From Yarrowia lipolytica (taxonomy: Eukaryota; Ascomycota; Dipodascomycetes; Dipodascales): DNA of 64,000 nucleotides. The notes under the pieces are model-generated. The model worked only from the letters and a program-made list of their open reading frames with translations. It ran no database searches and was not told the origin of the DNA. The position numbers and the translations under genes are program-made. Shown in pieces: positions 1-64,000 of the stretch (positions are counted from its first letter, which is position 1; every line of letters starts with the position of its first letter). Where the stretch lies: assembly GCF_001761485.1 (NCBI RefSeq), contig NC_090773.1, positions 2,914,001 to 2,978,000 of the forward strand, in the 5' to 3' direction.

Positions 1-1471
1 ATTGCTTAATAACAACCCCCGATTAGTCATCCCGCTGAGTAATACTACCAACTAGTATCCCTTGTTGCTCCTCCTCCCTCTGTTTGTCTACATCCGCTTG
101 TTCAATTCCCCATCGTGTCTATAAATTACATTTATGAATATAGACTCCTCTTGTGTGCGTCGCTTGTGCTGAAAATACAGTTAGACGCGTGAATCAGGAA
201 CAAACACAAGCATGTCCGACAGACACGCCCCCCGGTCATGTGACCCGCCAGCCCAACCAATATCTTCAGCGCAATCTCCGCTGCTGGCACTTTTCACCCT
301 TGGATATTGACATTGCCGAGGATCGAACCTGGGTACAGTATGTACATACTCCTCTTGGGATGTGCCGTCACATGATCCGAAAAAAATGATCATCTCTCCC
401 CACACACTGGTGATCTCTCCTTGTCTCAATCTCATCGCTGTCTCAATGGCTTGTCTATCGTCGGCGTCGTCTCCTTGTATTGTCCTGCAAGGGCGGCTAA
501 TCGGCGGTAAATTTCAACCTTAATTAATTTTTTTTTCTTTGATTTTTTTTGTTCAATTTTTTTTTGTTCAAATCTCACTTGTACAGCCTCGGCTCTTGTC
601 TCAACGCTGCAGAACAATAGACTCTCCAAAGTAGAGGTAGTTGTACTATACCTGTATCACGTGATATCGCAGCGACCCTCGCTTTTGGCGTATGTAATCA
701 GGACAATCGTTGACTTGGGTGTGTTGTATTGGGTGTGTATGGAGAGCGACAGGAATTTGGGTTTTTGAGTATTCGCAATTATTCGCATCATAAAAGCCTG
801 AATTGCGGTTGTCACGTGACAAGTGCAAGAGTGCAGGGAAATCACGTGACCTACTCTTTGGAGCTGTTTTTCTGTAGTGTTTTCGTGAGACTGCGATTGT
901 TTCAGTGGAGAGTTTGAAGTCAATTGGTTCCAGTTGTCTCAATATCAATGATGGTATGCGCTGAATTCCCCAAAGTCAGAGGAGCATTTGACACCAATAA
1001 TGGACCGTACAGCTACCGTTAGATTTGAAGTATCGTATATTAGGAGGTGCGAATCCAACACCCAGTTGCCGTTGTCAGGACGGTTATCACTCGAGAACTG
1101 TCGCTGAATTCTTTTTTTTTCCCTGCTCTGCCCCGAATGAAGTAATCGGCCACCATTCATGGATCCACACGAAACAGATCTGTATTGCGCGAACCGGAAT
1201 CGATGTTCTCGGGTGTCCCACTCTTTTCATCACTTGACGTCTGTTTGTATGTGTATACTGTGTGCTAGAACGCTCTCAAACATTTTGACACGAAACACCG
1301 ACTCCATAACAGGAGGACTGCACTGGGAACGCTTTCTCAGACGCTCAAGGAGGTCAACTTGGGGTTTCTCACATGTGCGCTACTTCCAGCAATGAGTCGT
1401 TTCTAAGGTCCCATGGAATGTCTCTCTTGCGTGACTCCTGGAGTGTGGCGATCTCAGAAATGCCACATGTA

Positions 1472-1753
1472 TCACATGCGGAAACAGGGGCTGTCGTCAG
1501 AAACATCAGCAGATGCAAAAGTCGGAGAAATAACATGTAGAAGTAGGCGCAACAATGCTCTCCACCTCGATTCCAGTTCATTCTCCATGGTTCTAGCCTC
1601 TTCAGAGTGGTTATTTACTTCGTGACGACTTGAGCAAGATGTGAGAAGCAAGAGAGCTGGAATGAGAAGCGAAGACACACAGCGCGTCATTGATTTGGTG
1701 AAAAACCGCACTTGGCCTGAGACTTTTGCACTTGGAAATGCTTTAGCCGACAT
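1472..1753 (-). CDS. Hypothetical small protein, doubtful
   Basis: This is a 93-codon frame with a true ATG preceded by CCCACC. It contains one hydrophobic stretch (LLIPALLLL) at about residues 30-38 that could be a signal anchor. No family is recognised, codon use is only weakly gene-like, and no TATA box or splice site was noted. It may be a chance frame in a long intergenic region. It is listed only because it has a genuine ATG and a hydrophobic segment. Confidence 0.15.
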   Translation of the reverse strand: MSAKAFPSAKVSGQVRFFTKSMTRCVSSLLIPALLLLTSCSSRHEVNNHSEEARTMENELESRWRALLRLLLHVISPTFASADVSDDSPCFRM

Positions 1754-3237
1754 GGTGGGCTGGGTATTTTGTTGTCTGTTGTGTCATGTAAGAGGTTAAG
1801 TAAAATGAAATATACGTAAAATAATAAGCAAACTCCCAACTAATTCAGTAAACATATCACCTGTTTTCTTTAAGAATAAATGTAGGTGGATATAAGTCAA
1901 GTATAAAATTTGTTTTCTTGTTTTCTTACACACCACTAAACAACTCAACTCGGCCTTTTGGTACGGCTTGAATCCGGTCAGAACCATACACATCAATCAA
2001 TGTTACATCGAGACGGTCAATCATAGACTCAGTTGGTCCCCAAACGTGCGATGCGAGATTATGTGCTATCAGTGACGAGCTCAATGGATCTCTTGGACCA
2101 TGGTGGACACTACAAGTATGTACTGTATGTAGTCTACAGGACTTACTTGTAATGAGACCAGGAGGAGGCAAAGCTAACAACAATTTTTGTTGAAGATTCC
2201 CACGAACAGCCTCTCTGCGCTCTTACCAAGACGGTAGTACGCCATCCCATCGTCTTGGCTTCTCCTCGCTCCAATCAGAAACAAATGAGAAATCAGATTC
2301 TAATTCTGAACGGTGGATTTGAATCTGAGGTGTTAGGATTGTCAGAACTTCCAGACACACGGCATCAATAGATCCACCCACTCGGTCAGCTCGAGCCGTT
2401 CCGCAGCCCACCACGTGCAAACATGGAGAGCTTTGAGTATCTGGTCTATCCTTAGACAGAAACCACAGCCAGATAGGTAATTAACTGTCGCAATTGTCAG
2501 AGTACCATGATAACCGAGTCTCCGTTTATCTTGGTACTTCTTGTTGCCCTCCTTCTCGGCTCTATCACCAAGCCGTGGACATACCGCATGTTGCACGGTT
2601 GCACCTCTTAGACACCTGATTGAACTGAGGTTCAGAAAGAAGTTGGGTCAAACCCCCAGTCAGATGATGGACGGGATCCAGGCTGATGACCTGACCGCCT
2701 TTTGGGTCAAGTGGACAGCTCCAACTACTGTGCTCTGAGACCCTTCAATTGAAGGATAACCTGTTCTGAATATTCAAGTCACCTCCCGCTTCCGCTGTAT
2801 CCACATGACGGTTATGTTGCTAGAAATACCTTTTCAACATCTAAGAAAAAGGTCCCCGCAAAGCTTCCAAACCTGTGTCTATTGGTGCAAGTCGTCTCGT
2901 GACTCAGCACACCATACAGTCGAGTCTCAGATCGATAGATTCAGAAGATGACAAAATATCAAGACTTGTCATCCTCCAAATTGATACGAGATACAAAGAC
3001 AGTGACGCATCTATATGTTTCCTCGTGTCTACCCTTTCCTAATGACACTGTGCGTGAGTTGACAATACTGGGAGAAAGAAAGTCCTCTACAGGCTCAGAA
3101 CGGCGAGTTCGAGCTTCGTTTTTGACAAGAGTTGTTCGTACCGAGAAGCTGTTCCAAATGGTATCACAATGTCGTCGATCTGAACAATATTGCAGAAGTT
3201 GGTAAAGCCCGTGATGCGGGGTCATTCGAGTTGAAAA

Positions 3238-3284
3238 AACTAAGAAAACAACTAAGAAAACAACTAAGAAAACAACTAAAAAAC
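3238..3284. repeat. 12-bp tandem repeat
   Basis: Three exact copies of AACTAAGAAAAC (3238-3249, 3250-3261, 3262-3273) are followed by a degenerate fourth copy. The array lies about 200 bp past the 3' end of the PHD-finger gene, which is on the opposite strand. No function is evident. Confidence 0.85.
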
Positions 3285-3479
3285 AACAAAAAAAGCAAAC
3301 AGAAAACCAAGTTTACAACTATATATTTACACAGATCGACGCCTTATCAACACAGTCCTTCCTTACCCTGAGCACTGGAAACCGTCTAGAAGTTACCGAC
3401 TTGAAATTTCTTCCAACCATTCTCCCTAATGACTTTTGCAAATCAACTTGGAGCAATCTCATGACCATCAATACTTTAC

Positions 3480-6197
3480 CTATACACCGTTCACGCCGCT
3501 CGTCACGTGACCGTTCCCGTTCTCCGTCGTTGGAGATGCCACAGCAGGAGATGCCACAGCAGGAGAAGCCATTGGGTTGGTCACTGAAGGAGAGGTGTTT
3601 GTTTGGTTTGCATTTGTCACTGGAGGAAGAGAAGTCACAGCAGGATCAGTCACATGAGCGGGATGATGGGCCACTTGAGACAAAGGATTTTGAATAACTG
3701 GGGAATGGGTCACATGACTCGGACTAGTCACATGATTCAGACCACTCGCATTACCACTTGCATGGTTAACAGACTGGTTCACGTGACTTGGACTCAGTTG
3801 AAACTGTCCTTGGCCAAGTTGAGGATGGCCATGTGTAAGTTGGCCCATTGGAGATGATCCGGTAAAGTGTTGACCGAATGGTGGCTGTGCTTGGAACTGT
3901 TGTTGACCAAACGGGGGCTGTTGATGGCCATATTGAGGAGCATGTGACTGGAATTCTTGTCCCTGATGAGAAAACGGTTGAGAATGAGGTTGAAGGTGTC
4001 CTTGAGGAGACCCAAATTGCTGAGGAATTGGAGCAGATTGAGGTGAAACATGGGCCTGAAAAGATGAGCCACCAGAATCATTCTTTTCTACACGTGATTC
4101 GGCTGGTTTCTCCTCTGGTTTCTCCTCACGTGCCTTCTCACCTTCCCTCTCACTCTCCCTTTCACGAGCCTCCTGCTCCTTCTTCTCCTTCATCCGCTTC
4201 TTGCGCTCCTGCCACCGGGCAGCATTCTTCTCCTTCTTAAGTCTCGCCTTTTCCTCCTCGGCCTTGGCCCTCTCCTCCTCGGCCCGCCTTTTCTTTTCCG
4301 CCTTCTCCTCCTCCACCCGAGCCTTCTCACGGGCCCGGGCCTCCCGTTCCTCACGAGACCCACAAACATCGCATTCAAACGACTCCGTGTCCACATTTCG
4401 CCGGTCCCGCAAACACTCAATGTGCATCCACGTCTTGCACGTTTCGCACTCAATCATGGCTTTATCATCCTCGTAGTTCTCGCCGTGAATTCCGCAGACA
4501 CAATCAAACGTCCACGTGACAGCTGCAACAGCAGCAGCCCGCCGCGGAGGCTGACGTCTCCTGTCACGTGACTCGGCAGCTGGCGACTCGGCACCAGCAG
4601 ACTCTTCGCTCTTCAAATCGCGGTTCCCATTCCTCCTTTCAAACCGCCTCTCTCGAGCCAGTTGCCTCTCCTCCATCTGCTTGCGCTGCAGCTCAATTCG
4701 CTCAAGTCGCTTGCGCTCCATCTTCTGGGCAGCACGTGACTCTGCCTCCTTGCGCTCGAGTTTGTCCTGCTCCTCTTTCTTGGCCTGAAGAGCCTGGATT
4801 CGAGAAGACGTCTTACGCGTAGCCATGGCCGCCTCCAAAAGCCGTTCCTTGTCACGTGACGCAGATGAACGCGCCTTCTCCACAAAAACCTCAGACACAA
4901 CCGGCATCACGTCACGTGAGAAGAACCCATACAGTTCCGAGTCGTATTTCAACGACTCCACATCAGCGATTGCCGCCTTCTTCTTGCTCTTGCCCTTGTG
5001 CTTGCCCACCTGCTGCTTCAGCTCCTGGTCACGTGATTCGAGCCCTGCCATGAACACTTCCCAGTCTTCCCACGTGGCGCACACACACGACCACGTGTCC
5101 AGATCCAGGTCCAGCACGTCAAATCCGCTCGAATTGGTTCGTTCTTCTCGCTTGTACAAACGCGAGTCTCCAAACAGGTAGAAAACGTGGTTTCCAGAGT
5201 CGTTTCCCAGCGGCTCCGATCGCAACTCTTCTGGCTTGTAGTCGGTGAGCCGAAGAGTCGTTTCCACCAGCTCACGTGACTTGTCTTCATGGTCGAAAAT
5301 CCACTGAATCAGCTGGTACCAGATTTTGACCAATTGGAACGCGGTAAATCGGCTAAACGACGAGACCAACGTGGGCGAGTCTGCAAAGGGGTTGAAATCC
5401 AGATCGGGAATGATCAGCTTTCTCAGATGATTCCGCTGATCCAAGTCACGCGAGAACGCCGCCGCTGCCGCGAGCTCGGCCTCCTCGTCCACCTCGGGCG
5501 TCTGCGGCGGCTCCTCCTTCTTCTTCACACGTGACTTATCACGTGACTTGGTGCCGCCCGCCGGCGCTGCTGCTGTCTTTTTCTCCTGCTCCTCCTGGGC
5601 TGCTTCTGCCTCGGCCTTGGCACGGGAACGTGTAGATCGAGTTCGTTTCGCTGGAGGAGACGGAATAGGCGACGGCGAGCGCTTCAGATCATGTGACAAG
5701 TCGCGTGACGTCTCGTGATCTGCTGAATCATCCTTTCCGTTGACCGAATCGGTTGTGTGGGTTTTTGCGGGTTCTGAAGATTCAGTTTGCTCACCACCGA
5801 ACGCATCGATGCTGGCATCTCTAAGTCGTTCCTGTTCCTCCTCCCACTCCTCTCTATGTCCCTCCCACACCCGTTTTGCCATGTTCCACAGCTCCACATC
5901 ATCTACCTGTTTCTTCTTGATTCTCATGTGGGCTCTGATGAGAGCCCACGTGATCTGGCGCGTCAATCGTCCAAAGTCGCACGTGATCAGCTCCTCCTCT
6001 AGCACCTCAATCTCCACCGGCTCGGCCACCTGCAGCGCTCGTTTGAACAGATGCACCATCTGGAACGACTGCGCAAACTCGGGCATATTACGTAATTGCG
6101 CGAGAAACGCCTGGTTGTTTGGCTGACTCAGCGGACCCCTGAGGGCTGTCTCGGTTAAAGCGGGCGACTCGGCTTTGGCGGATTTTCGACGGCTCAT
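3480..6197 (-). CDS. WHIM-domain and PHD-finger chromatin protein
   Basis: The predicted protein has 905 aa starting MSRRKSAK. The open frame extends upstream but has no ATG before this one. Residues about 30-110 form a helical DDT-like region. Residues about 317-345 carry the WHIM signature (LRSEPLGNDSGN, then FGDSRLYKR), known from ISWI partners such as WSTF, Itc1, RSF1 and CECR2. A C4HC3 PHD finger follows at about 564-612, starting CVCGIHG. Charged coiled-coil segments rich in Glu, Lys and Arg surround the finger. The last roughly 200 residues are rich in Gln, His and Pro. The combination suggests a nuclear chromatin-remodelling subunit or histone reader; the exact orthologue is uncertain. 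The tail contains many HVT and SRD triplets because TCACGTGA-type octamers recur in the DNA. Confidence 0.88.
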   Translation of the reverse strand: MSRRKSAKAESPALTETALRGPLSQPNNQAFLAQLRNMPEFAQSFQMVHLFKRALQVAEPVEIEVLEEELITCDFGRLTRQITWALIRAHMRIKKKQVDDVELWNMAKRVWEGHREEWEEEQERLRDASIDAFGGEQTESSEPAKTHTTDSVNGKDDSADHETSRDLSHDLKRSPSPIPSPPAKRTRSTRSRAKAEAEAAQEEQEKKTAAAPAGGTKSRDKSRVKKKEEPPQTPEVDEEAELAAAAAFSRDLDQRNHLRKLIIPDLDFNPFADSPTLVSSFSRFTAFQLVKIWYQLIQWIFDHEDKSRELVETTLRLTDYKPEELRSEPLGNDSGNHVFYLFGDSRLYKREERTNSSGFDVLDLDLDTWSCVCATWEDWEVFMAGLESRDQELKQQVGKHKGKSKKKAAIADVESLKYDSELYGFFSRDVMPVVSEVFVEKARSSASRDKERLLEAAMATRKTSSRIQALQAKKEEQDKLERKEAESRAAQKMERKRLERIELQRKQMEERQLARERRFERRNGNRDLKSEESAGAESPAAESRDRRRQPPRRAAAVAAVTWTFDCVCGIHGENYEDDKAMIECETCKTWMHIECLRDRRNVDTESFECDVCGSREEREARAREKARVEEEKAEKKRRAEEERAKAEEEKARLKKEKNAARWQERKKRMKEKKEQEARERESEREGEKAREEKPEEKPAESRVEKNDSGGSSFQAHVSPQSAPIPQQFGSPQGHLQPHSQPFSHQGQEFQSHAPQYGHQQPPFGQQQFQAQPPFGQHFTGSSPMGQLTHGHPQLGQGQFQLSPSHVNQSVNHASGNASGLNHVTSPSHVTHSPVIQNPLSQVAHHPAHVTDPAVTSLPPVTNANQTNTSPSVTNPMASPAVASPAVASPTTENGNGHVTSGVNGV

Positions 6198-7116
6198 TCT
6201 GATGCTGATCGAGTCGTGATGTTGATAAAATCCAACTACGAGTAGCGCGGAATATTGCTGCACGATAGAGTTTGAACAAAGGAGAGCTGAGTAAGCCGGA
6301 AGGATTCCAGAGGACATTAGAGGGAAAGAGCGAAATTGCGGCGGGCACGTGTCCCAGGACGTGGTCACGTGATTCCCTTCTTGTCCTGCTGGTTTGAATT
6401 TGATTTTGTTTTCGAGACTTGTTCCATGTGGAGTAACTCAAAGTGGTATGAGTATCAGTGCAAGTTCGAGGTGTGCACGAGAACACTGTAGTTGTTAGAG
6501 AATGGCAAGTTTTGGGGAAATTAGGACTTCTCGGCGTTTCCCGGTCACGTGAGAAGAAATGAGCGATCAAAATCATCTTCTGGTTTGACTTTCCGGAAAC
6601 GGAAGAGGGAGAAACATGCATGTCTTGGTGTGGATTGATGAAGACTGCAAGAATGACCTGAAGGAGTATAGAAGAGAGTATTGAATGTTCGTAGGTGGAT
6701 TTAATTACATTTAAAATGTCTCTATAGCAAGTTATAGCTCAGAAGCTCTTCTCAAAGACGAATTGTAGTGACATTAAGACCACCATTGAAAAGTTATAAA
6801 GCGAGTTGAATGTAAGATATTGACACTATTAAACTGTTGAAAAAGTAATATAAATGTTCAATAAGTCCGAATTTCAACTCCTCTTTCGTCCGATTGCTCT
6901 ACCCATCGTACAACATACATTCACAGTTTCAACTTCACCACATATTATTGTTCATATATCTTCCGAACGTGACTTAATCGAGAAACAGGTTTCACCATTG
7001 AAACCAGCACATATAATTAACTAAGATAACCCTTTGGAAACGTCAATACGGGCAAAAATTCCAAAAAACTATTTTTCTCCTACCGGACTTCACTTCTTCA
7101 ACAAAGTCAAAAAATT
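6198..7116. other. Intergenic region upstream of the PHD gene and tRNA-Pro
   Basis: This AT-rich DNA separates the divergent PHD-finger gene from the tRNA. A TCACGTGA-type site lies near 6543. The open frames over 6198-6621 are upstream continuations or shadows without a supported start. I see no other gene. Confidence 0.6.
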
Positions 7117-7202
7117 GGCCCGATGGTTTAGTGGTATAATTCTCGCTTAGGGTGTCCTAGGCAATTTGCGAGAGGTCCCGGGTTCAATTCCCGGTTGGGC
7201 CC
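7117..7202 (+). tRNA. tRNA-Pro (anticodon AGG) with a 14-nt intron
   Basis: The acceptor stem GGCCCGA (7117-7123) pairs with TTGGGCC (7195-7201), with one G-T pair, and 7202 is the discriminator. The D arm contains the A-box sequence, and the T arm contains GGTTCAATTCC. The anticodon stem CTCGC (7142-7146) pairs with GCGAG (7168-7172). The loop reads TTAGGG, then a 14-nt intron (7153-7166), then T. Anticodon AGG is 7149-7151. The intron sits after position 37, the canonical nuclear site, and contains CCT that can pair with the anticodon. A T run at 7211-7215 is the likely RNA polymerase III terminator. Confidence 0.95.
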
Positions 7203-7431
7203 AATTATTCTTTTTCCCACCTTACGACAGAAGGAATTTTTTTGTTTTTTTTTTTTATTTTTGCACTAATCTGTACGAGTACTCGTTCAGTGCTCCAAAG
7301 TTGACCGCGTCCAGACATGCCCCATTCCCGTGACGCCCCTCAGCTCCTAATCACGTGACTTACCACGTGATCGACGCGTGTCCCCAACATGAAACCTTAT
7401 TATCCCCTGTTTCTTCCTACGTGACGGAAAA

Positions 7432-7735
7432 ATGAGTGATGGAAGTCCAGAGAAAATCGAGCAGCTTGAGGTGAGTTTAATCCGTGACCACGTGACACAC
7501 TTGGTTTGTGCACGTGATACAACACGGTCACATGATGCACAATGTTCGTCAGGCACTAACCCAGAAAGACCTCAACGGACTCAGAACGTTCCGAGCGTCG
7601 TTGGAGTCCGTGAGACTGCTCACAGAGTCGATCAGAGAGGACATCGAAACGTCACGTGATAACCATGAGACGATGAAAAAAACGCTGGCCGATTTGCAGG
7701 CCTTGTTGAAGGAGTTGCCGGTGACACAAGAGTAA
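7432..7735 (+). CDS. DAD2: Small coiled-coil protein, candidate DASH subunit Dad2
   Basis: Two exons, 7432-7470 and 7565-7735, give 69 aa. The 94-nt intron starts GTGAGT and ends CTAACCCAG, the typical Yarrowia arrangement, and splicing joins complete codons (after Glu13). The protein is almost entirely helical. From memory, it aligns without gaps to fungal Dad2: DLxxLRxxR at about residues 15-23, RDxxE at about 44-48 and LAxLxxLL at about 54-61. Dad2 is a subunit of the DASH/Dam1 ring that couples kinetochores to microtubules. The tryptophan usually found in the LAxW motif is Leu here. If not Dad2, it is another short coiled-coil protein. The gene structure is more certain than the identity. 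Confidence 0.55.
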
Positions 7736-8273
7736 ATCACCTGTATTTATATGTATTTATGGACTTGAAAATGGAGTTGTAGCAAAGTGGCATACTTTGA
7801 GGTAAGGAAGCCGTTATAATGTAGCCAGTCATCATCTAGCCGATAAGTCTTATGACAATACTGGCACTATAGTGACGAGACTCGACAGTTTGCCCGTAGA
7901 CCATACCTGTAGATAGCCAATTGAGAGACTCTTGTGGTAGATGCATTCTAATGCTCTACACACCTGCGGTTTTACCTATCCCCTGGTGTCATCCCGAACT
8001 ACATCCACCGCTCCAAGTGTCGAGCATCCATTACTATACCTCTATGTACTAATACAGCCATTGGGCAAAGGCGGTTTACTAGGGGCCATGGAAACCCCGA
8101 GTCCGTGAGAGATACGGCTCGAAGACAGCCGTCATTCACCGTGGGGCCAACCAGTCAGCTCAGACTCGCGCAATGTTCAACGAGCCTTATCCACGCGAAT
8201 CGGCTGAGCTCAACCAGCTTAGTGGGTTGTAGTCGCACTACGAACGACTGGGGCTCGCTGATAACGTAACCCC
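7736..8273. other. Intergenic, GC-rich patch with hairpins
   Basis: This stretch lies between the convergent DAD2-like and DUF2433 genes. From about 8040 it becomes GC-rich and contains short inverted repeats. One is ACGGCT (8114-8119) with AGCCGT (8127-8132) around a 7-nt loop. An alternative pairs 8099-8106 with 8114-8120. No tRNA, snRNA, 5S or SRP motif was recognised. It could be a structured 3' UTR or an unknown RNA. Confidence 0.4.
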
Positions 8274-10851
8274 TTAGCCCCTTCCTCCCCTGCCCGGTCT
8301 CGGCCGTCCTTTTCGTTCCTTTTTGATTCTGGACGCCGAGCCCGCGGCAGCGTCGATCGCCGCCAGCGCAGCGTCCGCCTGCTCCTCCGTGTCGAAGAAA
8401 ATCATGGAAAAGGGCTTGGAGCCCTTCATGCTCTTCATTTTGATCACCACCTGGGTGATGTTGGCGCGGTGCTCGGGTGGGAAAAAGCCCCGGATCAGAT
8501 CCTCCGAGCCGCCCACAGGCACCCACACGCCGGGACCCTCCACAATATGATCCTTGGAGGATGCAGACCCGGGCTCCGCAGGGCCCGTGGGCGTGTTCTT
8601 CAGCACGGGGTCACGCTCCCGCTCCTTCCAGCCGCCCCTGGGTGCGTTGCCAGCACCTCTCTTACGGTTACTCAGATCGAAGCCCTCGGAACTCATCTCT
8701 GACCCTAGCCGGCCGTTCTTCCACGACAGCACCAGGTTGCCGTGCGTCATGTCCGGCAGGTTAAAGTACCACAGCCGCTGGAAAAGCACCGCAGTCGTGT
8801 TGCGCAATGCCTCGTTTTCCGCGTGGTTAAGTTTGACCAGGCCGTTACCGTTGATCTCCTCGTCCTTGAGCCGAGGCACTGTCAGAAAGATGTTGGCCGC
8901 TAGGTCCAGTAACTCGAGTTTCTGCGGCGTCAATGACGTGAGATCGTTGCTGTGTCGCAGACGCTGCCACACTGCAGCAAAGGCCGCGGACCGCTGGCCC
9001 AGAGCGCTCACATACGTCTCAAAGCTGGGCGTGACCGCAAAGTGGTTGAAACTGAGCCCGTAGAAGAAATGCAGCCCACCGCAGATGACGTAGTCGGCCC
9101 GCAGAGTGTGCGCCAAGTGGCACAGCAACTCCTCCTTGAGCGGCGAATTGTGGCAGAGGAAGACACGGATCTCGTCGACCGCGTAAGTGTCGCGCACGTT
9201 GCACAGCAGCTCGCCCACGCCCAGCAGCGTTGACCATGTTGCGCCGACCATGCCGCCTATGCTGGATGTCATCGACGCGCCGTGGTCCAGCAACTTGGGC
9301 ACGATGAACGCGCCTCCGAGACCGAGAAGACGGATCTTGAGCCCCCCAGGGCATGTGATCAGCGGGCAGGGGGTGTCCGACGCCAAGCCAACAATGTGCA
9401 GGTTGGGGACGTGGAGTTCGCTGCTGGCAAACTTTTCTACCACTCGCACATCCTCGGACGAGCCCCAGATGGTGTAAACTGGGACAGCGAGACGTTTGGC
9501 GCCGGAAATAAACTCGGGGAGTTCGGACAGGAGACAGGTCGATGTGTCTGGGGACTGGGACTTGAGGAACTTACGAATGTCCGCGTCTTCCTCGGATGGG
9601 AGGGATGTGGGGTCAAGTTTGGGGGAAAAGAATGCTAGGTGACGAAGAAGACTGGGTTAGCAGAAGTGACGGGTGGACAAGCCGACCTGTAAGAGATCCT
9701 GAGGTCGAGTAAACCCCTAAAAAAAAAACAAAAAAAAACAAAACAACAGGATGACAGATACGAGGAGTATTTAGTGAAAAATGCTCTGCAACGGGTGTAT
9801 TGTGATGTGCTTATGCTGGACGTATCACACATCTATCGGGTAGAGGTCACCGGGTATCCCACATGCACAATTCAACTCACCAGACCCCTCACACGACCAG
9901 CTCAATTGATTGCGCATACATTGCATAAGCCCTCGTTTCACATTAGTGAACTGCATAGACCGGTGAGCATATGGGGACCGTGGGCTGAACGACTATGAAG
10001 GCAGTAAGAGGGACTGGACTTGCCGGGTTTGAGCGGTGTATCTGAGAGTGTCATGATGAGAGCATATGAACTGTTCGCGAGTGGGAGTGACGCAGGAGAC
10101 ACCATTCAAGGAAGCATCAGTGATTTCCCGTCCCCCTGAAAACACAGGCATCTGTATCTGTGTCTGTATCTGTGTCCGTGACATCTCCGCCTATTCGTAC
10201 GTCACAGAGTCGTCATCACAACGCCACCGTTAGTGGCAGCTATAGCAACAGCTACGTCTGAGGAATTGCATGCTTGTCGATATCAAAGCATCAACAGAAC
10301 CGTGTCGGCGTCAAGTGACGTGTCTGTCATTGTCATTGTGGGGTGTCTGTATGGTGTCTGTGTCGAATTGTGTGTACCTGTGTCTTGGTGTGCGAGTGGC
10401 GAACAGCAGGGCGCGAAATTGCTACCCTGTCCTTGCCACTCATCCACCAGTCCGGGGACACATCCCCCGAGTCGTGGTTCGCCACCCAAAGTAAGGTGGT
10501 GACACAGACACATGATTACACAAACACTTGACAACACAATGCAGACAAAAACACCACCCGACCTTGTAACTGAAATGGGGGAAGAAGGAAAAACAAGAAA
10601 CCCATCCGAACAATCCGTGTTCAGACTTCAACCAGCGCTCGCTGCGCTCCCGCCCGGAATACTCACCCTGCTGGAGCACTCTCTACTGTCTCATTATCCA
10701 GAAAACCAAACGTGCCGATATGAATCACACAAGTCGCGTTGTGCTCCTTGGCCAACTCGTTGAGCATGGAAAGATTACCGCGGGCGTCGGCAACGCATAA
10801 AATGCGGCTGCCTTGCACGGGCAACACAGACACGTGCGGTTTGGAACTCAT
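8274..10851 (-). CDS. DUF2433-type metallophosphatase-like protein with RRM-like tail
   Basis: Exon 1 is 10667-10851 and exon 2 is 8274-9651, giving 520 aa. The 1015-nt intron starts GTGAGT and ends GCTAACCCAG; splicing completes Gly62. A separate start inside exon 2 would be GTG, so the first exon is needed. Residues 15-30 (SRILCVADARGNLSML) and 42-50 (VIHIGTFGF) match the opening of fungal DUF2433 proteins. The family hallmarks LPEFISG, VPVYTIWGSSED and GLKIRLLGLGGA follow. The last roughly 100 residues are RRM-like (GVWVPVGG, then FSMIFFDTEEQAD) with a basic RGR tail. As I recall the family, the second motif is usually GDFGF; GTFGF here lacks an expected metal ligand, so catalysis is doubtful. 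An RNA-related role is inferred from the tail only. Confidence 0.85.
9652..10666 (-). other. Long intron of the DUF2433 gene
   Basis: The 5' site is GTGAGT (10666 downward), and the branch plus 3' site is GCTAACCCAG (9661-9652, minus strand). At 1015 nt it is long for a yeast intron. It contains CTGTATCTGTGTC-like repeats near 10150-10180 and 10320-10385, and an A-rich tract near 9719-9744. No internal exon in frame was found. Confidence 0.85.
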
Positions 10852-11872
10852 GTTGTGTGTGGTGATGTTGTATGGTGGTCGAATGCAAGGTTCGTGACTG
10901 TCTGGGGACTAAGTTAGGAGTATGTAATTCGGAGTAATTAAACCATAGGGGCGATTTTGGAGAAAATACAAAAAAACGAAATAAAATAGATGGACATAGA
11001 ATGAAGCGGAGGATTATTAATCAGAAGCAACATAAAACATTATCGAATTGAAAAAAAACGAAAACTCTCACTCAGCCTCCCCAATATGAGACATACGCAC
11101 TGTATGAAGGCTATGGGAAAGACGTTTTACATTCAGAAGAAGCCATGAAGGAGATATTCTCTTGGAAATGCTGCTAATCAACTCGGTACGTACCCTGGAT
11201 TAGATTCATAAAAGTTTTATTCAATACATATACCTCTAGATACCAATGTACATACAACCTAGAGTTGTGTTACGTCAGCAAAAGGCACCTATTTTTTTTC
11301 TTTTTTTTCTGCATATACATTTTTTTTTCTTTTTGTTATCTACAAGTACAGTACTAACCAACTAACTACTTACGAATGGCAAATGTCTTTAAAGAGACCC
11401 AATTAAACTCCCCTTAAAAATCTCAGAACTCTAGTTTTCTAGATATTTCACTTTCGCACTGGAATCAAGCTAGTCAGAATGTCAAGCTGACCATAGAACG
11501 CTCAACAACGCCCATTTAACCAGTCTAATTGAATGTATATAATACTCATGTCAAGAGCGCAATCCTGGTCAACTTCTCATGATGTCAGCTCCAAAACTGA
11601 GCGTCTCGTAGAACTTCCAGCCGGTTTCTATTTTTGGAACCCGTCTATAACTGCTGTAAGAAGATACCAAATCGGCTTCTGAGCTGAAAATACCTCAATG
11701 AAACGACGCGCGAAAATTCCAATCACGTGACCTCGCTATGAGGTCGACAGACGGGAAATATCTCGATTAGCTCTGAGACAGCAGCCCCGCTGGAGGCTCA
11801 TCACATGACCGTTGCAGCCGCCCCGGTCCCCGGCTGAAGGTCACGTGACCATCTACAACGGGGGAGAGGCGC

Positions 11873-11938
11873 TCGCTTTTGATGACTAAGTAAGTCGCTT
11901 TTGATGACTAAGTAAGTCGCTTTTGATGACTGAGTAAG
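11873..11938. repeat. Three tandem 22-bp repeats carrying TGACTAA
   Basis: Units are 11873-11894, 11895-11916 and 11917-11938. The first two are identical; the third has TGACTGAG in place of TGACTAAG. A partial fourth copy starts at 11939. TGACTAA is the complement of TTAGTCA, a Yap1/AP-1-type site. Which gene, if any, it serves is unclear; KIN1 starts 2 kb away. Confidence 0.85.
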
Positions 11939-13525
11939 TCGCTCTCGTTGATTTCGAATTCGCTTACACAACAGGTGCTGTATGGTTTTCTGTCTCTTTA
12001 CACCTTTGAGCACATGATGCTGGAGGCGGGGTCAGACCCATAAAATACCAAAACCTGTTGAGGAGTGCATTAGTCAGCTCCTGTTTAGTCAGCAGACAAT
12101 ATACCTGTCTTGTGTATCTGTCGTATTAATCGCAGGGCTGGCTGTGGAGGCTGGATTTGTGGTATTTTTAGAGTTGAAAATGGAGAGACTGGAAGGGGGT
12201 GTTTATACTGATAATTTGAAATTTAAAGACCATAGCCGTGGTCAGACAAGCTCCAGAGTGATCCCATTCCATGTCCAAAGGTGGATTTTGTTATCAGTTT
12301 TTTTTTTTTTTCTATTCTTATTGACTCTTAGGATTTCTGATTTTCATGAGGGTTAAATTAGGTTGAGGTGGTTGATGAGTGATATGCGTTTGGCTATCAT
12401 AGGGATTTGGAATTGAGATGGAAAAAATCGTATCGGATGCAGCGTTCTTTGAGGTATTTATTTCTCTTTTGCTCGGTTTTATTCGCAATTTATTCAATTA
12501 GTTGCGTTGAAATCAGTTTCTACGGACTGCACTCTATTGGGTTTAATAATGAGCGACTTTATGGTCTAGAGATGATGCCCAGAAAGAGCAGGAGAAATTT
12601 CTAGGGCGGATATATTTCCAATAAATGAGCAAAAAAACAAAAAAGTATAAGTAGCAAGTACTTGTATCGAGATTTCCCCAGTTTTAATAATTCGGATAGA
12701 TGCCATTTATTTCATAGCAGCCACCGCACAAACAACTACAGTAATAGCCCCATTTCTGTATCTCCATTGGGACAGCAACATTGGACGGGACTTTTGGTAC
12801 AAGTATCCCGTGACCTCCCAATTGGGACAGCCGAAAAGTAATGTCTATCTCCGACGAGCACGACATGAATATTTCTTGCTACCGAGCCCCGATTGCAGCC
12901 GGAGATGGCCCCCAAAGGAGCCACGACGGCTCGAGAAATGTTTCCGAGTCTTTCTGCGCCGGTATCTCTGCATCTGGCCGACCTACAGCGTTTTCCGGTG
13001 TTGCGGCCCGCTGCAGACTCTGCAGAAGCGCCAAAACACTGCTGTGGGCTATCGCGGACTAATACCACAGCTTGCACGGCTTTTGCGTCGCTGGTCTCGG
13101 TGCTATATCAAACTTTGACTCTTGGGCATTGTTTCTTTACATGACTGTACATGTAGGTACACTGTAATAGGCTATAAATTGGGGGTGGTGGTTATTAGGC
13201 GGAGCAAGAGTAGGCGGAGTGTAGAATGGGCTGTGATGACCGCAGAGCTTCGCGGAGACTCGGGTTGTAATCTCCGTAGCAGAATTGACCGATTTCCGTT
13301 TTCCCAAAGGTGCTGGAGCCCCCGCAACCTCTCCATCTATTCTTCTCCCCCAAATCCTTACTACTCCCAACCTGCATATCGCAACCTGACATCTCTCTCA
13401 CGACTAGGACCACTTGACCACCCCCTCCATTCTTCGGACTTCTTCGATTGGCGGTCCAGCAGGTATCAGGCCGAGTTCTTTGAGCGACGACAGCAGTTGC
13501 GCAGCGGCAGAAAGTGACTGGTCAC

Positions 13526-13569
13526 GTGAGTATTGCGGTTTGTGTGGAAATTCGCGCATGCTAACACAG
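13526..13569 (+). other. Probable 44-nt leader intron of KIN1
   Basis: GTGAGT at 13526-13531 pairs with GCTAACACAG ending at 13569, both matching the Yarrowia splice consensus. Removing it deletes an ATG at 13558-13560, the only ATG seen between about 13400 and the KIN1 start at 13895. The spliced leader would therefore have no upstream ATG. Confidence 0.6.
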
Positions 13570-13786
13570 ACAAGACACCAGAGACACAAAACGGAAGACT
13601 TCGAAACGACATCATCAAGTGCGCAGCGCGACACAAGACCAGCGACAGACAGATTAGCAAGCGTCGACAAAACGACTCCCGGCGTATTATTCTTGCTCTC
13701 GACTTTGCCACTGTCTACATTCGACCCAAAACACACATCCACGGACCCACATCAAGCTCCCGTGATCAACGGACAAGTATCTAAGG

Positions 13787-13809
13787 CCCCCCCCCCCCCC
13801 CCCCCCCCC
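13787..13809 (+). repeat. Run of 23 cytosines
   Basis: This uninterrupted C tract is followed by ACCCC, 86-108 bp upstream of the KIN1 ATG and inside its likely 5' leader. The exact length may vary between strains or be affected by sequencing error. Confidence 0.9.
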
Positions 13810-13894
13810 ACCCCAAACCCTCCGTGACCCCACAATATTAGTGCAGTCACCCCATATCACATCACACACAACCTCTGTCTCTACCCCTTCTAGC

Positions 13895-16846
13895 ATGACA
13901 GAACCAATGACATCACCGGCACCAGTGCCGGCGCCTCCCCCCGAGAAACGGATGCAGAAACGACGCTCAATCGGCGAGTGGGACTTTGTGAAAACAATCG
14001 GAGCAGGCTCGATGGGCCAGGTTAAACTCGCCAAGTCCAGAGTCACCGGCGAGCTCTGCGCCGTCAAAGTGATCCCGAAGGCCACAGCCCAGCACAAGCG
14101 ACCGCCCGATGAAGAGGCCAAGGAGTCGGACATCAGCAAAGACATCCGAACGGTCCGAGAGGCAGCCATTGGCAAACTACTGCACCACAAGTACATTTGC
14201 GAAATGCGCGAAATGTACACCATGACGAACCACTACTACATGGTGTTTGAGTACGTGGCTGGAGGCCAGATGCTGGACTACATCATTTCGCATGGCTCTT
14301 TGAAAGAACGACACGCGCGAAAGTTTGCTCGAGCCATCGGATCGGCTCTGGACTACTGCCACCAGAACAGTATCGTGCACCGGGATCTCAAGATTGAGAA
14401 CATTTTGATTTCAAAGTCCGGAGATATCAAGCTGATTGATTTTGGCCTCTCGAATCTGTTTGCGCCCAATTCCCAGCTCAAGACCTTTTGCGGCTCGCTG
14501 TATTTTGCAGCCCCCGAGCTGCTGAAGGCACGACCGTACATTGGCCCCGAGGTCGATGTGTGGTCGTTTGGCGTAGTTCTCTACGTCCTGGTGTGCGGCA
14601 AGGTCCCCTTTGATGACAAGAACATGCCGCTACTGCACGCCAAAATCAAGCAGGGCAAGGTTGAGTATCCCAACTTTCTGAGCCCCGAGTGCAAGGACAT
14701 TTTGGCACGTATGCTCGTGGTCAATCCGCTACAGCGAGCTACGCTGGCGGAAATTCTGCAGCACCCATGGATGAGCAGGGGCTACGAAGGCCCTCCCGAC
14801 TCGTACATTCCATACAGAGAGCCTCTGACGCTGCCCCTGGACCCACAGGTTGTCCAGGAGATGAGCGGTTTCGAATTTGGCTCTGAGGCCGAAATCGCCC
14901 AGAATCTGGCGGCGCTTCTTGAATCGCCAGAGTACATCTTAGCCTGCCACAACTGGTACAAGGCACACGAGAGCTCGCCGTCTACCTCCCGGTTCTCGTT
15001 CGACCTGCTCAAACGAACGAGCGGTGGCATGGGTGGTGGATCATCAGATTCCATTGATCTGACCGCCACCCCTATGAGTACTGCCGATCCCACAGCGGCC
15101 TACCACCCACTCATTAGCGTGTACTACCTGGTGCGTGAGCGATTGGAACGGGACGCTCGAAGAGAGCAAGAGCGGGCTGGTGCCCCCTTTGTGGGCTATC
15201 GTCAGGGCGCCGGGAGCGGCAGTGGCAGCGACGAGTTTGGTCATCATTCTGGCCACCATTCTGGTCATCAACATAGTCACAGCGGCCATGTGAGCATTCC
15301 AGCTCCTCCCACAGTGGTGCCTCCTCCTGAGGCTGCTCACTCGCACCACACCCACACCCACAGTCAGTACTCGCCATTCCTGTCTGGCCAGGGTCCCTCC
15401 CGAGCACGTGCTCGAACCCACGGTGCTTCCGACCTGCAGCCCCCGCAGCAGCATGGTGCACATGGACAGCCCCAGGCGCCCCAGCGGGCGTATGACGCGC
15501 CTCACGACCACCACCAGGGTGGCCAACCGGGACCGCAGCCGCACCAGCTCGCATCCCCGCCTCCGCTGTCGCCTCCGCCTCAGCAATACTCCTTCCCCGA
15601 AAAGAAGGAACCGAGTCTGGCATCATCGCTGCTCCGGCGGTTCTCATCTCGACGAAGCAAGCCCAGCGACAGCAGCAACCACGCGCCAGAGCCTCCCTCG
15701 CCAGGCGGGCGACTCAAGGTACAGCAGCCAAGCTCTCCTCTTGGCAGATCAACGTCTGTCAACGAGAAGCAGGCTCGAAAACCGGTTGGATACGGCACTC
15801 CTGGCACTCCCAGCAGCGCGAAGTTCTCTTCGGGGACACCCGGCAGTCCTCTGCGCAAGCGAGCGGTCCATTCGGCATCTCCATCGGTGGATATGGCTGG
15901 TCTTGGGGTTCCTCACATGCCCAGCGCATCTTCTAACGCTTCTGGCTCTCATGTGACCCCCCACTCGTCTCAGGACGGCGTCGACGGGCCTCCGCAGACT
16001 CCTCCTACGCGACCCACGGCAACTTTCGCGCCTGGTTCTGCCCAGCAGCCGCCAACTACCACCCGAAAGCAGTACCACCCATCTGCGCGGGCGAAGTCAA
16101 TGGGTCACGTGCGCAAAGAGTCAATCAACACCAAGGCGGCGGCTCCTCCTTCGGAGTCCATGCCTCCTGTTCCTCAAGAGTTTGAGGATGACGTCGCCCC
16201 TGTGCAGTCGCGTCAGCACCACGTTAAGATGGACGACGTGGATCTGGCAGACCACACGCCTACACCCTCGATCGACTATCCTAAGCAGGTATTCCTCAAG
16301 GGTTTCTTTTCCGTGCAGTCGACGTCCACCAAGTCTTTGCCGTTTATTCGGTCTGACATTATCCGTGTACTGACTCAGCTGGGCGTGCGGTTCAAGGAGA
16401 TCCGGGGTGGATTCATGTGCATCCACGAGCCCAGCCTTGCGCGTGAAGAAGACCCTTCGCCCGGCCACCTGAGTCCACGGGTGGATACGGGCGATACATC
16501 GAGCTTGTCGCCTCCCGGCTCGCCTGCGAATGCTCACTGGCGTAAGCTGTCGTTTAACGGAAGAAGACGGGATCATTCTGGTTCCGGCCACTTTGATTTC
16601 TCCGACGACTTCTCTTGTGACTCGTTTGGCGGCTCTACGGAGCGGCATCATGCCCAGGGCGGAGGCAGTGATATGTTGGGCTACACAGCGACAAATTCGT
16701 CGGTGCGAACGCCGCTGCAGTTTGAGATTTACATTGTCAAGGTTCCGATTCTGTCGCTGCATGGAGTGCAGTTTAAGAAGATGACGGGTAACTCGTGGCA
16801 ATATAAGAATCTGGCGGGTAAGATTTTGGCTGAGCTGAAGTTATAG
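13895..16846 (+). CDS. KIN1: Kin1/Kin2-family (MARK/PAR-1) serine/threonine kinase
   Basis: The predicted protein has 983 aa. The open frame runs 18 codons further upstream but begins there with GTG, so the first ATG (MTEPMTSP) is used. The kinase domain spans residues about 27-293: glycine loop GAGSMG (36-41), HRDLK (162-166), DFG (182-184), activation-loop Thr197 in LKTFCGS, then AAPEL. A long Ser/Pro/His-rich linker follows. The C-terminus is a KA1 domain ending in AELKL, the hallmark of Kin1/MARK kinases. In budding yeast Kin1 and Kin2 act at the plasma membrane in polarised exocytosis and also in the unfolded-protein response. The leader holds a probable short intron and a C23 run. Confidence 0.93.
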   Translation: MTEPMTSPAPVPAPPPEKRMQKRRSIGEWDFVKTIGAGSMGQVKLAKSRVTGELCAVKVIPKATAQHKRPPDEEAKESDISKDIRTVREAAIGKLLHHKYICEMREMYTMTNHYYMVFEYVAGGQMLDYIISHGSLKERHARKFARAIGSALDYCHQNSIVHRDLKIENILISKSGDIKLIDFGLSNLFAPNSQLKTFCGSLYFAAPELLKARPYIGPEVDVWSFGVVLYVLVCGKVPFDDKNMPLLHAKIKQGKVEYPNFLSPECKDILARMLVVNPLQRATLAEILQHPWMSRGYEGPPDSYIPYREPLTLPLDPQVVQEMSGFEFGSEAEIAQNLAALLESPEYILACHNWYKAHESSPSTSRFSFDLLKRTSGGMGGGSSDSIDLTATPMSTADPTAAYHPLISVYYLVRERLERDARREQERAGAPFVGYRQGAGSGSGSDEFGHHSGHHSGHQHSHSGHVSIPAPPTVVPPPEAAHSHHTHTHSQYSPFLSGQGPSRARARTHGASDLQPPQQHGAHGQPQAPQRAYDAPHDHHQGGQPGPQPHQLASPPPLSPPPQQYSFPEKKEPSLASSLLRRFSSRRSKPSDSSNHAPEPPSPGGRLKVQQPSSPLGRSTSVNEKQARKPVGYGTPGTPSSAKFSSGTPGSPLRKRAVHSASPSVDMAGLGVPHMPSASSNASGSHVTPHSSQDGVDGPPQTPPTRPTATFAPGSAQQPPTTTRKQYHPSARAKSMGHVRKESINTKAAAPPSESMPPVPQEFEDDVAPVQSRQHHVKMDDVDLADHTPTPSIDYPKQVFLKGFFSVQSTSTKSLPFIRSDIIRVLTQLGVRFKEIRGGFMCIHEPSLAREEDPSPGHLSPRVDTGDTSSLSPPGSPANAHWRKLSFNGRRRDHSGSGHFDFSDDFSCDSFGGSTERHHAQGGGSDMLGYTATNSSVRTPLQFEIYIVKVPILSLHGVQFKKMTGNSWQYKNLAGKILAELKL

Positions 16847-19029
16847 GTGGCGAAGACCGTAGGTCTTAGCAGACAAGAAGCTGTCATGAGTTGGAGAAGC
16901 AAGAAGCAGCTACAAGTAGTCTGCGGGATTGAGCAGCAAGAAACAAATAGCTGCAACTACAATACTCATTGGAGGTACATAATAATAGAGCACTTATCAT
17001 AGACTGCTTGGATAGAGGAGAAGAGGTGTGATTGGGGGCTCGACGGGATGTGTTGTTGGAAGAAGTTTGATGACAGGCGGTCTAGAGGGGCTCTAGAGGT
17101 GTAGTCTGGGGATGTCTGTCTAAACTGGCTTCATATGTAGTAAGTTTGGTAGAGTGGATCACTTCCAAGACAGTAGGGCTACCATGGAACAAGTTTTACT
17201 GAACTAAGTCTTGGCTCAATGGTAGAGGTTTACAGATGTTGTTACGGTCTAATGTGAAATCTTTTGCGGGTGTTTGGGTCCGTTATAAAGTGAATATCTC
17301 TACGGAGAGGTTCTTGTTCGACAAGTTGGTTAAGTCGGATTGAAAATATGGGATTGAAGGCATTTCCAAAAGGAAAACAACTCCAAAAGCTCCAAAAAAT
17401 TACTCCAGAAAGAAATCAGACGTCTGATCTTCTCCTAAAGACAAATGTCTCCAACTTATATTCAGTCACAGGTGAAACATGTGTGTTTGGCCATCATTTC
17501 AGGATTCGTTAATGGTGTTCTTTTGGCTAGTCCATCCGCTTAGCGGTTGGAATTTGGTCAGTATCAGCTGTTCTATGTCTCAGATAGCTATCCAGGTGCG
17601 GCAACTAGGGTCAATCAGAGCAATGTTCAGGTCAATGTTCAGGTCAATAGGTTCGGGTACATACAGTGTATGTACTGTAGCCCCCCATGCTGGTTCCGTT
17701 CGTTTCAAACCACTCCTTCCTTCCTGCGGGCTTCGACATTGGATCAAGATGCGACTCGAAACACACTCCAGGCTAGATGATGGCCAAAATACCATCGAAA
17801 CTGGCGGAAGCAGCGACATTGCTGGTCACTCTCGCCAGACGAGTCTTTGGGCTGGGTGTTCGGGATGAGCGGAATGAGCCTGGCTGACTTACCACTCTCG
17901 GATCATCCAACTCTGTCATCCCTCTTCACTCTTTGACTCCTTCAACTGACGCTGTCTCGCCCTCACCACCCTCCGAACTCTGACGCACACACAGCCTTAT
18001 CCAGGTGCAGGGTGCATGGCTTGAAAATATAAATTGGTGAGACATTTCCAAAATTTAAAAACGCCATGGGGAAGAGTTTGATGTGACAAATCCAGCCCCG
18101 TTCCCCGTCAATCGATCCGAACACTGGAAACCCGTCTTTAGTCCACTAACTCGACACTCCACTCTACAGAACGCTACAACCATAGCCTAAACTTTTCAGA
18201 CATCAATGCATGAAAATTGGAAATTGAGGTGAGACAACATGAAAAATATATTTTTTTGAAAAAAATTTGGAGCAAAGCAACTGTGAAACAAACAACGGCT
18301 AGACTGACGACAAGGAATGGCAAAAATCGTGAAAAATGGCAATTATTCGCAGCTAGTCCCGTGACCGGGAGATATTCGGTTGCCGGTTTACACAGATTTT
18401 CATTTAGCTGGATGATAAGGGAGTCTGAAGATCTGTCATGATGTTTTACATCAGATTAGTTTCGGGAGAGAAACAAAGGCCAGCTACAATATCACACCAG
18501 ATAAAAGAAGCAATTGAGAGACGACATAATGCCCATGATAAATTCTCTTTTCTCAGGTCATGTGACACACCAGATCACCTGATCCCATCTTCTCTGTCAG
18601 CTTATCACCACGGTCTTAGTCCATAAACTTGTACCAACAAGATACATACCACTGCAGTATGTACAGTAGCACATCTCGATGCCTCCTGAAATCGCACAAT
18701 AGGCAGTCAGATTAGGCAGTCAGATTAGTGCACTCACGTGGCTCGACCATATCAAGTCATGTGGCCCCTAGCAGTACGTCACGTGATCCAATCCACCATA
18801 CCACAACGAGTATCCTCTCTCCTTCGATGTATCTCTGATGACATCATACTACCTTTTTGGTCACTGATTAGGTTTAGAGAAGGGGGAAGATACGGTGGTA
18901 ATTGTCAGTATTACGGCGGCTAAAGTGGCTACCTGAAGGAAATAAACCCACAAAACTAGTCTCTAGATATGGTTTGGTGCGCAGACTCTTTTCAGCTGTC
19001 TCGCCAGCTCCTTTTGAAAAGTTTCACCA

Positions 19030-19184
19030 GGGTTAGGCCGCCAATTCAGTGCTTTCCCCCAGGTTAGGGTTGCTCCGTACTCTGGCTCGTGGTTTCAGAC
19101 AACGGAGCAATTGGGGTGACATTGATTGGAGACGCTGATAGTAGATTGGTCAGGGCTAGGGTAAGAGAATCCAGGGTTAGGGGG
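19030..19184 (+). promoter_or_regulatory. Cluster of TTAGGG-type motifs upstream of ARB1
   Basis: Four related motifs lie 240-395 bp before the ARB1 ATG: GGGTTAGG (19030-19037), GGTTAGGGTT (19062-19071), GGGCTAGGGTAAG (19153-19165) and GGGTTAGGGGG (19174-19184). They resemble the Yarrowia telomere repeat and the Tbf1/Tay1-type sites reported upstream of ribosome-related genes in several yeasts. Function is inferred. Confidence 0.5.
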
Positions 19185-19363
19185 TGACCGAGAGAAGAAG
19201 AAGCAAAAAAAATACCTTGGAAAAAACTGCACTTCCGCCGGTCTTGTCAGTGGGTAATCTAGCATCTGATTTTTTTCTCTTCTCCCATATTCCAGCAACT
19301 CAGTTCATCCGGGTAACACTTTCAAACCTTATTTTTAAACTTTCAAAAATTTTACACCTCCGT

Positions 19364-19370
19364 TATAAAA
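19364..19370 (+). promoter_or_regulatory. TATA box of ARB1
   Basis: TATAAAA lies 54-60 bp upstream of the ARB1 ATG, followed by a short leader ending in CAAAATGG. Confidence 0.6.
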
Positions 19371-19423
19371 GTGAGTACGGCAAAATCACCATCTTTCCAC
19401 AACACCAAAACACACTATACAAA

Positions 19424-21238
19424 ATGGCTGTGTCTTCCAGTAAAGCCAAGCGAGAAGCCAAGAAGGCCGAGAAGGCCGCCGCCAAGGCAAAGGCCGAGGG
19501 AAAGGAGGTTGGAAAGTCCGTGGACGAGATTGTGGCGGAGAACACTGAGAAGATCAAGGAGCTCAAGATGCAGAAGGACAAGGACGGTCTGTCGGATCGA
19601 GTTACCACCGGTGTGCTGGCCTCTCTGGAGACGTCACGTGATCTGAAGCTGACTTCTGTGTCGCTCAATTTCCACGGAAAAGTGCTGATTCAGGACTCCA
19701 CTCTCGAGCTCAACTACGGCCAGCGATATGGTCTTCTGGGAGAGAACGGATGTGGAAAGTCGACTTTCCTCAAGGCTTTGGCCGAGCGAGAGTACCCTGT
19801 TCCCGAAATTATCGACATCTATCTTCTGAACGAGCCTGCTGAGCCCTCCGAGTGGTCTGCTCTGGAGTACGTTGTGCGAGAGGCCGAGGCCGAGCTCAAG
19901 CGTCTGGAGCACCAGGTTGAGAAGATCCTTGAGGAGGATGGCCCCGAGTCGCCCATTCTGGAGGATCTGTACGAGCGAATTGACGACATGGACCCCACCA
20001 CCTTTGAGTCTCGAGCCTCTCTGATTCTGGTCGGTCTGGGTTTCAACTCCAAGACCATTAAGAAGAAGACCAAGGATATGTCTGGAGGATGGAAGATGCG
20101 AGTTGCTCTTGCCAAGGCTCTTTTCGTCAAGCCCACTCTTCTGCTGCTCGATGACCCCACTGCCCATCTGGATCTGGAGGCCTGTGTCTGGCTTGAAGAG
20201 TACCTCAAGAAGTGGCCTCGAACCCTGATTCTCGTGTCGCACTCCCAGGATTTCCTCAACGGAGTCTGCACCAACATGCTTGATATGCGAATGAAGAAGA
20301 TGCTACTGTACGGAGGAAACTATGACTCTTACGTCAAGACCCGAAACGAACAGGAGACCAACCAGATGAAGCAGTACCACAAGCAGCAGGAGGAAATCGC
20401 ACACATCAAGAAGTTCATTGCTTCCGCCGGTACTTACGCAAACCTGGTGCGACAGGCCAAGTCGCGACAGAAGATTCTGGACAAGATGGAGGCCGACGGT
20501 CTGATTGAGAAGGTGGTGCCCGACAAGGTGTTTGAGTTCCGATTCCCCGCCGTTGAGAAGCTGCCTCCTCCCGTTCTGTCTTTCGACAACATCACCTTCT
20601 CCTACTCTGGTAACCCCGAGGAGAACCTGTACGAGAACCTCAACTTTGGTGTTGATATGGACTCTCGAATCGCTCTGGTTGGTCCCAACGGTGTGGGTAA
20701 GTCCACTCTGCTGAAGCTCATGACCGGTCAGCTCCAGCCTACCGGAACCGAGGGCCGAATCTCGCGACACACCCATCTCAAGATTGGTGTCTACTCCCAG
20801 CATTCTCAGGACCAGCTGGATCTCACCAAGTCTTCTCTGGAGTTTGTCCGAGACAAGTTTTCCCACATTTCTCACGACTTCCAGTACTGGCGACAGCAGC
20901 TGGGTAGATTCGGACTTACTGGTGAGGGCCAGACTGCCCTCATGGCCACTCTTTCCGAGGGTCAGCGATCTCGAGTCGTTTTTGCCCTGCTTGCCATTGA
21001 GGCTCCTAACATGATTTTCCTTGATGAGCCTACTAACGGTCTGGATATTCCCACCATTGACTCGCTGGCTCAGGCCATCAACGAGTTTGACGGAGGAGTC
21101 GTGGTTGTTTCACACGATTTCCGACTGTTGGACAAGATCGCCAAGGATATTTTCGTGTGCGAGAACAAGACCGCTACCAGATGGGATGGCAGCATCTTGT
21201 CGTACAAGGCCAAGCTGGCCAAGAACGTGGTCGTTTAA
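19424..21238 (+). CDS. ARB1: ABC-F ATPase Arb1, ribosome biogenesis factor
   Basis: The predicted protein has 604 aa, close to the 610 aa of S. cerevisiae Arb1 (ABCF2). The first in-frame ATG (MAVSSSKAKR) is used; the longer frame would start at GTG. Order: a basic Lys/Ala-rich N-terminus (1-50), then ABC domain 1 with Walker A GENGCGKST (106-114), signature MSGGW (219-223) and Walker B LLLLDDPT (239-246). A helical linker follows (about 295-360). ABC domain 2 has Walker A GPNGVGKST (420-428), LSEGQ (510-514) and FLDEPT (532-537). There are no membrane segments. In yeast Arb1 is essential, shuttles between cytoplasm and nucleus, and supports 40S and 60S biogenesis. The conserved Leu residues encoded by CTG show standard decoding. 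Confidence 0.97.
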   Translation: MAVSSSKAKREAKKAEKAAAKAKAEGKEVGKSVDEIVAENTEKIKELKMQKDKDGLSDRVTTGVLASLETSRDLKLTSVSLNFHGKVLIQDSTLELNYGQRYGLLGENGCGKSTFLKALAEREYPVPEIIDIYLLNEPAEPSEWSALEYVVREAEAELKRLEHQVEKILEEDGPESPILEDLYERIDDMDPTTFESRASLILVGLGFNSKTIKKKTKDMSGGWKMRVALAKALFVKPTLLLLDDPTAHLDLEACVWLEEYLKKWPRTLILVSHSQDFLNGVCTNMLDMRMKKMLLYGGNYDSYVKTRNEQETNQMKQYHKQQEEIAHIKKFIASAGTYANLVRQAKSRQKILDKMEADGLIEKVVPDKVFEFRFPAVEKLPPPVLSFDNITFSYSGNPEENLYENLNFGVDMDSRIALVGPNGVGKSTLLKLMTGQLQPTGTEGRISRHTHLKIGVYSQHSQDQLDLTKSSLEFVRDKFSHISHDFQYWRQQLGRFGLTGEGQTALMATLSEGQRSRVVFALLAIEAPNMIFLDEPTNGLDIPTIDSLAQAINEFDGGVVVVSHDFRLLDKIAKDIFVCENKTATRWDGSILSYKAKLAKNVVV

Positions 21239-23103
21239 TCTGGCTTGTAGCGACAGACTGAACGTTTCAGATTGTGAGCATAGCCGGCAATCTGGACACT
21301 TTTTTCACACACATCTTCACACACCGCTGATTACGGTCAATGGTTAGAAAGGGGACGAAAATAGAGTAGAGTAGATAGACTAATGATTCATTGAGACTCG
21401 TGTATTGCGTAGCGACTAGATTCAGCGCCACTGGGCTCTCCTCGAGTTGTAGGTATTGGGGAGGTACAGGTAACTGTAGCTACAGGTAGATTGTCCTTGG
21501 TCAGTCCGACTGGTTACGCTAAATCTCGTGGATGGACTTCTGGACTGCTGCTCTGATGATGTTGGCTGGAGCGGGTGAAACCTCCTCAATTACTTGGGAT
21601 TAGTTAAGAGTAAAAGTCTGCTAGGGGTGCAAAAACGGTCTTCGAGATATGCTAGAGATATGCCGATTGTTTCAGATTGTTGAGAGAAGACGTGAAATAT
21701 CGATTGGATCATGGCATTATAAATGTCACATACAATATTTCGAGCTGTTGAAGTTTTTCTGCGGATCCCGAATGTATATTACTTAGACTTTGTTGAAGAA
21801 AAATAGAATACAATAGAATAGAATATGAATAAAAAGATACGCAGAAAAAAAAAGAAAAAGGGGGTGTTCCACTGGGCTGGGATACTGTGACAGAACATGA
21901 AACCAAACAACAGATATAGCATTTTCAACTGAGATATAGACTGCCTTATATTTCTACACCTCTACTTCCAACTAAAGTCCATTCTAAAGTCTCACTAAAG
22001 TCCCACCAAAGTCCCACTAAAGTCCCACTAGAGTTTCACTAAAATCCCACTAAAATCCAACCACTTCCAACTACTTCCAACTAATCCCATCTAAAAGTCA
22101 GTGTTTTGACGGCACTGTACATACAGCACTAGAGAAATCACTGCAACACCAATTCTAGAGGAAGAGCACGTCGACTTACATCCAGCTGCTTATTCACATC
22201 TCCTCTTCATGTCTGATTATTCAGCACCACCCATCTCCATCCCATCCCCAGTCCGCCCAACAAATGTTCCACCCGCTGACCCACTGTATCAAACTAAGAC
22301 ACACTCACAATACATACATGGGCTATGAATCGTGACTGTGAAAGGAAGATGCGCCATTATAAATGGAGCTCCGAAGAACGTGGACTAGGCTGGAGTGTGA
22401 AGTGTCCCCTTTTTTATATCAATTGAAAAGACTCTGCACTGGTTCTGTTGGTGGTCTGTGTCTATCCACCTCCCCCAAAGTTCGTCAGCCCGGTTCCCAG
22501 TTTTTGGCCAGTGCTCGTATTTACTCCCTACCGTTTTCGTGCTGATACCGCCCCGTGCACTCTGACATGTGATGTCTACATGACGAGGACATTTGTATAT
22601 GTAGCGATTTCGGGCCGGCGGGTATTTGAGGGAAAATGCAGAAAAAATGGACAATATTTTTCTGGCCAAGGAAACAGCTGGCTTGTGAGCAAAGGCGCCA
22701 TATATCGAGCCAGTTTTTCAACGCCAAAAAACAAGGCTGATTATTTCTGCCTAAAAGCACTTTTTGGACAATGGCATTGGGTTTCAAACAAGGTTGGAGA
22801 CTAATCTATTTTTGGGGGAGTGCGAATCACAACAGACCTTCCAACGGGAGTAGATAGTGGAGATATCGAAATTTCGAGGCCACCAGGTTTTTCGCCCAGT
22901 CTCGTGGATTCCAAAAATATAAATATCTTCCCAGAATCTCCACTATCTGTAAACTTTAACCTCCCAGAACCCCCCCTCTAAACTTCCCAGCCACCTACAA
23001 TATTACTGTAGGTACAGTACATTCAAGTATCGGACATACCCACTACGAATACAGTACAGCACCGGTACTATTCCTGCCCCTCACAACTACACCCCTGTCG
23101 TTC
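21239..23103. other. Intergenic region
   Basis: No supported gene. It contains a degenerate 12-bp tandem repeat (21971-22098), CACTGTACATACAG near 22113-22126 and a further TACTGTA/GTACAGTAC pair near 23004-23020. A 118-codon frame at 22448-22804 lacks an initial ATG and a recognisable domain. Confidence 0.55.
21971..22098. repeat. Degenerate 12-bp minisatellite
   Basis: About ten imperfect copies of a CACTAAAGTCC-like unit run through this stretch, grading into CTTCCAACTA units at the end. It lies about 730 bp downstream of ARB1. No function is evident. Confidence 0.75.
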
Positions 23104-26100
23104 ATGGGCCTGTTTACGAAAAAGTCCCGTGAGGCGCTCAGCGACACGCCCAAGCTGTCTGCCCTGGCACAACAGCCCGACCTCCCCGTTCTGAGTCCCC
23201 CTCCGCTTCCTGCAGCGTCGCAAAGAGCCGTTTCAGGGGGCTCGGTCTCCTCTCTCAATGAGCCCAAGGGATACACTTTGCGAGGCAAGCTGGGGCTGGC
23301 CAAGGCTCCACAGAACGTATTTGACGGGTTTGACGGCGCCCAGGTGCCGGACGGAGCTTCTGGATACAACGACTCAATCTACGATGAACAGCTCCCGGAC
23401 GACGACGCAAGCATCTACGACAGAAGCAGATACGAGGAGAGCGTCTACGGAGATGAGAGGAATGCACAGAAGCAACAGCCACCTCAGTCGGAACACTCCT
23501 CGTCGAACAATACAGACTCCAATCTGCCACCACCAATCAACACCTTTGTTCAGCATGGCACTGTTAAGCAGTACACTCCTGAGTTTGGAGGGGCAGAGTT
23601 TCCACCCGGAGGAACTGATGGCTCGTCTCATTCGCCCCACAGCTCGCAATTTGCATCGCCTACAGGAGAGTTTCATTCAAACCGAAGTTCGCCCGTAAAG
23701 CCGCCCCCTATCACTATTCCAAAGGGAAGATCGTCTCCGCTCGCCTCTGGGAAGTCGCCCATCGGGATCTCTTCTTCTTTTGGAATGAGCCCTTCTACTA
23801 ATCAAATTAGAAGCCCACTGGGTTCTCCTTCATACATGCTTCCTACATCTACTTATGGAGAGTCACCCAAGGGCAGTGGTATGGCTTCAGCAGCAGCAGC
23901 TCTGGCGATGGGAGTATCCTCGTTCAAAACCCCTCCGCTGGCCCAGAAAGCCCAATTCGGCTCTCCACAGACCTTTTCAACTCCCTCTCAAGCATTGGAA
24001 AGCACCCATCCTGCTGATCACGTCAACTGCTCCCATGGAGGTCATTCACACTCACATGCTGCCTCTCCTGGGTCCCCTCGAGTGACTTCTCCCACAGTAA
24101 GATCTCCTCCACCTCCTTTGGCTCACCCAGGCTACCCCAAAGAACACTACATTGCGAAAAAGAAGAGTTCTGAGGCCCTTGGAGAGGTGCTACCTGGGAG
24201 AGATCTCTACGCCGAAGCCAAGAATGACTACCCTTATCCACTTACTCCGGCTGACCTTAAGACCGCCCCTTACCCTACCTGTTATTATCAGAAGGGATGC
24301 CGTGAGATTGGCCCTCATTCCCATGAAGAAGAGGAGAAGGTGGATCCTGTTTTCGCGACTTTTGACCAGTCAAAGTATGACGAGATCCAGCGTGAGTCAC
24401 GTGATCAACAAGAGAAGGAGAAGCTCATGTGGGGCAAATCGGGTTCCAGCGATAAGCGCTTGTCTACTGACCAACAACGAGCAGAATTGTCTTCTACAGG
24501 TTCAGACAAGTCTAGAGGTTCAGACAAGTCTAGAGGTTCAGAGCCACATGATACGGGATCTGGAGACTCTGCATCAAACCGAACAGAGTCACGTGCGGTC
24601 GATTCATCCGACTCTCGGTTTGCCGAGGCTGAATCTCGGGCCACAGAGTCTGCGGAATCCAGGTTTGAGGAGGCCCAATCACATCCGGGATCGTCTCATG
24701 CTGAATCAGTTGAACCAGAGTACATTCCAGCAGACTTGCACAGGGCAGAGTCTTCAATTTACCCTGCTGAATCTGTGTATTCTGCCAACCGAGCTGAAGA
24801 GACTGATCCGTATGCCGAGTCTGTGTATTCCACCCAGCAGGAGCAGCAATCTGAGTCATATGATCAGAATGTGAAAGAGTCCCATGACCAGTCGACCGAC
24901 CACCATCACAATCCACCTCCCTCGTCCATCGACGACTTTGACTTCAACTCAGGAGCACACACTCCAACAAACAGACTGCCCTTGGACTCGCCGGGAACGC
25001 CAGGAACACCCGAATTGACACGTGATTTCAACCGACTGTCTGTGTCTCATATCAAGGGTATGGGCCTACCTCTGGATACACGGTCGATTGGTAGTGGTGA
25101 AGGTCACGCCCCACAAAACCATGTCAACCACTCGGTGCATCACGTGGGACACGAAGCCGATCTTAACCACGGTCAAGTGACCCACGGCCAGGTTGTTGGA
25201 GGTGGTTCTACAAATCACATGATGCTAGCTGAGCCTAGTCAGGCGGAAATCCTACGATCTTCTTATATTTCCACGGATTCTGGAGGTGGGTTGAGTCACA
25301 TGGGCGGTCCGATCGGCTCTACGGGTCATGTGATGGACCGTCACATGATGTCACCGGACCAGGAAGTCTTGGAGGGTCATGTTATGGACGAGATTCAGAT
25401 TGACGGAAATGGGCATGTGATTCAGAACCCGAGTCCCGGTCACATGAACTCCCGCTCTGGCACCATGATGACTAACATGACTGGTTTGAACTCTCCCTCT
25501 GCCGCTTACTATCCTGCTCCAATTCCCATGAATCTGAAGCTACCCCCCCTACTTAGTAAGAAGAATAGGCGCTTGTCTCGTTCTGGAATTTCTCCCTTTC
25601 CTTCTCCTCGCAAGAGTTCGTTTTCATCTGCTTTGGACAAGCCTGGAAACCGTTCCTCTTTCATGTCTCCTTGGTCTCATACTCCAGATGGATCGCTACT
25701 TCATTATGAAGGCTTTGCGGAGGACTTTGAGCGCTCGGGACGTTCTGTGCATCGACAGAGTCTTGGATCGCGGGGTAGTTCTCCTCTGAAGAAGCTGTAC
25801 CTATCCGGGGACTCACGTGAAGCATCTAGAGACGCTTCTAGGGACGTTTCCAGACTCTCCCGCGACTTTGATGAAGTTTATGGCGAATTCGACGAATCGG
25901 CTATTGATTCATCGGACACCGATTTACGTGATCCATACTACAATCCTCAGAAGCGAGGAAGACGACGAACCATGTCCCTGACTTCCATTAATGTCAACAT
26001 GGACAATTCTGAAGTGAGAGAAGAACTGGACGAGGGCGACGTTGAAGGCGATGTAACTGATATGCAGCGATACGAAGCTTCTGCCAACGCCTTTACACGT

Positions 26101-26802
26101 GTTCATATCGACTCAAATGCCATTGTTCCTCCCTCGGCTGCTGCTGGCTATGGAAACGGTATTTCTCCCGGTCTTGATCAGAAGCCTGGAACTCTAGTCG
26201 AAGAGTTGGAGCTGCGGAAGAAGGACAAGAAAGCTGTTCGAGGACATCTCAATAAGTCTATGCATCAGTATGCTGCTGACGGCACTGAGACTCCTCTGAT
26301 TCAACAGATTCACGATTCTCAGTCTGCTTATGGTTTTGATGATAGACGCAATTCGTTGATTTCAGACAAGAGAATGTCCATGATGACTGGAATGTCTGGA
26401 ATGACCGGGATGACGACCAAGGAGCACTCTTACGAGGATCCCAACCATCATAGAATGTCTCTGTTGGCTCTGGACTCGCTTGCTCAAATGGATTACCAGC
26501 AGAGTTACTCCAAGCCCGGAGCTGCCCAGATCAGCAAGCAGTACAAGGCTTCGCGTGATGACGACGAGCCTCTGCGGGTGCGAAAGCAGCGGTTGAAGCG
26601 GCAGTCCCAGCAGCTGCTCGAGCAGCGACAGCTCCAGGAAAATATCGAGAAGCAGCGACTTGCGTCGATCGAGCTGGAGAAGAAGCGACAGGAGGTCAAA
26701 CAACAGAGACGCAACCAGTTTGGACAGAATGCGGCTGCTGCGGGGGCCCAGAAGAAGGGCAAGGTGTTGATTGGGCCTGGTGGAGAGGTGATCAGAACCT
26801 AG
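23104..26802 (+). CDS. Large low-complexity fungal protein, function unknown
   Basis: The predicted protein has 1232 aa with a true ATG (MGLFTKKSREALSD). Most of it is disordered: Ser, Pro, Gly and His rich, with many SP/TP sites. Residues about 460-480 hold an SRGSDK-type repeat from an 18-bp DNA duplication, and about 670-780 is rich in GHVM/HVN. The C-terminus is better ordered. It has TLVEELELRKKDKK at about 1040, HHRMSLLALDSLAQ at about 1115, and a basic coiled coil (about 1155-1215) ending in GKVLIGPGGEVIRT. The ELxLRKK motif followed by a LLxLDxxAQ motif resembles an uncharacterised family of filamentous-fungal proteins as I recall it. No enzymatic domain or membrane segment was seen. 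A scaffold or cell-cortex role is possible but unsupported. Confidence 0.88.
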   Translation: MGLFTKKSREALSDTPKLSALAQQPDLPVLSPPPLPAASQRAVSGGSVSSLNEPKGYTLRGKLGLAKAPQNVFDGFDGAQVPDGASGYNDSIYDEQLPDDDASIYDRSRYEESVYGDERNAQKQQPPQSEHSSSNNTDSNLPPPINTFVQHGTVKQYTPEFGGAEFPPGGTDGSSHSPHSSQFASPTGEFHSNRSSPVKPPPITIPKGRSSPLASGKSPIGISSSFGMSPSTNQIRSPLGSPSYMLPTSTYGESPKGSGMASAAAALAMGVSSFKTPPLAQKAQFGSPQTFSTPSQALESTHPADHVNCSHGGHSHSHAASPGSPRVTSPTVRSPPPPLAHPGYPKEHYIAKKKSSEALGEVLPGRDLYAEAKNDYPYPLTPADLKTAPYPTCYYQKGCREIGPHSHEEEEKVDPVFATFDQSKYDEIQRESRDQQEKEKLMWGKSGSSDKRLSTDQQRAELSSTGSDKSRGSDKSRGSEPHDTGSGDSASNRTESRAVDSSDSRFAEAESRATESAESRFEEAQSHPGSSHAESVEPEYIPADLHRAESSIYPAESVYSANRAEETDPYAESVYSTQQEQQSESYDQNVKESHDQSTDHHHNPPPSSIDDFDFNSGAHTPTNRLPLDSPGTPGTPELTRDFNRLSVSHIKGMGLPLDTRSIGSGEGHAPQNHVNHSVHHVGHEADLNHGQVTHGQVVGGGSTNHMMLAEPSQAEILRSSYISTDSGGGLSHMGGPIGSTGHVMDRHMMSPDQEVLEGHVMDEIQIDGNGHVIQNPSPGHMNSRSGTMMTNMTGLNSPSAAYYPAPIPMNLKLPPLLSKKNRRLSRSGISPFPSPRKSSFSSALDKPGNRSSFMSPWSHTPDGSLLHYEGFAEDFERSGRSVHRQSLGSRGSSPLKKLYLSGDSREASRDASRDVSRLSRDFDEVYGEFDESAIDSSDTDLRDPYYNPQKRGRRRTMSLTSINVNMDNSEVREELDEGDVEGDVTDMQRYEASANAFTRVHIDSNAIVPPSAAAGYGNGISPGLDQKPGTLVEELELRKKDKKAVRGHLNKSMHQYAADGTETPLIQQIHDSQSAYGFDDRRNSLISDKRMSMMTGMSGMTGMTTKEHSYEDPNHHRMSLLALDSLAQMDYQQSYSKPGAAQISKQYKASRDDDEPLRVRKQRLKRQSQQLLEQRQLQENIEKQRLASIELEKKRQEVKQQRRNQFGQNAAAAGAQKKGKVLIGPGGEVIRT

Positions 26803-27901
26803 CTGTAAGCGAAGCGAACAGTTATGGACTGAGGACGAGGAAAGTCTGGAAGAGTTCAAGGGAAGTCAGGACGGGTGCCTGAAACTCTTGTGTCATTCTT
26901 TTGTCACTGACAAGATGGTTGTCTCTTCTTGCATGTAATGAATTTATCGAATGATGTTTATTACAGTACGGCATGCTTGTAGACTGTGTATCGTAGGGTG
27001 TATAAAGAGCATCTATTAGTTTTTTTGTTTTTTTTTTGTTTTTTTTGTTGAAGTGATCCTAGTTGTACTTGTACTTGTACTGTACCAAACTTTTTGCCAT
27101 CTCGTTTCGGTGATCTTTTTGATATCCAAAAAGTTGGGATTTTTTCTCTATCTCCAACATACACACTGAAAATAGGAGCTGTATTCGCAACTCACATTGA
27201 ACGAGAAAAAGGAAACAAATGTCACTTTATTCGATGGTGGATGTGACGTGAAACAACCACCACAATTATCTACAAGTCCCTTGTACAAGGAACATGGCCA
27301 TATTGACGGTTTCATGTTGCACACTCCTCAACTAAAAAATTAACAATTAGACATGTCACTAAGTAATCCTCACTAAAAGACGGCACTTTGGATGCCACAT
27401 AAGATGACAATTTCAACAATATAAGATGAAATTTGTGTTGAAATGTGGCAACGTGGAATCTAACCATAGTAGTTGTGGCCTCAGTTGGTTCATTGGTGGT
27501 GCTCCTAGATGAGTTCAGTTGGCTACAGATGACTCAACAGCTATGACCTAATCAATATGCAAATTTAGCCAGGTTTAGCCTCTAGATAAGCATGAGTGGG
27601 GTGTATAGGAGTGTTCATAGTCGGGACATTATATAGCTCATGTGACAAGCAAGCCAACAAATGCAGCTCTTAGAGCGTCGGTATTCAACTGCTTCCCACC
27701 AACATCCTATCGGAGACCTGAGCATCCCCCAATTTCCTATCCTTGTCTCCACCAATCCTCTTCTCCAAACCTTGCCCCAAAGTCTAATACAAGTAGGAGT
27801 CATCATAGTCTGCATATGGTGAAATTTCCAGTCTGACTGATCAAATTCTAGATCAGTTATAAGAGGCCGATTCTGCACCCCGAAATCGTCACCATCGCAA
27901 A
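26803..27901. other. Intergenic region with the ARG8 promoter
   Basis: It contains long T tracts (about 27019-27049), repeated TACTTG units near 27062-27082 and the Gcn4-type site at 27530-27536. No gene is seen. Confidence 0.6.
27530..27536 (+). promoter_or_regulatory. Gcn4-type site upstream of ARG8
   Basis: A perfect TGACTCA lies 366-372 bp upstream of the ARG8 ATG. Fungal Gcn4/CPC1 activators bind this sequence at amino-acid biosynthesis genes under starvation. Use in this species is inferred. Confidence 0.5.
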
Positions 27902-29137
27902 ATGAACCGATTCAGCAAGATCCGACAGTATTCGACCCTGCTCCAGACGGCAGAAAAGTACTCGGTGCCAACCTACGCCAAACCCAGCGTGATTCTGACC
28001 AAGGGAAAGGGCGCGTACCTGTGGGACAGCAATGACAACAAGTACATTGATTTTTCGGCCGGCATTGCCGTCACGGCTCTGGGCCACTCCAACCCCGAAA
28101 TCACAAAGATCCTGGCCGAGCAGTCGTCGCAATTGATGCACTGCTCCAACCTGTTCAACAACGAGTGGGCTCCCCGTCTGCAGGAGTCGCTAGTGGAGGA
28201 GACCCTCAAGAGCGGAGGAATGAAGGGTGCCAGAAAGGTGTTTCTGGCAAACTCCGGAACCGAGGCAAACGAGGCTGCTCTTAAGTTTGCCCGAAAGGTC
28301 GGCACCTTGAGCTCGCCCGATAAGACGGAGTTTGTCAACTTTGAGAAGGCTTTCCATGGCCGAACTATGGGCGCTCTTTCCGTGACCCCTAACCCCAAAT
28401 ACCAGGCTCCTTTTGCTCCTCTGGTCCCTGGAGTGAAGACCGGCGTCTACAACGACCCCAAGGCTGCCGATCTCATCACCGAGAAGACCTGCGGAGTCAT
28501 TGTGGAGCCTGTGCAGGGCGAGGGAGGCGTGTACAAGGCCAACGACGAGTTTCTCCAGGCACTGCGAAACAAGTGCGATGAGGTGGGAGCCATGCTCATC
28601 TTCGACGAGATCCAGTGCGGTCTGGGCCGAACCGGACGACTCTGGGCACACGACAAGGTGCATCCCGATATCCTTACCATGGCCAAGGCGCTGGGCAACG
28701 GATTCCCCATTGGCGCCACCATGGTGACTGAGGCTGTGGCCGACAAGATTGCCATTGGCGACCACGGCACCACCTACGGAGGTAACCCTCTGGCGTCTCG
28801 AGTGGGCCACTATGTGCTGAGCCAGGTGGCCAGCAAGGAGGTGCTTGACAATGTGAAGAAGGTGAGCCAGCAGATTCGAGACGCAGTTGCCGAGGTCCAG
28901 GAGGAGTTCCCTGAGCTCATCACCGAGGTGCGAGGAGACGGTCTGCTGCTCGGAATCCAGTTCAGCAAGGATCCTTCCAAGGTTGTTGCTGCTGCTAGAG
29001 AGAATGGTCTTCTTGTCATCACCGCCGGAACTAACACCGTTCGACTGGTCCCTGCGCTTAACATTGACCAGGAGGCGGTTACCGAGGGTCTGGAGATTCT
29101 CAAGAAGGCGATCCGAGACAATGCCAAGGACTTGTAA
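27902..29137 (+). CDS. ARG8: Acetylornithine aminotransferase, mitochondrial
   Basis: The predicted protein has 411 aa. It converts N-acetylglutamate semialdehyde and glutamate to N-acetylornithine and 2-oxoglutarate in arginine synthesis. It is a class-III PLP aminotransferase with SGTEANE (118-124), FHGRTMG (151-157), FDEIQ (234-238) and the PLP-binding Lys262 in MAKALGNGFPIGA. The first 12-20 residues (MNRFSKIRQYSTLL) are basic and amphipathic with no acid, a typical mitochondrial presequence. Length fits the family. A related ornithine aminotransferase is less likely given the close match to fungal Arg8. A TGACTCA site lies upstream. Confidence 0.95.
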   Translation: MNRFSKIRQYSTLLQTAEKYSVPTYAKPSVILTKGKGAYLWDSNDNKYIDFSAGIAVTALGHSNPEITKILAEQSSQLMHCSNLFNNEWAPRLQESLVEETLKSGGMKGARKVFLANSGTEANEAALKFARKVGTLSSPDKTEFVNFEKAFHGRTMGALSVTPNPKYQAPFAPLVPGVKTGVYNDPKAADLITEKTCGVIVEPVQGEGGVYKANDEFLQALRNKCDEVGAMLIFDEIQCGLGRTGRLWAHDKVHPDILTMAKALGNGFPIGATMVTEAVADKIAIGDHGTTYGGNPLASRVGHYVLSQVASKEVLDNVKKVSQQIRDAVAEVQEEFPELITEVRGDGLLLGIQFSKDPSKVVAAARENGLLVITAGTNTVRLVPALNIDQEAVTEGLEILKKAIRDNAKDL

Positions 29138-31024
29138 GCCACTTTAGGAGGTGGTGGTCGCAAGGCCGACTAGGCTAATGAGGAGAAAAAATCATCCTCC
29201 TCTACACCCAGGACTACTGAGTTGACATTCTCTGCGGACACGAGGGATCAGCGTGGTCATGAAAGGGGTCCAAAAGCTCACCTGTCTCCAGTCTGGTTCT
29301 CAGCCCCATATAGAAAGTAATACGTGAATGAAAATTGTTCCGAGATTGGAAACGGGGAGGGACATGGATAATTCTGCTATTGCGGTAACATGGTGGTGGT
29401 ATCCATGTCTGTAGAGTGTTAGTGTGATTGGCTAGTCTTTCTCTCTCTCTAAAGATGAGATGCGACGGGTCTGAGGGGACAGAACTCCATTGTTGATAGA
29501 AGCACGAGAGCAGTGTAGACCACCTTTACGACCTGGTTGAACCTGCTTTTCAGGCCGAGGATCTTCACTTTTGGAAGACGGCTGTTCGTGACTTGAAGGG
29601 GAAAGCTCTGGACACCTGCCTGAAAATCTACCATCAGCTTCCCTAAGACACCGACGAAACGCGCACCGTCGGAGACATGTTGACGGGATGGTGTCACAAG
29701 ACGTGAAATGTGGCATATCTGGATAAACAAGATGAGAAGTAATCTCTGCCAGAGTAATATTACCCAGAATGTACTCTACGCCTTCCTTCAAAGAGTCATC
29801 TAAACGGAGTTTTGGTCACGTCAACGGTGGACAATTCTAGTAGTATGTATACTATATATCTTGTCTCGTACTCTCAACAAGACTTTGTCGGCGCTGGTTC
29901 TCGATATCACTTGTCTGGAGCTCACCATTCTCCATATGAGATTTGGGTCCACCGTTGGCGAAGAAACGCTCCTTGAATGGAGACACTTGGCGTACTTGCT
30001 GGTATCAATAGTTGAGTAAAAATGGGACGTCTTTCTGTCATTAGGCCACGCAATATATATGAAGTGCTCGTTTGGAGCTGGTCATATAGGGCTACCAACT
30101 GGGTTGAAGGATGAAGGGTTGAAGGTTGAAGGGTTGAAGGTTGAAGGGTTGAAGGGTTGAAGGGTTGAAGAGTTGAAGGAAGAGCGGTACGAGTGCAAGG
30201 AAGAGCGAAAGCGAGAATTTTCGAGTTGTGCGAATGACTCTGAATGAGTAGTGAATCTGCCCGTATATTCTACGTTAGTCAGAGTCAGTCAGGCTGGTAC
30301 TGTAAGTACATACTGTACTGCCTAGATTTTCCCCCGTCGAGTCTCAATTAAATAATGTCAGCTGGAGGCCGTGATCTCGTGTTCCTGGAGTAAAGCAGCC
30401 TGGAGTAAAGCAGCACCTGAGAGACAATTACTTGGAGTTTTACCCTTGACCGTTCAGTCACCACGAAATCATGAATCACTTTTGTTCTTCAGCAGCGGAC
30501 AAAATGTGAATTCACTGGTCCCACTCTTGCTCAACTAGTGCCCGGTTTCGTCACTATACCCCCGACAGTTTTTTAATCGTCCATTATCTATACGTTTTTG
30601 TACCGTGAATTCAGCGTTCACAATGTGTAGACAGAGCTTTCAAGCCATCACTCTTGAATGAGACAGTCACAAGACCACCCTGAAGACGTGGCAAATCACC
30701 TTGTAATCATTGGTCTCGACCTAAGTACTAGGTACAGTCTTTCATCCCCAATCCACCAAGCAACCAATCCACCTGCAACCAATCCACTTCAATAAAAATC
30801 CTTTTCCCTCCGTTTTAAGATAGATGCACTTGATATCAGCCACTCAGCAAGCCTCTTGTGTCCATCGGTGTTACCCTTCTCATTGTCCATGTCACGTACT
30901 AACTAGCTGCTTGAGGTTCTTCCTCCAACGTCAAACGAGCCTTGTTCTCGATCTCGATCCCTAGCCATGTCCCAATGTCGAAACACGAGCTACACTCATG
31001 TTTATGCCCCCTTGAGTCCTCCAA
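29138..31024. other. Intergenic region
   Basis: No supported gene. Two overlapping minus-strand frames (29432-29791) lack a proper ATG. The stretch includes a GGGTTGAAGG minisatellite (30101-30179) and a GTACTGTAAGTACATACTG motif at 30298-30316. Confidence 0.55.
30101..30179. repeat. GGTTGAAG minisatellite
   Basis: About ten head-to-tail copies of GGGTTGAA and GGTTGAAG units, with one variant (ATGAAG), form a purine-skewed array. It is intergenic between ARG8 and the MSO1-like gene. Confidence 0.85.
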
Positions 31025-31645
31025 TTACCGTCTCCACGCAGGCTCTCCACTAACGCCCCCCTGAGTCTGGCTCTGGCTTCTTCCCAGCTGTCTTAGCTTC
31101 TCCCTCATTCTGTCGTTGCCTGGGTTACCGTTTGCTCCTCCACCATTGCCCTGCGCCGGGCGTCCGTACGCTGTCTGTGCTCCATAAGCCGTTTGACCTC
31201 CGTACTGCTGTTGAGGATAGTTGTACTGAGACTGTTGCTGAGGAGCGCGGTTCACCTCAGCCGAAGAGCCTCGTCGAGCGTAAATATCTTGTAGAGAAGA
31301 AGGCGTGGAAGACACAGAGGGCCGTTTCGAGTATTGCCCTTGCTGCTGTTGCTGACTCTGTCCATAGGGGTTGTTTTGATTCTGGTTCTGATACTGCGAC
31401 AAATCGGTATGTTCCGACCCGGGAGGCTCCAGCCAATCAGGAACAGAACCCGTCTTGGTGGCGTAGAACTTGACAAGCGACTGGTGAACGACGGTCGAAG
31501 TCTCAGTCTCTCCGTCCTGATCAGTGGAAGACGACACCGAGAGAGCAGACATGCTCATATTGACACCGCCGAAATCCTTCATTCGAGACCACACGCCCCG
31601 GCCCTTGTCCACGGGCGCCTTTGTGTTGCTGGTGTAGTAGGACAT
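31025..31645 (-). CDS. MSO1: Mso1-like Sec1-binding exocytosis protein
   Basis: The predicted protein has 206 aa with a true ATG (MSYYTSNTK). Residues 18-27 (VWSRMKDFGG) and 52-72 (VVHQSLVKFYATKTG, then VPDWL) match the conserved N-terminal segment of fungal Mso1, which binds Sec1 and links it to Sec4-GTP at sites of vesicle fusion. The rest is Gln, Asn and Tyr rich and likely disordered, with QQQQQ and YGGQTAYGAQTAYG repeats. The length is close to budding-yeast Mso1 (210 aa). The call rests on the short conserved block, so it could be another protein with a Mso1-type domain. Confidence 0.75.
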   Translation of the reverse strand: MSYYTSNTKAPVDKGRGVWSRMKDFGGVNMSMSALSVSSSTDQDGETETSTVVHQSLVKFYATKTGSVPDWLEPPGSEHTDLSQYQNQNQNNPYGQSQQQQQGQYSKRPSVSSTPSSLQDIYARRGSSAEVNRAPQQQSQYNYPQQQYGGQTAYGAQTAYGRPAQGNGGGANGNPGNDRMREKLRQLGRSQSQTQGGVSGEPAWRR

Positions 31646-34087
31646 GGTAGTTAATGAGTGTAGTGTTGGTGGTGATGTTACTATTAACTTGACGATGAAT
31701 GGGTGACGCCGTATGGTGTGGGGGTGTGTGCGAGTTTGGTCATGTGATTTTTGAACACCATATTGTGATCATATTAAAGTTCAATTGGTACCAATCGAAT
31801 CCTCTCGGTGTCCTAATCTCAGTTACAACACAAACATGTCCTTATAACTACTCCGCAGCCCTCTCTGACGGACTGAAATCCTTCCTCTCTCATTCATCCT
31901 ATTAATAGGGGTTTATGCCAAATTAAGGTTGTGATGACGTTTATCGCTTATTTAAGGTTCGGCTATTTTTTTGTCAGGGTTAGTAAGCGAAATACCGAGA
32001 TATAGATTTCAGGATGGGATTGTCAAAAGTGATCATATCGAGCAATGGAAAGTACCGTTGATATTCTGAGGTTTTCAGCTGACCAATGGTAGTAATTCCA
32101 AACTGATTGGGTCAATAGTGCCGGTGGGAGATGACACTCATTGGTCGACTCCAAGTCTCGAACGCTGTGAGCTGTATTATGGTACGAGTGCGCGCTACAC
32201 CACGATATTGTAGCATGGGTATTTGTGTCTGGTTTGCCAAAGTTCGACTTATAACGACTGCGGTTTTTCAAGAGATAGAAATTCAATACAATTTCCATTG
32301 GCACGATTGCAATAGTTCAAGGAGTATGTATGTTGTTTCAGAATCAACATCTGGCAATTTGTAGTAAATCTAACTGAACTCTGGGTATTGGACCGCTGTA
32401 TATTGGAAGCTCTTCTCCTTGGTTTTGTATCTCTTTTTTGAGACTTCCATATAATTATGTATAAATAAAACCAGTTTTGGTCGATTTGTGAGCATTCCAC
32501 AATGAGCAGCACTCTCATCGTCGATCCACGGCCATATCAAGTGAATAGTTGATGCAAGCTCAAAGAGATGGAGTTGCCTACTTGTAGGAAATGCGCGGTG
32601 AAAGCATTCTGGAAGTAGAAAGATACAGTACCTACAGTAAAAGAACAATTAGCGTACGTACTGTACTCGTACTCGTAACTTCCTAACGTTCAGCCCTGGA
32701 TATCCTCAATAGAACCCTCCATACCACTCGTCTAAAAGATGATAGAACCATCTCACGAAGAGCTCTAACATCCAGATAATGACCATTTAACACCTTGTTT
32801 TGATACACAGGTGTGCCAATGCTGGTGATCTATATGTGAGTTGAGCCCCGTAGTCCATTGCCAACAAATCTACAGACCCCATCACCTTGGCACCTCAAGA
32901 TAACCACCCGAACCTCCTCATCATGGTGCGTCAAATGATACCGTATACTATAGAGGTACTGTACCTTACAGAATACGTAAGTATGTGCTGATAAATCGAC
33001 TCTCATCGCGGATACCTTCTCTACCCTAACCCAAACTCTGATCTTGTCATCCCCCTTTGCTGTATAACAGTCTGGGCAATGCAAGTTCATGTGGGGGTGT
33101 TGGCGGATGGCTATAAAGTCGGCTTTGAGAGGATCAAGGGTTAGGATCATATAGAGCAGGGTTTGGGATTCTGCTGGTGTCGTTTGGTTCCATCTGTCTA
33201 CTGTCGACGTCCTTTTGAAGTGTCTTCCTTTTCCTTTGACACTTTTCGAAGCACATGGAAGGCTGTAAAAACCTTATCGAGGGGTGAAATTTCAGTGAAA
33301 AAAATATAGTGGCGGATTTGAGTGTGTTGCAGGGCTCGTATGGAGAAAAGGGAGGCAATGTTGGAATCGGCGTCACGTGATTGTTCGATTGGTCGTTTTA
33401 GAATTCGGAAAAGCTGCGAATCGGCGAATTCGACTCGGTCCACGTTCGTCATGCACTATGACCCATACTTGGGGTTTGGTCTCGATGTCAATAGTATATG
33501 ATTGAGGTACGATATTGGAATAATGATACCGGCAATCGACTTCAACGAGCGAGAAGACCCCATTGAGAGGTTTAACTGGACCAAAAGTCGCATTTTCCAG
33601 CCAGCTCCGTTATCGGCAGAAACACATGGAAGACGATAGAGTTTCGATAGGTGAGTGGAGCAGCGCTGGAAATGGTGGTCTATAGCAGGGGGTACAGGCA
33701 AGAGGTGAGATCCGGAATAATGGCAATCGCTTTGGAAGGCTCGAATTAGTCAGCATTGAAAAGCTCAACCTGATATATTAGCCAGATCACCAGAAATGGA
33801 GTTGCTTCTGTGTTCATCCCATGATAACCGCACACAGAGGAGAATTATAGAGATGACTCCTACAGGATGCAATAATGGAGATAATCGAAAAAAGATACTA
33901 CCAAACAAATCTGTAGACTCGAAATATCCATTCCAGCTTCTAAAACCCATCTCAAACTGTCCATCACACCCACACATCCCACCCTTCCACCATACGTCAC
34001 CATACACTGTGCCAAACCTTATGCCAGAGTACATAATGACTCACCCATCCTCTTTCTACCCTCCTTCCAACTATACAACTATACAAA
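31646..34087. other. Intergenic region between MSO1-like and LYS9
   Basis: This divergent promoter region of 2.4 kb holds only short frames. It contains TACCCTAACCCA (33022-33033) and GGGTTAGG (33138-33145), a GTACGTACTGTACTCGTACTC tract near 32654-32675, a TCACGTGA site near 33373, and a TGACTC at 33854-33859. Confidence 0.55.
34037..34043 (+). promoter_or_regulatory. Gcn4-type site just upstream of LYS9
   Basis: A perfect TGACTCA lies 45-51 bp before the LYS9 ATG, close enough that it may fall in the transcribed leader. A second core TGACTC is at 33854-33859. Confidence 0.45.
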
Positions 34088-35431
34088 ATGGCCGCCAAAC
34101 AAGTTCTTCTGCTCGGCTCCGGCTTTGTTGCCAAGCCCACTGTCGATATTCTCGCTGCCACTGACGGCATTGAGGTCACTGTCGCCTGTCGAACTCTTGA
34201 CAAGGCCAAGGCCCTTGCTGGCGATGTGGCCAAGGCCAAGTCTGTGGACGTTGAGAACCCCGAGTCCCTCGATGCCGCCATTGCCGAGTGTGATCTGGTC
34301 ATCTCGCTGATCCCCTACATCCACCACGCCACTGTCATCAAGTCTGCCATCAAGCACAAGAAGAACGTCGTCACCACATCCTACGTGTCCCCCGCCATCC
34401 AGGCTCTGGAGCAGGAGGCCAAGGACGCCGGCATTGTTGTCATGAACGAGATCGGTCTTGACCCCGGTATCGACCATTTGTACGCCGTCAAGACCATTGA
34501 CGAGGTCCACCGAGCTGGCGGAAAGATCAAGTCTTTCCTGTCCTACTGTGGAGGTCTTCCTTCCCCCGAGGACTCCGACAACCCGCTCGGATACAAGTTC
34601 TCGTGGTCTTCCCGAGGAGTTCTGCTGGCTCTGCGAAACGCCGCCAAGTTCTACAAGGACGGCAAGATCGAGGAGGTGTCTGGCGAGGACCTCATGACCC
34701 TGGCCAAGCCCTACTTCATCTACCCCGGCTACGCCTTTGTCTGCTACCCTAACCGAGACTCTTCTCCCTACAAGGAGCGATACGAGATCCCCGAGGCCGA
34801 CACCATCATCCGAGGTACCCTGCGATTCCAGGGTTTCCCCGAGTTCATCAAGGTGCTGGTCGATCTCGGCTTCCTGTCTGACGACAACGTCGAGACCTTC
34901 GCTGTCGGCTCCAAGCCCGCCTGGAAGGATGCCCTGGCCGCCCAGGTTGGCGCCAAGGGCAACTCTGAGGAGGAAATCATCGCCGCCATCTCTTCCAAGA
35001 CCAAGTTCAAGGACGAGGACGACAAGGAGCGAATCATCAACGGTTTCCGATGGCTGGGTCTCTTCTCCGACACCCCCATCACTGCTCGAGGCAACCCTCT
35101 GGACACTCTGTGTGCCACCCTCGAGGAGAAGATGCAGTTTGGTCCTCGGGAGCGAGACATGGTCATGCTCCAGCACAAGTTTGGCATCGAGTGGGCTGAT
35201 GGAAAGACCGAGACCCGAACCTCCACTCTGGTCGCCTACGGAAACCCCGACAAGTACTCTGCCATGGCTGAGCTTGTTGGTGTCCCTTGTGCCGTTGCTG
35301 TCAAGCAGGTGTTGAACGGTACCATCAGCACTCCCGGTATCTTGGCTCCTGTCAACCCTGCCATCAACGGTCCTCTTATCAAGGAGCTGAAGGAGGATTA
35401 CGGCATTGAGCTGATTGAGAAAACCCTCTAA
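34088..35431 (+). CDS. LYS9: Saccharopine dehydrogenase (NADP+, L-glutamate-forming)
   Basis: The predicted protein has 447 aa and catalyses the penultimate step of the alpha-aminoadipate lysine pathway, joining aminoadipate semialdehyde and glutamate to form saccharopine. The Rossmann fold begins at LLLGSGFVAKP (about 7-17), followed by NEIGLDPGIDHL (about 119-130) and SYCGGLPSPEDSDNPLGYKF (about 151-170), all typical of fungal Lys9. Length and both ends match the family (446 aa in S. cerevisiae). Strong C-ending codon bias suggests high expression. There is no targeting signal, so it is probably cytosolic. The opposite strand also stays open for 468 codons, a by-product of codon bias. Confidence 0.97.
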   Translation: MAAKQVLLLGSGFVAKPTVDILAATDGIEVTVACRTLDKAKALAGDVAKAKSVDVENPESLDAAIAECDLVISLIPYIHHATVIKSAIKHKKNVVTTSYVSPAIQALEQEAKDAGIVVMNEIGLDPGIDHLYAVKTIDEVHRAGGKIKSFLSYCGGLPSPEDSDNPLGYKFSWSSRGVLLALRNAAKFYKDGKIEEVSGEDLMTLAKPYFIYPGYAFVCYPNRDSSPYKERYEIPEADTIIRGTLRFQGFPEFIKVLVDLGFLSDDNVETFAVGSKPAWKDALAAQVGAKGNSEEEIIAAISSKTKFKDEDDKERIINGFRWLGLFSDTPITARGNPLDTLCATLEEKMQFGPRERDMVMLQHKFGIEWADGKTETRTSTLVAYGNPDKYSAMAELVGVPCAVAVKQVLNGTISTPGILAPVNPAINGPLIKELKEDYGIELIEKTL

Positions 35432-36213
35432 GCGAACCACTTGAGAGTCTCTGAGAGAGTCTGGAACCAAGTTACAGGCCAACAATAGCCAGCTTGCGGT
35501 GAAAGCCAGCGTAAATAGTATTATATGATTGTTTATACGAGATCGTAACCGAGTCTGGAGCGAGGCTTCAAGTGAAAGGACTGTACACAGGGGATTCCCT
35601 AGATGAATTACAACCGAATCATCATCACCACCTAACTACAGCATCTTTTTGTAGTAGCTTGGTATGGCCCCAGAATCAGCATTGAAGCAGCATGAAGCCT
35701 CACAACGTCTAAAACGCGTTCGGCTTCTCACCGCCCCCCTAATGTTTCAGTGCCCATATCAGCTACGTTAAAGAACAAAAGCTGGGCCACCCACGTGTTA
35801 GCCAACGTCTACGGCGTATCAAGCCCCGAAGTTCAGACTTTTGGCCAACGACTTCAGAGTCTCACTTCGATCTTGAGGTTCCAAAAATTCCTCTAAAGCC
35901 GACTGTGGCAAGCCACAAGGCAATAGAGAGCGGTCATGGTTAAGTTTTCAACCAGCAAATACACAATCTCGGACGAATCCTCACTGATATGCGTAATGCC
36001 CGAGCATAAAGATGGGGAAAAAAAAAAGAAGCCGGAGGAGGCGCACCACAGGTGTATATATAGTTGGGAGGAGGGTTAGGGTTGGAGAGAAGGGTAAGTT
36101 TGAGAGTTACCCGGGGTGGGAGATGGTGTAAACTACTGTATATACAGAACTTCCAAGATGGCGTCTACTTGTACTGGCTTATTGCAAATAAATAATTACT
36201 GTGTCCTAAATAT
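35432..36213. other. Convergent intergenic region with a plus-facing TATA box
   Basis: This lies between the 3' ends of LYS9 and the MFS gene. It carries TATATATA (36055-36062) and GGGTTAGGGTTGG (36073-36085) but no downstream plus-strand ORF. No gene is seen. Confidence 0.5.
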
Positions 36214-38280
36214 TTAGGCCCCGTCCCTGTGCTTCTGGTTGCCCTCGAAGTCGTCGACAATCACATCAACAATCTGGTCAACTTCGTCCTCCGTCTCAGT
36301 TGTCTCGCCCTTGGCGTCCTTCATCTCCAGAGGCCGCTCCTTGATGAGGAACACAAAGAGATAGCCCAGACACAAGCCCAGACACGTCCAGAACATGTCT
36401 TTGAAGGATCTGGAGTACATGAGCTTGGCTACTTTCTGAACGGGCTCAGAGTAGTTCTTGATGAGTGTAGTAGAAGCAGCAGCATCGGCACCAGTCAGTA
36501 GTTCTCTCAAGTCCGCAGGCAGCAAGTGTCCCAGTTCTTCATTCTCAGTCTGCATCTTGTTCTGGAACACAACTCCACCAATAGCAATACCGATGGAGAA
36601 CCCGATGGTTCGAAGGAAGCCCCAGGTCGATGTAGCCGTGGCAATGTCCTGAGACTTGATATGGGTATGTAGAGCAATCAGAGTGGACTCAAAGTTGGGA
36701 CCAATACCAATACCCCAGACGGTGACCCACATGATCTGCTTGGCGGTGTTGGAGTCGGGATTGAGAGTGACTATCATTCCGTTGAAGATGGCTGCCAGGG
36801 AGAAGCCAACAATCATGATGATCTTGTACTTGCCTGTCTTTGTAATGATGTATCCACTGATAGCAGAAGCCAGGCCCATGACAATGGCCTGGGGAAGCAG
36901 GTAGACGGCTGCTCCAATGGGGCTCTTGTTGTAAACAGACTGGTACATGAAGGGCGTAAAGTAGGAAACTGCCATAAAGGTGGTGGAGTGGAAAAAAGTG
37001 CAGAGAAGAGCTCCAGTTCGAGAGAAATTGGTGAATAACCTGGGGGGCATCACGGGCTCGTTGGGGATGTATTTTTCACACAGGACGAAAGCAATGTAAA
37101 GAACTCCACTCAGAACCAGACACACAATGACAGGAGCAGAGTTCCAGGCAAAATGAACTCCTCCCCAGTCCAGAGCCAAGAAAAGACACACAGTGGCGCA
37201 CGTAATAAGAATAATGCCCAGAAAATCGATTCGTTTGAGTCCGTCTCTCAACGTCGTAGGAGGAGACTTAATGTTAGCCAGCCAAGCCATGAAAATGAAG
37301 CAAACCCCTGCAATGGGCAGGTTGAGGAAGAAACACCATCTCCACTGTCCTCCAGAGGCAAAAGCTCCACCAAGAAGAGGTCCCATGCATCCTCCAACGG
37401 CCCAGGTGGCTCCAATGGCACCCATAAATGTACCTCGGTACTTGAGATCAATGATATCGGCCACAATGACGTTCACCAGGTTGGAAATACCTCCTCCTCC
37501 AATACCCTGAATGACACGTCCACTGATCATCATGCCCATGTCGGTGGCAGCTCCAGCAATAGCAGAGCCAATCAGGAACAGTGCAATTGACAAGAGAATG
37601 ATCGGTTTACGCCCAAAAATGTCTGCAAGAGCTCCATATGCAGGCATGGAAGAAGCACATGCAAGAAGATAAGAGGTTCCAATCCACGTATATCCAGAAG
37701 ACGATTTCAAGGCAGCCACAATCTCAGGAAGCGCTGTAGTGATGATAGTCTCATCGATAGCCACGAGAAGTGTGCAGACACACAACATGAAACAAATAAG
37801 ATATCGTCGTGTTTGAGATAAATGGTCCTGAGTCACATGCCCAGGTAAGGCGGGGGTTTCCGAGTTCATCGCGTTACCAGATTGGTCACCTGACTGCTCC
37901 TCGGAGTGATGACTCAGCCTTGATACTCTGGAACGATGGGTAAGTGTTCTCTGAAGGGTCAGTCCAGCCAAGGGTGGGATAGGGTAAGAGTTGTGTCTGT
38001 GGAGTGAGTCAGCACGCTGGCCATCTACCGCTGACTCAGCAGCCTTCTCGGCTTGCTCCTCCAAATCACGTGCTATATCAGGTGATGGGGTATCTCCTAT
38101 TTTCTCTGAACCTGGGTCTAAGTCTAGGTATTCCTGGGATTCTTGCATGGAAGGGCTGTCTGTGAAGTTGCCAGTTGGGTCACATGAGTGAGACTGATCC
38201 GTCGAGTGCGTGATGTCGTCCAGTGGATCACGTGATCTGCCATATGACCCGGTCTTTTCTATCGACAGTGTATCTGGCAT
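36214..38280 (-). CDS. MFS transporter, DHA2 (14-TM) family
   Basis: The predicted protein has 688 aa starting at the first ATG (MPDTLSIEK); the longer frame would begin at GTG. A 170-residue hydrophilic, cytosolic N-terminus precedes the membrane core. TM1 carries motif D1 (VAIDETIITTALPEI), the TM2-3 loop carries motif A (GALADIFGRKP), and TM5 carries motif C (GATWAVGGCMGPLLGG). About 14 hydrophobic segments are visible, as in the DHA2 drug:H+ antiporter and vacuolar amino-acid transporter group (Vba/Fnx1-like). An acidic tail follows the last segment. Substrate and membrane cannot be told from sequence alone. A TATATAG element lies about 185 bp upstream on the minus strand (38461-38468). 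Confidence 0.9.
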   Translation of the reverse strand: MPDTLSIEKTGSYGRSRDPLDDITHSTDQSHSCDPTGNFTDSPSMQESQEYLDLDPGSEKIGDTPSPDIARDLEEQAEKAAESAVDGQRADSLHRHNSYPIPPLAGLTLQRTLTHRSRVSRLSHHSEEQSGDQSGNAMNSETPALPGHVTQDHLSQTRRYLICFMLCVCTLLVAIDETIITTALPEIVAALKSSSGYTWIGTSYLLACASSMPAYGALADIFGRKPIILLSIALFLIGSAIAGAATDMGMMISGRVIQGIGGGGISNLVNVIVADIIDLKYRGTFMGAIGATWAVGGCMGPLLGGAFASGGQWRWCFFLNLPIAGVCFIFMAWLANIKSPPTTLRDGLKRIDFLGIILITCATVCLFLALDWGGVHFAWNSAPVIVCLVLSGVLYIAFVLCEKYIPNEPVMPPRLFTNFSRTGALLCTFFHSTTFMAVSYFTPFMYQSVYNKSPIGAAVYLLPQAIVMGLASAISGYIITKTGKYKIIMIVGFSLAAIFNGMIVTLNPDSNTAKQIMWVTVWGIGIGPNFESTLIALHTHIKSQDIATATSTWGFLRTIGFSIGIAIGGVVFQNKMQTENEELGHLLPADLRELLTGADAAASTTLIKNYSEPVQKVAKLMYSRSFKDMFWTCLGLCLGYLFVFLIKERPLEMKDAKGETTETEDEVDQIVDVIVDDFEGNQKHRDGA

Positions 38281-40876
38281 GTCTTTGATGTATAATGTGT
38301 GAATTATGCTGTGTATGCTGTAGTCACTTTGTATGCTTGGTCGCTTGTAAAACCTGAATGCTGAGTCACGTAGTATGCTTGTCACGTGTGTGGTCACGTG
38401 CTTTTGTTGAAGACCGTCTTCTTTCTTGTTAGTATAGGTCTTGAATCAGCCGGACCCAGGCTATATAAGTTGTACGGCTCCCACTATTTTTTGCCGCACT
38501 AAATATGCAACCTTTTTTTTTTTTGTCGAAGCTTAGACCAGCTTAACGAGAGGTTAAAAGCAGGGACACCATGCTCTGTTGTGATCCAGGACCAATGGAG
38601 AGTCATTAAAGGACGCATTTCGTTCGGAATGGCTGTCCGAGAATACCTGGGTTTTTGGTTTCATCAGAGCTCGAGTATCGGGCATGTTCAGATCCCCCCT
38701 TCATCCTACATCACTACGTCCCTATCTAACGTTAAACGGCCCCGATAGTGACTCAGAGATACGGTAGAGACGAAGGAGAAACACAGATACGTGGTGGAGC
38801 AGAAGCGAATCAGAAATTTTGACTCTCTAGAGCTGTTTCCGAATTGCTCTCAAACATTTCTGACCCTCCATTGCTCCTATATCACTCTACCAAATTTCAA
38901 CGTTGCTATCTCGCTTATATTTAGCGCGGACTTCTCCGAACTTCATTCGGAACTTTGAATATGTCGCTGAAAAGTTGACGAAAGAGGCTCAGTTTGTGGC
39001 TGGAGACAGTTGGGACGGGGCCTTGGGACGGTTACCAGAGTATTGGCGGATTCCCAAAGTGTACAACTCGTTATCGAGCTTGATACAGGTCCTCGGAAAA
39101 GCCGAGGCGTTTAGACTGTAGCTAAGGGCAGTGCTACCACGAAACAACTTTTCAGATGCTACATGGACTAACCACCATAACCAATGACCCAGAGAACGTT
39201 TCACCGCGGAACACATCTCGGAAAAAAAGAAATCAGCCCATTTGCCACCGCTTGGCACCAGTATGACAGCCGTTGGTAAGCAGGTATCTGTAGGTACAGA
39301 GTTTGGCTTGGGGGGATGGGAAAGTCACCATAACAAGGCGAGAAAACATCGCAACGGAATTCTGATCAGATACATGCATTCGTCTTGGTGCGAGGAATCC
39401 AATGGTGTAAAAAAATTCATAATATCTTCATCAAGACTTATTCTAGCACAACTATTTTCACATTATGCTTATTTTCGCATCTATTACCAAGAAACGAGTC
39501 TAGACTCAGCCACATGTGAAGCGGATAAAAACAAGTGGGGCAGACGCGTTGCAAAGAGTCAGCATTGTAATGTGACGCCAAGAAGATGGGATTCCGTTGC
39601 TCTAGTCACGTGACGTCGTTGTGGCCCACTCATGACTAATCTGTGTACTCTCGAGTTTTGGTCGGATCGACATTCCGTTTTGAGAAATGCCTATTTGGGA
39701 GAAGCGGAAATTTCGCCACTTGTGCGAGTACTGTAGCCACAGATACACCTCGGAGAGTAGGTCGCGTGATATATAGGCTGTAGGACAAGTACAGACGATG
39801 TCGTGGTATTTTGTTAAATGTTAGTGCGATGCATAGCAGATGTTTTATAGGTGGAGAGAGGGGGAATATGGGGGGACAGTGGTTTGAGGAGTATGATGGC
39901 TTTTATTACAGCGAGTTGAGTAGAAGATGGTAGTATTTCACGTGATGAGGAGAGTAAGAGGATGAGAACGGTGATGGTTTTGTTGGTGGTGTGTGGGTTT
40001 AGATAGAGGTTGGTGAAGTGAATGTTTTTGTTTAACTATTTATTGAGTGATATTTAAAGTTTTATGGGTTATTTTGTTTATAACGAAGGGTAAGTGCCTA
40101 GACCGTATATGAGGCATTGAGGTGATATAGATGATGTAATAGAGTGATTGGTGTGCTAATTAAGAGTACTTCACTAAGTAGTACCCGGGGTCATTTATTT
40201 TCAAGACCGTCTTTTACCCTCGTACTGAACAGCATCGAAGTCCCTGTTGAAAGCCCTCCATCCGATTATATGTAACCACTGGATATTATAGTCTGGCTGC
40301 GACGCGAAAACTAGTCATGTGACTTCAGACTCAGAAACGCTGCACTCGTGACATTTGATATGAGTCATTTCTGGTCTCATTTGTAACTCTTTAGACGTGT
40401 TGAAGATCGTAAATGTAGGCTGAGAAGTTACTACTACAGTATAGTTACAGGTTGAGATGCCAGCTTTGAGAAGGGTCCGACTTTGGACCAAACCAGGACT
40501 TCATAGGGAATTGCCCCAAAAGAGCTTATGATTATTTCAATTTTCTATAAATCATTGAGTCGATGTATATGAAACAAATTTATGTCTCATTAATTTATTT
40601 AATTTTTAATAATTCACAGTATCATTCCGTCAAGCGAGCTCCATTGATGTGGTTAAGCTTCACAATTGGGCGATATATTAATCGGAGCCGTTAGAGGAGT
40701 GTTTCAGAACATCCTTATCAACACAACCGTTAAGCAACCACGTCAAATCCAAACATTCCCCCGAAGTTTCCCTACTTACTGGATACCACCAGAGAGTCTT
40801 GCATTTCAATCCGTGTTTGCCCTAGGACGTCAACACATATTCTCCCCCCACCACCAAGTCCAAATAAACTTCCACC
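38281..40876. other. Intergenic region between MFS and BUR1
   Basis: No supported gene. The frame at 38903-39121 has gene-like residues but no ATG. TCACGTGA-type sites cluster just upstream of the MFS start (38380-38400) and near 39606. Confidence 0.55.
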
Positions 40877-42997
40877 ATGCATGGCCAACCACATCAACAT
40901 CTACACACCAGCCCTACAGCACCATTCAACATGACGATACCGTACCAGCCGTCGACATACTACGGCTGCAGCAACGTGACCGAGTCGTACAAGCCGCTGG
41001 GTAAAATCGGCGAGGGAACGTTCGGTGAGGTTTTTCGAGCTGAGCAAATCACCACCAAACGACATGTCGCTCTGAAAAAGATTTTGCTGCATTCCGAAAA
41101 GGAGGGCTTTCCGGTGACTGCGCTGCGGGAAATTCGGATTCTGAAGCTTCTGCGACACGAGAACGTGATCCCGCTAGTCGACTTGGCCGTGGAGCGAGGA
41201 GATCAGTCGAAAAAGGAGCGAGGGTGTGTCTACATGGTAACCCCGTACATGGACCATGATCTGGCCGGGTTGCTGGGAAACCAGTCGGTGCAACTTTCCC
41301 CGGCACACATCAAATGCTACATGCTGCAGCTGCTGGAGGGGATTGGGTACTTGCACGCCAAAAAGTTCTTGCATCGAGATATCAAGGCAGCCAACATTCT
41401 CGTGAACGACCAGGGCATTTTGAAGCTGGCAGATTTCGGCTTGGCAAGAGGCTACGACGGTCCCGCTCCAAACTCGCAAACTGCTGGTGTCAACACAGAG
41501 AATCTGACCGCTATGGTTGTCACAAGATGGTATAGACCCCCGGAGCTCATTCTCGGAGACAGAAAGTACACCACAGCTATCGACATGTGGGGAATTGGAT
41601 GTGTGTTTGGCGAGTTCTTCACTCGAAAACCAATCTTCCCGGGAGCTTCTGATGTCGATCAGGGCTCTAAAATTTTTCAGGCAGTTGGAGTACCTACAGA
41701 AGACACCATGCCTGGATGGAGCGTGCTTCCTGGCGCCCAAAACTCTAACATCTGGGGCACAGACGCAACCAATAAGCTGGACAAATTGTTTGGGCGGCTG
41801 TCAAAGGACGGACTGGACTTTTTGAAAGGCTTGTTGTTGCTAGACCCTACAAAAAGACTGACAGCGATTGGAGGAAAGAACCATGCTTATTTCAAGACAG
41901 AGCCACTGCCTTGTCAACCACACGAGCTGCCAAAGTGGCAGTCGTCCCATGAACTCGATAACCATAAACGCAGAGAGCAGGAGAAGAATGAGTCAAAAGT
42001 TCAGCCGCCACCAAGAGAAAAACAGCCTCCCGTGAGAGAGCCACGTGATAGAGATAGATCTCGTGACTCAAGGCCTCCTCGGGAGCGTGACTCCCGTGAC
42101 CGTCGTCCTCCGAGAGGCCGCTACGATTCGTTTGAACGACCCGAACGGCGTCCAGAAGGTCCACGTGATGGCCCGAGGGATAGAGACCGCGATGAGTATC
42201 CACGAGAACTCCCACCACGCGACCTACCTCCCCGTGACCTGCCCCCACGTGACCGAGATTACCCTCCTCGAGAACGAGACTGGGATCGACGGCCTCCTCC
42301 CAGAGATAGAGATTATCCGCCTAGAGAGAGAGATTATCCACCCAGGGACTCACGAGACCGAGATTATCATCCCAGGGATAGAGACTACCCTCCCCGGGAC
42401 TCACGTGATTACCCTCGAGATTCACGTGACTCCCGTGACTCCAGACCCATTTCCCCTTCTAGAGAGCGGTTCCACAAACGTCCTCAATTCGACATGTACT
42501 CGGATACCGATTATGACCGAGAACGGGACGAAGACGACAGGAGACGGCGTCCGCTACCACGAGATAGTTCACGTGATATGACACGTGACGTGTACGTTCC
42601 TTCACGAGGTAGGGAGCCGAGGGAGCTACCCAAGGGTCCCCCCCCTGCGCCGGGAGATAAGGTGGAGGATAAGGGAGAGTCACATAATAAGGACGATAAG
42701 CCGTGTGATACGGAAAATCCACGTGATTCGGACAAATCGCGTGACTTGGGGCCTCCTCCAGGGCCTCCTCTTCCTGCTGACGGTCCTCCTCCTCCGCCTT
42801 CGTCGAATCCTCCTCGTCCTAGTGAGACGTATGGAGGAAGTCGACCTCCGTGGAGACGGGATTCACGCGATAGACGAGAGTCACGGGATCGTGACGGAAG
42901 GGATAGAGATGGACGGGATCGTCGCTTGTCATCGTCGAGATATGCTCGGGATGAGTTTGACGAGTATGGGAGGAAAAGACCGAGAATTGAGAGATAG
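40877..42997 (+). CDS. BUR1: Bur1/Sgv1 (CDK9-type) cyclin-dependent kinase with RD-rich tail
   Basis: The predicted protein has 706 aa. A second ATG 18 codons in (MTIPYQP, 40931) is also possible. The kinase domain covers about residues 38-345: GEGTFG (45-50), PVTALRE (79-85, cyclin-binding helix), HRDIK (166-170), DFG (186-188) and activation-loop Thr216 in VVTRWYRPPE. Bur1 with its cyclin phosphorylates the RNA polymerase II CTD linker and Spt5 during elongation. The insert after the hinge and the IPLVDLAVE stretch match fungal Bur1. The last 350 residues are an RD/RS/PP-rich tail (repeats of RDYPPRDRDY), much longer than a plain CDK and reminiscent of SR-type tails in CDK12 relatives. Several SRD and PRD units are encoded by CACGTGA octamers. 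Confidence 0.88.
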   Translation: MHGQPHQHLHTSPTAPFNMTIPYQPSTYYGCSNVTESYKPLGKIGEGTFGEVFRAEQITTKRHVALKKILLHSEKEGFPVTALREIRILKLLRHENVIPLVDLAVERGDQSKKERGCVYMVTPYMDHDLAGLLGNQSVQLSPAHIKCYMLQLLEGIGYLHAKKFLHRDIKAANILVNDQGILKLADFGLARGYDGPAPNSQTAGVNTENLTAMVVTRWYRPPELILGDRKYTTAIDMWGIGCVFGEFFTRKPIFPGASDVDQGSKIFQAVGVPTEDTMPGWSVLPGAQNSNIWGTDATNKLDKLFGRLSKDGLDFLKGLLLLDPTKRLTAIGGKNHAYFKTEPLPCQPHELPKWQSSHELDNHKRREQEKNESKVQPPPREKQPPVREPRDRDRSRDSRPPRERDSRDRRPPRGRYDSFERPERRPEGPRDGPRDRDRDEYPRELPPRDLPPRDLPPRDRDYPPRERDWDRRPPPRDRDYPPRERDYPPRDSRDRDYHPRDRDYPPRDSRDYPRDSRDSRDSRPISPSRERFHKRPQFDMYSDTDYDRERDEDDRRRRPLPRDSSRDMTRDVYVPSRGREPRELPKGPPPAPGDKVEDKGESHNKDDKPCDTENPRDSDKSRDLGPPPGPPLPADGPPPPPSSNPPRPSETYGGSRPPWRRDSRDRRESRDRDGRDRDGRDRRLSSSRYARDEFDEYGRKRPRIER

Positions 42998-43534
42998 CGA
43001 GCCAGCAGGAGCAAACAAGAAAGAACAAGAAAGCAATTGATTGGCTGTATGTTGTGAATCGGTGTTTTACCATTGGTCTGCTTGCTTTTCTCTACCGCTT
43101 GAGAGGTACCTTGGAGGAAATAGTTACTGGATAATGTACTTCAAGAAGAGACCCCCCAACAATATACAGCATATAATAAAAGAGTATTAACATCGTATGG
43201 CTGTAGATGAGATGATCAGATGAGGACTTGGTTAGAGTGACATTGAATACTTAGCTGATGCACATGTGTATAGACCAGTTGCTCCAATGTCTCTATACCA
43301 AGGCTCCTTGGCTATTCTGGAACCGAACCAATACTAACAAACGTACAAGTAAAATGACTTATAAGTCTCTATATTACTTTAGATGTTTGTTCAACTTAAC
43401 ACCAGAAGAACCGTAGGTGTAAGCTCTCGTGGCACCTGGATTAATCAAACTACTCCTGTAAAATTCCGTCAAATACACATTCACTTCAATCAATGACCAT
43501 CAGTTGACTACCGCCTAGACTTTTTCTCTCTTCC
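42998..43534. other. Intergenic region downstream of BUR1
   Basis: This is an AT-rich stretch between the convergent BUR1 gene and the 30-codon zinc-finger ORF. I see nothing else in it. Confidence 0.5.
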
Positions 43535-43627
43535 TCAGCTTTCCAAACAGTTTTTGAGATGGGCTTCGAACTGAGCGCTTGTGAAGAGCTCTCCGCAGAT
43601 TGGACATTGTAGTTGCTGTTCGTCCAT
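43535..43627 (-). CDS. Candidate 30-aa UBZ4-type zinc-finger microprotein
   Basis: The ORF has 30 codons starting MDEQQLQCPICG. Cys8, Cys11, His23 and Cys27 give C-x2-C-x11-H-x3-C, exactly the spacing of Rad18-type UBZ4 fingers, which bind ubiquitin. The finger fills the whole ORF. A TATAAA (43684-43679, minus strand) lies 52 bp before the ATG, and the intervening leader has no obvious Yarrowia 3' splice site. Codons are gene-like. It could be a free-standing microprotein or, less likely, the last exon of an undetected gene. Function is unknown; ubiquitin binding is inferred from spacing only. Confidence 0.5.
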   Translation of the reverse strand: MDEQQLQCPICGELFTSAQFEAHLKNCLES

Positions 43628-43678
43628 GATTTTGGGCTGTTCTGTAGGTGTTGTAATGATTAAATGTCCCCCAGTTCG

Positions 43679-43684
43679 TTTATA
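43679..43684 (-). promoter_or_regulatory. TATA box for the zinc-finger ORF
   Basis: TATAAA on the minus strand, 52 bp before the 30-codon ORF. Confidence 0.4.
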
Positions 43685-44653
43685 AACTGGCCAAAATATC
43701 GACAGCCTCAAATGTCACACTTGTCCACAAACTCCAGAATCGAACAACCAGCAAAAAAAAACATACAGAGTTTCTCATGAGCTGGAGAGTGTGTGCCTCT
43801 TGACTGCACGCTGGAATGGATCACTCGTTCTGTGGAGGGAATTTGGGATAATATTGGCACTATTTGAATACCGGAGCTCTCATAGTAATATCCTGATATT
43901 ATCTGCTTATACATCGAAGAAATAGCCGAGTCGTGGCCTGGCTTTCCATGTCCGTCGTGTGTCTGGCGTATGAACCCGACCCCACATTTGGGGCTGACTG
44001 ACGTAGGAAATTGGTGTTGGTGTTGTACAGTAGATGAGACAAAATTGATATTGATTTTGAATAATAGTCAAAGGTGCCAGATATTCTATCAGGTTTCCGT
44101 ACGCTCAATTGGTTTTGATTCACGTTTTGGATTCTCTCGCTTGGTTGTGCTGAGTGGAATGTAGAAGACCGATGTTTTCCTCACACATTCCTGACTGGTC
44201 CAAAAATGATCAACTCGTATCGAACTTGAGCCTGTATACATTCTCCACCATATCTCCTTGTATGTACGATACTTCTCGTATGTCAGACAGTACATAGTGT
44301 ACGTACTGTACCTTTTTTTAATTTTTATAATACTGTACCATTATACATCGTCAGCCCCAACTTCACCTCAACTAATTCCATGAAGTCCGCTGATTTTCCA
44401 ACTAAACACACAGACCATGCGCAGCAGCTCCTGAATCAGACTCACACAACTGGATCTCTCAAAACACAAGAGAGAAATAATAACTATATCATCAATAGCC
44501 CACCAAATGGACCCCTTCCATATTTTCCTTCCACCTCTGCTCCAACCCCAACACGGATACAAAACTGAATCTATCTATCACATCAGTTGACCCATACACC
44601 TTGGAGATATCACATCAGGAAATGTCGATATGGGGCATTGAATCGTACACTAA

Positions 44654-44659
44654 TATAAG
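44654..44659 (+). promoter_or_regulatory. TATA box of tiny gene 1
   Basis: TATAAG lies 58-63 bp upstream of the ATG at 44717. Confidence 0.5.
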
Positions 44660-44716
44660 TCCCTCATCATTATCTCCGTATCAGACACAAACACCATCAT
44701 TACTCTCTGGACTATT

Positions 44717-44881
44717 ATGAGTTGGGGACACGAACACGATATTTTTGTTGCCAGCTACGTGGAGCGACATCAGAACGAAGACATCCAAAAGTCCGTTTCT
44801 TACCTGTTTGTTTATTTCAAGGGTCAATTTGACTATGAGGTCATCTACGACAAGGTCTTATGGTGGAAGGGTCCCATTTAG
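44717..44881 (+). CDS. Tiny W-K-G family protein, copy 1
   Basis: The predicted protein has 54 aa, too short for common ORF cutoffs. Key residues: Trp3, the block EHDIFVASYVE (6-16), the centre LFVYFKGQFD (30-39) and the end KVLWWKGPI (46-54). It shares this order of features with copies 2 and 3 downstream on the same strand. Codon use is gene-like, no signal peptide or membrane segment is seen, and the predicted structure is mixed helical. A TATA box lies 63 bp upstream. No known family is recognised. Conservation of spacing among three divergent copies is the main evidence that it is translated. Confidence 0.65.
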   Translation: MSWGHEHDIFVASYVERHQNEDIQKSVSYLFVYFKGQFDYEVIYDKVLWWKGPI

Positions 44882-45427
44882 CGGAGCACTATCGACGTAT
44901 TGAATATGTTTTTGGCTGTATTTGCACGTAGATGAATCACTGAACCGTAGAGGTATCGGCCGTGTGTTGGACTTGCAACCTATCGCGAGATCACAATAGA
45001 ACACAATATTACAGTATGTACTAAATTTTTACATTCAACATTTATGTATACTTCTGAAAGTATTTATTAAATATATAACCAAGTTTCCACACAAGCCTCA
45101 TCCTTGCCTCGCCAGCACAGCTGTTACACTATTGTGGACATAATTTGGGGAGACAGATGGTGGGGGCATTATTTGACCTGTTATCAGTTCATTCCACGGT
45201 CTATGAGGAGAAAACATTGTCGCACATTCAGTGCAAGAGACCCGTTTTGCATCATTGTTCTAGATCATACTCGTCACATATCCTTAACGAGAGCAAACGA
45301 AACGATAGTGTATTGTACAAACATGGGGCCAAAAATTCAGTATATAATATATACTGTACGTAAATACGAGTTACGAGTGGCACAGATTCATTGTATTTCA
45401 GCTACGACTACGATACCACGCTTGGCA
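44882..45427. other. Spacer between tiny genes 1 and 2
   Basis: AT-rich. It holds the TATA element of copy 2 (45341-45353) and TACAGTATGTACT near 45012-45024. An in-frame ATG at 45323 lies upstream of that TATA box and is probably not the start. Confidence 0.5.
45341..45353 (+). promoter_or_regulatory. TATA box of tiny gene 2
   Basis: TATATAATATATA lies 75-87 bp upstream of the ATG at 45428. Confidence 0.5.
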
Positions 45428-45604
45428 ATGAAGTGGGAAAACGAACACGACGAATTTGTGGCGAGATACGTGGAACAGAATCCGGACGACCATGTCGATT
45501 TGTCTGCATTCTTTCTCTTTGGCTACTTCAAGGGTCGGTTTGACATTGACTTTATCAAGAGGAAAATCAAGATATGGAGGGGTGAGATTGATCCTTTGGA
45601 TTAA
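45428..45604 (+). CDS. Tiny W-K-G family protein, copy 2
   Basis: The predicted protein has 58 aa: Trp3, EHDEFVARYVE (6-16), LFGYFKGRFD (30-39) and KIKIWRGEI (46-54), plus a four-residue tail (DPLD). It is closest to copy 1: EHDxFVAxYVE and LFxYFKGxFD are identical apart from the marked positions. The frame is open upstream to an ATG at 45323, which would add 35 residues, but the TATA box at 45341 and the paralogue starts favour 45428. Function is unknown. Acidic N-terminal and basic C-terminal halves are visible. Confidence 0.65.
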   Translation: MKWENEHDEFVARYVEQNPDDHVDLSAFFLFGYFKGRFDIDFIKRKIKIWRGEIDPLD

Positions 45605-46355
45605 TATGCGTCTGTAATGAAAGTAATGTCAGAAACGTCTGTTACTATAGTGTGAAGTATTTCTAGATAGCTACTTGTAGGTTCTTCAGCCTCATTAACC
45701 AAACGATTCTAAGTCTTACCTTTCGTTTTTTTACGGTACAATTTGTCAAGTCTATCAAGTAGCTATCGGGGTTGGTTCAGGTTGGAAAATGGCTCTATAA
45801 GTAGCACATCGTCTGCATACAACAAGTAATGTACTCACGACTACTGTAGACAGACCAAGATTTCGAGACTGCAAAGACCCAAAGATAAACGATACTCCTG
45901 CCTTTATTACAGTGCCAGAATTCCATCAGTAGCTTTGCCGATCTCCTCACAATGACTATCGCAAATGAACATGCATCCTGCTTGTAACCACATTCCAACA
46001 TCTACACTGCTTGGATCCAGACTGTACACATAAGGACTTTGCGACCCCGCAGACCCTGAAGATGTATCTGTAGCAGCACGGTGACATATTATTGAGCTGC
46101 GTGTCCCATGGTTGTCTAAGTATGAGTCTCTCTTTGTTCGAAGAGAGCTATTAGTGGGACCTACTGCAAGCCCCATCCCCAGCCCCATATCACCCCAGAC
46201 AGCAGATGATATTATTTGCGATGCTGAATTTGGAGAGATTGAATTTGAATATACTTGGGGCCAACAGCTTTATATATAGTCGCCAAAATTCGTACCTTGT
46301 ATCCTATATCCCGTCACAAACACACTCGCTACTACCACTTTCGCAACTCGCCATC
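45605..46355. other. Spacer between tiny genes 2 and 3
   Basis: It contains the TATA element of copy 3 (46271-46278). A minus-strand 93-codon frame (45907-46188) has a true ATG but no recognised domain and is not called. Confidence 0.45.
46271..46278 (+). promoter_or_regulatory. TATA box of tiny gene 3
   Basis: TATATATA lies 78-85 bp upstream of the ATG at 46356. Confidence 0.5.
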
Positions 46356-46520
46356 ATGGACTCCTGGGGACTGAAACAAGACCAAATTGTGGTGCGCTAC
46401 ATCGAGGCCCACATGACCGAGCCGCCCGAGTCGACGGCCAGATCGCTGATGCCAGTGCTTCCCGAATTCGACTTTTCCTTCGTTCTCAAGAGAGTCAAGT
46501 ACTGGAAGGGTATTCCCTAG
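46356..46520 (+). CDS. Tiny W-K-G family protein, copy 3
   Basis: The predicted protein has 54 aa and is the most diverged copy. It keeps Trp4, the QDQIVVRYIE block (8-17), EFDFSFVLKRV (37-47) and the end YWKGIP (49-54). The FKG centre of copies 1 and 2 is replaced by LPEFDF. Codons end mainly in C or G, as in highly expressed genes here, which supports translation more strongly than for the other two copies. Its leader ends in CATCATGG. Function is unknown. Confidence 0.65.
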   Translation: MDSWGLKQDQIVVRYIEAHMTEPPESTARSLMPVLPEFDFSFVLKRVKYWKGIP

Positions 46521-47237
46521 AATCCGGTTAACCTCTCCGCGAAACCCCACATCTACATTGTGTCCCAAAGTTCCATAATTATATGCATGTCGTATTTCGT
46601 GCGTCGCTCATGTAGTCCTGCAGGTTCGATGCGGTCAGACTTCGAAGTACGATTGTACAAAACAGAAAGATTACGACTAATTGTAGAATGCAAATCAGCT
46701 TCTGGATTAGATATCTTGTACATAGAAGCGGTTTGAACCCATAGGCGATCTCCGTAGTACGGTATGAAGACTCCTTTACAGTCACTGAGTGAATATACTG
46801 GAGCATTTCGGAGTAGCCCTGTTGAAAGATCCTATACCAATTCATCGCCTGATATTTGGCAATTGTGGTGCCTTAAACTACAAGAAAACATGATATCAAT
46901 ATGTGAGATTTTTTGAGAGGTTCTTTGGATTGGTGATATATATACATGGAAGTGATACAATTGGAAATATATGGTGCTGTCGGTCTCTTTCATTTCAATT
47001 GTCTGAGCCTGATTTATAAAAGCAGCACTATTCTGAAGAGTATTGGTTTCAAGATTATTAGGAAAATGGACTAACACGGTCGTTCTGGTCTCAAAACACA
47101 ACTTTCCCTGACGTCTGGACGCTCAGGCTACATTTTATGAGTATCAGGTTGGATATAAATCTAACCATCAGTCAACTGGAGTCCTGCCAATCGCAAAAAA
47201 ATGATATATTGAAAGGAGAAGCTAAAGAATTGAAAAT
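46521..47237. other. Intergenic region before the aspartic protease 3' end
   Basis: AT-rich DNA with only the doubtful membrane frame listed separately. I see nothing else. Confidence 0.45.
46579..46845 (-). CDS. Hypothetical small membrane protein, doubtful
   Basis: An 88-codon frame with a true ATG (MNWYRIFQQGY). It contains one strong hydrophobic segment, LICILQLVVIFLFCTIVL, at about residues 50-67. Codon use is AT-rich and unlike neighbouring genes, and no homologue is recognised, so it may be a chance frame. Confidence 0.2.
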   Translation of the reverse strand: MNWYRIFQQGYSEMLQYIHSVTVKESSYRTTEIAYGFKPLLCTRYLIQKLICILQLVVIFLFCTIVLRSLTASNLQDYMSDARNTTCI

Positions 47238-48605
47238 CTAGCAGAAAATACCAAAGAGATCACAGAAGTCGAAAGGATCTTCGGGCTGGGAAGACTCATC
47301 GGGCTGAGCCGACTCCTCAGGCTGAGCAGATTCCTTGGGCTGGGAGGTAGTAACGATGGCGAGAGTGGATCTCTGAACAGTGGAGGAAGCCGCCGAAGAG
47401 GTAGTGGTCGACGAGACAACAGAACTAGGAAGAGGCTTACCAGCTAACCAATCCTCGTAATTGACAGTTCCGGGGATATCTCCTGTGATCTCAACCACGT
47501 CAGACTCGTCGGTGAACTTGGCCTTGCCAATAGTGATGGTGTCTCTGTGATTATCGTAGATAACCAAAGCCTGGGAGATGACAGGAGGACCGTTAAGCAG
47601 AATATCAGTATCGTCACTAACAGGTTTGATGCCACCAATCCAGCAGTCTCCATGGGGAGAAGGCAGCATGTAGGGTTTGAGATCAATGTCGATATCGGTG
47701 TATCCAAAGTTGAGAGTAACAACGGGGTTAGTATCACACTTGCACTTGAAGTAACCAGGAGCTTCGTAGACGCCATTACCGCCGTAGGCCTCGGACAGAG
47801 CCTTGATAGTTCCATTAGGTAGGGTAAGATTGATTCCTCCAGTGTCAAGGACAATCTGATAGTCTCGGGTGGTCTTGACCCGCTTTCCCTCAATGGAAAT
47901 ACCGCCCAGAGGCATGGCATAACCGTTATGATGATCGCACTTGATGGTCGTCAGAGGTCCCTGGTACTTGGCTCGATCATAACCTCCATAGTAGACGTTG
48001 TTTACGGTGCCTTTGCTGGACGGTTTATTCCAAAGAATGGGTTTCTCGGCGTTGAGAGAGTAGACAGCTCGTGAGATCTTTCCTGAGTCGGCCAGACCTT
48101 GAACAAATGACTGTCTAGGATCATCAGTTCCTGACTGGCCAAAGATGCCAATTTCAAACCACATGTACGGATCTCCCTTGGAAACCCAGGTCTCGAAGTC
48201 TGTGAGGGTCTGGCCGGCGTAGGAGACGGTTTCATTTCCCCAGTTGCCGATACCGCCCCAGTTGTTGCTCTCACTGAGGTAGTGCCAGGTGGACGACTTG
48301 GATACATTGAAGCTGCCTTGGCAATGACCCTGCAGGCACTGAGTGGAGTTGGAGCCATGGACCCATAGCAGGGGAGATCCGGTGTCAAAGACGGCCTTGA
48401 CCACTTGCGGGGGAGTTCCAATCTCGAGCTCCGTCTCGTAATACAATCTACCCATCTGCGGGGTAGCATGGTAAATGTCTCGTTTGGCTAGATAAGCAGC
48501 GACCTGGGGAGACTCGGAGATTGACCGGGCAGTGAGGGGGGCGTGTACAACACCTGCGGAGGCCACAGATGCCACAGAAAGGAGTAGGATGTTGCTAAGG
48601 AGCAT
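47238..48605 (-). CDS. Secreted aspartic protease, pepsin (A1) family
   Basis: The predicted protein has 455 aa. It has a signal peptide (residues 1-17), a short propeptide and a Kex2-type KR at 41-42, after which the mature enzyme would begin. The first catalytic motif is FDTGSPLLWV (Asp74). The second is LDTGG (Asp254), where family members usually have Ser or Thr in place of the last Gly. Several N-x-S/T glycosylation sites are present (e.g. NVS, NET, NLT). The tail (about 395-455) is Ser/Thr rich, then has SAQPEE-type repeats and ends in CDLFGIFC, with no clear GPI signal. It is related to yapsins and secreted acid proteases; the exact orthologue is uncertain. A TATA box lies 40 bp upstream. 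Confidence 0.9.
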   Translation of the reverse strand: MLLSNILLLSVASVASAGVVHAPLTARSISESPQVAAYLAKRDIYHATPQMGRLYYETELEIGTPPQVVKAVFDTGSPLLWVHGSNSTQCLQGHCQGSFNVSKSSTWHYLSESNNWGGIGNWGNETVSYAGQTLTDFETWVSKGDPYMWFEIGIFGQSGTDDPRQSFVQGLADSGKISRAVYSLNAEKPILWNKPSSKGTVNNVYYGGYDRAKYQGPLTTIKCDHHNGYAMPLGGISIEGKRVKTTRDYQIVLDTGGINLTLPNGTIKALSEAYGGNGVYEAPGYFKCKCDTNPVVTLNFGYTDIDIDLKPYMLPSPHGDCWIGGIKPVSDDTDILLNGPPVISQALVIYDNHRDTITIGKAKFTDESDVVEITGDIPGTVNYEDWLAGKPLPSSVVSSTTTSSAASSTVQRSTLAIVTTSQPKESAQPEESAQPDESSQPEDPFDFCDLFGIFC

Positions 48606-48644
48606 GTTGGTGACTTGCAGTCCCCATACTGAGGGGCTTCCTGT

Positions 48645-48652
48645 TATTTATA
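48645..48652 (-). promoter_or_regulatory. TATA box of the aspartic protease
   Basis: TATAAATA on the minus strand, 40-47 bp before the ATG at 48605. Confidence 0.6.
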
Positions 48653-49761
48653 CACCGGACGAGAGCTTATAAAGCTCAGAGAAAACAAAGCCCCGAGGTG
48701 ATGAAACTCAGGGATAGCCTTCAATTGGTGCAGCAAGTAACTCCAATGTAGAATCATGGTGCGATGATTGACATGAGTGGAGTCTGGAGAGAGATCCATG
48801 TTGGTCACACTGTGTCGCTCAGATGTAGGCTGGTTTGTTGAGAGTGTGTCTGGTGAGTCAATGTTGATGTGTGGGCATTTCAGGATGGTCTCGGCAGCGT
48901 AGACGGCACAACCTGGAGGCTCTAAGCTCCATTGACCCACAATATCATCATCTATACGTGCGAACTTTCGCTCGCAGGACAATGCGCGCACCGGCGGTTA
49001 ATCTGCACGGGTCCAAAGATCAGCGTTGCGGGATGCTGGCAAGAAGTTGGGGAGATGTCTGAACAGATCGCGTCGCCGACACTGGGTGTGAGACAATGCG
49101 ATCCAGACATTGTGGATGTGATTGAGCTGGATGTGGCTGTTTTTTTGGCAGTTCTTTCGCCTCACCGCGCTTAGAAGAACCTTCTCCAACGAGCCGTTCA
49201 GTCTGTACAGTACAAGGTAAGATTCAAGATCGTCGAGTTTATTGTGGGACCCGCTAGAAGCAGTGGTGTGTATTGTAGTGTGTGAGTATGTTGATACTGG
49301 ACCAAGTTGTAGGGCGCAATAAAGACGTCAAGGATTCAGACCCGGGTTAGAGGTGAGACGACAACGTCAGTGGTCTTCACGCCAGTCTTGCAGGCACATG
49401 GCGTTTAGTTGCTAATGTTACCCTGAGAGTTAGCCTCAGAGCCAAACAGAACCTTTGAGTCAGTCACCCTAGAAATGCCGTTTTCAGGTGGGGATCCTGA
49501 CTCACCACAAGTTTTTCATTGCAATTTGTCTCTCGTATTCTGTTGGTGCCAGGCGAGGCAATATGGCCTGTGTCATTCATCTGGTATCGTATCCGGTATC
49601 AGTTAGAAGACAGTACAGGTTGTTTTTTTTTCTGCATATACATTCAGGTACTGTACTGTAATTGCGTATGTACTATCGCGGATCATAAACTAATTATGTT
49701 ATACTGAAGTCAAGGTGGAGGACAACGTTTTGAGATAACTATTTTTTTGTTCAGATAGTCA

Positions 49762-49917
49762 ATGTTGGGTTATCCACTCGAGCTGCACCATTGCTACATG
49801 TTCTTGAAGTCTGATATCGGCAAGTCAGACGAGTTTCTGAGGTTCAAGGAGCCCCCAGTCGTGCTCCAGTGCGTGACCAGTCTTCTTGAGCTCGATATCC
49901 CGATCCCAATGATATAG
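49762..49917 (+). CDS. Hypothetical 51-aa protein
   Basis: A 51-codon ORF (MLGYPLELHHCYMF...) with strongly gene-like codons: frequent AAG, GAG, CTC, ATC and GAC, unlike the AT-rich surroundings. No membrane segment or motif is recognised, and it is not related to the W-K-G family. It could be a small gene or the last exon of a larger one; no convincing upstream splice site was found. Confidence 0.3.
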   Translation: MLGYPLELHHCYMFLKSDIGKSDEFLRFKEPPVVLQCVTSLLELDIPIPMI

Positions 49918-50147
49918 AACATCTCTTACCATATCCAGTAATATATCTGAGTAACTCTTCATTAAACTATAAAAAATAGTAGAGTCTTTTGTGGGCTACC
50001 ATGCAGTACAATACCGATTATTGATGCTGTGTGGAGGAGCTTGAGCACTGTACATTTAAAATGTACCCTCTTGTCATACAGTGAAATTTGGTATTTATTC
50101 TCTAACCATGGTCACCCTGGAGTTCACTTGGAGAGTTGGCCGTTCAC

Positions 50148-52799
50148 TTAGTATGCTACCAGCGACCTCCTCCATTTTTCGCCCAACTTTTTCATCTGGT
50201 ATAACACTCCTGCAGCCACTCCCTTGACCCTCTCATCGATAACTCCCTCCCAGACATCTTCCAGCCATTTCTGGAGATCGACAAACTCACGAGGCCACTT
50301 TTGCACAATGTACTCGTCCGAATGAGTGTCTAGCACCACCAAAATGCAGGTGCAAGCGGACTCAATCACCTGCGGATCGTCAATGTAGACGTAGGAGCGC
50401 AGCTTTAGCAGCATGGCCAGCAGCTCTGACGTCATATCGGTCAGTTTTGGAGCACTGGGGGCAGCTGTATACAGCAAAAGAGCGAGAGTTTTGAAATAGT
50501 GCGCCTGAATGATAGACGAGAACGAGCCAGCCATGATTCCGGTACCTGCTTTCCACCATGAGTCGATCAGCGGGAAGATAAATAGATGCGCGACCTTGGA
50601 AAAGTGGTTGGTTGTTATGGTGGTGTTTGTTTGTCCCTGGCGTTGTTTCTGGAGACTAGAAGAGACTCTGAGCACTTTAGGGCCGTTCAGAGCCTCACTT
50701 TCACGGGACTCGGCGATTGTAGGGGAGAGAAGAGTCTGTTGGAGGTCAGAAGAAACGCTATTCAGTGGCTGAGCTGTCACCCCGTCCTCTGAAGCGTCTC
50801 CAGCTGGCAGAGCTGACTGGTTATTTAAATCAAGCAATCCACTTGTTCCTGTAAGTCTAGTTCCAGTGAGACTCTTGGTCCCAATATTCAAGTCGTTGAA
50901 ACGAGCTGCAACAGCTGCTGGCAACTTCTTCATCTCCATTGGTTTCACATCAACAGTGTCAGTGAATCCATTCACAAAGCGAGCTCCAAGAGACAATGAC
51001 GTCAACAACAACAGCCGATCATTAATGCTAATGTCTGCCGTATAAAACAAATCCACAATGTACGGAGCAATCTCAGGCTGAGTGCCCACCAGCACCACCA
51101 ATGCCTGGGTTCGATGTTTATGGTAGTCTGGAAAGTCGAAATTATCCTTGAACTGAACCAGGGCCTTGGCCAGATCCTTAGCGTGCACCTTGACCTCGTT
51201 TCCATACTTTCTCTTTTCGAGAATGAGCCTAGCAGCCGTTTTCAGGGCAATATCTAGCTTGTCGTACTGGTCGTCGCCGTCTGGTGCCTTGAAGTACTCC
51301 AAAAGTTGTCTGATGTACACTGGTTTGCTGACTGTCTTGTTCGAGGGGTCTTCATCGTCAGAATCCTCTCCTTCGTCATCAGAATCCTTCATGTGACTTC
51401 TGACATCAAACCCGAGCTTCTGGTACCTGCTTTGAGTGTTTGGCTTGGCACTTCTCTCACTCAACACATCTGAAAAGATGGACGGAGCCTCCGAGTCGGG
51501 AATGCTTACATCCGGATCAGCACCTTCAGCGTCAAACAGAAGCCTTAGTGAATTGTCAGCCATCTTGTCAACGGACAACCCAGACCAGTCTTCTGAAGAC
51601 TCAATGCCGAAATTCAGAGGAACAGAGCCATATTGAGCGACTTTTTCACCAATCAAGATGCCGAAATCTCGAACCCGCGATGAAGGAGAAGATAAATGAT
51701 TAGTAATGCCATCCAGAAATGCAGGAGTCGCAGTCAGCTGCTGCAAGAACGGTTTAGTCAGCAGAGACAGACTCACGAATAACACTTCTGTCTGATGACG
51801 TTGCAGGGCAACGGGCGATTTTGAAATGTTCAATTTCGACCCCCATAGACTGAAAAGACCCATGACCTGCTCCTGGAAAATCGACTGGTCACGTGATGCC
51901 GAGATTAGTAGAGACTTGACCATATTCAGGCTGTTGACGGTGCTTGTTTGTCGAAAGAGGTCAATGACTGGAATGTTCAGCTGTGTTAACAGCTCAGCCA
52001 GAGGAGCAATTTGAACATCGTCAGAAAATTCAGAAGTGAAGTAGTTCATGGAGAAACTGAGCAGTTGCTTCAATTGGAACGGTTTCGTGTAATTAGCGAC
52101 CGTGACAAGTCGTTGAATGAATGCAGAAGAGTAGATGCAGGAACAGATGAAGTTGTTGTTAGTGTGCAATTTGAGGGCTGAAATGATAATTATACCGATT
52201 AGTTCGTGCGATGCCGTGTTGTCACGTGATATAATCACACCTCCTAGCCATTTCAAATATTGTTCAATGTTCCATTCGAATTCCACCAGACCATTGAAGA
52301 GACGCGATCCAGTTAGCAGAGACGAAATCTCCCTATTGTAGGCGGAACTCGATTCTTTCTGAAACTCCACGTATCCCAGATCCATGACCGATCCCAGGAC
52401 TGTCTTCAAATTGTCCATTTTGGCCGCTGTATATTCATTGCTGTCGTTCTTCAAGAGTCGGATTGTAGCTATCAAAATGTTCAAGCCAGTGAGATTAGCA
52501 AAAAGAGGTGAAATGTGGTCTAGGTCAGGTAATGGGTTGCTCAAAAGGACGTTGAGAGCTTCTGTTTGTGTCCTCGTCCGCTCATCGGGCGATTGATGTA
52601 GATATGACTTGGTTGAAAGCTCGGCTATGAGTTGCTGTGGCGTAACCGATGGGATAGAGCTTGAGTCAAGTGTTTCATCGGTGCGATACGAGTCGATTGG
52701 CGTAATTTTGAGGTCATGTGAGTCGGTATTGCGCGTGGTTGAGATGGCTTCCATGATTTCTAGATGTTTGGCGAGATTGAGGGCTGATTTCTTATGCAT
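50148..52799 (-). CDS. TEL2: Telomere-length regulation protein Tel2 (TTT complex)
   Basis: The predicted protein has 883 aa starting at MHKKSALNL; the longer frame begins at TTG. It is an all-helical solenoid. The middle segment FLDGITNHLSSPSSRVRDFG and the C-terminal Tel2 domain (PVYIRQLLEYF, then KTAARLILEKRKYGNEV, then LLLLTSLSLGARF) match the conserved family. Tel2 works with Tti1, Tti2 and Hsp90 to stabilise PIKK kinases such as Tor, Tel1 and Mec1. An acidic DSDDEGEDSDDEDPS block precedes the C-terminal domain; in human TELO2, CK2 phosphorylates a similar acidic Ser motif that recruits R2TP. A start at the next ATG (14 residues on) is possible. Confidence 0.85.
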   Translation of the reverse strand: MHKKSALNLAKHLEIMEAISTTRNTDSHDLKITPIDSYRTDETLDSSSIPSVTPQQLIAELSTKSYLHQSPDERTRTQTEALNVLLSNPLPDLDHISPLFANLTGLNILIATIRLLKNDSNEYTAAKMDNLKTVLGSVMDLGYVEFQKESSSAYNREISSLLTGSRLFNGLVEFEWNIEQYLKWLGGVIISRDNTASHELIGIIIISALKLHTNNNFICSCIYSSAFIQRLVTVANYTKPFQLKQLLSFSMNYFTSEFSDDVQIAPLAELLTQLNIPVIDLFRQTSTVNSLNMVKSLLISASRDQSIFQEQVMGLFSLWGSKLNISKSPVALQRHQTEVLFVSLSLLTKPFLQQLTATPAFLDGITNHLSSPSSRVRDFGILIGEKVAQYGSVPLNFGIESSEDWSGLSVDKMADNSLRLLFDAEGADPDVSIPDSEAPSIFSDVLSERSAKPNTQSRYQKLGFDVRSHMKDSDDEGEDSDDEDPSNKTVSKPVYIRQLLEYFKAPDGDDQYDKLDIALKTAARLILEKRKYGNEVKVHAKDLAKALVQFKDNFDFPDYHKHRTQALVVLVGTQPEIAPYIVDLFYTADISINDRLLLLTSLSLGARFVNGFTDTVDVKPMEMKKLPAAVAARFNDLNIGTKSLTGTRLTGTSGLLDLNNQSALPAGDASEDGVTAQPLNSVSSDLQQTLLSPTIAESRESEALNGPKVLRVSSSLQKQRQGQTNTTITTNHFSKVAHLFIFPLIDSWWKAGTGIMAGSFSSIIQAHYFKTLALLLYTAAPSAPKLTDMTSELLAMLLKLRSYVYIDDPQVIESACTCILVVLDTHSDEYIVQKWPREFVDLQKWLEDVWEGVIDERVKGVAAGVLYQMKKLGEKWRRSLVAY

Positions 52800-53200
52800 G
52801 GTGAAATATAGGGTTAAGGTTTGTGACAATATTAAGAGGGTATGCTTTGGGGGTGTTATTAAGGCGCAGTTACAGGTAGTTCTCTTGGGTGTGTTCCTGC
52901 GATTTTGTTGATAAGATTACATTCTCATGTTTGTTAGCTACACCGTTCAGTTTGATTTCCTTTGAATCATTTCGATCGATAGAATATTGGCTGTTTTGAA
53001 CATACTTGGATGAACTTAAGTATTATTGTTTAGGTTACTTGACAATTCTCTCATAGATAACCACATCCGATGTCATCAACCCTACAGGGAGTCCTATCCC
53101 ATGCATTCTCAATTATTATACCATTCACACTAACAATTCCCAGTCAGGCGCCCCTGTTCTTCACAGGTTTGAAGGCCGGTCATCTTCCCTTGGCACAAGT
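52800..53200. other. Intergenic spacer between TEL2 and RTT10
   Basis: About 400 bp between two minus-strand genes. It holds the TEL2 promoter; no motif of note. Confidence 0.5.
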
Positions 53201-55873
53201 TCACTCGGTCCAGTAATCTAAACCGGCTCCTCCAATCAACAAACCACCCTCGTAAGGACACACACATCCAGTATCAGCCACAGTGGTAAACTCATCCGAC
53301 ATTAGCTTGAGCTCTCCGTCAGAAAACTTCCACTTTCGGACATTCTGATCAACAGAGACAGAAACAATGTCAGCTTCTGATCCGTCCAACGGAGCCACCT
53401 CCGTGATGGTACTAGAGTGAGCAGAAGCGATGGATGCTATCTCTCTCAGCTCACCGTTCTTCAGCTCGGTCACCACAAGCTTGTTATCGTCTCCTCCAGA
53501 GAAGATTAGTTCGCCCTTTCTGCAGAACCTCACAGAGCTTTGATGGGCATAAATGTGGCTCTTGGGTCGCAGAGAAGGCAGCTCATAGACCGAAAGAGAC
53601 CCGTCGGTGGCACTGATAAGCGCCGACTTGTCATCTTCGACAAGATCCACGTTCAGCAGGCAATGCTGAGTGTACTTGAGGTCTGACACGAGAGTAAAGG
53701 AGGAGTTGTCGTACTTCCACAGTCGGAGGGAAGAGTCCGAGTAGACGCAAAGGAGCTCAAATCCCCCGTCGCAGGCTTTGTAAACAAAGTCCATGATTCG
53801 CAGGTCGGGATTATCACCTCGAGGAAGAGACAGCCAGGGAGTGAGAGTCTTTTCGGAGGCATTAAACTTCCAGATGAAGAGTTCTTCTCGTGCAGACGAC
53901 GAGATGAGCAACTCCGGACTCACCCACTTCAGGGTCTGGATACCGGACGTGTGTTTTCTGTATGTGAGGAGGTTGTGCAACTGGCCGTCCCGCACTTCGG
54001 ACAGAATAACATTGGTGTCTTCAGCTCCTGAGGCAACTACGGAGCCGTTGACGTCAATGGCTCGCACCTCTCGACCGTGGGAGTAATATGACGAGACAGG
54101 GATGACGTTACTGGCGATTTCGCACATGATTGACTTTCGCACAAAGTTGAACAGCACTTTGTTGTCACCAAAAAGCACGTCCCAGCTTCGATGAGCTCCT
54201 CCACAGTCGGCAGCAAACAACTGGGCGTTGGCAGACTCGTCTGATATGACGAACGAGTTGGTTTTGAAACCACACGTGATGAGAGGAGACAGACACAGAA
54301 TCTTGAAGATGCTGTTCTGGCTCGATTTGTTGAGCAGTGAAAACTGTTTAGTGCGAATATCCAGATTACCATAGAAGCCATTCTTAGTGGTGAGAGTCAC
54401 GCGGATCTCGTCTGTAAAGAGCACGTCAGTGACGGTCTCTGCGTTGATGGCCTTTCTGAAAATCACAGGAGTTGCATCCACGGTGTCAAAGTAAGCAAGA
54501 GCTCCGAATCTGGATCCCATAACCACATTACCCTTCTCGTTTACGTCAAAACACGTGACTGGGAAGGTGTCCATAGCTTTGTACCGTTTCTGGGTGTCCG
54601 TACCCACCTCGAGTAGAACATTATCATCTTTATCGTTTTGAGAAGTAGCAATTAGGTACTTTGCACCGCTAAGATCACGTGTCAGCATACCAGACACCTT
54701 TCCTTCAAACACCTTGGTTTCCGAAACCTGCTTTGTTTCCGTGTTGATGACAAACACCTGTCCAAACCGACTTCCTACAGCCACGAAAGGAGACCCAGGC
54801 CATCCAGCCATTAGATTGAGAGACCTCAAAGCGTCGTTCTGGTAAATCAGGCTCCAGGTCACGTCATCGCTGCTTCTGTCGACTAGATAGACTTCTCCAT
54901 TGGCAGTTCCAACGGCAGTTTTGGTAAAGGACAGGTTGATGAAGTTCTTGAAAGCACCAGAGTTTCCAATCACGTGATCGTAGTCATATTCGGTCAAGTG
55001 ATCGATCTCCAAGTCGAATTCCCGCCATCGTCCGTCCCCCCCTCCGGTGATAAGGCTCTTGTCTAGAATGTCAAAACACCACATGTTCTTGCCCACGTGA
55101 CCGGGAAACTGCTTGGCGGGCTCCAGCAGACCACGTGACTCGTTATGAGACCACAAAATCGCAGTCGAATCCTCGCTGCTGCTGACGTAATTGTTATCTC
55201 CGTAAAACCCAACCTGCCAGATTCGAGCCCCATGTCCGAAGCCTGAGCCGACCAATTTTCCGGCTTTCAAGTCAAACAGCTTGACGAACCGGTCGTCGGA
55301 ACACGAGATGACGTAAGCAAAGTCTGGGGAGATCTTAACGTCGAAAATGGAGCCCTCATGGTCCGTGAAGTTGTGCATAATCTTTCCATTAGCCAGCTTC
55401 CAAATATAGATTCCATGTAGCACAGTTCCCGAGGCAACTAGCACAGATTCAGAGTCCTCTGTCACGTGAAGTGAACCGGAATACAGCAGAGAGTTTTCCG
55501 AGCACGTGACAATCTCCTTGATCTTGAGATCGCTGTCCAAAATCAACACCCTATTGTGAGCAGTCAGAACGTAGATAGTGTCATTGTCAGATCCAAACTT
55601 GGCATCACAAATCCAGTCGCCCACAGACCGCTCATCACGTGATGAGCACTCCAGATCGGTCACCAGAATCGAGTCTCCTCCAAAAACCAGCATTTTGCCC
55701 TTCTTCTGGTCAATATCAATGCCATGGATCTTGTTGCGTCCAAAAAGCCGTTGGCTCCACCATTTGTCCCCAGAAAGAGAATATTTCGTGATGGACCGGC
55801 CCTGTCCGGTGTAAAGGCAGTCACGTGATACAGCTTTCACCGCAGTGATTGCTCCGTAGTTCGTTTTAGTCAT
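53201..55873 (-). CDS. RTT10: WD-repeat protein Rtt10/Trm734 (WDR6)
   Basis: The predicted protein has 890 aa with a true ATG (MTKTNYGAITAVKAV). It is built of many WD40 repeats, forming two or three propellers. The signature stretch EGSIFDVKISPDFAYVISCS, then DDRFVKLFD and GHGARIWQVGF, then SSSEDSTAILWS, is typical of WDR6/Rtt10. In yeast this protein partners Trm7 for 2'-O-methylation of tRNA anticodon-loop position 34, and it also has a role in endosomal recycling. No membrane segment is present. Length fits the family (about 1010 aa in S. cerevisiae, slightly shorter here). Confidence 0.87.
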   Translation of the reverse strand: MTKTNYGAITAVKAVSRDCLYTGQGRSITKYSLSGDKWWSQRLFGRNKIHGIDIDQKKGKMLVFGGDSILVTDLECSSRDERSVGDWICDAKFGSDNDTIYVLTAHNRVLILDSDLKIKEIVTCSENSLLYSGSLHVTEDSESVLVASGTVLHGIYIWKLANGKIMHNFTDHEGSIFDVKISPDFAYVISCSDDRFVKLFDLKAGKLVGSGFGHGARIWQVGFYGDNNYVSSSEDSTAILWSHNESRGLLEPAKQFPGHVGKNMWCFDILDKSLITGGGDGRWREFDLEIDHLTEYDYDHVIGNSGAFKNFINLSFTKTAVGTANGEVYLVDRSSDDVTWSLIYQNDALRSLNLMAGWPGSPFVAVGSRFGQVFVINTETKQVSETKVFEGKVSGMLTRDLSGAKYLIATSQNDKDDNVLLEVGTDTQKRYKAMDTFPVTCFDVNEKGNVVMGSRFGALAYFDTVDATPVIFRKAINAETVTDVLFTDEIRVTLTTKNGFYGNLDIRTKQFSLLNKSSQNSIFKILCLSPLITCGFKTNSFVISDESANAQLFAADCGGAHRSWDVLFGDNKVLFNFVRKSIMCEIASNVIPVSSYYSHGREVRAIDVNGSVVASGAEDTNVILSEVRDGQLHNLLTYRKHTSGIQTLKWVSPELLISSSAREELFIWKFNASEKTLTPWLSLPRGDNPDLRIMDFVYKACDGGFELLCVYSDSSLRLWKYDNSSFTLVSDLKYTQHCLLNVDLVEDDKSALISATDGSLSVYELPSLRPKSHIYAHQSSVRFCRKGELIFSGGDDNKLVVTELKNGELREIASIASAHSSTITEVAPLDGSEADIVSVSVDQNVRKWKFSDGELKLMSDEFTTVADTGCVCPYEGGLLIGGAGLDYWTE

Positions 55874-56187
55874 GTTGGCGAAATTTTGTATGGGGAAAAA
55901 AATCTTGGATTAACTTTGGGATGCAGATACGAGCGTAGCGAGGATGCTGAGTTTGAGATTACTAAGCAGTCGATTGAGGTGTTGATAGGGGGTCAGGATC
56001 TTGGTTGAAAGGGTTTCAATTGTGCATCTGACCAAGATGGGGATCTTTTCATTGAATAATTTCAGCTATTTGCCAATAGTTTTGAGTTAGTGACCCCATA
56101 TGAGTATGAGTTTTTTAAAGTATTAAGTATTTTTGTTAGAACATAGTCTGTAATTACTTTACAAAAACGAAACCTTACTTAGCTTAG
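55874..56187. other. Intergenic region upstream of RTT10
   Basis: Short AT-rich divergent spacer between RTT10 and the SWA2-like fragment. No motif of note. Confidence 0.45.
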
Positions 56188-56631
56188 TTGGCACATGTCT
56201 CTAGACGGACTTTCCTAGACAGTCTAGTTCCCCGGAAACAGGAGATTTGGTCCAAGTTGGTGATGCGGAAGGCTGAGGGTCTGGAGCATCAGGAGAAGCA
56301 TCAACAGGCCCTGGACCAATGGACGTTGCTGGTGAGCAAGGGATTCACCACGAAGCTTGTCATGGATGGTAAGCGACGATGCCAGATGATTTTAACCCCC
56401 AAGTCTGCTCCTAAGACTGCTCCTAAGACTGCAAAGCCTGCTGTTAGACCTACTGCCAAGCCTGTGTCGTCTGCACCCACTCCAGCAGGCAAGTACGAGA
56501 ACCTTGATCGTGTACGGGCCAGCCATGCTAAGATCGCCAAGGAAGAGGCCCGAGAAAGCTGCTCTGGGCGATGTCGTTGCTGTCAAGATTGAGACGTGGC
56601 GATCCGGCAACGAGGACAACAAGTATATTAT
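56188..56631 (+). pseudogene. Broken SWA2/auxilin-like fragment
   Basis: An open frame without an initial ATG at its 5' edge encodes PRKQEIWSKLVMRKAEGLEH, then GKRRCQ, resembling the TPR segment of fungal Swa2. A Pro/Ala/Lys linker and then KIAKEEARE follow. At about 56552 the frame changes by one base, and the next frame continues EKAALGDVVAVKIETWRSGN, the run-up to the J domain (family pattern W-x-x-G-K-E-x-N-I-R). Similarity stops at about 56631, so the J domain itself is missing. Swa2/auxilin uncoats clathrin vesicles with Hsp70. Lacking both ends and with a frame break, this is probably a decayed partial duplicate. A small live gene using the ATG at 56263 cannot be excluded. Confidence 0.6.
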
Positions 56632-58811
56632 TTGGACTTATATCTACTTGTATGACCATTATGCCTCTATAGAGATATATACTGGTTTAGATATATGTAT
56701 CTTGTCTCTATCGCTTAATAACTCCATTGCTTACTAGTAGTTGAAACTTGGACTATAATACCCAATGGAACTATTCTATCTCGACCTGACACTTGGCTTT
56801 AATGTCTGTCTTATCTTTATCACTGACGAACATCTTCCCTCTCTCAATTCAACACCATCTAACCATCCTAACAAAAGGAACTTCCTCTGTTTCGACTAGT
56901 AAGTACTAGTACAGGACTCATCTACACGATGTTTATTTCTAAGGATTACCATCTACCGTATACAAGTATGTATAGTAGTTGCCTGATAGTTTATCGTAGA
57001 GACACTTGACGCCAATTCTGTCGTCTCAATCTCCCCAAGTAGGCTAGAACAGCCCTACATTTCTGTAAAGTAATTTGGCATATGTATTCTGAAACAATGT
57101 CACATTCTGAAGTCCTTGCCAGAACTATTTACACTGTTGTTCATATGTGGCCTCCCACTTTGCCCGCATCGGCTTAGCCCCCTAAACCCGACCGACAGTA
57201 CATGTTCGGCCCGACTGCCGGCAGCGTGCCACAAACTAATGGTGTATAACCAACAACGGCGATTAACGGCTGCTCCTGACGATCGAAATTTACGTAAGCA
57301 TATGAGGTACAACCACGTTTCCGAGACCCTCCCCATGAGGCCGGTAATATTGGTTCAAGCCGATTGGCCGGCGGCTTCGTACTTTTACGAGTACACTGTA
57401 TGGTACAGTATGTACATACGAGATAGGGCAGCAGAAAACAGGAGAACGTAAATAATCTAGGTGTCTACATGGAAAAAAAAAGAAAAGTTCCTAATAGGGG
57501 AGACCAAACGTGAACGGGCTGGTTTTCGAGCAGGAGACCCTGTGAACGAAAAGAAATCCTTTCGCGGACTCCGTGTGTGTATATCTCATCTGTGCCGTTT
57601 TCTAAAGAGCTTCTGTTGAGCCATCAAACCTCATTTGGAACAGACCCCGGGACACTGAGGATATCAGTCGTTTTTGAAGATATTCAAATTCCGAAAATCG
57701 CAATCAACTCCTTGAGGCAGCATTATTCGCCTTATCTGGTCAGTTTTCTACTAGATCCACTTGTCGATCCCCTGTAACCCATTTTTCTGCACTTTGGCTA
57801 CATTGCCTGTTTAAGAACCACTGTGCATGTACACACTGTTCGGTGCGTCACTGGACAATGCTCCAGAGAAAAAGACCACACACGCACATACACACACACA
57901 ACACCTTTTCTTTGAGAACAGTTGGAACCACAATTAGTAAGCAAATTGGATCTGAAATTAGATTCAGGTGACTGCGTCACGGTTGCTCTCTTGTTGCCGT
58001 TCCTGGAGGTCCGCTTCTCTCTGTCTTCTACGGCGGGCTGCTTACACCTGAAACCTTCACCCTGCATAACATACTTGTCTTGACAGCAGCGTTTAATACT
58101 GTCACGTGACGCCGTTTGGGCGGAGTCCGAACTTCAGTCTCCGTCGACTTCTTGGAGAAACGGGTCTGTTTCCCCTTCCCCTCATAATCGCGGCTATTTT
58201 CGGGGCCGATTTGCGATCACTCATCAAATAATAATAAGCTCTAGGTTATGTTGCCTTGAATGTGAAACAGCTGTTTGAGTTTCATTCCAAACGGCGGGCG
58301 TATTGGAGTTGTAAGTAAGCAGCTGTATGTGAATGTGACAGCGTGAGGCGGGGCGGAGAGAATGGTGTGTCACGTGACCGATCTGGCTCTGTCGGAGAGA
58401 AGAAGAAGAAGAAAAGGGGGCTGGGGGTGGGGGTTGGTGTTTTCACGTGACCTCTACTTGGGGACGTTCGCGTTTTTGGTCAGGTGACTTTCCCCGTGAT
58501 TTTGCCCGCTGCCGAAATACGCCCGGTTATACTGTCACCTCGAATCTATAGAAGTCAAAATTAGGGTAACAGGTTATGATGTTTTGGGACCGTCTCCAGA
58601 AGCTGTTGTGGACCAGCTGCAGGCAAACCGACGGGGTCAATCGAATCTCCGCGTCTCCAGCTCTCGATTGATACCAGAAAATATACACACACTCTTATTA
58701 AATAGCCCTCCAAACTTCCCAACTAACCCGCAATACAGTTCCAGTAGACCCCACACTCCACCACATCAGCACCTCCATCTTGCACTCTTTCGCACAACAT
58801 CGACTGCTCAA
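56632..58811. other. Intergenic region before the Zn2Cys6 gene
   Basis: About 2.2 kb with only short frames. It contains GTACACTGTATGGTACAGTA near 57391-57410, TCACGTGA-type sites near 58101, 58370 and 58444, and a GAAGAAGAAG tract near 58402. The frame upstream of the Zn2Cys6 ATG starts without ATG and is leader. Confidence 0.55.
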
Positions 58812-60437
58812 ATGGACAAACCAAAACGCCGGCGAGTGCGCACGGGCTGTCTGACGTGTCGCGAGCGGCATCTCAAGTGCGACGAGGGAGTGCCGGACTG
58901 TGTCAACTGCATCAAGTCTCGCAAGGTGTGTCGACGAGGCATACGACTCAACTTCATTGATTGCAAGGTGGGAGACGCCTCTCACTATGAAGTTAGTGAC
59001 AGCTGGCGGCCAAGGATCTTTGACGAGTCACGAGATATAGCGGCGGGCTACGACGGAGGCCTCGGGCTCTATGCCAGATACCCTACTCCTGTCAATGATG
59101 TTGACATGGATGATGTGGGAGGTTCTCAAGCTACACAAACGGGTGTGGCAACGACAAATCGACATGCGGGCGGACAGATTACACACACACTAGGCGCATC
59201 CATGCCCAACCCGCTACAGGCGTTTCGACCGCCCCAAATACACAAATATGCATATTCGTCCGCCAAAGGAATGACTCTCAACGACCCCACGACGCCGTCA
59301 CGTGATCCAGACATGAGCGAACTGCTGCCCGTGTTTGTGGAGTATATTGCGCCAATGTTGGATTTGTTTTGTGGCTCGGAAATGTTTTCCAAGGTCGTTC
59401 CTGTGATTGCCTTGACTCAGCCGACCTTGCAGTACTCGGTCTTGTGTTGTGGAGCGGTCATTTTGGCGCACAAAAGCAAGACAGTTGAGGCTGAAAGACG
59501 AGCTGAGAAATACTTTCTACAGGCCACAAAGTCATTGTTAGGCGATATGACCTCTTCTCCCAAAGACCTGGAGTTGTGTGTCTTGTCCACAATTTGTCTA
59601 TCGGTCTATGAACTGATTCAGGAGGTGTCTGAGGCCCGAGGAAGGCGTATTTCGGGCGTTAATCAAATGATTGAAGAGTTCCATTGGGTTGTTATGCCCA
59701 CTGGACGGCCTGAAATGAACTCTCTGGTGGAAAAATGCTGTTTTTGGGCCAACATGATGATCGATTTCATCTTCTCGCGCCGAGTCGATTCAGGCCCGTT
59801 TCTGAACCCCCACAATTGGGGGTCAGTACACGATGTACATACCTTGCCCTCAAACACGCCCCCTGACGCTTGGTGGATGCATTCCATATTGCATCTATCT
59901 GCCTGTGCTAACTACTTTAGCCAGCAGTGCCACGTGCCTACTTATGACGAGTTTGTGCACAACCAGCGGTGGATCGAGTGGAAGAAGATTGTTTTGGATA
60001 TCAAGAGATGGAAAGACAGACTGCCTAGTCGACTAGGAGCGATTGTGGATCTGAAACTGCCTTCCAATCAGTCACATTTTGACACAATTCTGTTTGCGTC
60101 TTCGTCAGCCATGTACGCAAACATTTGCTACCATGGAGCCTTGTTGCTCATGAACAAATGCAAGCCATACACTGCCTACCCCATCCACGATCCAGAAGTG
60201 GCTATAGATGTGACGTATCACTCTCGACGGATCCTGGGAATTAATAGACAAACCAAGAACGTGATTCACGCCATCATGAGCCTGTGGACAGTGCGACTGG
60301 CGTGCTTTCATGTGACGAATTATGTGGAGCAGGTGGAGATTGTCAGACATTTGGACTACTTGCAGGAGGCGGGAGCATGGAAGACGAGCGACACAAGGGA
60401 GTTCTTTCAGAGTTATTGGGGATGGCAAACATCATAA
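58812..60437 (+). CDS. Zn2Cys6 transcription factor
   Basis: The predicted protein has 541 aa starting MDKPKRRRVRTGCLTC, the first ATG of a longer open frame. Cys13, 16, 23, 30, 33 and 40 form a perfect Zn2Cys6 cluster (C-x2-C-x6-C-x6-C-x2-C-x6-C) with the RTGCLTCRERHLKCDE motif followed by RRGIRLNF. This matches a fungal subgroup that includes S. pombe Moc3 and the ARCA-like proteins. The middle and C-terminal parts are helical, typical of the fungal-specific regulatory domain. It is a nuclear DNA-binding regulator with unknown targets. The neighbouring questin-oxidase-like gene is convergent, so no link is implied. Confidence 0.93.
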   Translation: MDKPKRRRVRTGCLTCRERHLKCDEGVPDCVNCIKSRKVCRRGIRLNFIDCKVGDASHYEVSDSWRPRIFDESRDIAAGYDGGLGLYARYPTPVNDVDMDDVGGSQATQTGVATTNRHAGGQITHTLGASMPNPLQAFRPPQIHKYAYSSAKGMTLNDPTTPSRDPDMSELLPVFVEYIAPMLDLFCGSEMFSKVVPVIALTQPTLQYSVLCCGAVILAHKSKTVEAERRAEKYFLQATKSLLGDMTSSPKDLELCVLSTICLSVYELIQEVSEARGRRISGVNQMIEEFHWVVMPTGRPEMNSLVEKCCFWANMMIDFIFSRRVDSGPFLNPHNWGSVHDVHTLPSNTPPDAWWMHSILHLSACANYFSQQCHVPTYDEFVHNQRWIEWKKIVLDIKRWKDRLPSRLGAIVDLKLPSNQSHFDTILFASSSAMYANICYHGALLLMNKCKPYTAYPIHDPEVAIDVTYHSRRILGINRQTKNVIHAIMSLWTVRLACFHVTNYVEQVEIVRHLDYLQEAGAWKTSDTREFFQSYWGWQTS

Positions 60438-61382
60438 CGTCACAGCGCGTTGCATAACTGTGGGCCATGTGGGAGCACTGGATGATATTAGTGAGGAAAG
60501 ACGAGCCGTGTGACGAGCCGTGATGATGGAGAATTTGGACTGTTGGTGTATAACACTCTGTAATTCTGTCACTTCTCTCCAGCCATGATGTTCATTGTTG
60601 GAGCTACCGGTTCCCCTCCCTGGATCCGACTGTACATTGGGCCCGCTCCTGTATAACCTAGACTGGCTAGCTAGGCTATTATTTATTAATTGTATATTAG
60701 TTGCATGACTCGAGATTGTAGATGGTGCTTTTGGTCTTGGTGGCCTCCTTCAAGAGGAGTATTTGTAGCTGGACAAGCTCGAGAGTGTACCGTACTCTCG
60801 TCTGCTAACCTCACTAGAGCTCTAGGCGACATTCTTCAGCAGAGAGATAATCAACAGAGCTATCCTGCAGTTTTATGGCAATTGTACGTAGGATTACTGG
60901 ATTTGTGGTAACAAGAAAACCACCCTGCCTAGTGACTCGATGATAAGACTGATTCTGCGTCTGAGGAGAAGGGAGAATATGTGAACGAGGGTGAGTAAAC
61001 AGTACATACCTGTAGAGTGCCACGCGAGTGTATATTGGGTGCATACTACCAGGTTGTAGGGCCGGGGTCCGAGTTGAGTTCTCCAATAGAATCTCTGTCA
61101 TGTTCATCTACAAGTGGTTGTTGGCAGTGGCGCAATCACCAGACAGCGTTTACACGGCATGCCGTCTGTGCAGCGGCTAAGATACAAGAACTACAAGTAG
61201 ACATCTAAGCTCGCAGATTAAATAATTGTTATATATTTGTTCGACTCATATTCTCAAGAGTAGTGTGAAGTTGTAGGAAGTCTTAAGAGAGAACCATTGG
61301 TATTGCACATACCTGTTGCCACTTGAAGGAGCCCTTGATCGTGAGACATTCAGATCACGTCCCCTTATATCCTCCTCATATA
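60438..61382. other. Convergent intergenic region
   Basis: This lies between the 3' ends of the Zn2Cys6 and questin-oxidase-like genes. Short frames only, no supported feature. Confidence 0.55.
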
Positions 61383-62801
61383 CTAACCCTCAAATAAATC
61401 ATCCTGCTTAATCGCATCCTTCTCTCTCTGCGTGTTGATTTCTGCCCAGGTCCAATCCAGCTCGAGATCACTGTCACCATTGTTATACACAAACTTCTTA
61501 CCCGGCTTGTTCTTAGCAAACAACCAAGCAGCCTTGGCATAGTAATCCTTGGGCACAGAGTCGGCTAAATCAGGTCGATGTTCATGAACAAACTTATCTG
61601 CAAACATGAGAGCTCGGATAGCCTTGACGTAGTGCTCGTCGAACCGATCTTCAGAGCCCAGAGCGAGTTCCACAGCCTTGGGGTATGCGTCTGCAAGGAC
61701 AGGGGTGTCAGCGTCAATAATTCGCTTGGGGTCAATGGTGGGTCTCAGATGGTACATGTAGAGAACAATGAAGTTGACCCAGACGAAATAACCGAGAGTC
61801 TGGGCAGCGTTGGGGTCCTTGAACACCTCTGGGAAGTGCTTGGAAGCGACGATCTCACACAGTGCTTGCGATCCTGTGAGTCCATGTAGAAAGAAGAAGG
61901 AATATCGGGGCTTGTCGTCCTTATGAGAAGCGCCAAAGTACGCCACGGAATCGTGTACAAGAGTAGCGGCTAGCTTAAGAGGATCATCTGGAAGAGCCAG
62001 CATATCGGCATACTTGATGACAGTATCGAGCTGCTTGTTGACAGGGTCCATGACAAGATCGAATTCGACACCATCCAGCGACTTATCCTGCTGCAGCAGC
62101 TTCAGAACCTCCATAGGATTGGAGTACTGCACAGCGGGTGGATCTCTTTTCTCCATGAGCTTCCTGGCACTCTTTCTGAAATCCATACAGGCTAGGGTCA
62201 TGGCTTCAACGGCCACAGGAGCAGCATCGAGCTCAAACGCATACGACAGGTGGATCAGAGGATGCAGCAGTCCAAACGCCAACCCCGGAAACAGGGCTCC
62301 CGAGTTGGGCACGCCTTCTGTGTGGCTGTAAACCTCATTTGCCACGGCCTTCCAGTCGTAAGAGGCCACGTCAGTCACTTCTTCCTGGAACAGATCAAAG
62401 AATCCTCGCTCGTAGCGCACGTCTCCCAGATGTTTCACATAGGTGGTCATGTCCAGCTCCTCCGGACTGTCTTCCTTCCACTCCACCAAGTCCTTGATGT
62501 CCTCCTCGTAAATGGCCGTCAGTTGCTGTGGAGACGCTCCCAGGTAGTACGCCGCTCCAAGAATGTGTGCCAGGTGGTTGTGGAACTTGCGGTCGTTGAA
62601 CTTGACCTGGTAGTTGCTATGGTTGGCTCGCAGCAGTTGGTGGGCTTTCTCAAGAGACTGGGCCGTGGGTTTGGGACATCCTGGGGGAGCCTCGTATCCT
62701 AGACCGTCAAAGGCGGTTTTCGCTGTAGTAGATAGTAAATTGCCCATTTGTAATTTGGTGATAGCTGAAGAAATGTGTACTGGTCGCTTTAGTGTGAACA
62801 T
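61383..62801 (-). CDS. Questin-oxidase-like (AflY family) protein
   Basis: The predicted protein has 472 aa with a true ATG (MFTLKRPVHISS). The conserved start of the questin oxidase family is clear: a short lead, then NHLAHILGAAYYLGAS (about residues 75-90) and GLLHPLIHLSYAFEL (about 182-196). FFFLHGLTGSQAL (about 299-311) follows. In filamentous fungi, family members cleave anthraquinones such as questin or act in aflatoxin synthesis (AflY). Here no polyketide genes are nearby, so a different, general oxidative role is likely. A mitochondrial presequence is possible from the basic, Ser-rich first 15 residues, with a second ATG at residue 19 (MGNLL). Confidence 0.85.
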   Translation of the reverse strand: MFTLKRPVHISSAITKLQMGNLLSTTAKTAFDGLGYEAPPGCPKPTAQSLEKAHQLLRANHSNYQVKFNDRKFHNHLAHILGAAYYLGASPQQLTAIYEEDIKDLVEWKEDSPEELDMTTYVKHLGDVRYERGFFDLFQEEVTDVASYDWKAVANEVYSHTEGVPNSGALFPGLAFGLLHPLIHLSYAFELDAAPVAVEAMTLACMDFRKSARKLMEKRDPPAVQYSNPMEVLKLLQQDKSLDGVEFDLVMDPVNKQLDTVIKYADMLALPDDPLKLAATLVHDSVAYFGASHKDDKPRYSFFFLHGLTGSQALCEIVASKHFPEVFKDPNAAQTLGYFVWVNFIVLYMYHLRPTIDPKRIIDADTPVLADAYPKAVELALGSEDRFDEHYVKAIRALMFADKFVHEHRPDLADSVPKDYYAKAAWLFAKNKPGKKFVYNNGDSDLELDWTWAEINTQREKDAIKQDDLFEG

Positions 62802-64000
62802 GACGAGTCTATAGTATCAGGTAATGTAGGTTTATGCAGGCGTGCCCCAACACTCAACGGAGATATACGGGAGCGATAGAATGCGGGTCCTGAGAGAGAA
62901 AATACGGCCCCGATTAAGGTTTGGAGACCAAGAGCAATGCAGCAAGTCCAGACGGTTTGATCAAAGACGCTTGCAACTCGCTAGCATGTTTTTTCGGCGA
63001 GATAGAGACAGATCTGATAAAGTTCCACGACCTTGAAAACGGTGTTTAAAACCACATGAGACGTTTCATTGCTTCCTTTTATGGTGAAAATTAGGTAATA
63101 CAGCGTCTTTCGTCACAATTGTAGCATCACAATCCAGATACCTCTCTTCGTCATCGAGATACCGATACCGCCTTTTTCTTAGAGTTGTGGGGTATGTACG
63201 AGTATATGGGAGGGAGCAACTTGAAGATAACCCCAGGAGCTACTGAGATGAGTATTTAGACATGTAAAGGCAACTATCCGAATGCAATTACATGGACGAG
63301 TCGATTGCTACTATTTTCTTACTTCTACACCATGTAAATATCACACTTTCTGTTCCGCCTCGCCACTCGATAAAGTTCATCATAAGCCGCAGCTTACTCC
63401 AGAGCAATCTCATACGCTGCTGATGAGGCGGCTGAAAATTGCAAGGGGAGACATGTGTGTTTGAGGGGGATCGAACTCAGGAGAATTGGGGGTCAATAAT
63501 ATTGAGGATGCCTCGAACACGATAATGTTCATGACGAAGAAATCACTCCATCATGCGGCTTCACCGTTAGATAGAATCCGTGCTTGTTACCTTTGACGGG
63601 GAATTCGAGAGCTCGCCCTACCAGCAGATTGTAGACTTGCTGGGAGAGCCCAGAACATCGTGGTTGGCGTAGATGGTAAAGCGAAGAGCAGGATCGTGAT
63701 CATCAATATGATTGTGTGCAGGTAATCCGTGATGACGGTGGCCTTGATGCTTCGAAACAGAGTGTACTATGACTCCAAGGGGAAGAATACAGGCAGTTAT
63801 GACGTTCATGCTGTGAGATCTTTAACAGTCACCGGGATGCTGGCGACAACTTCCAGGTAAGTATGAACTCCTGGAGCTCGTCGTGGGTGCTCAATAACCA
63901 GAGTGGCTAATAAAATTATGTACTGTACTGTACAGTACATGCCTGAACGGTCGCGCCAGTAGCGTACCAAAGAGGCCCCGAAACTCCAATGACGGGATGG
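62802..64000. other. Intergenic region at the window end
   Basis: This holds the promoter of the questin-oxidase-like gene, a GTACTGTACTGTACAGTACA motif at 63921-63940, and one doubtful minus-strand ORF. The neighbouring gene lies beyond the window. Confidence 0.5.
63618..63809 (-). CDS. Hypothetical small secreted-like protein, doubtful
   Basis: A 63-codon ORF with a true ATG. The first 19 residues (MNVITACILPLGVIVHSVS) resemble a signal peptide, followed by a His-rich part and gene-like codons near the end (ALRFTIYANHDVLG). It may be a small gene, an exon, or a relic. No family is recognised. Confidence 0.25.
   Translation of the reverse strand: MNVITACILPLGVIVHSVSKHQGHRHHGLPAHNHIDDHDPALRFTIYANHDVLGSPSKSTICW

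Follow-up and report, generated by a model that had tools for sequence, protein, structure and literature searches.

Within the Myb/SANT superfamily (PF00249; represented here by Rap1, c-Myb and the SANT domains of FLASH and YARP), Myb-related domains are described as having a patch of acidic residues where helix 1 begins, on the face turned from DNA; in repeat 3 of c-Myb, binding to chromatin and to the H4 tail is reported to depend on this patch (PMC2572630). SANT domains are described as lacking a positively charged third helix, some of them binding histones and those of FLASH and YARP binding an NPAT helix (PMC7432317). The MYB domain of TERB1 is reported as a precedent for losing canonical DNA binding while keeping function (PMC8867601), although, unlike the proteins described below, it is part of an animal meiotic telomere protein and not free-standing. 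Single-repeat Myb microproteins are already known from plants, where R3 MYBs of fewer than 120 residues are reported to be rivals of R2R3 MYBs for bHLH partners (PMC3986520, PMC4725938); CAPRICE and TRIPTYCHON are described as small, largely one Myb repeat, and members of a paralogue family (PMC3986520, PMC2492867).

What is new here is a fungal family, restricted to one lineage, of proteins predicted to be no more than a Myb/SANT-like domain and encoded by at least ten genes in Yarrowia lipolytica, a widely used biotechnology and oil-storing yeast. Like plant R3 MYBs, these proteins are small, largely a single domain and members of a paralogue family, but they belong to another lineage and are shorter, with 53–68 residues. 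On balance, and with modest confidence, we favor the reading that the three members in our window (D1, D2 and D3) are separate small genes of this Yarrowia-restricted family, the whole protein being one Myb/SANT-like domain that mostly binds protein; their membership of the family is moderately supported. Among the papers listed by our literature searches, none describes the family and none contains any of four locus names searched. If these are true stand-alone Myb/SANT domains, they would offer candidate regulators in a small and easily handled set, and a fungal case of a regulatory domain cut to its minimum; as such they may be miniature proteins that regulate genes or bind chromatin.

The trio locus on chromosome D

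The window (the whole 64,000-nucleotide stretch analyzed) comprises bases 2,914,001–2,978,000 of contig C4, chromosome D, of Y. lipolytica CLIB89/W29. The trio lies within a 4.2-kb stretch bounded by a kinase gene and an aspartyl protease gene, with the following features (window positions).

40877–42997, plus strand: protein kinase gene (PF00069), flanking the trio
44654–44659, plus strand: TATAAG, a TATA-like element placed 63 bases upstream of the D1 start codon
44717–44881, plus strand: gene D1, candidate Myb/SANT-like microprotein of 54 residues, pI 5.38
45341–45353, plus strand: TATATA twice, starting at 45341 and at 45348, which is 87 and 80 bases upstream of the D2 start codon
45428–45604, plus strand: gene D2, candidate Myb/SANT-like microprotein of 58 residues; taken as the first exon in the fusion model YALI1_D29595g
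45582–46380, plus strand: intron demanded by YALI1_D29595g, 799 bases, donor GTGAGA, acceptor AAG
46271–46278, plus strand: overlapping TATATA elements (46271 and 46273), 85 and 83 bases upstream of the D3 start codon
46356–46520, plus strand: gene D3, candidate Myb/SANT-like microprotein of 54 residues with three predicted helices
47238–48605, minus strand: aspartyl protease gene (PF00026), flanking the trio

The first-pass annotation of this DNA had described three related plus-strand ORFs of 54–58 residues, and these are present as listed, D1 being 46% identical to D2 and 30% to D3. The motifs that it assigned to the trio also recur in all three, except that D3 ends in R-V-K-Y-W-K-G, with Arg in place of the expected Lys, such that the shared ending is corrected to [KR]-[VI]-x-x-W-[KR]-G. 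Lengths are kept (54, 58 and 54 residues); the conserved spacing proposed alongside is loose, with start-to-start distances of 711 and 928 bases.

The 4.2-kb stretch holds no ATG-initiated ORF of at least 100 residues except those in which in-frame upstream ATGs would lengthen D2 and D3, to 133 and 104 residues, respectively; each of these longer frames contains the TATATA elements of its gene (45341/45348 for D2, 46271/46273 for D3). A TATAWR element lies 45–105 bases before the ATG in six of the ten family genes, D1, D2 and D3 among them, relative to a background of 0.077 in the non-coding parts of the window (P 3.4e-5, an optimistic value in that motif and range were chosen post hoc, after a TATAWA scan had missed D1). 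Elsewhere in the window, a minus-strand gene at 50148–52799 encodes a Telomere_reg-2 (Tel2-like) domain (PF10193, E 5e-32).

Ten related genes in one genome

We searched the organism's own genome (20,500,066 bases, six contigs) in six frames without introns and scored only the best candidates, such that the count of ten genes is a lower bound. With D1, D2 and D3 as queries, six places were returned, namely the window trio, D0, F2 and F3; the remaining members were seen on reading the F3 locus or found with F4 as query.

C4:2878171–2878374: D0, 68 residues, ~80 kb upstream of the trio; window-protein query
C6:119437: F2, 60 residues; window-protein query
C6:3133874, minus strand: F3, 53 residues; window-protein query
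Beside F3, same strand, starts 1.3 kb apart: F4, 60 residues; seen on reading the F3 locus
C2:837135: B1, 58 residues; F4 query
C5:1408261: E1, 62 residues; F4 query
C5:1408934: E2, 60 residues; F4 query

Additional member queries yielded no genes beyond these ten, which are spread over four chromosomes, and a hand-typed family consensus (leaning towards E1 and D3) has ten matches in the genome that are exactly the ten members. The earlier proposal of a microprotein family is borne out by these related genes; its picture of three tandem copies holds insofar as the trio belongs to one family, but that family has at least ten genes and the trio is no simple triplication, D1 and D2 being closest to each other (46%) and D3 to F3 on chromosome F (57%). 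Same-strand arrays (D1–D2–D3, E1–E2 and F3–F4, with gaps of 484–1175 bases) hold seven of the ten. The W-[KR]-G ending noted for the trio is confined to four of the ten members, D1, D2, D3 and F3.

A profile built from the seven members outside the window alone, when run on 1266 window ORFs, placed D1–D3 as the top three (E 5.7e-15, 1.5e-9 and 1.4e-8; fourth place, 1.2). Among 27753 ORFs taken from 20 shuffled windows, the best value was 0.07. This chance test is partly circular and not fully independent, since the training members F2, D0 and F3 came via window queries and F4 via the neighboring F3. Profiles of four subfamilies (D-type, F4/B1, E1 and E2) beat 100 of 100 column shuffles in all six pairings, the D-type/E1 match having a probability of 97%. 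At the sequence level this D-type/E1 link is carried by profiles and not by single sequences, for which it is weak (E 0.26 from the relative P0009 to E1; 0.076 from E1 to D3).

Word-based searches of 5.8 billion proteins, limited to similar lengths, returned 23 distinct proteins, two of them (P0001 and P0010) encoded by the window itself. Ten of the 23 carry a source name, and all ten are from Yarrowia (Y. lipolytica and isolates B02, C11 and E02); no source-named protein from outside Yarrowia appeared at E up to 10 (17 rows, similar-length word search), and the family has been found so far only in this genus. Source-named relatives in other isolates exist for D3, F3, F4 and E1, and near relatives on contigs without a source label for B1 and E2, while for D1, D2, D0 and F2 all matches returned are exact copies of the sequences in this genome, either by themselves or inside longer models. 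Relatives of D3 and E1 in other Yarrowia sequences share 58–94% identity (D3: 79% with P0009, 58% with P0012). The homologues looked for in related genomes are therefore present for the family in other Yarrowia, although within the trio cross-species conservation is clear, as judged from these identities, for D3 only.

A predicted Myb/SANT-like fold

AlphaFold2 models of two of the ten members give a confident three-helix domain (pLDDT 87.6 for E1, helices 6–19, 25–35 and 41–53; 91.3 for D3, helices 6–18, 24–31 and 40–51), predicted to be a compact bundle of ~50 residues. This predicted bundle is shared with the Myb/SANT superfamily, as are a Trp before helix 1, an acidic start to helix 1 and a Trp near the end of helix 3: the first and last core Trp are present in all ten proteins, as is at least one Asp/Glu within six residues of the first Trp (at least two in nine members, one in D3). 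The middle Trp is kept in E1, which aligns along the entire Myb domain (Trp at 4, 23 and 51), and is absent from the other nine; the last spacing is longer, and E1 is some six residues longer around helix 2. Unlike superfamily proteins, the Yarrowia protein is the domain alone, is acidic or near neutral and falls below the Pfam cut-off. No member passes that cut-off for PF00249 (E1 is best, at 16.8 of 24.4 bits; D1–D3 are not listed) and none of the 26 PF00249 places in the genome is a family member, hence our use of “Myb/SANT-like” in place of assignment to PF00249.

Foldseek with the E1 model places the DNA-bound Myb domain of Rap1 first, at a weak E of 0.27; the fold matches include 2lr8 (CASP8-associated protein 2, which is FLASH) and also transposase DNA-binding domains (Tc3 1u78, SETMAR 7s03 and TnpE 2rn7). 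Against PDB sequences, the six best matches of the family profile are all Myb proteins (best E 8e-5), and with one row added Myb proteins make up six of the first seven (best E 7e-4); these E-values are unreliable, given that the reversed profile matches designed armadillo repeats at 1.2e-6 and that the best single domain scores just 14.6 bits. A stronger test sets the family profile against 20 Myb domains of the same genome, with column-shuffle nulls. Here the family core scores 21.8 (maximum of 200 shuffles, 11.7), the untrimmed alignment 18.7 (reversed, 6.7) and the E1 profile 26.8 at a probability of 82% (null maximum 17.0, 100 of 100 shuffles beaten). The E2 and F4/B1 profiles, at 15.3 and 13.0, lie narrowly above their null maxima of 15.0 and 12.4 (100 nulls each), and the window subfamily alone reaches 13.4, a score that 3 of 100 nulls also attain, such that the window genes connect to Myb only via E1 and the predicted fold. 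The first-pass statement that no known family was recognized does not stand as worded, in that E1, the most Myb-like member, links the family to the Myb/SANT fold through profiles and predicted structure; we regard this fold assignment as moderately supported.

A CUE domain (PF02845) was considered and rejected, appearing only in F4 (1 of 17 rows; 19.5 of 21.1 bits, profile positions 2–21 of 42); residues 27–46 of F4 do resemble the start of that domain (E 7.7e-4).

Mode of action and gene integrity

None of the ten proteins is basic (pI 4.6–6.9, acidic to near neutral), relative to a pI of at least 7.9 in 15 of the 20 Yarrowia Myb domains used for comparison, and the net charge of helix 3 is +3 in D2, D3 and F3 but −2 to +1 in the other seven. 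From the low charge, in most members without a strongly basic helix 3, we infer that the majority probably act by binding protein and not as classical DNA-binding Mybs, although those three may also have a role on DNA. Minimal sequence-specific Myb regulators, placing helix 3 in the major groove and, without an activation domain, repressing or blocking sites, would suit the basic helices and the DNA-bound Rap1 domain heading the E1 fold matches; in the D3/F3 subfamily (five rows), moreover, helix 3 is the best kept part (9 of 12 invariant columns, against 5 of 13 for helix 1). The reverse holds, however, for D1/D2 (helix 1, 9 of 13; helix 3, 3 of 12) and F4/B1 (11 of 13; 4 of 12), and a lone Myb repeat is usually a weak DNA binder; with the family-wide charge also against it, we consider such a role unlikely. 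Inhibition in the manner of microProteins, by dimerizing with or competing against one full-length Myb/SANT protein, has the precedent of plant R3 MYBs competing with R2R3 MYBs for bHLH partners (PMC3986520, PMC4725938). It would also fit a whole protein that is one domain, and 21 Myb domain places above the Pfam cut-off, in fewer genes, offer possible partners. Yet the bHLH-binding motif of plant R3 MYBs, [DE]Lx2[RK]x3Lx6Lx3R, occurs in none of the ten members, and we identified no partner or parent gene, making this route improbable in our view. Under the favored protein-binding reading, products of 6–8 kDa would be small enough to pass unaided into the nucleus and work there as one-domain units. 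Most of them would dock on the basic tail of a histone or on a helix of a partner protein, in the manner of some SANT domains, and would modulate complexes of chromatin or transcription either as bridges or as competitors of full-length Myb/SANT proteins; additional contact with DNA is likeliest for D2, D3 and F3. More speculatively, some ten free-standing microproteins with separate promoters might tune histone tails or chromatin-complex subunits by competition, as an independently evolved fungal counterpart of the plant Myb microproteins.

Alternatives at the gene level fare less well. That the ORFs are untranslated, their likeness being that of old duplicated non-coding DNA, might appeal for D1, D2, D0 and F2, which have no relative from a source named as non-lipolytica, but is very hard to reconcile with the diverged relatives of D3 and E1, with the consensus intron of E1 and its annotation as YALI0E11330p, and with substitution patterns. 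Among 17 pairs of at least 30% identity compared by NG86, dN/dS is undefined in five and lies at 0.28–0.79, below 1, in all 12 with a defined ratio. The closest pairs give 0.40/1.44 = 0.28 (D1–D2), 0.38/0.82 = 0.46 (D3–F3) and 0.47/1.65 = 0.28 (F4–B1), with synonymous sites near saturation, and third-position excess P values of 0.013, 0.056 and 0.007; protein-level selection, for which dN/dS between copies had been set as the check, is consistent with these ratios of 0.28–0.46, and the family shows signs of purifying selection. An origin in a DNA transposon, whose HTH domain would have been domesticated and then scattered through the genome, would explain the transposase domains among the fold matches; we hold it highly improbable, as the trio locus (43000–47236) has no direct or inverted repeats of at least 18 bases, a genome DNA search with D1 returned D1 alone, and the sequence signature of the whole family fits Myb. 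Two annotation efforts fused neighboring members, NCBI model YALI1_D29595g (97 residues) joining D2 to D3 and CJU89_2299 of Yarrowia sp. B02 joining relatives of F3 and F4, as if each pair were a single two-domain gene with an intron. The D2 donor GTGAGA matches the Yarrowia consensus at five of six positions, but introns of this yeast are reported to use mainly GTGAGT, ACTAAC and CAG/TAG (PMC13309789), and we judge the 799-base intron spurious from its abnormal acceptor AAG and the absence of an ACTAAC-like branch point within 40 bases. It would also delete the first Trp of D3 and include the TATATA element of D3; the junction falls at a different place in the domain in each of the two fusion models, D1 has no donor matching at five or more of six positions, and the one-gene model is accordingly most unlikely. 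In E1, an intron of Yarrowia consensus type (GTGAGT ... ACTAACACAG) runs exactly up to the ATG, and 5′ UTR introns of Y. lipolytica are reported frequently to end at the ATG (PMC13309789).

Several of the 53–68-residue genes are missing or mis-modelled among the annotated proteins that our searches returned. The SnowyOwl predictions for CLIB89 are described as exceeding 100 codons, and most new CDS of that paper as being without transcript or domain support (PMC5014426); this limit may explain the missed genes, although the deposited YALI1_D29595g (97 residues) and YALI1_D28782g (66 residues) are shorter. The latter, an NCBI model at D0, has another C-terminus, without the W-Q-G end, and at C5:1408261–1409113, beside E1, model YALI1_E14089g gives E2 a different C-terminus.
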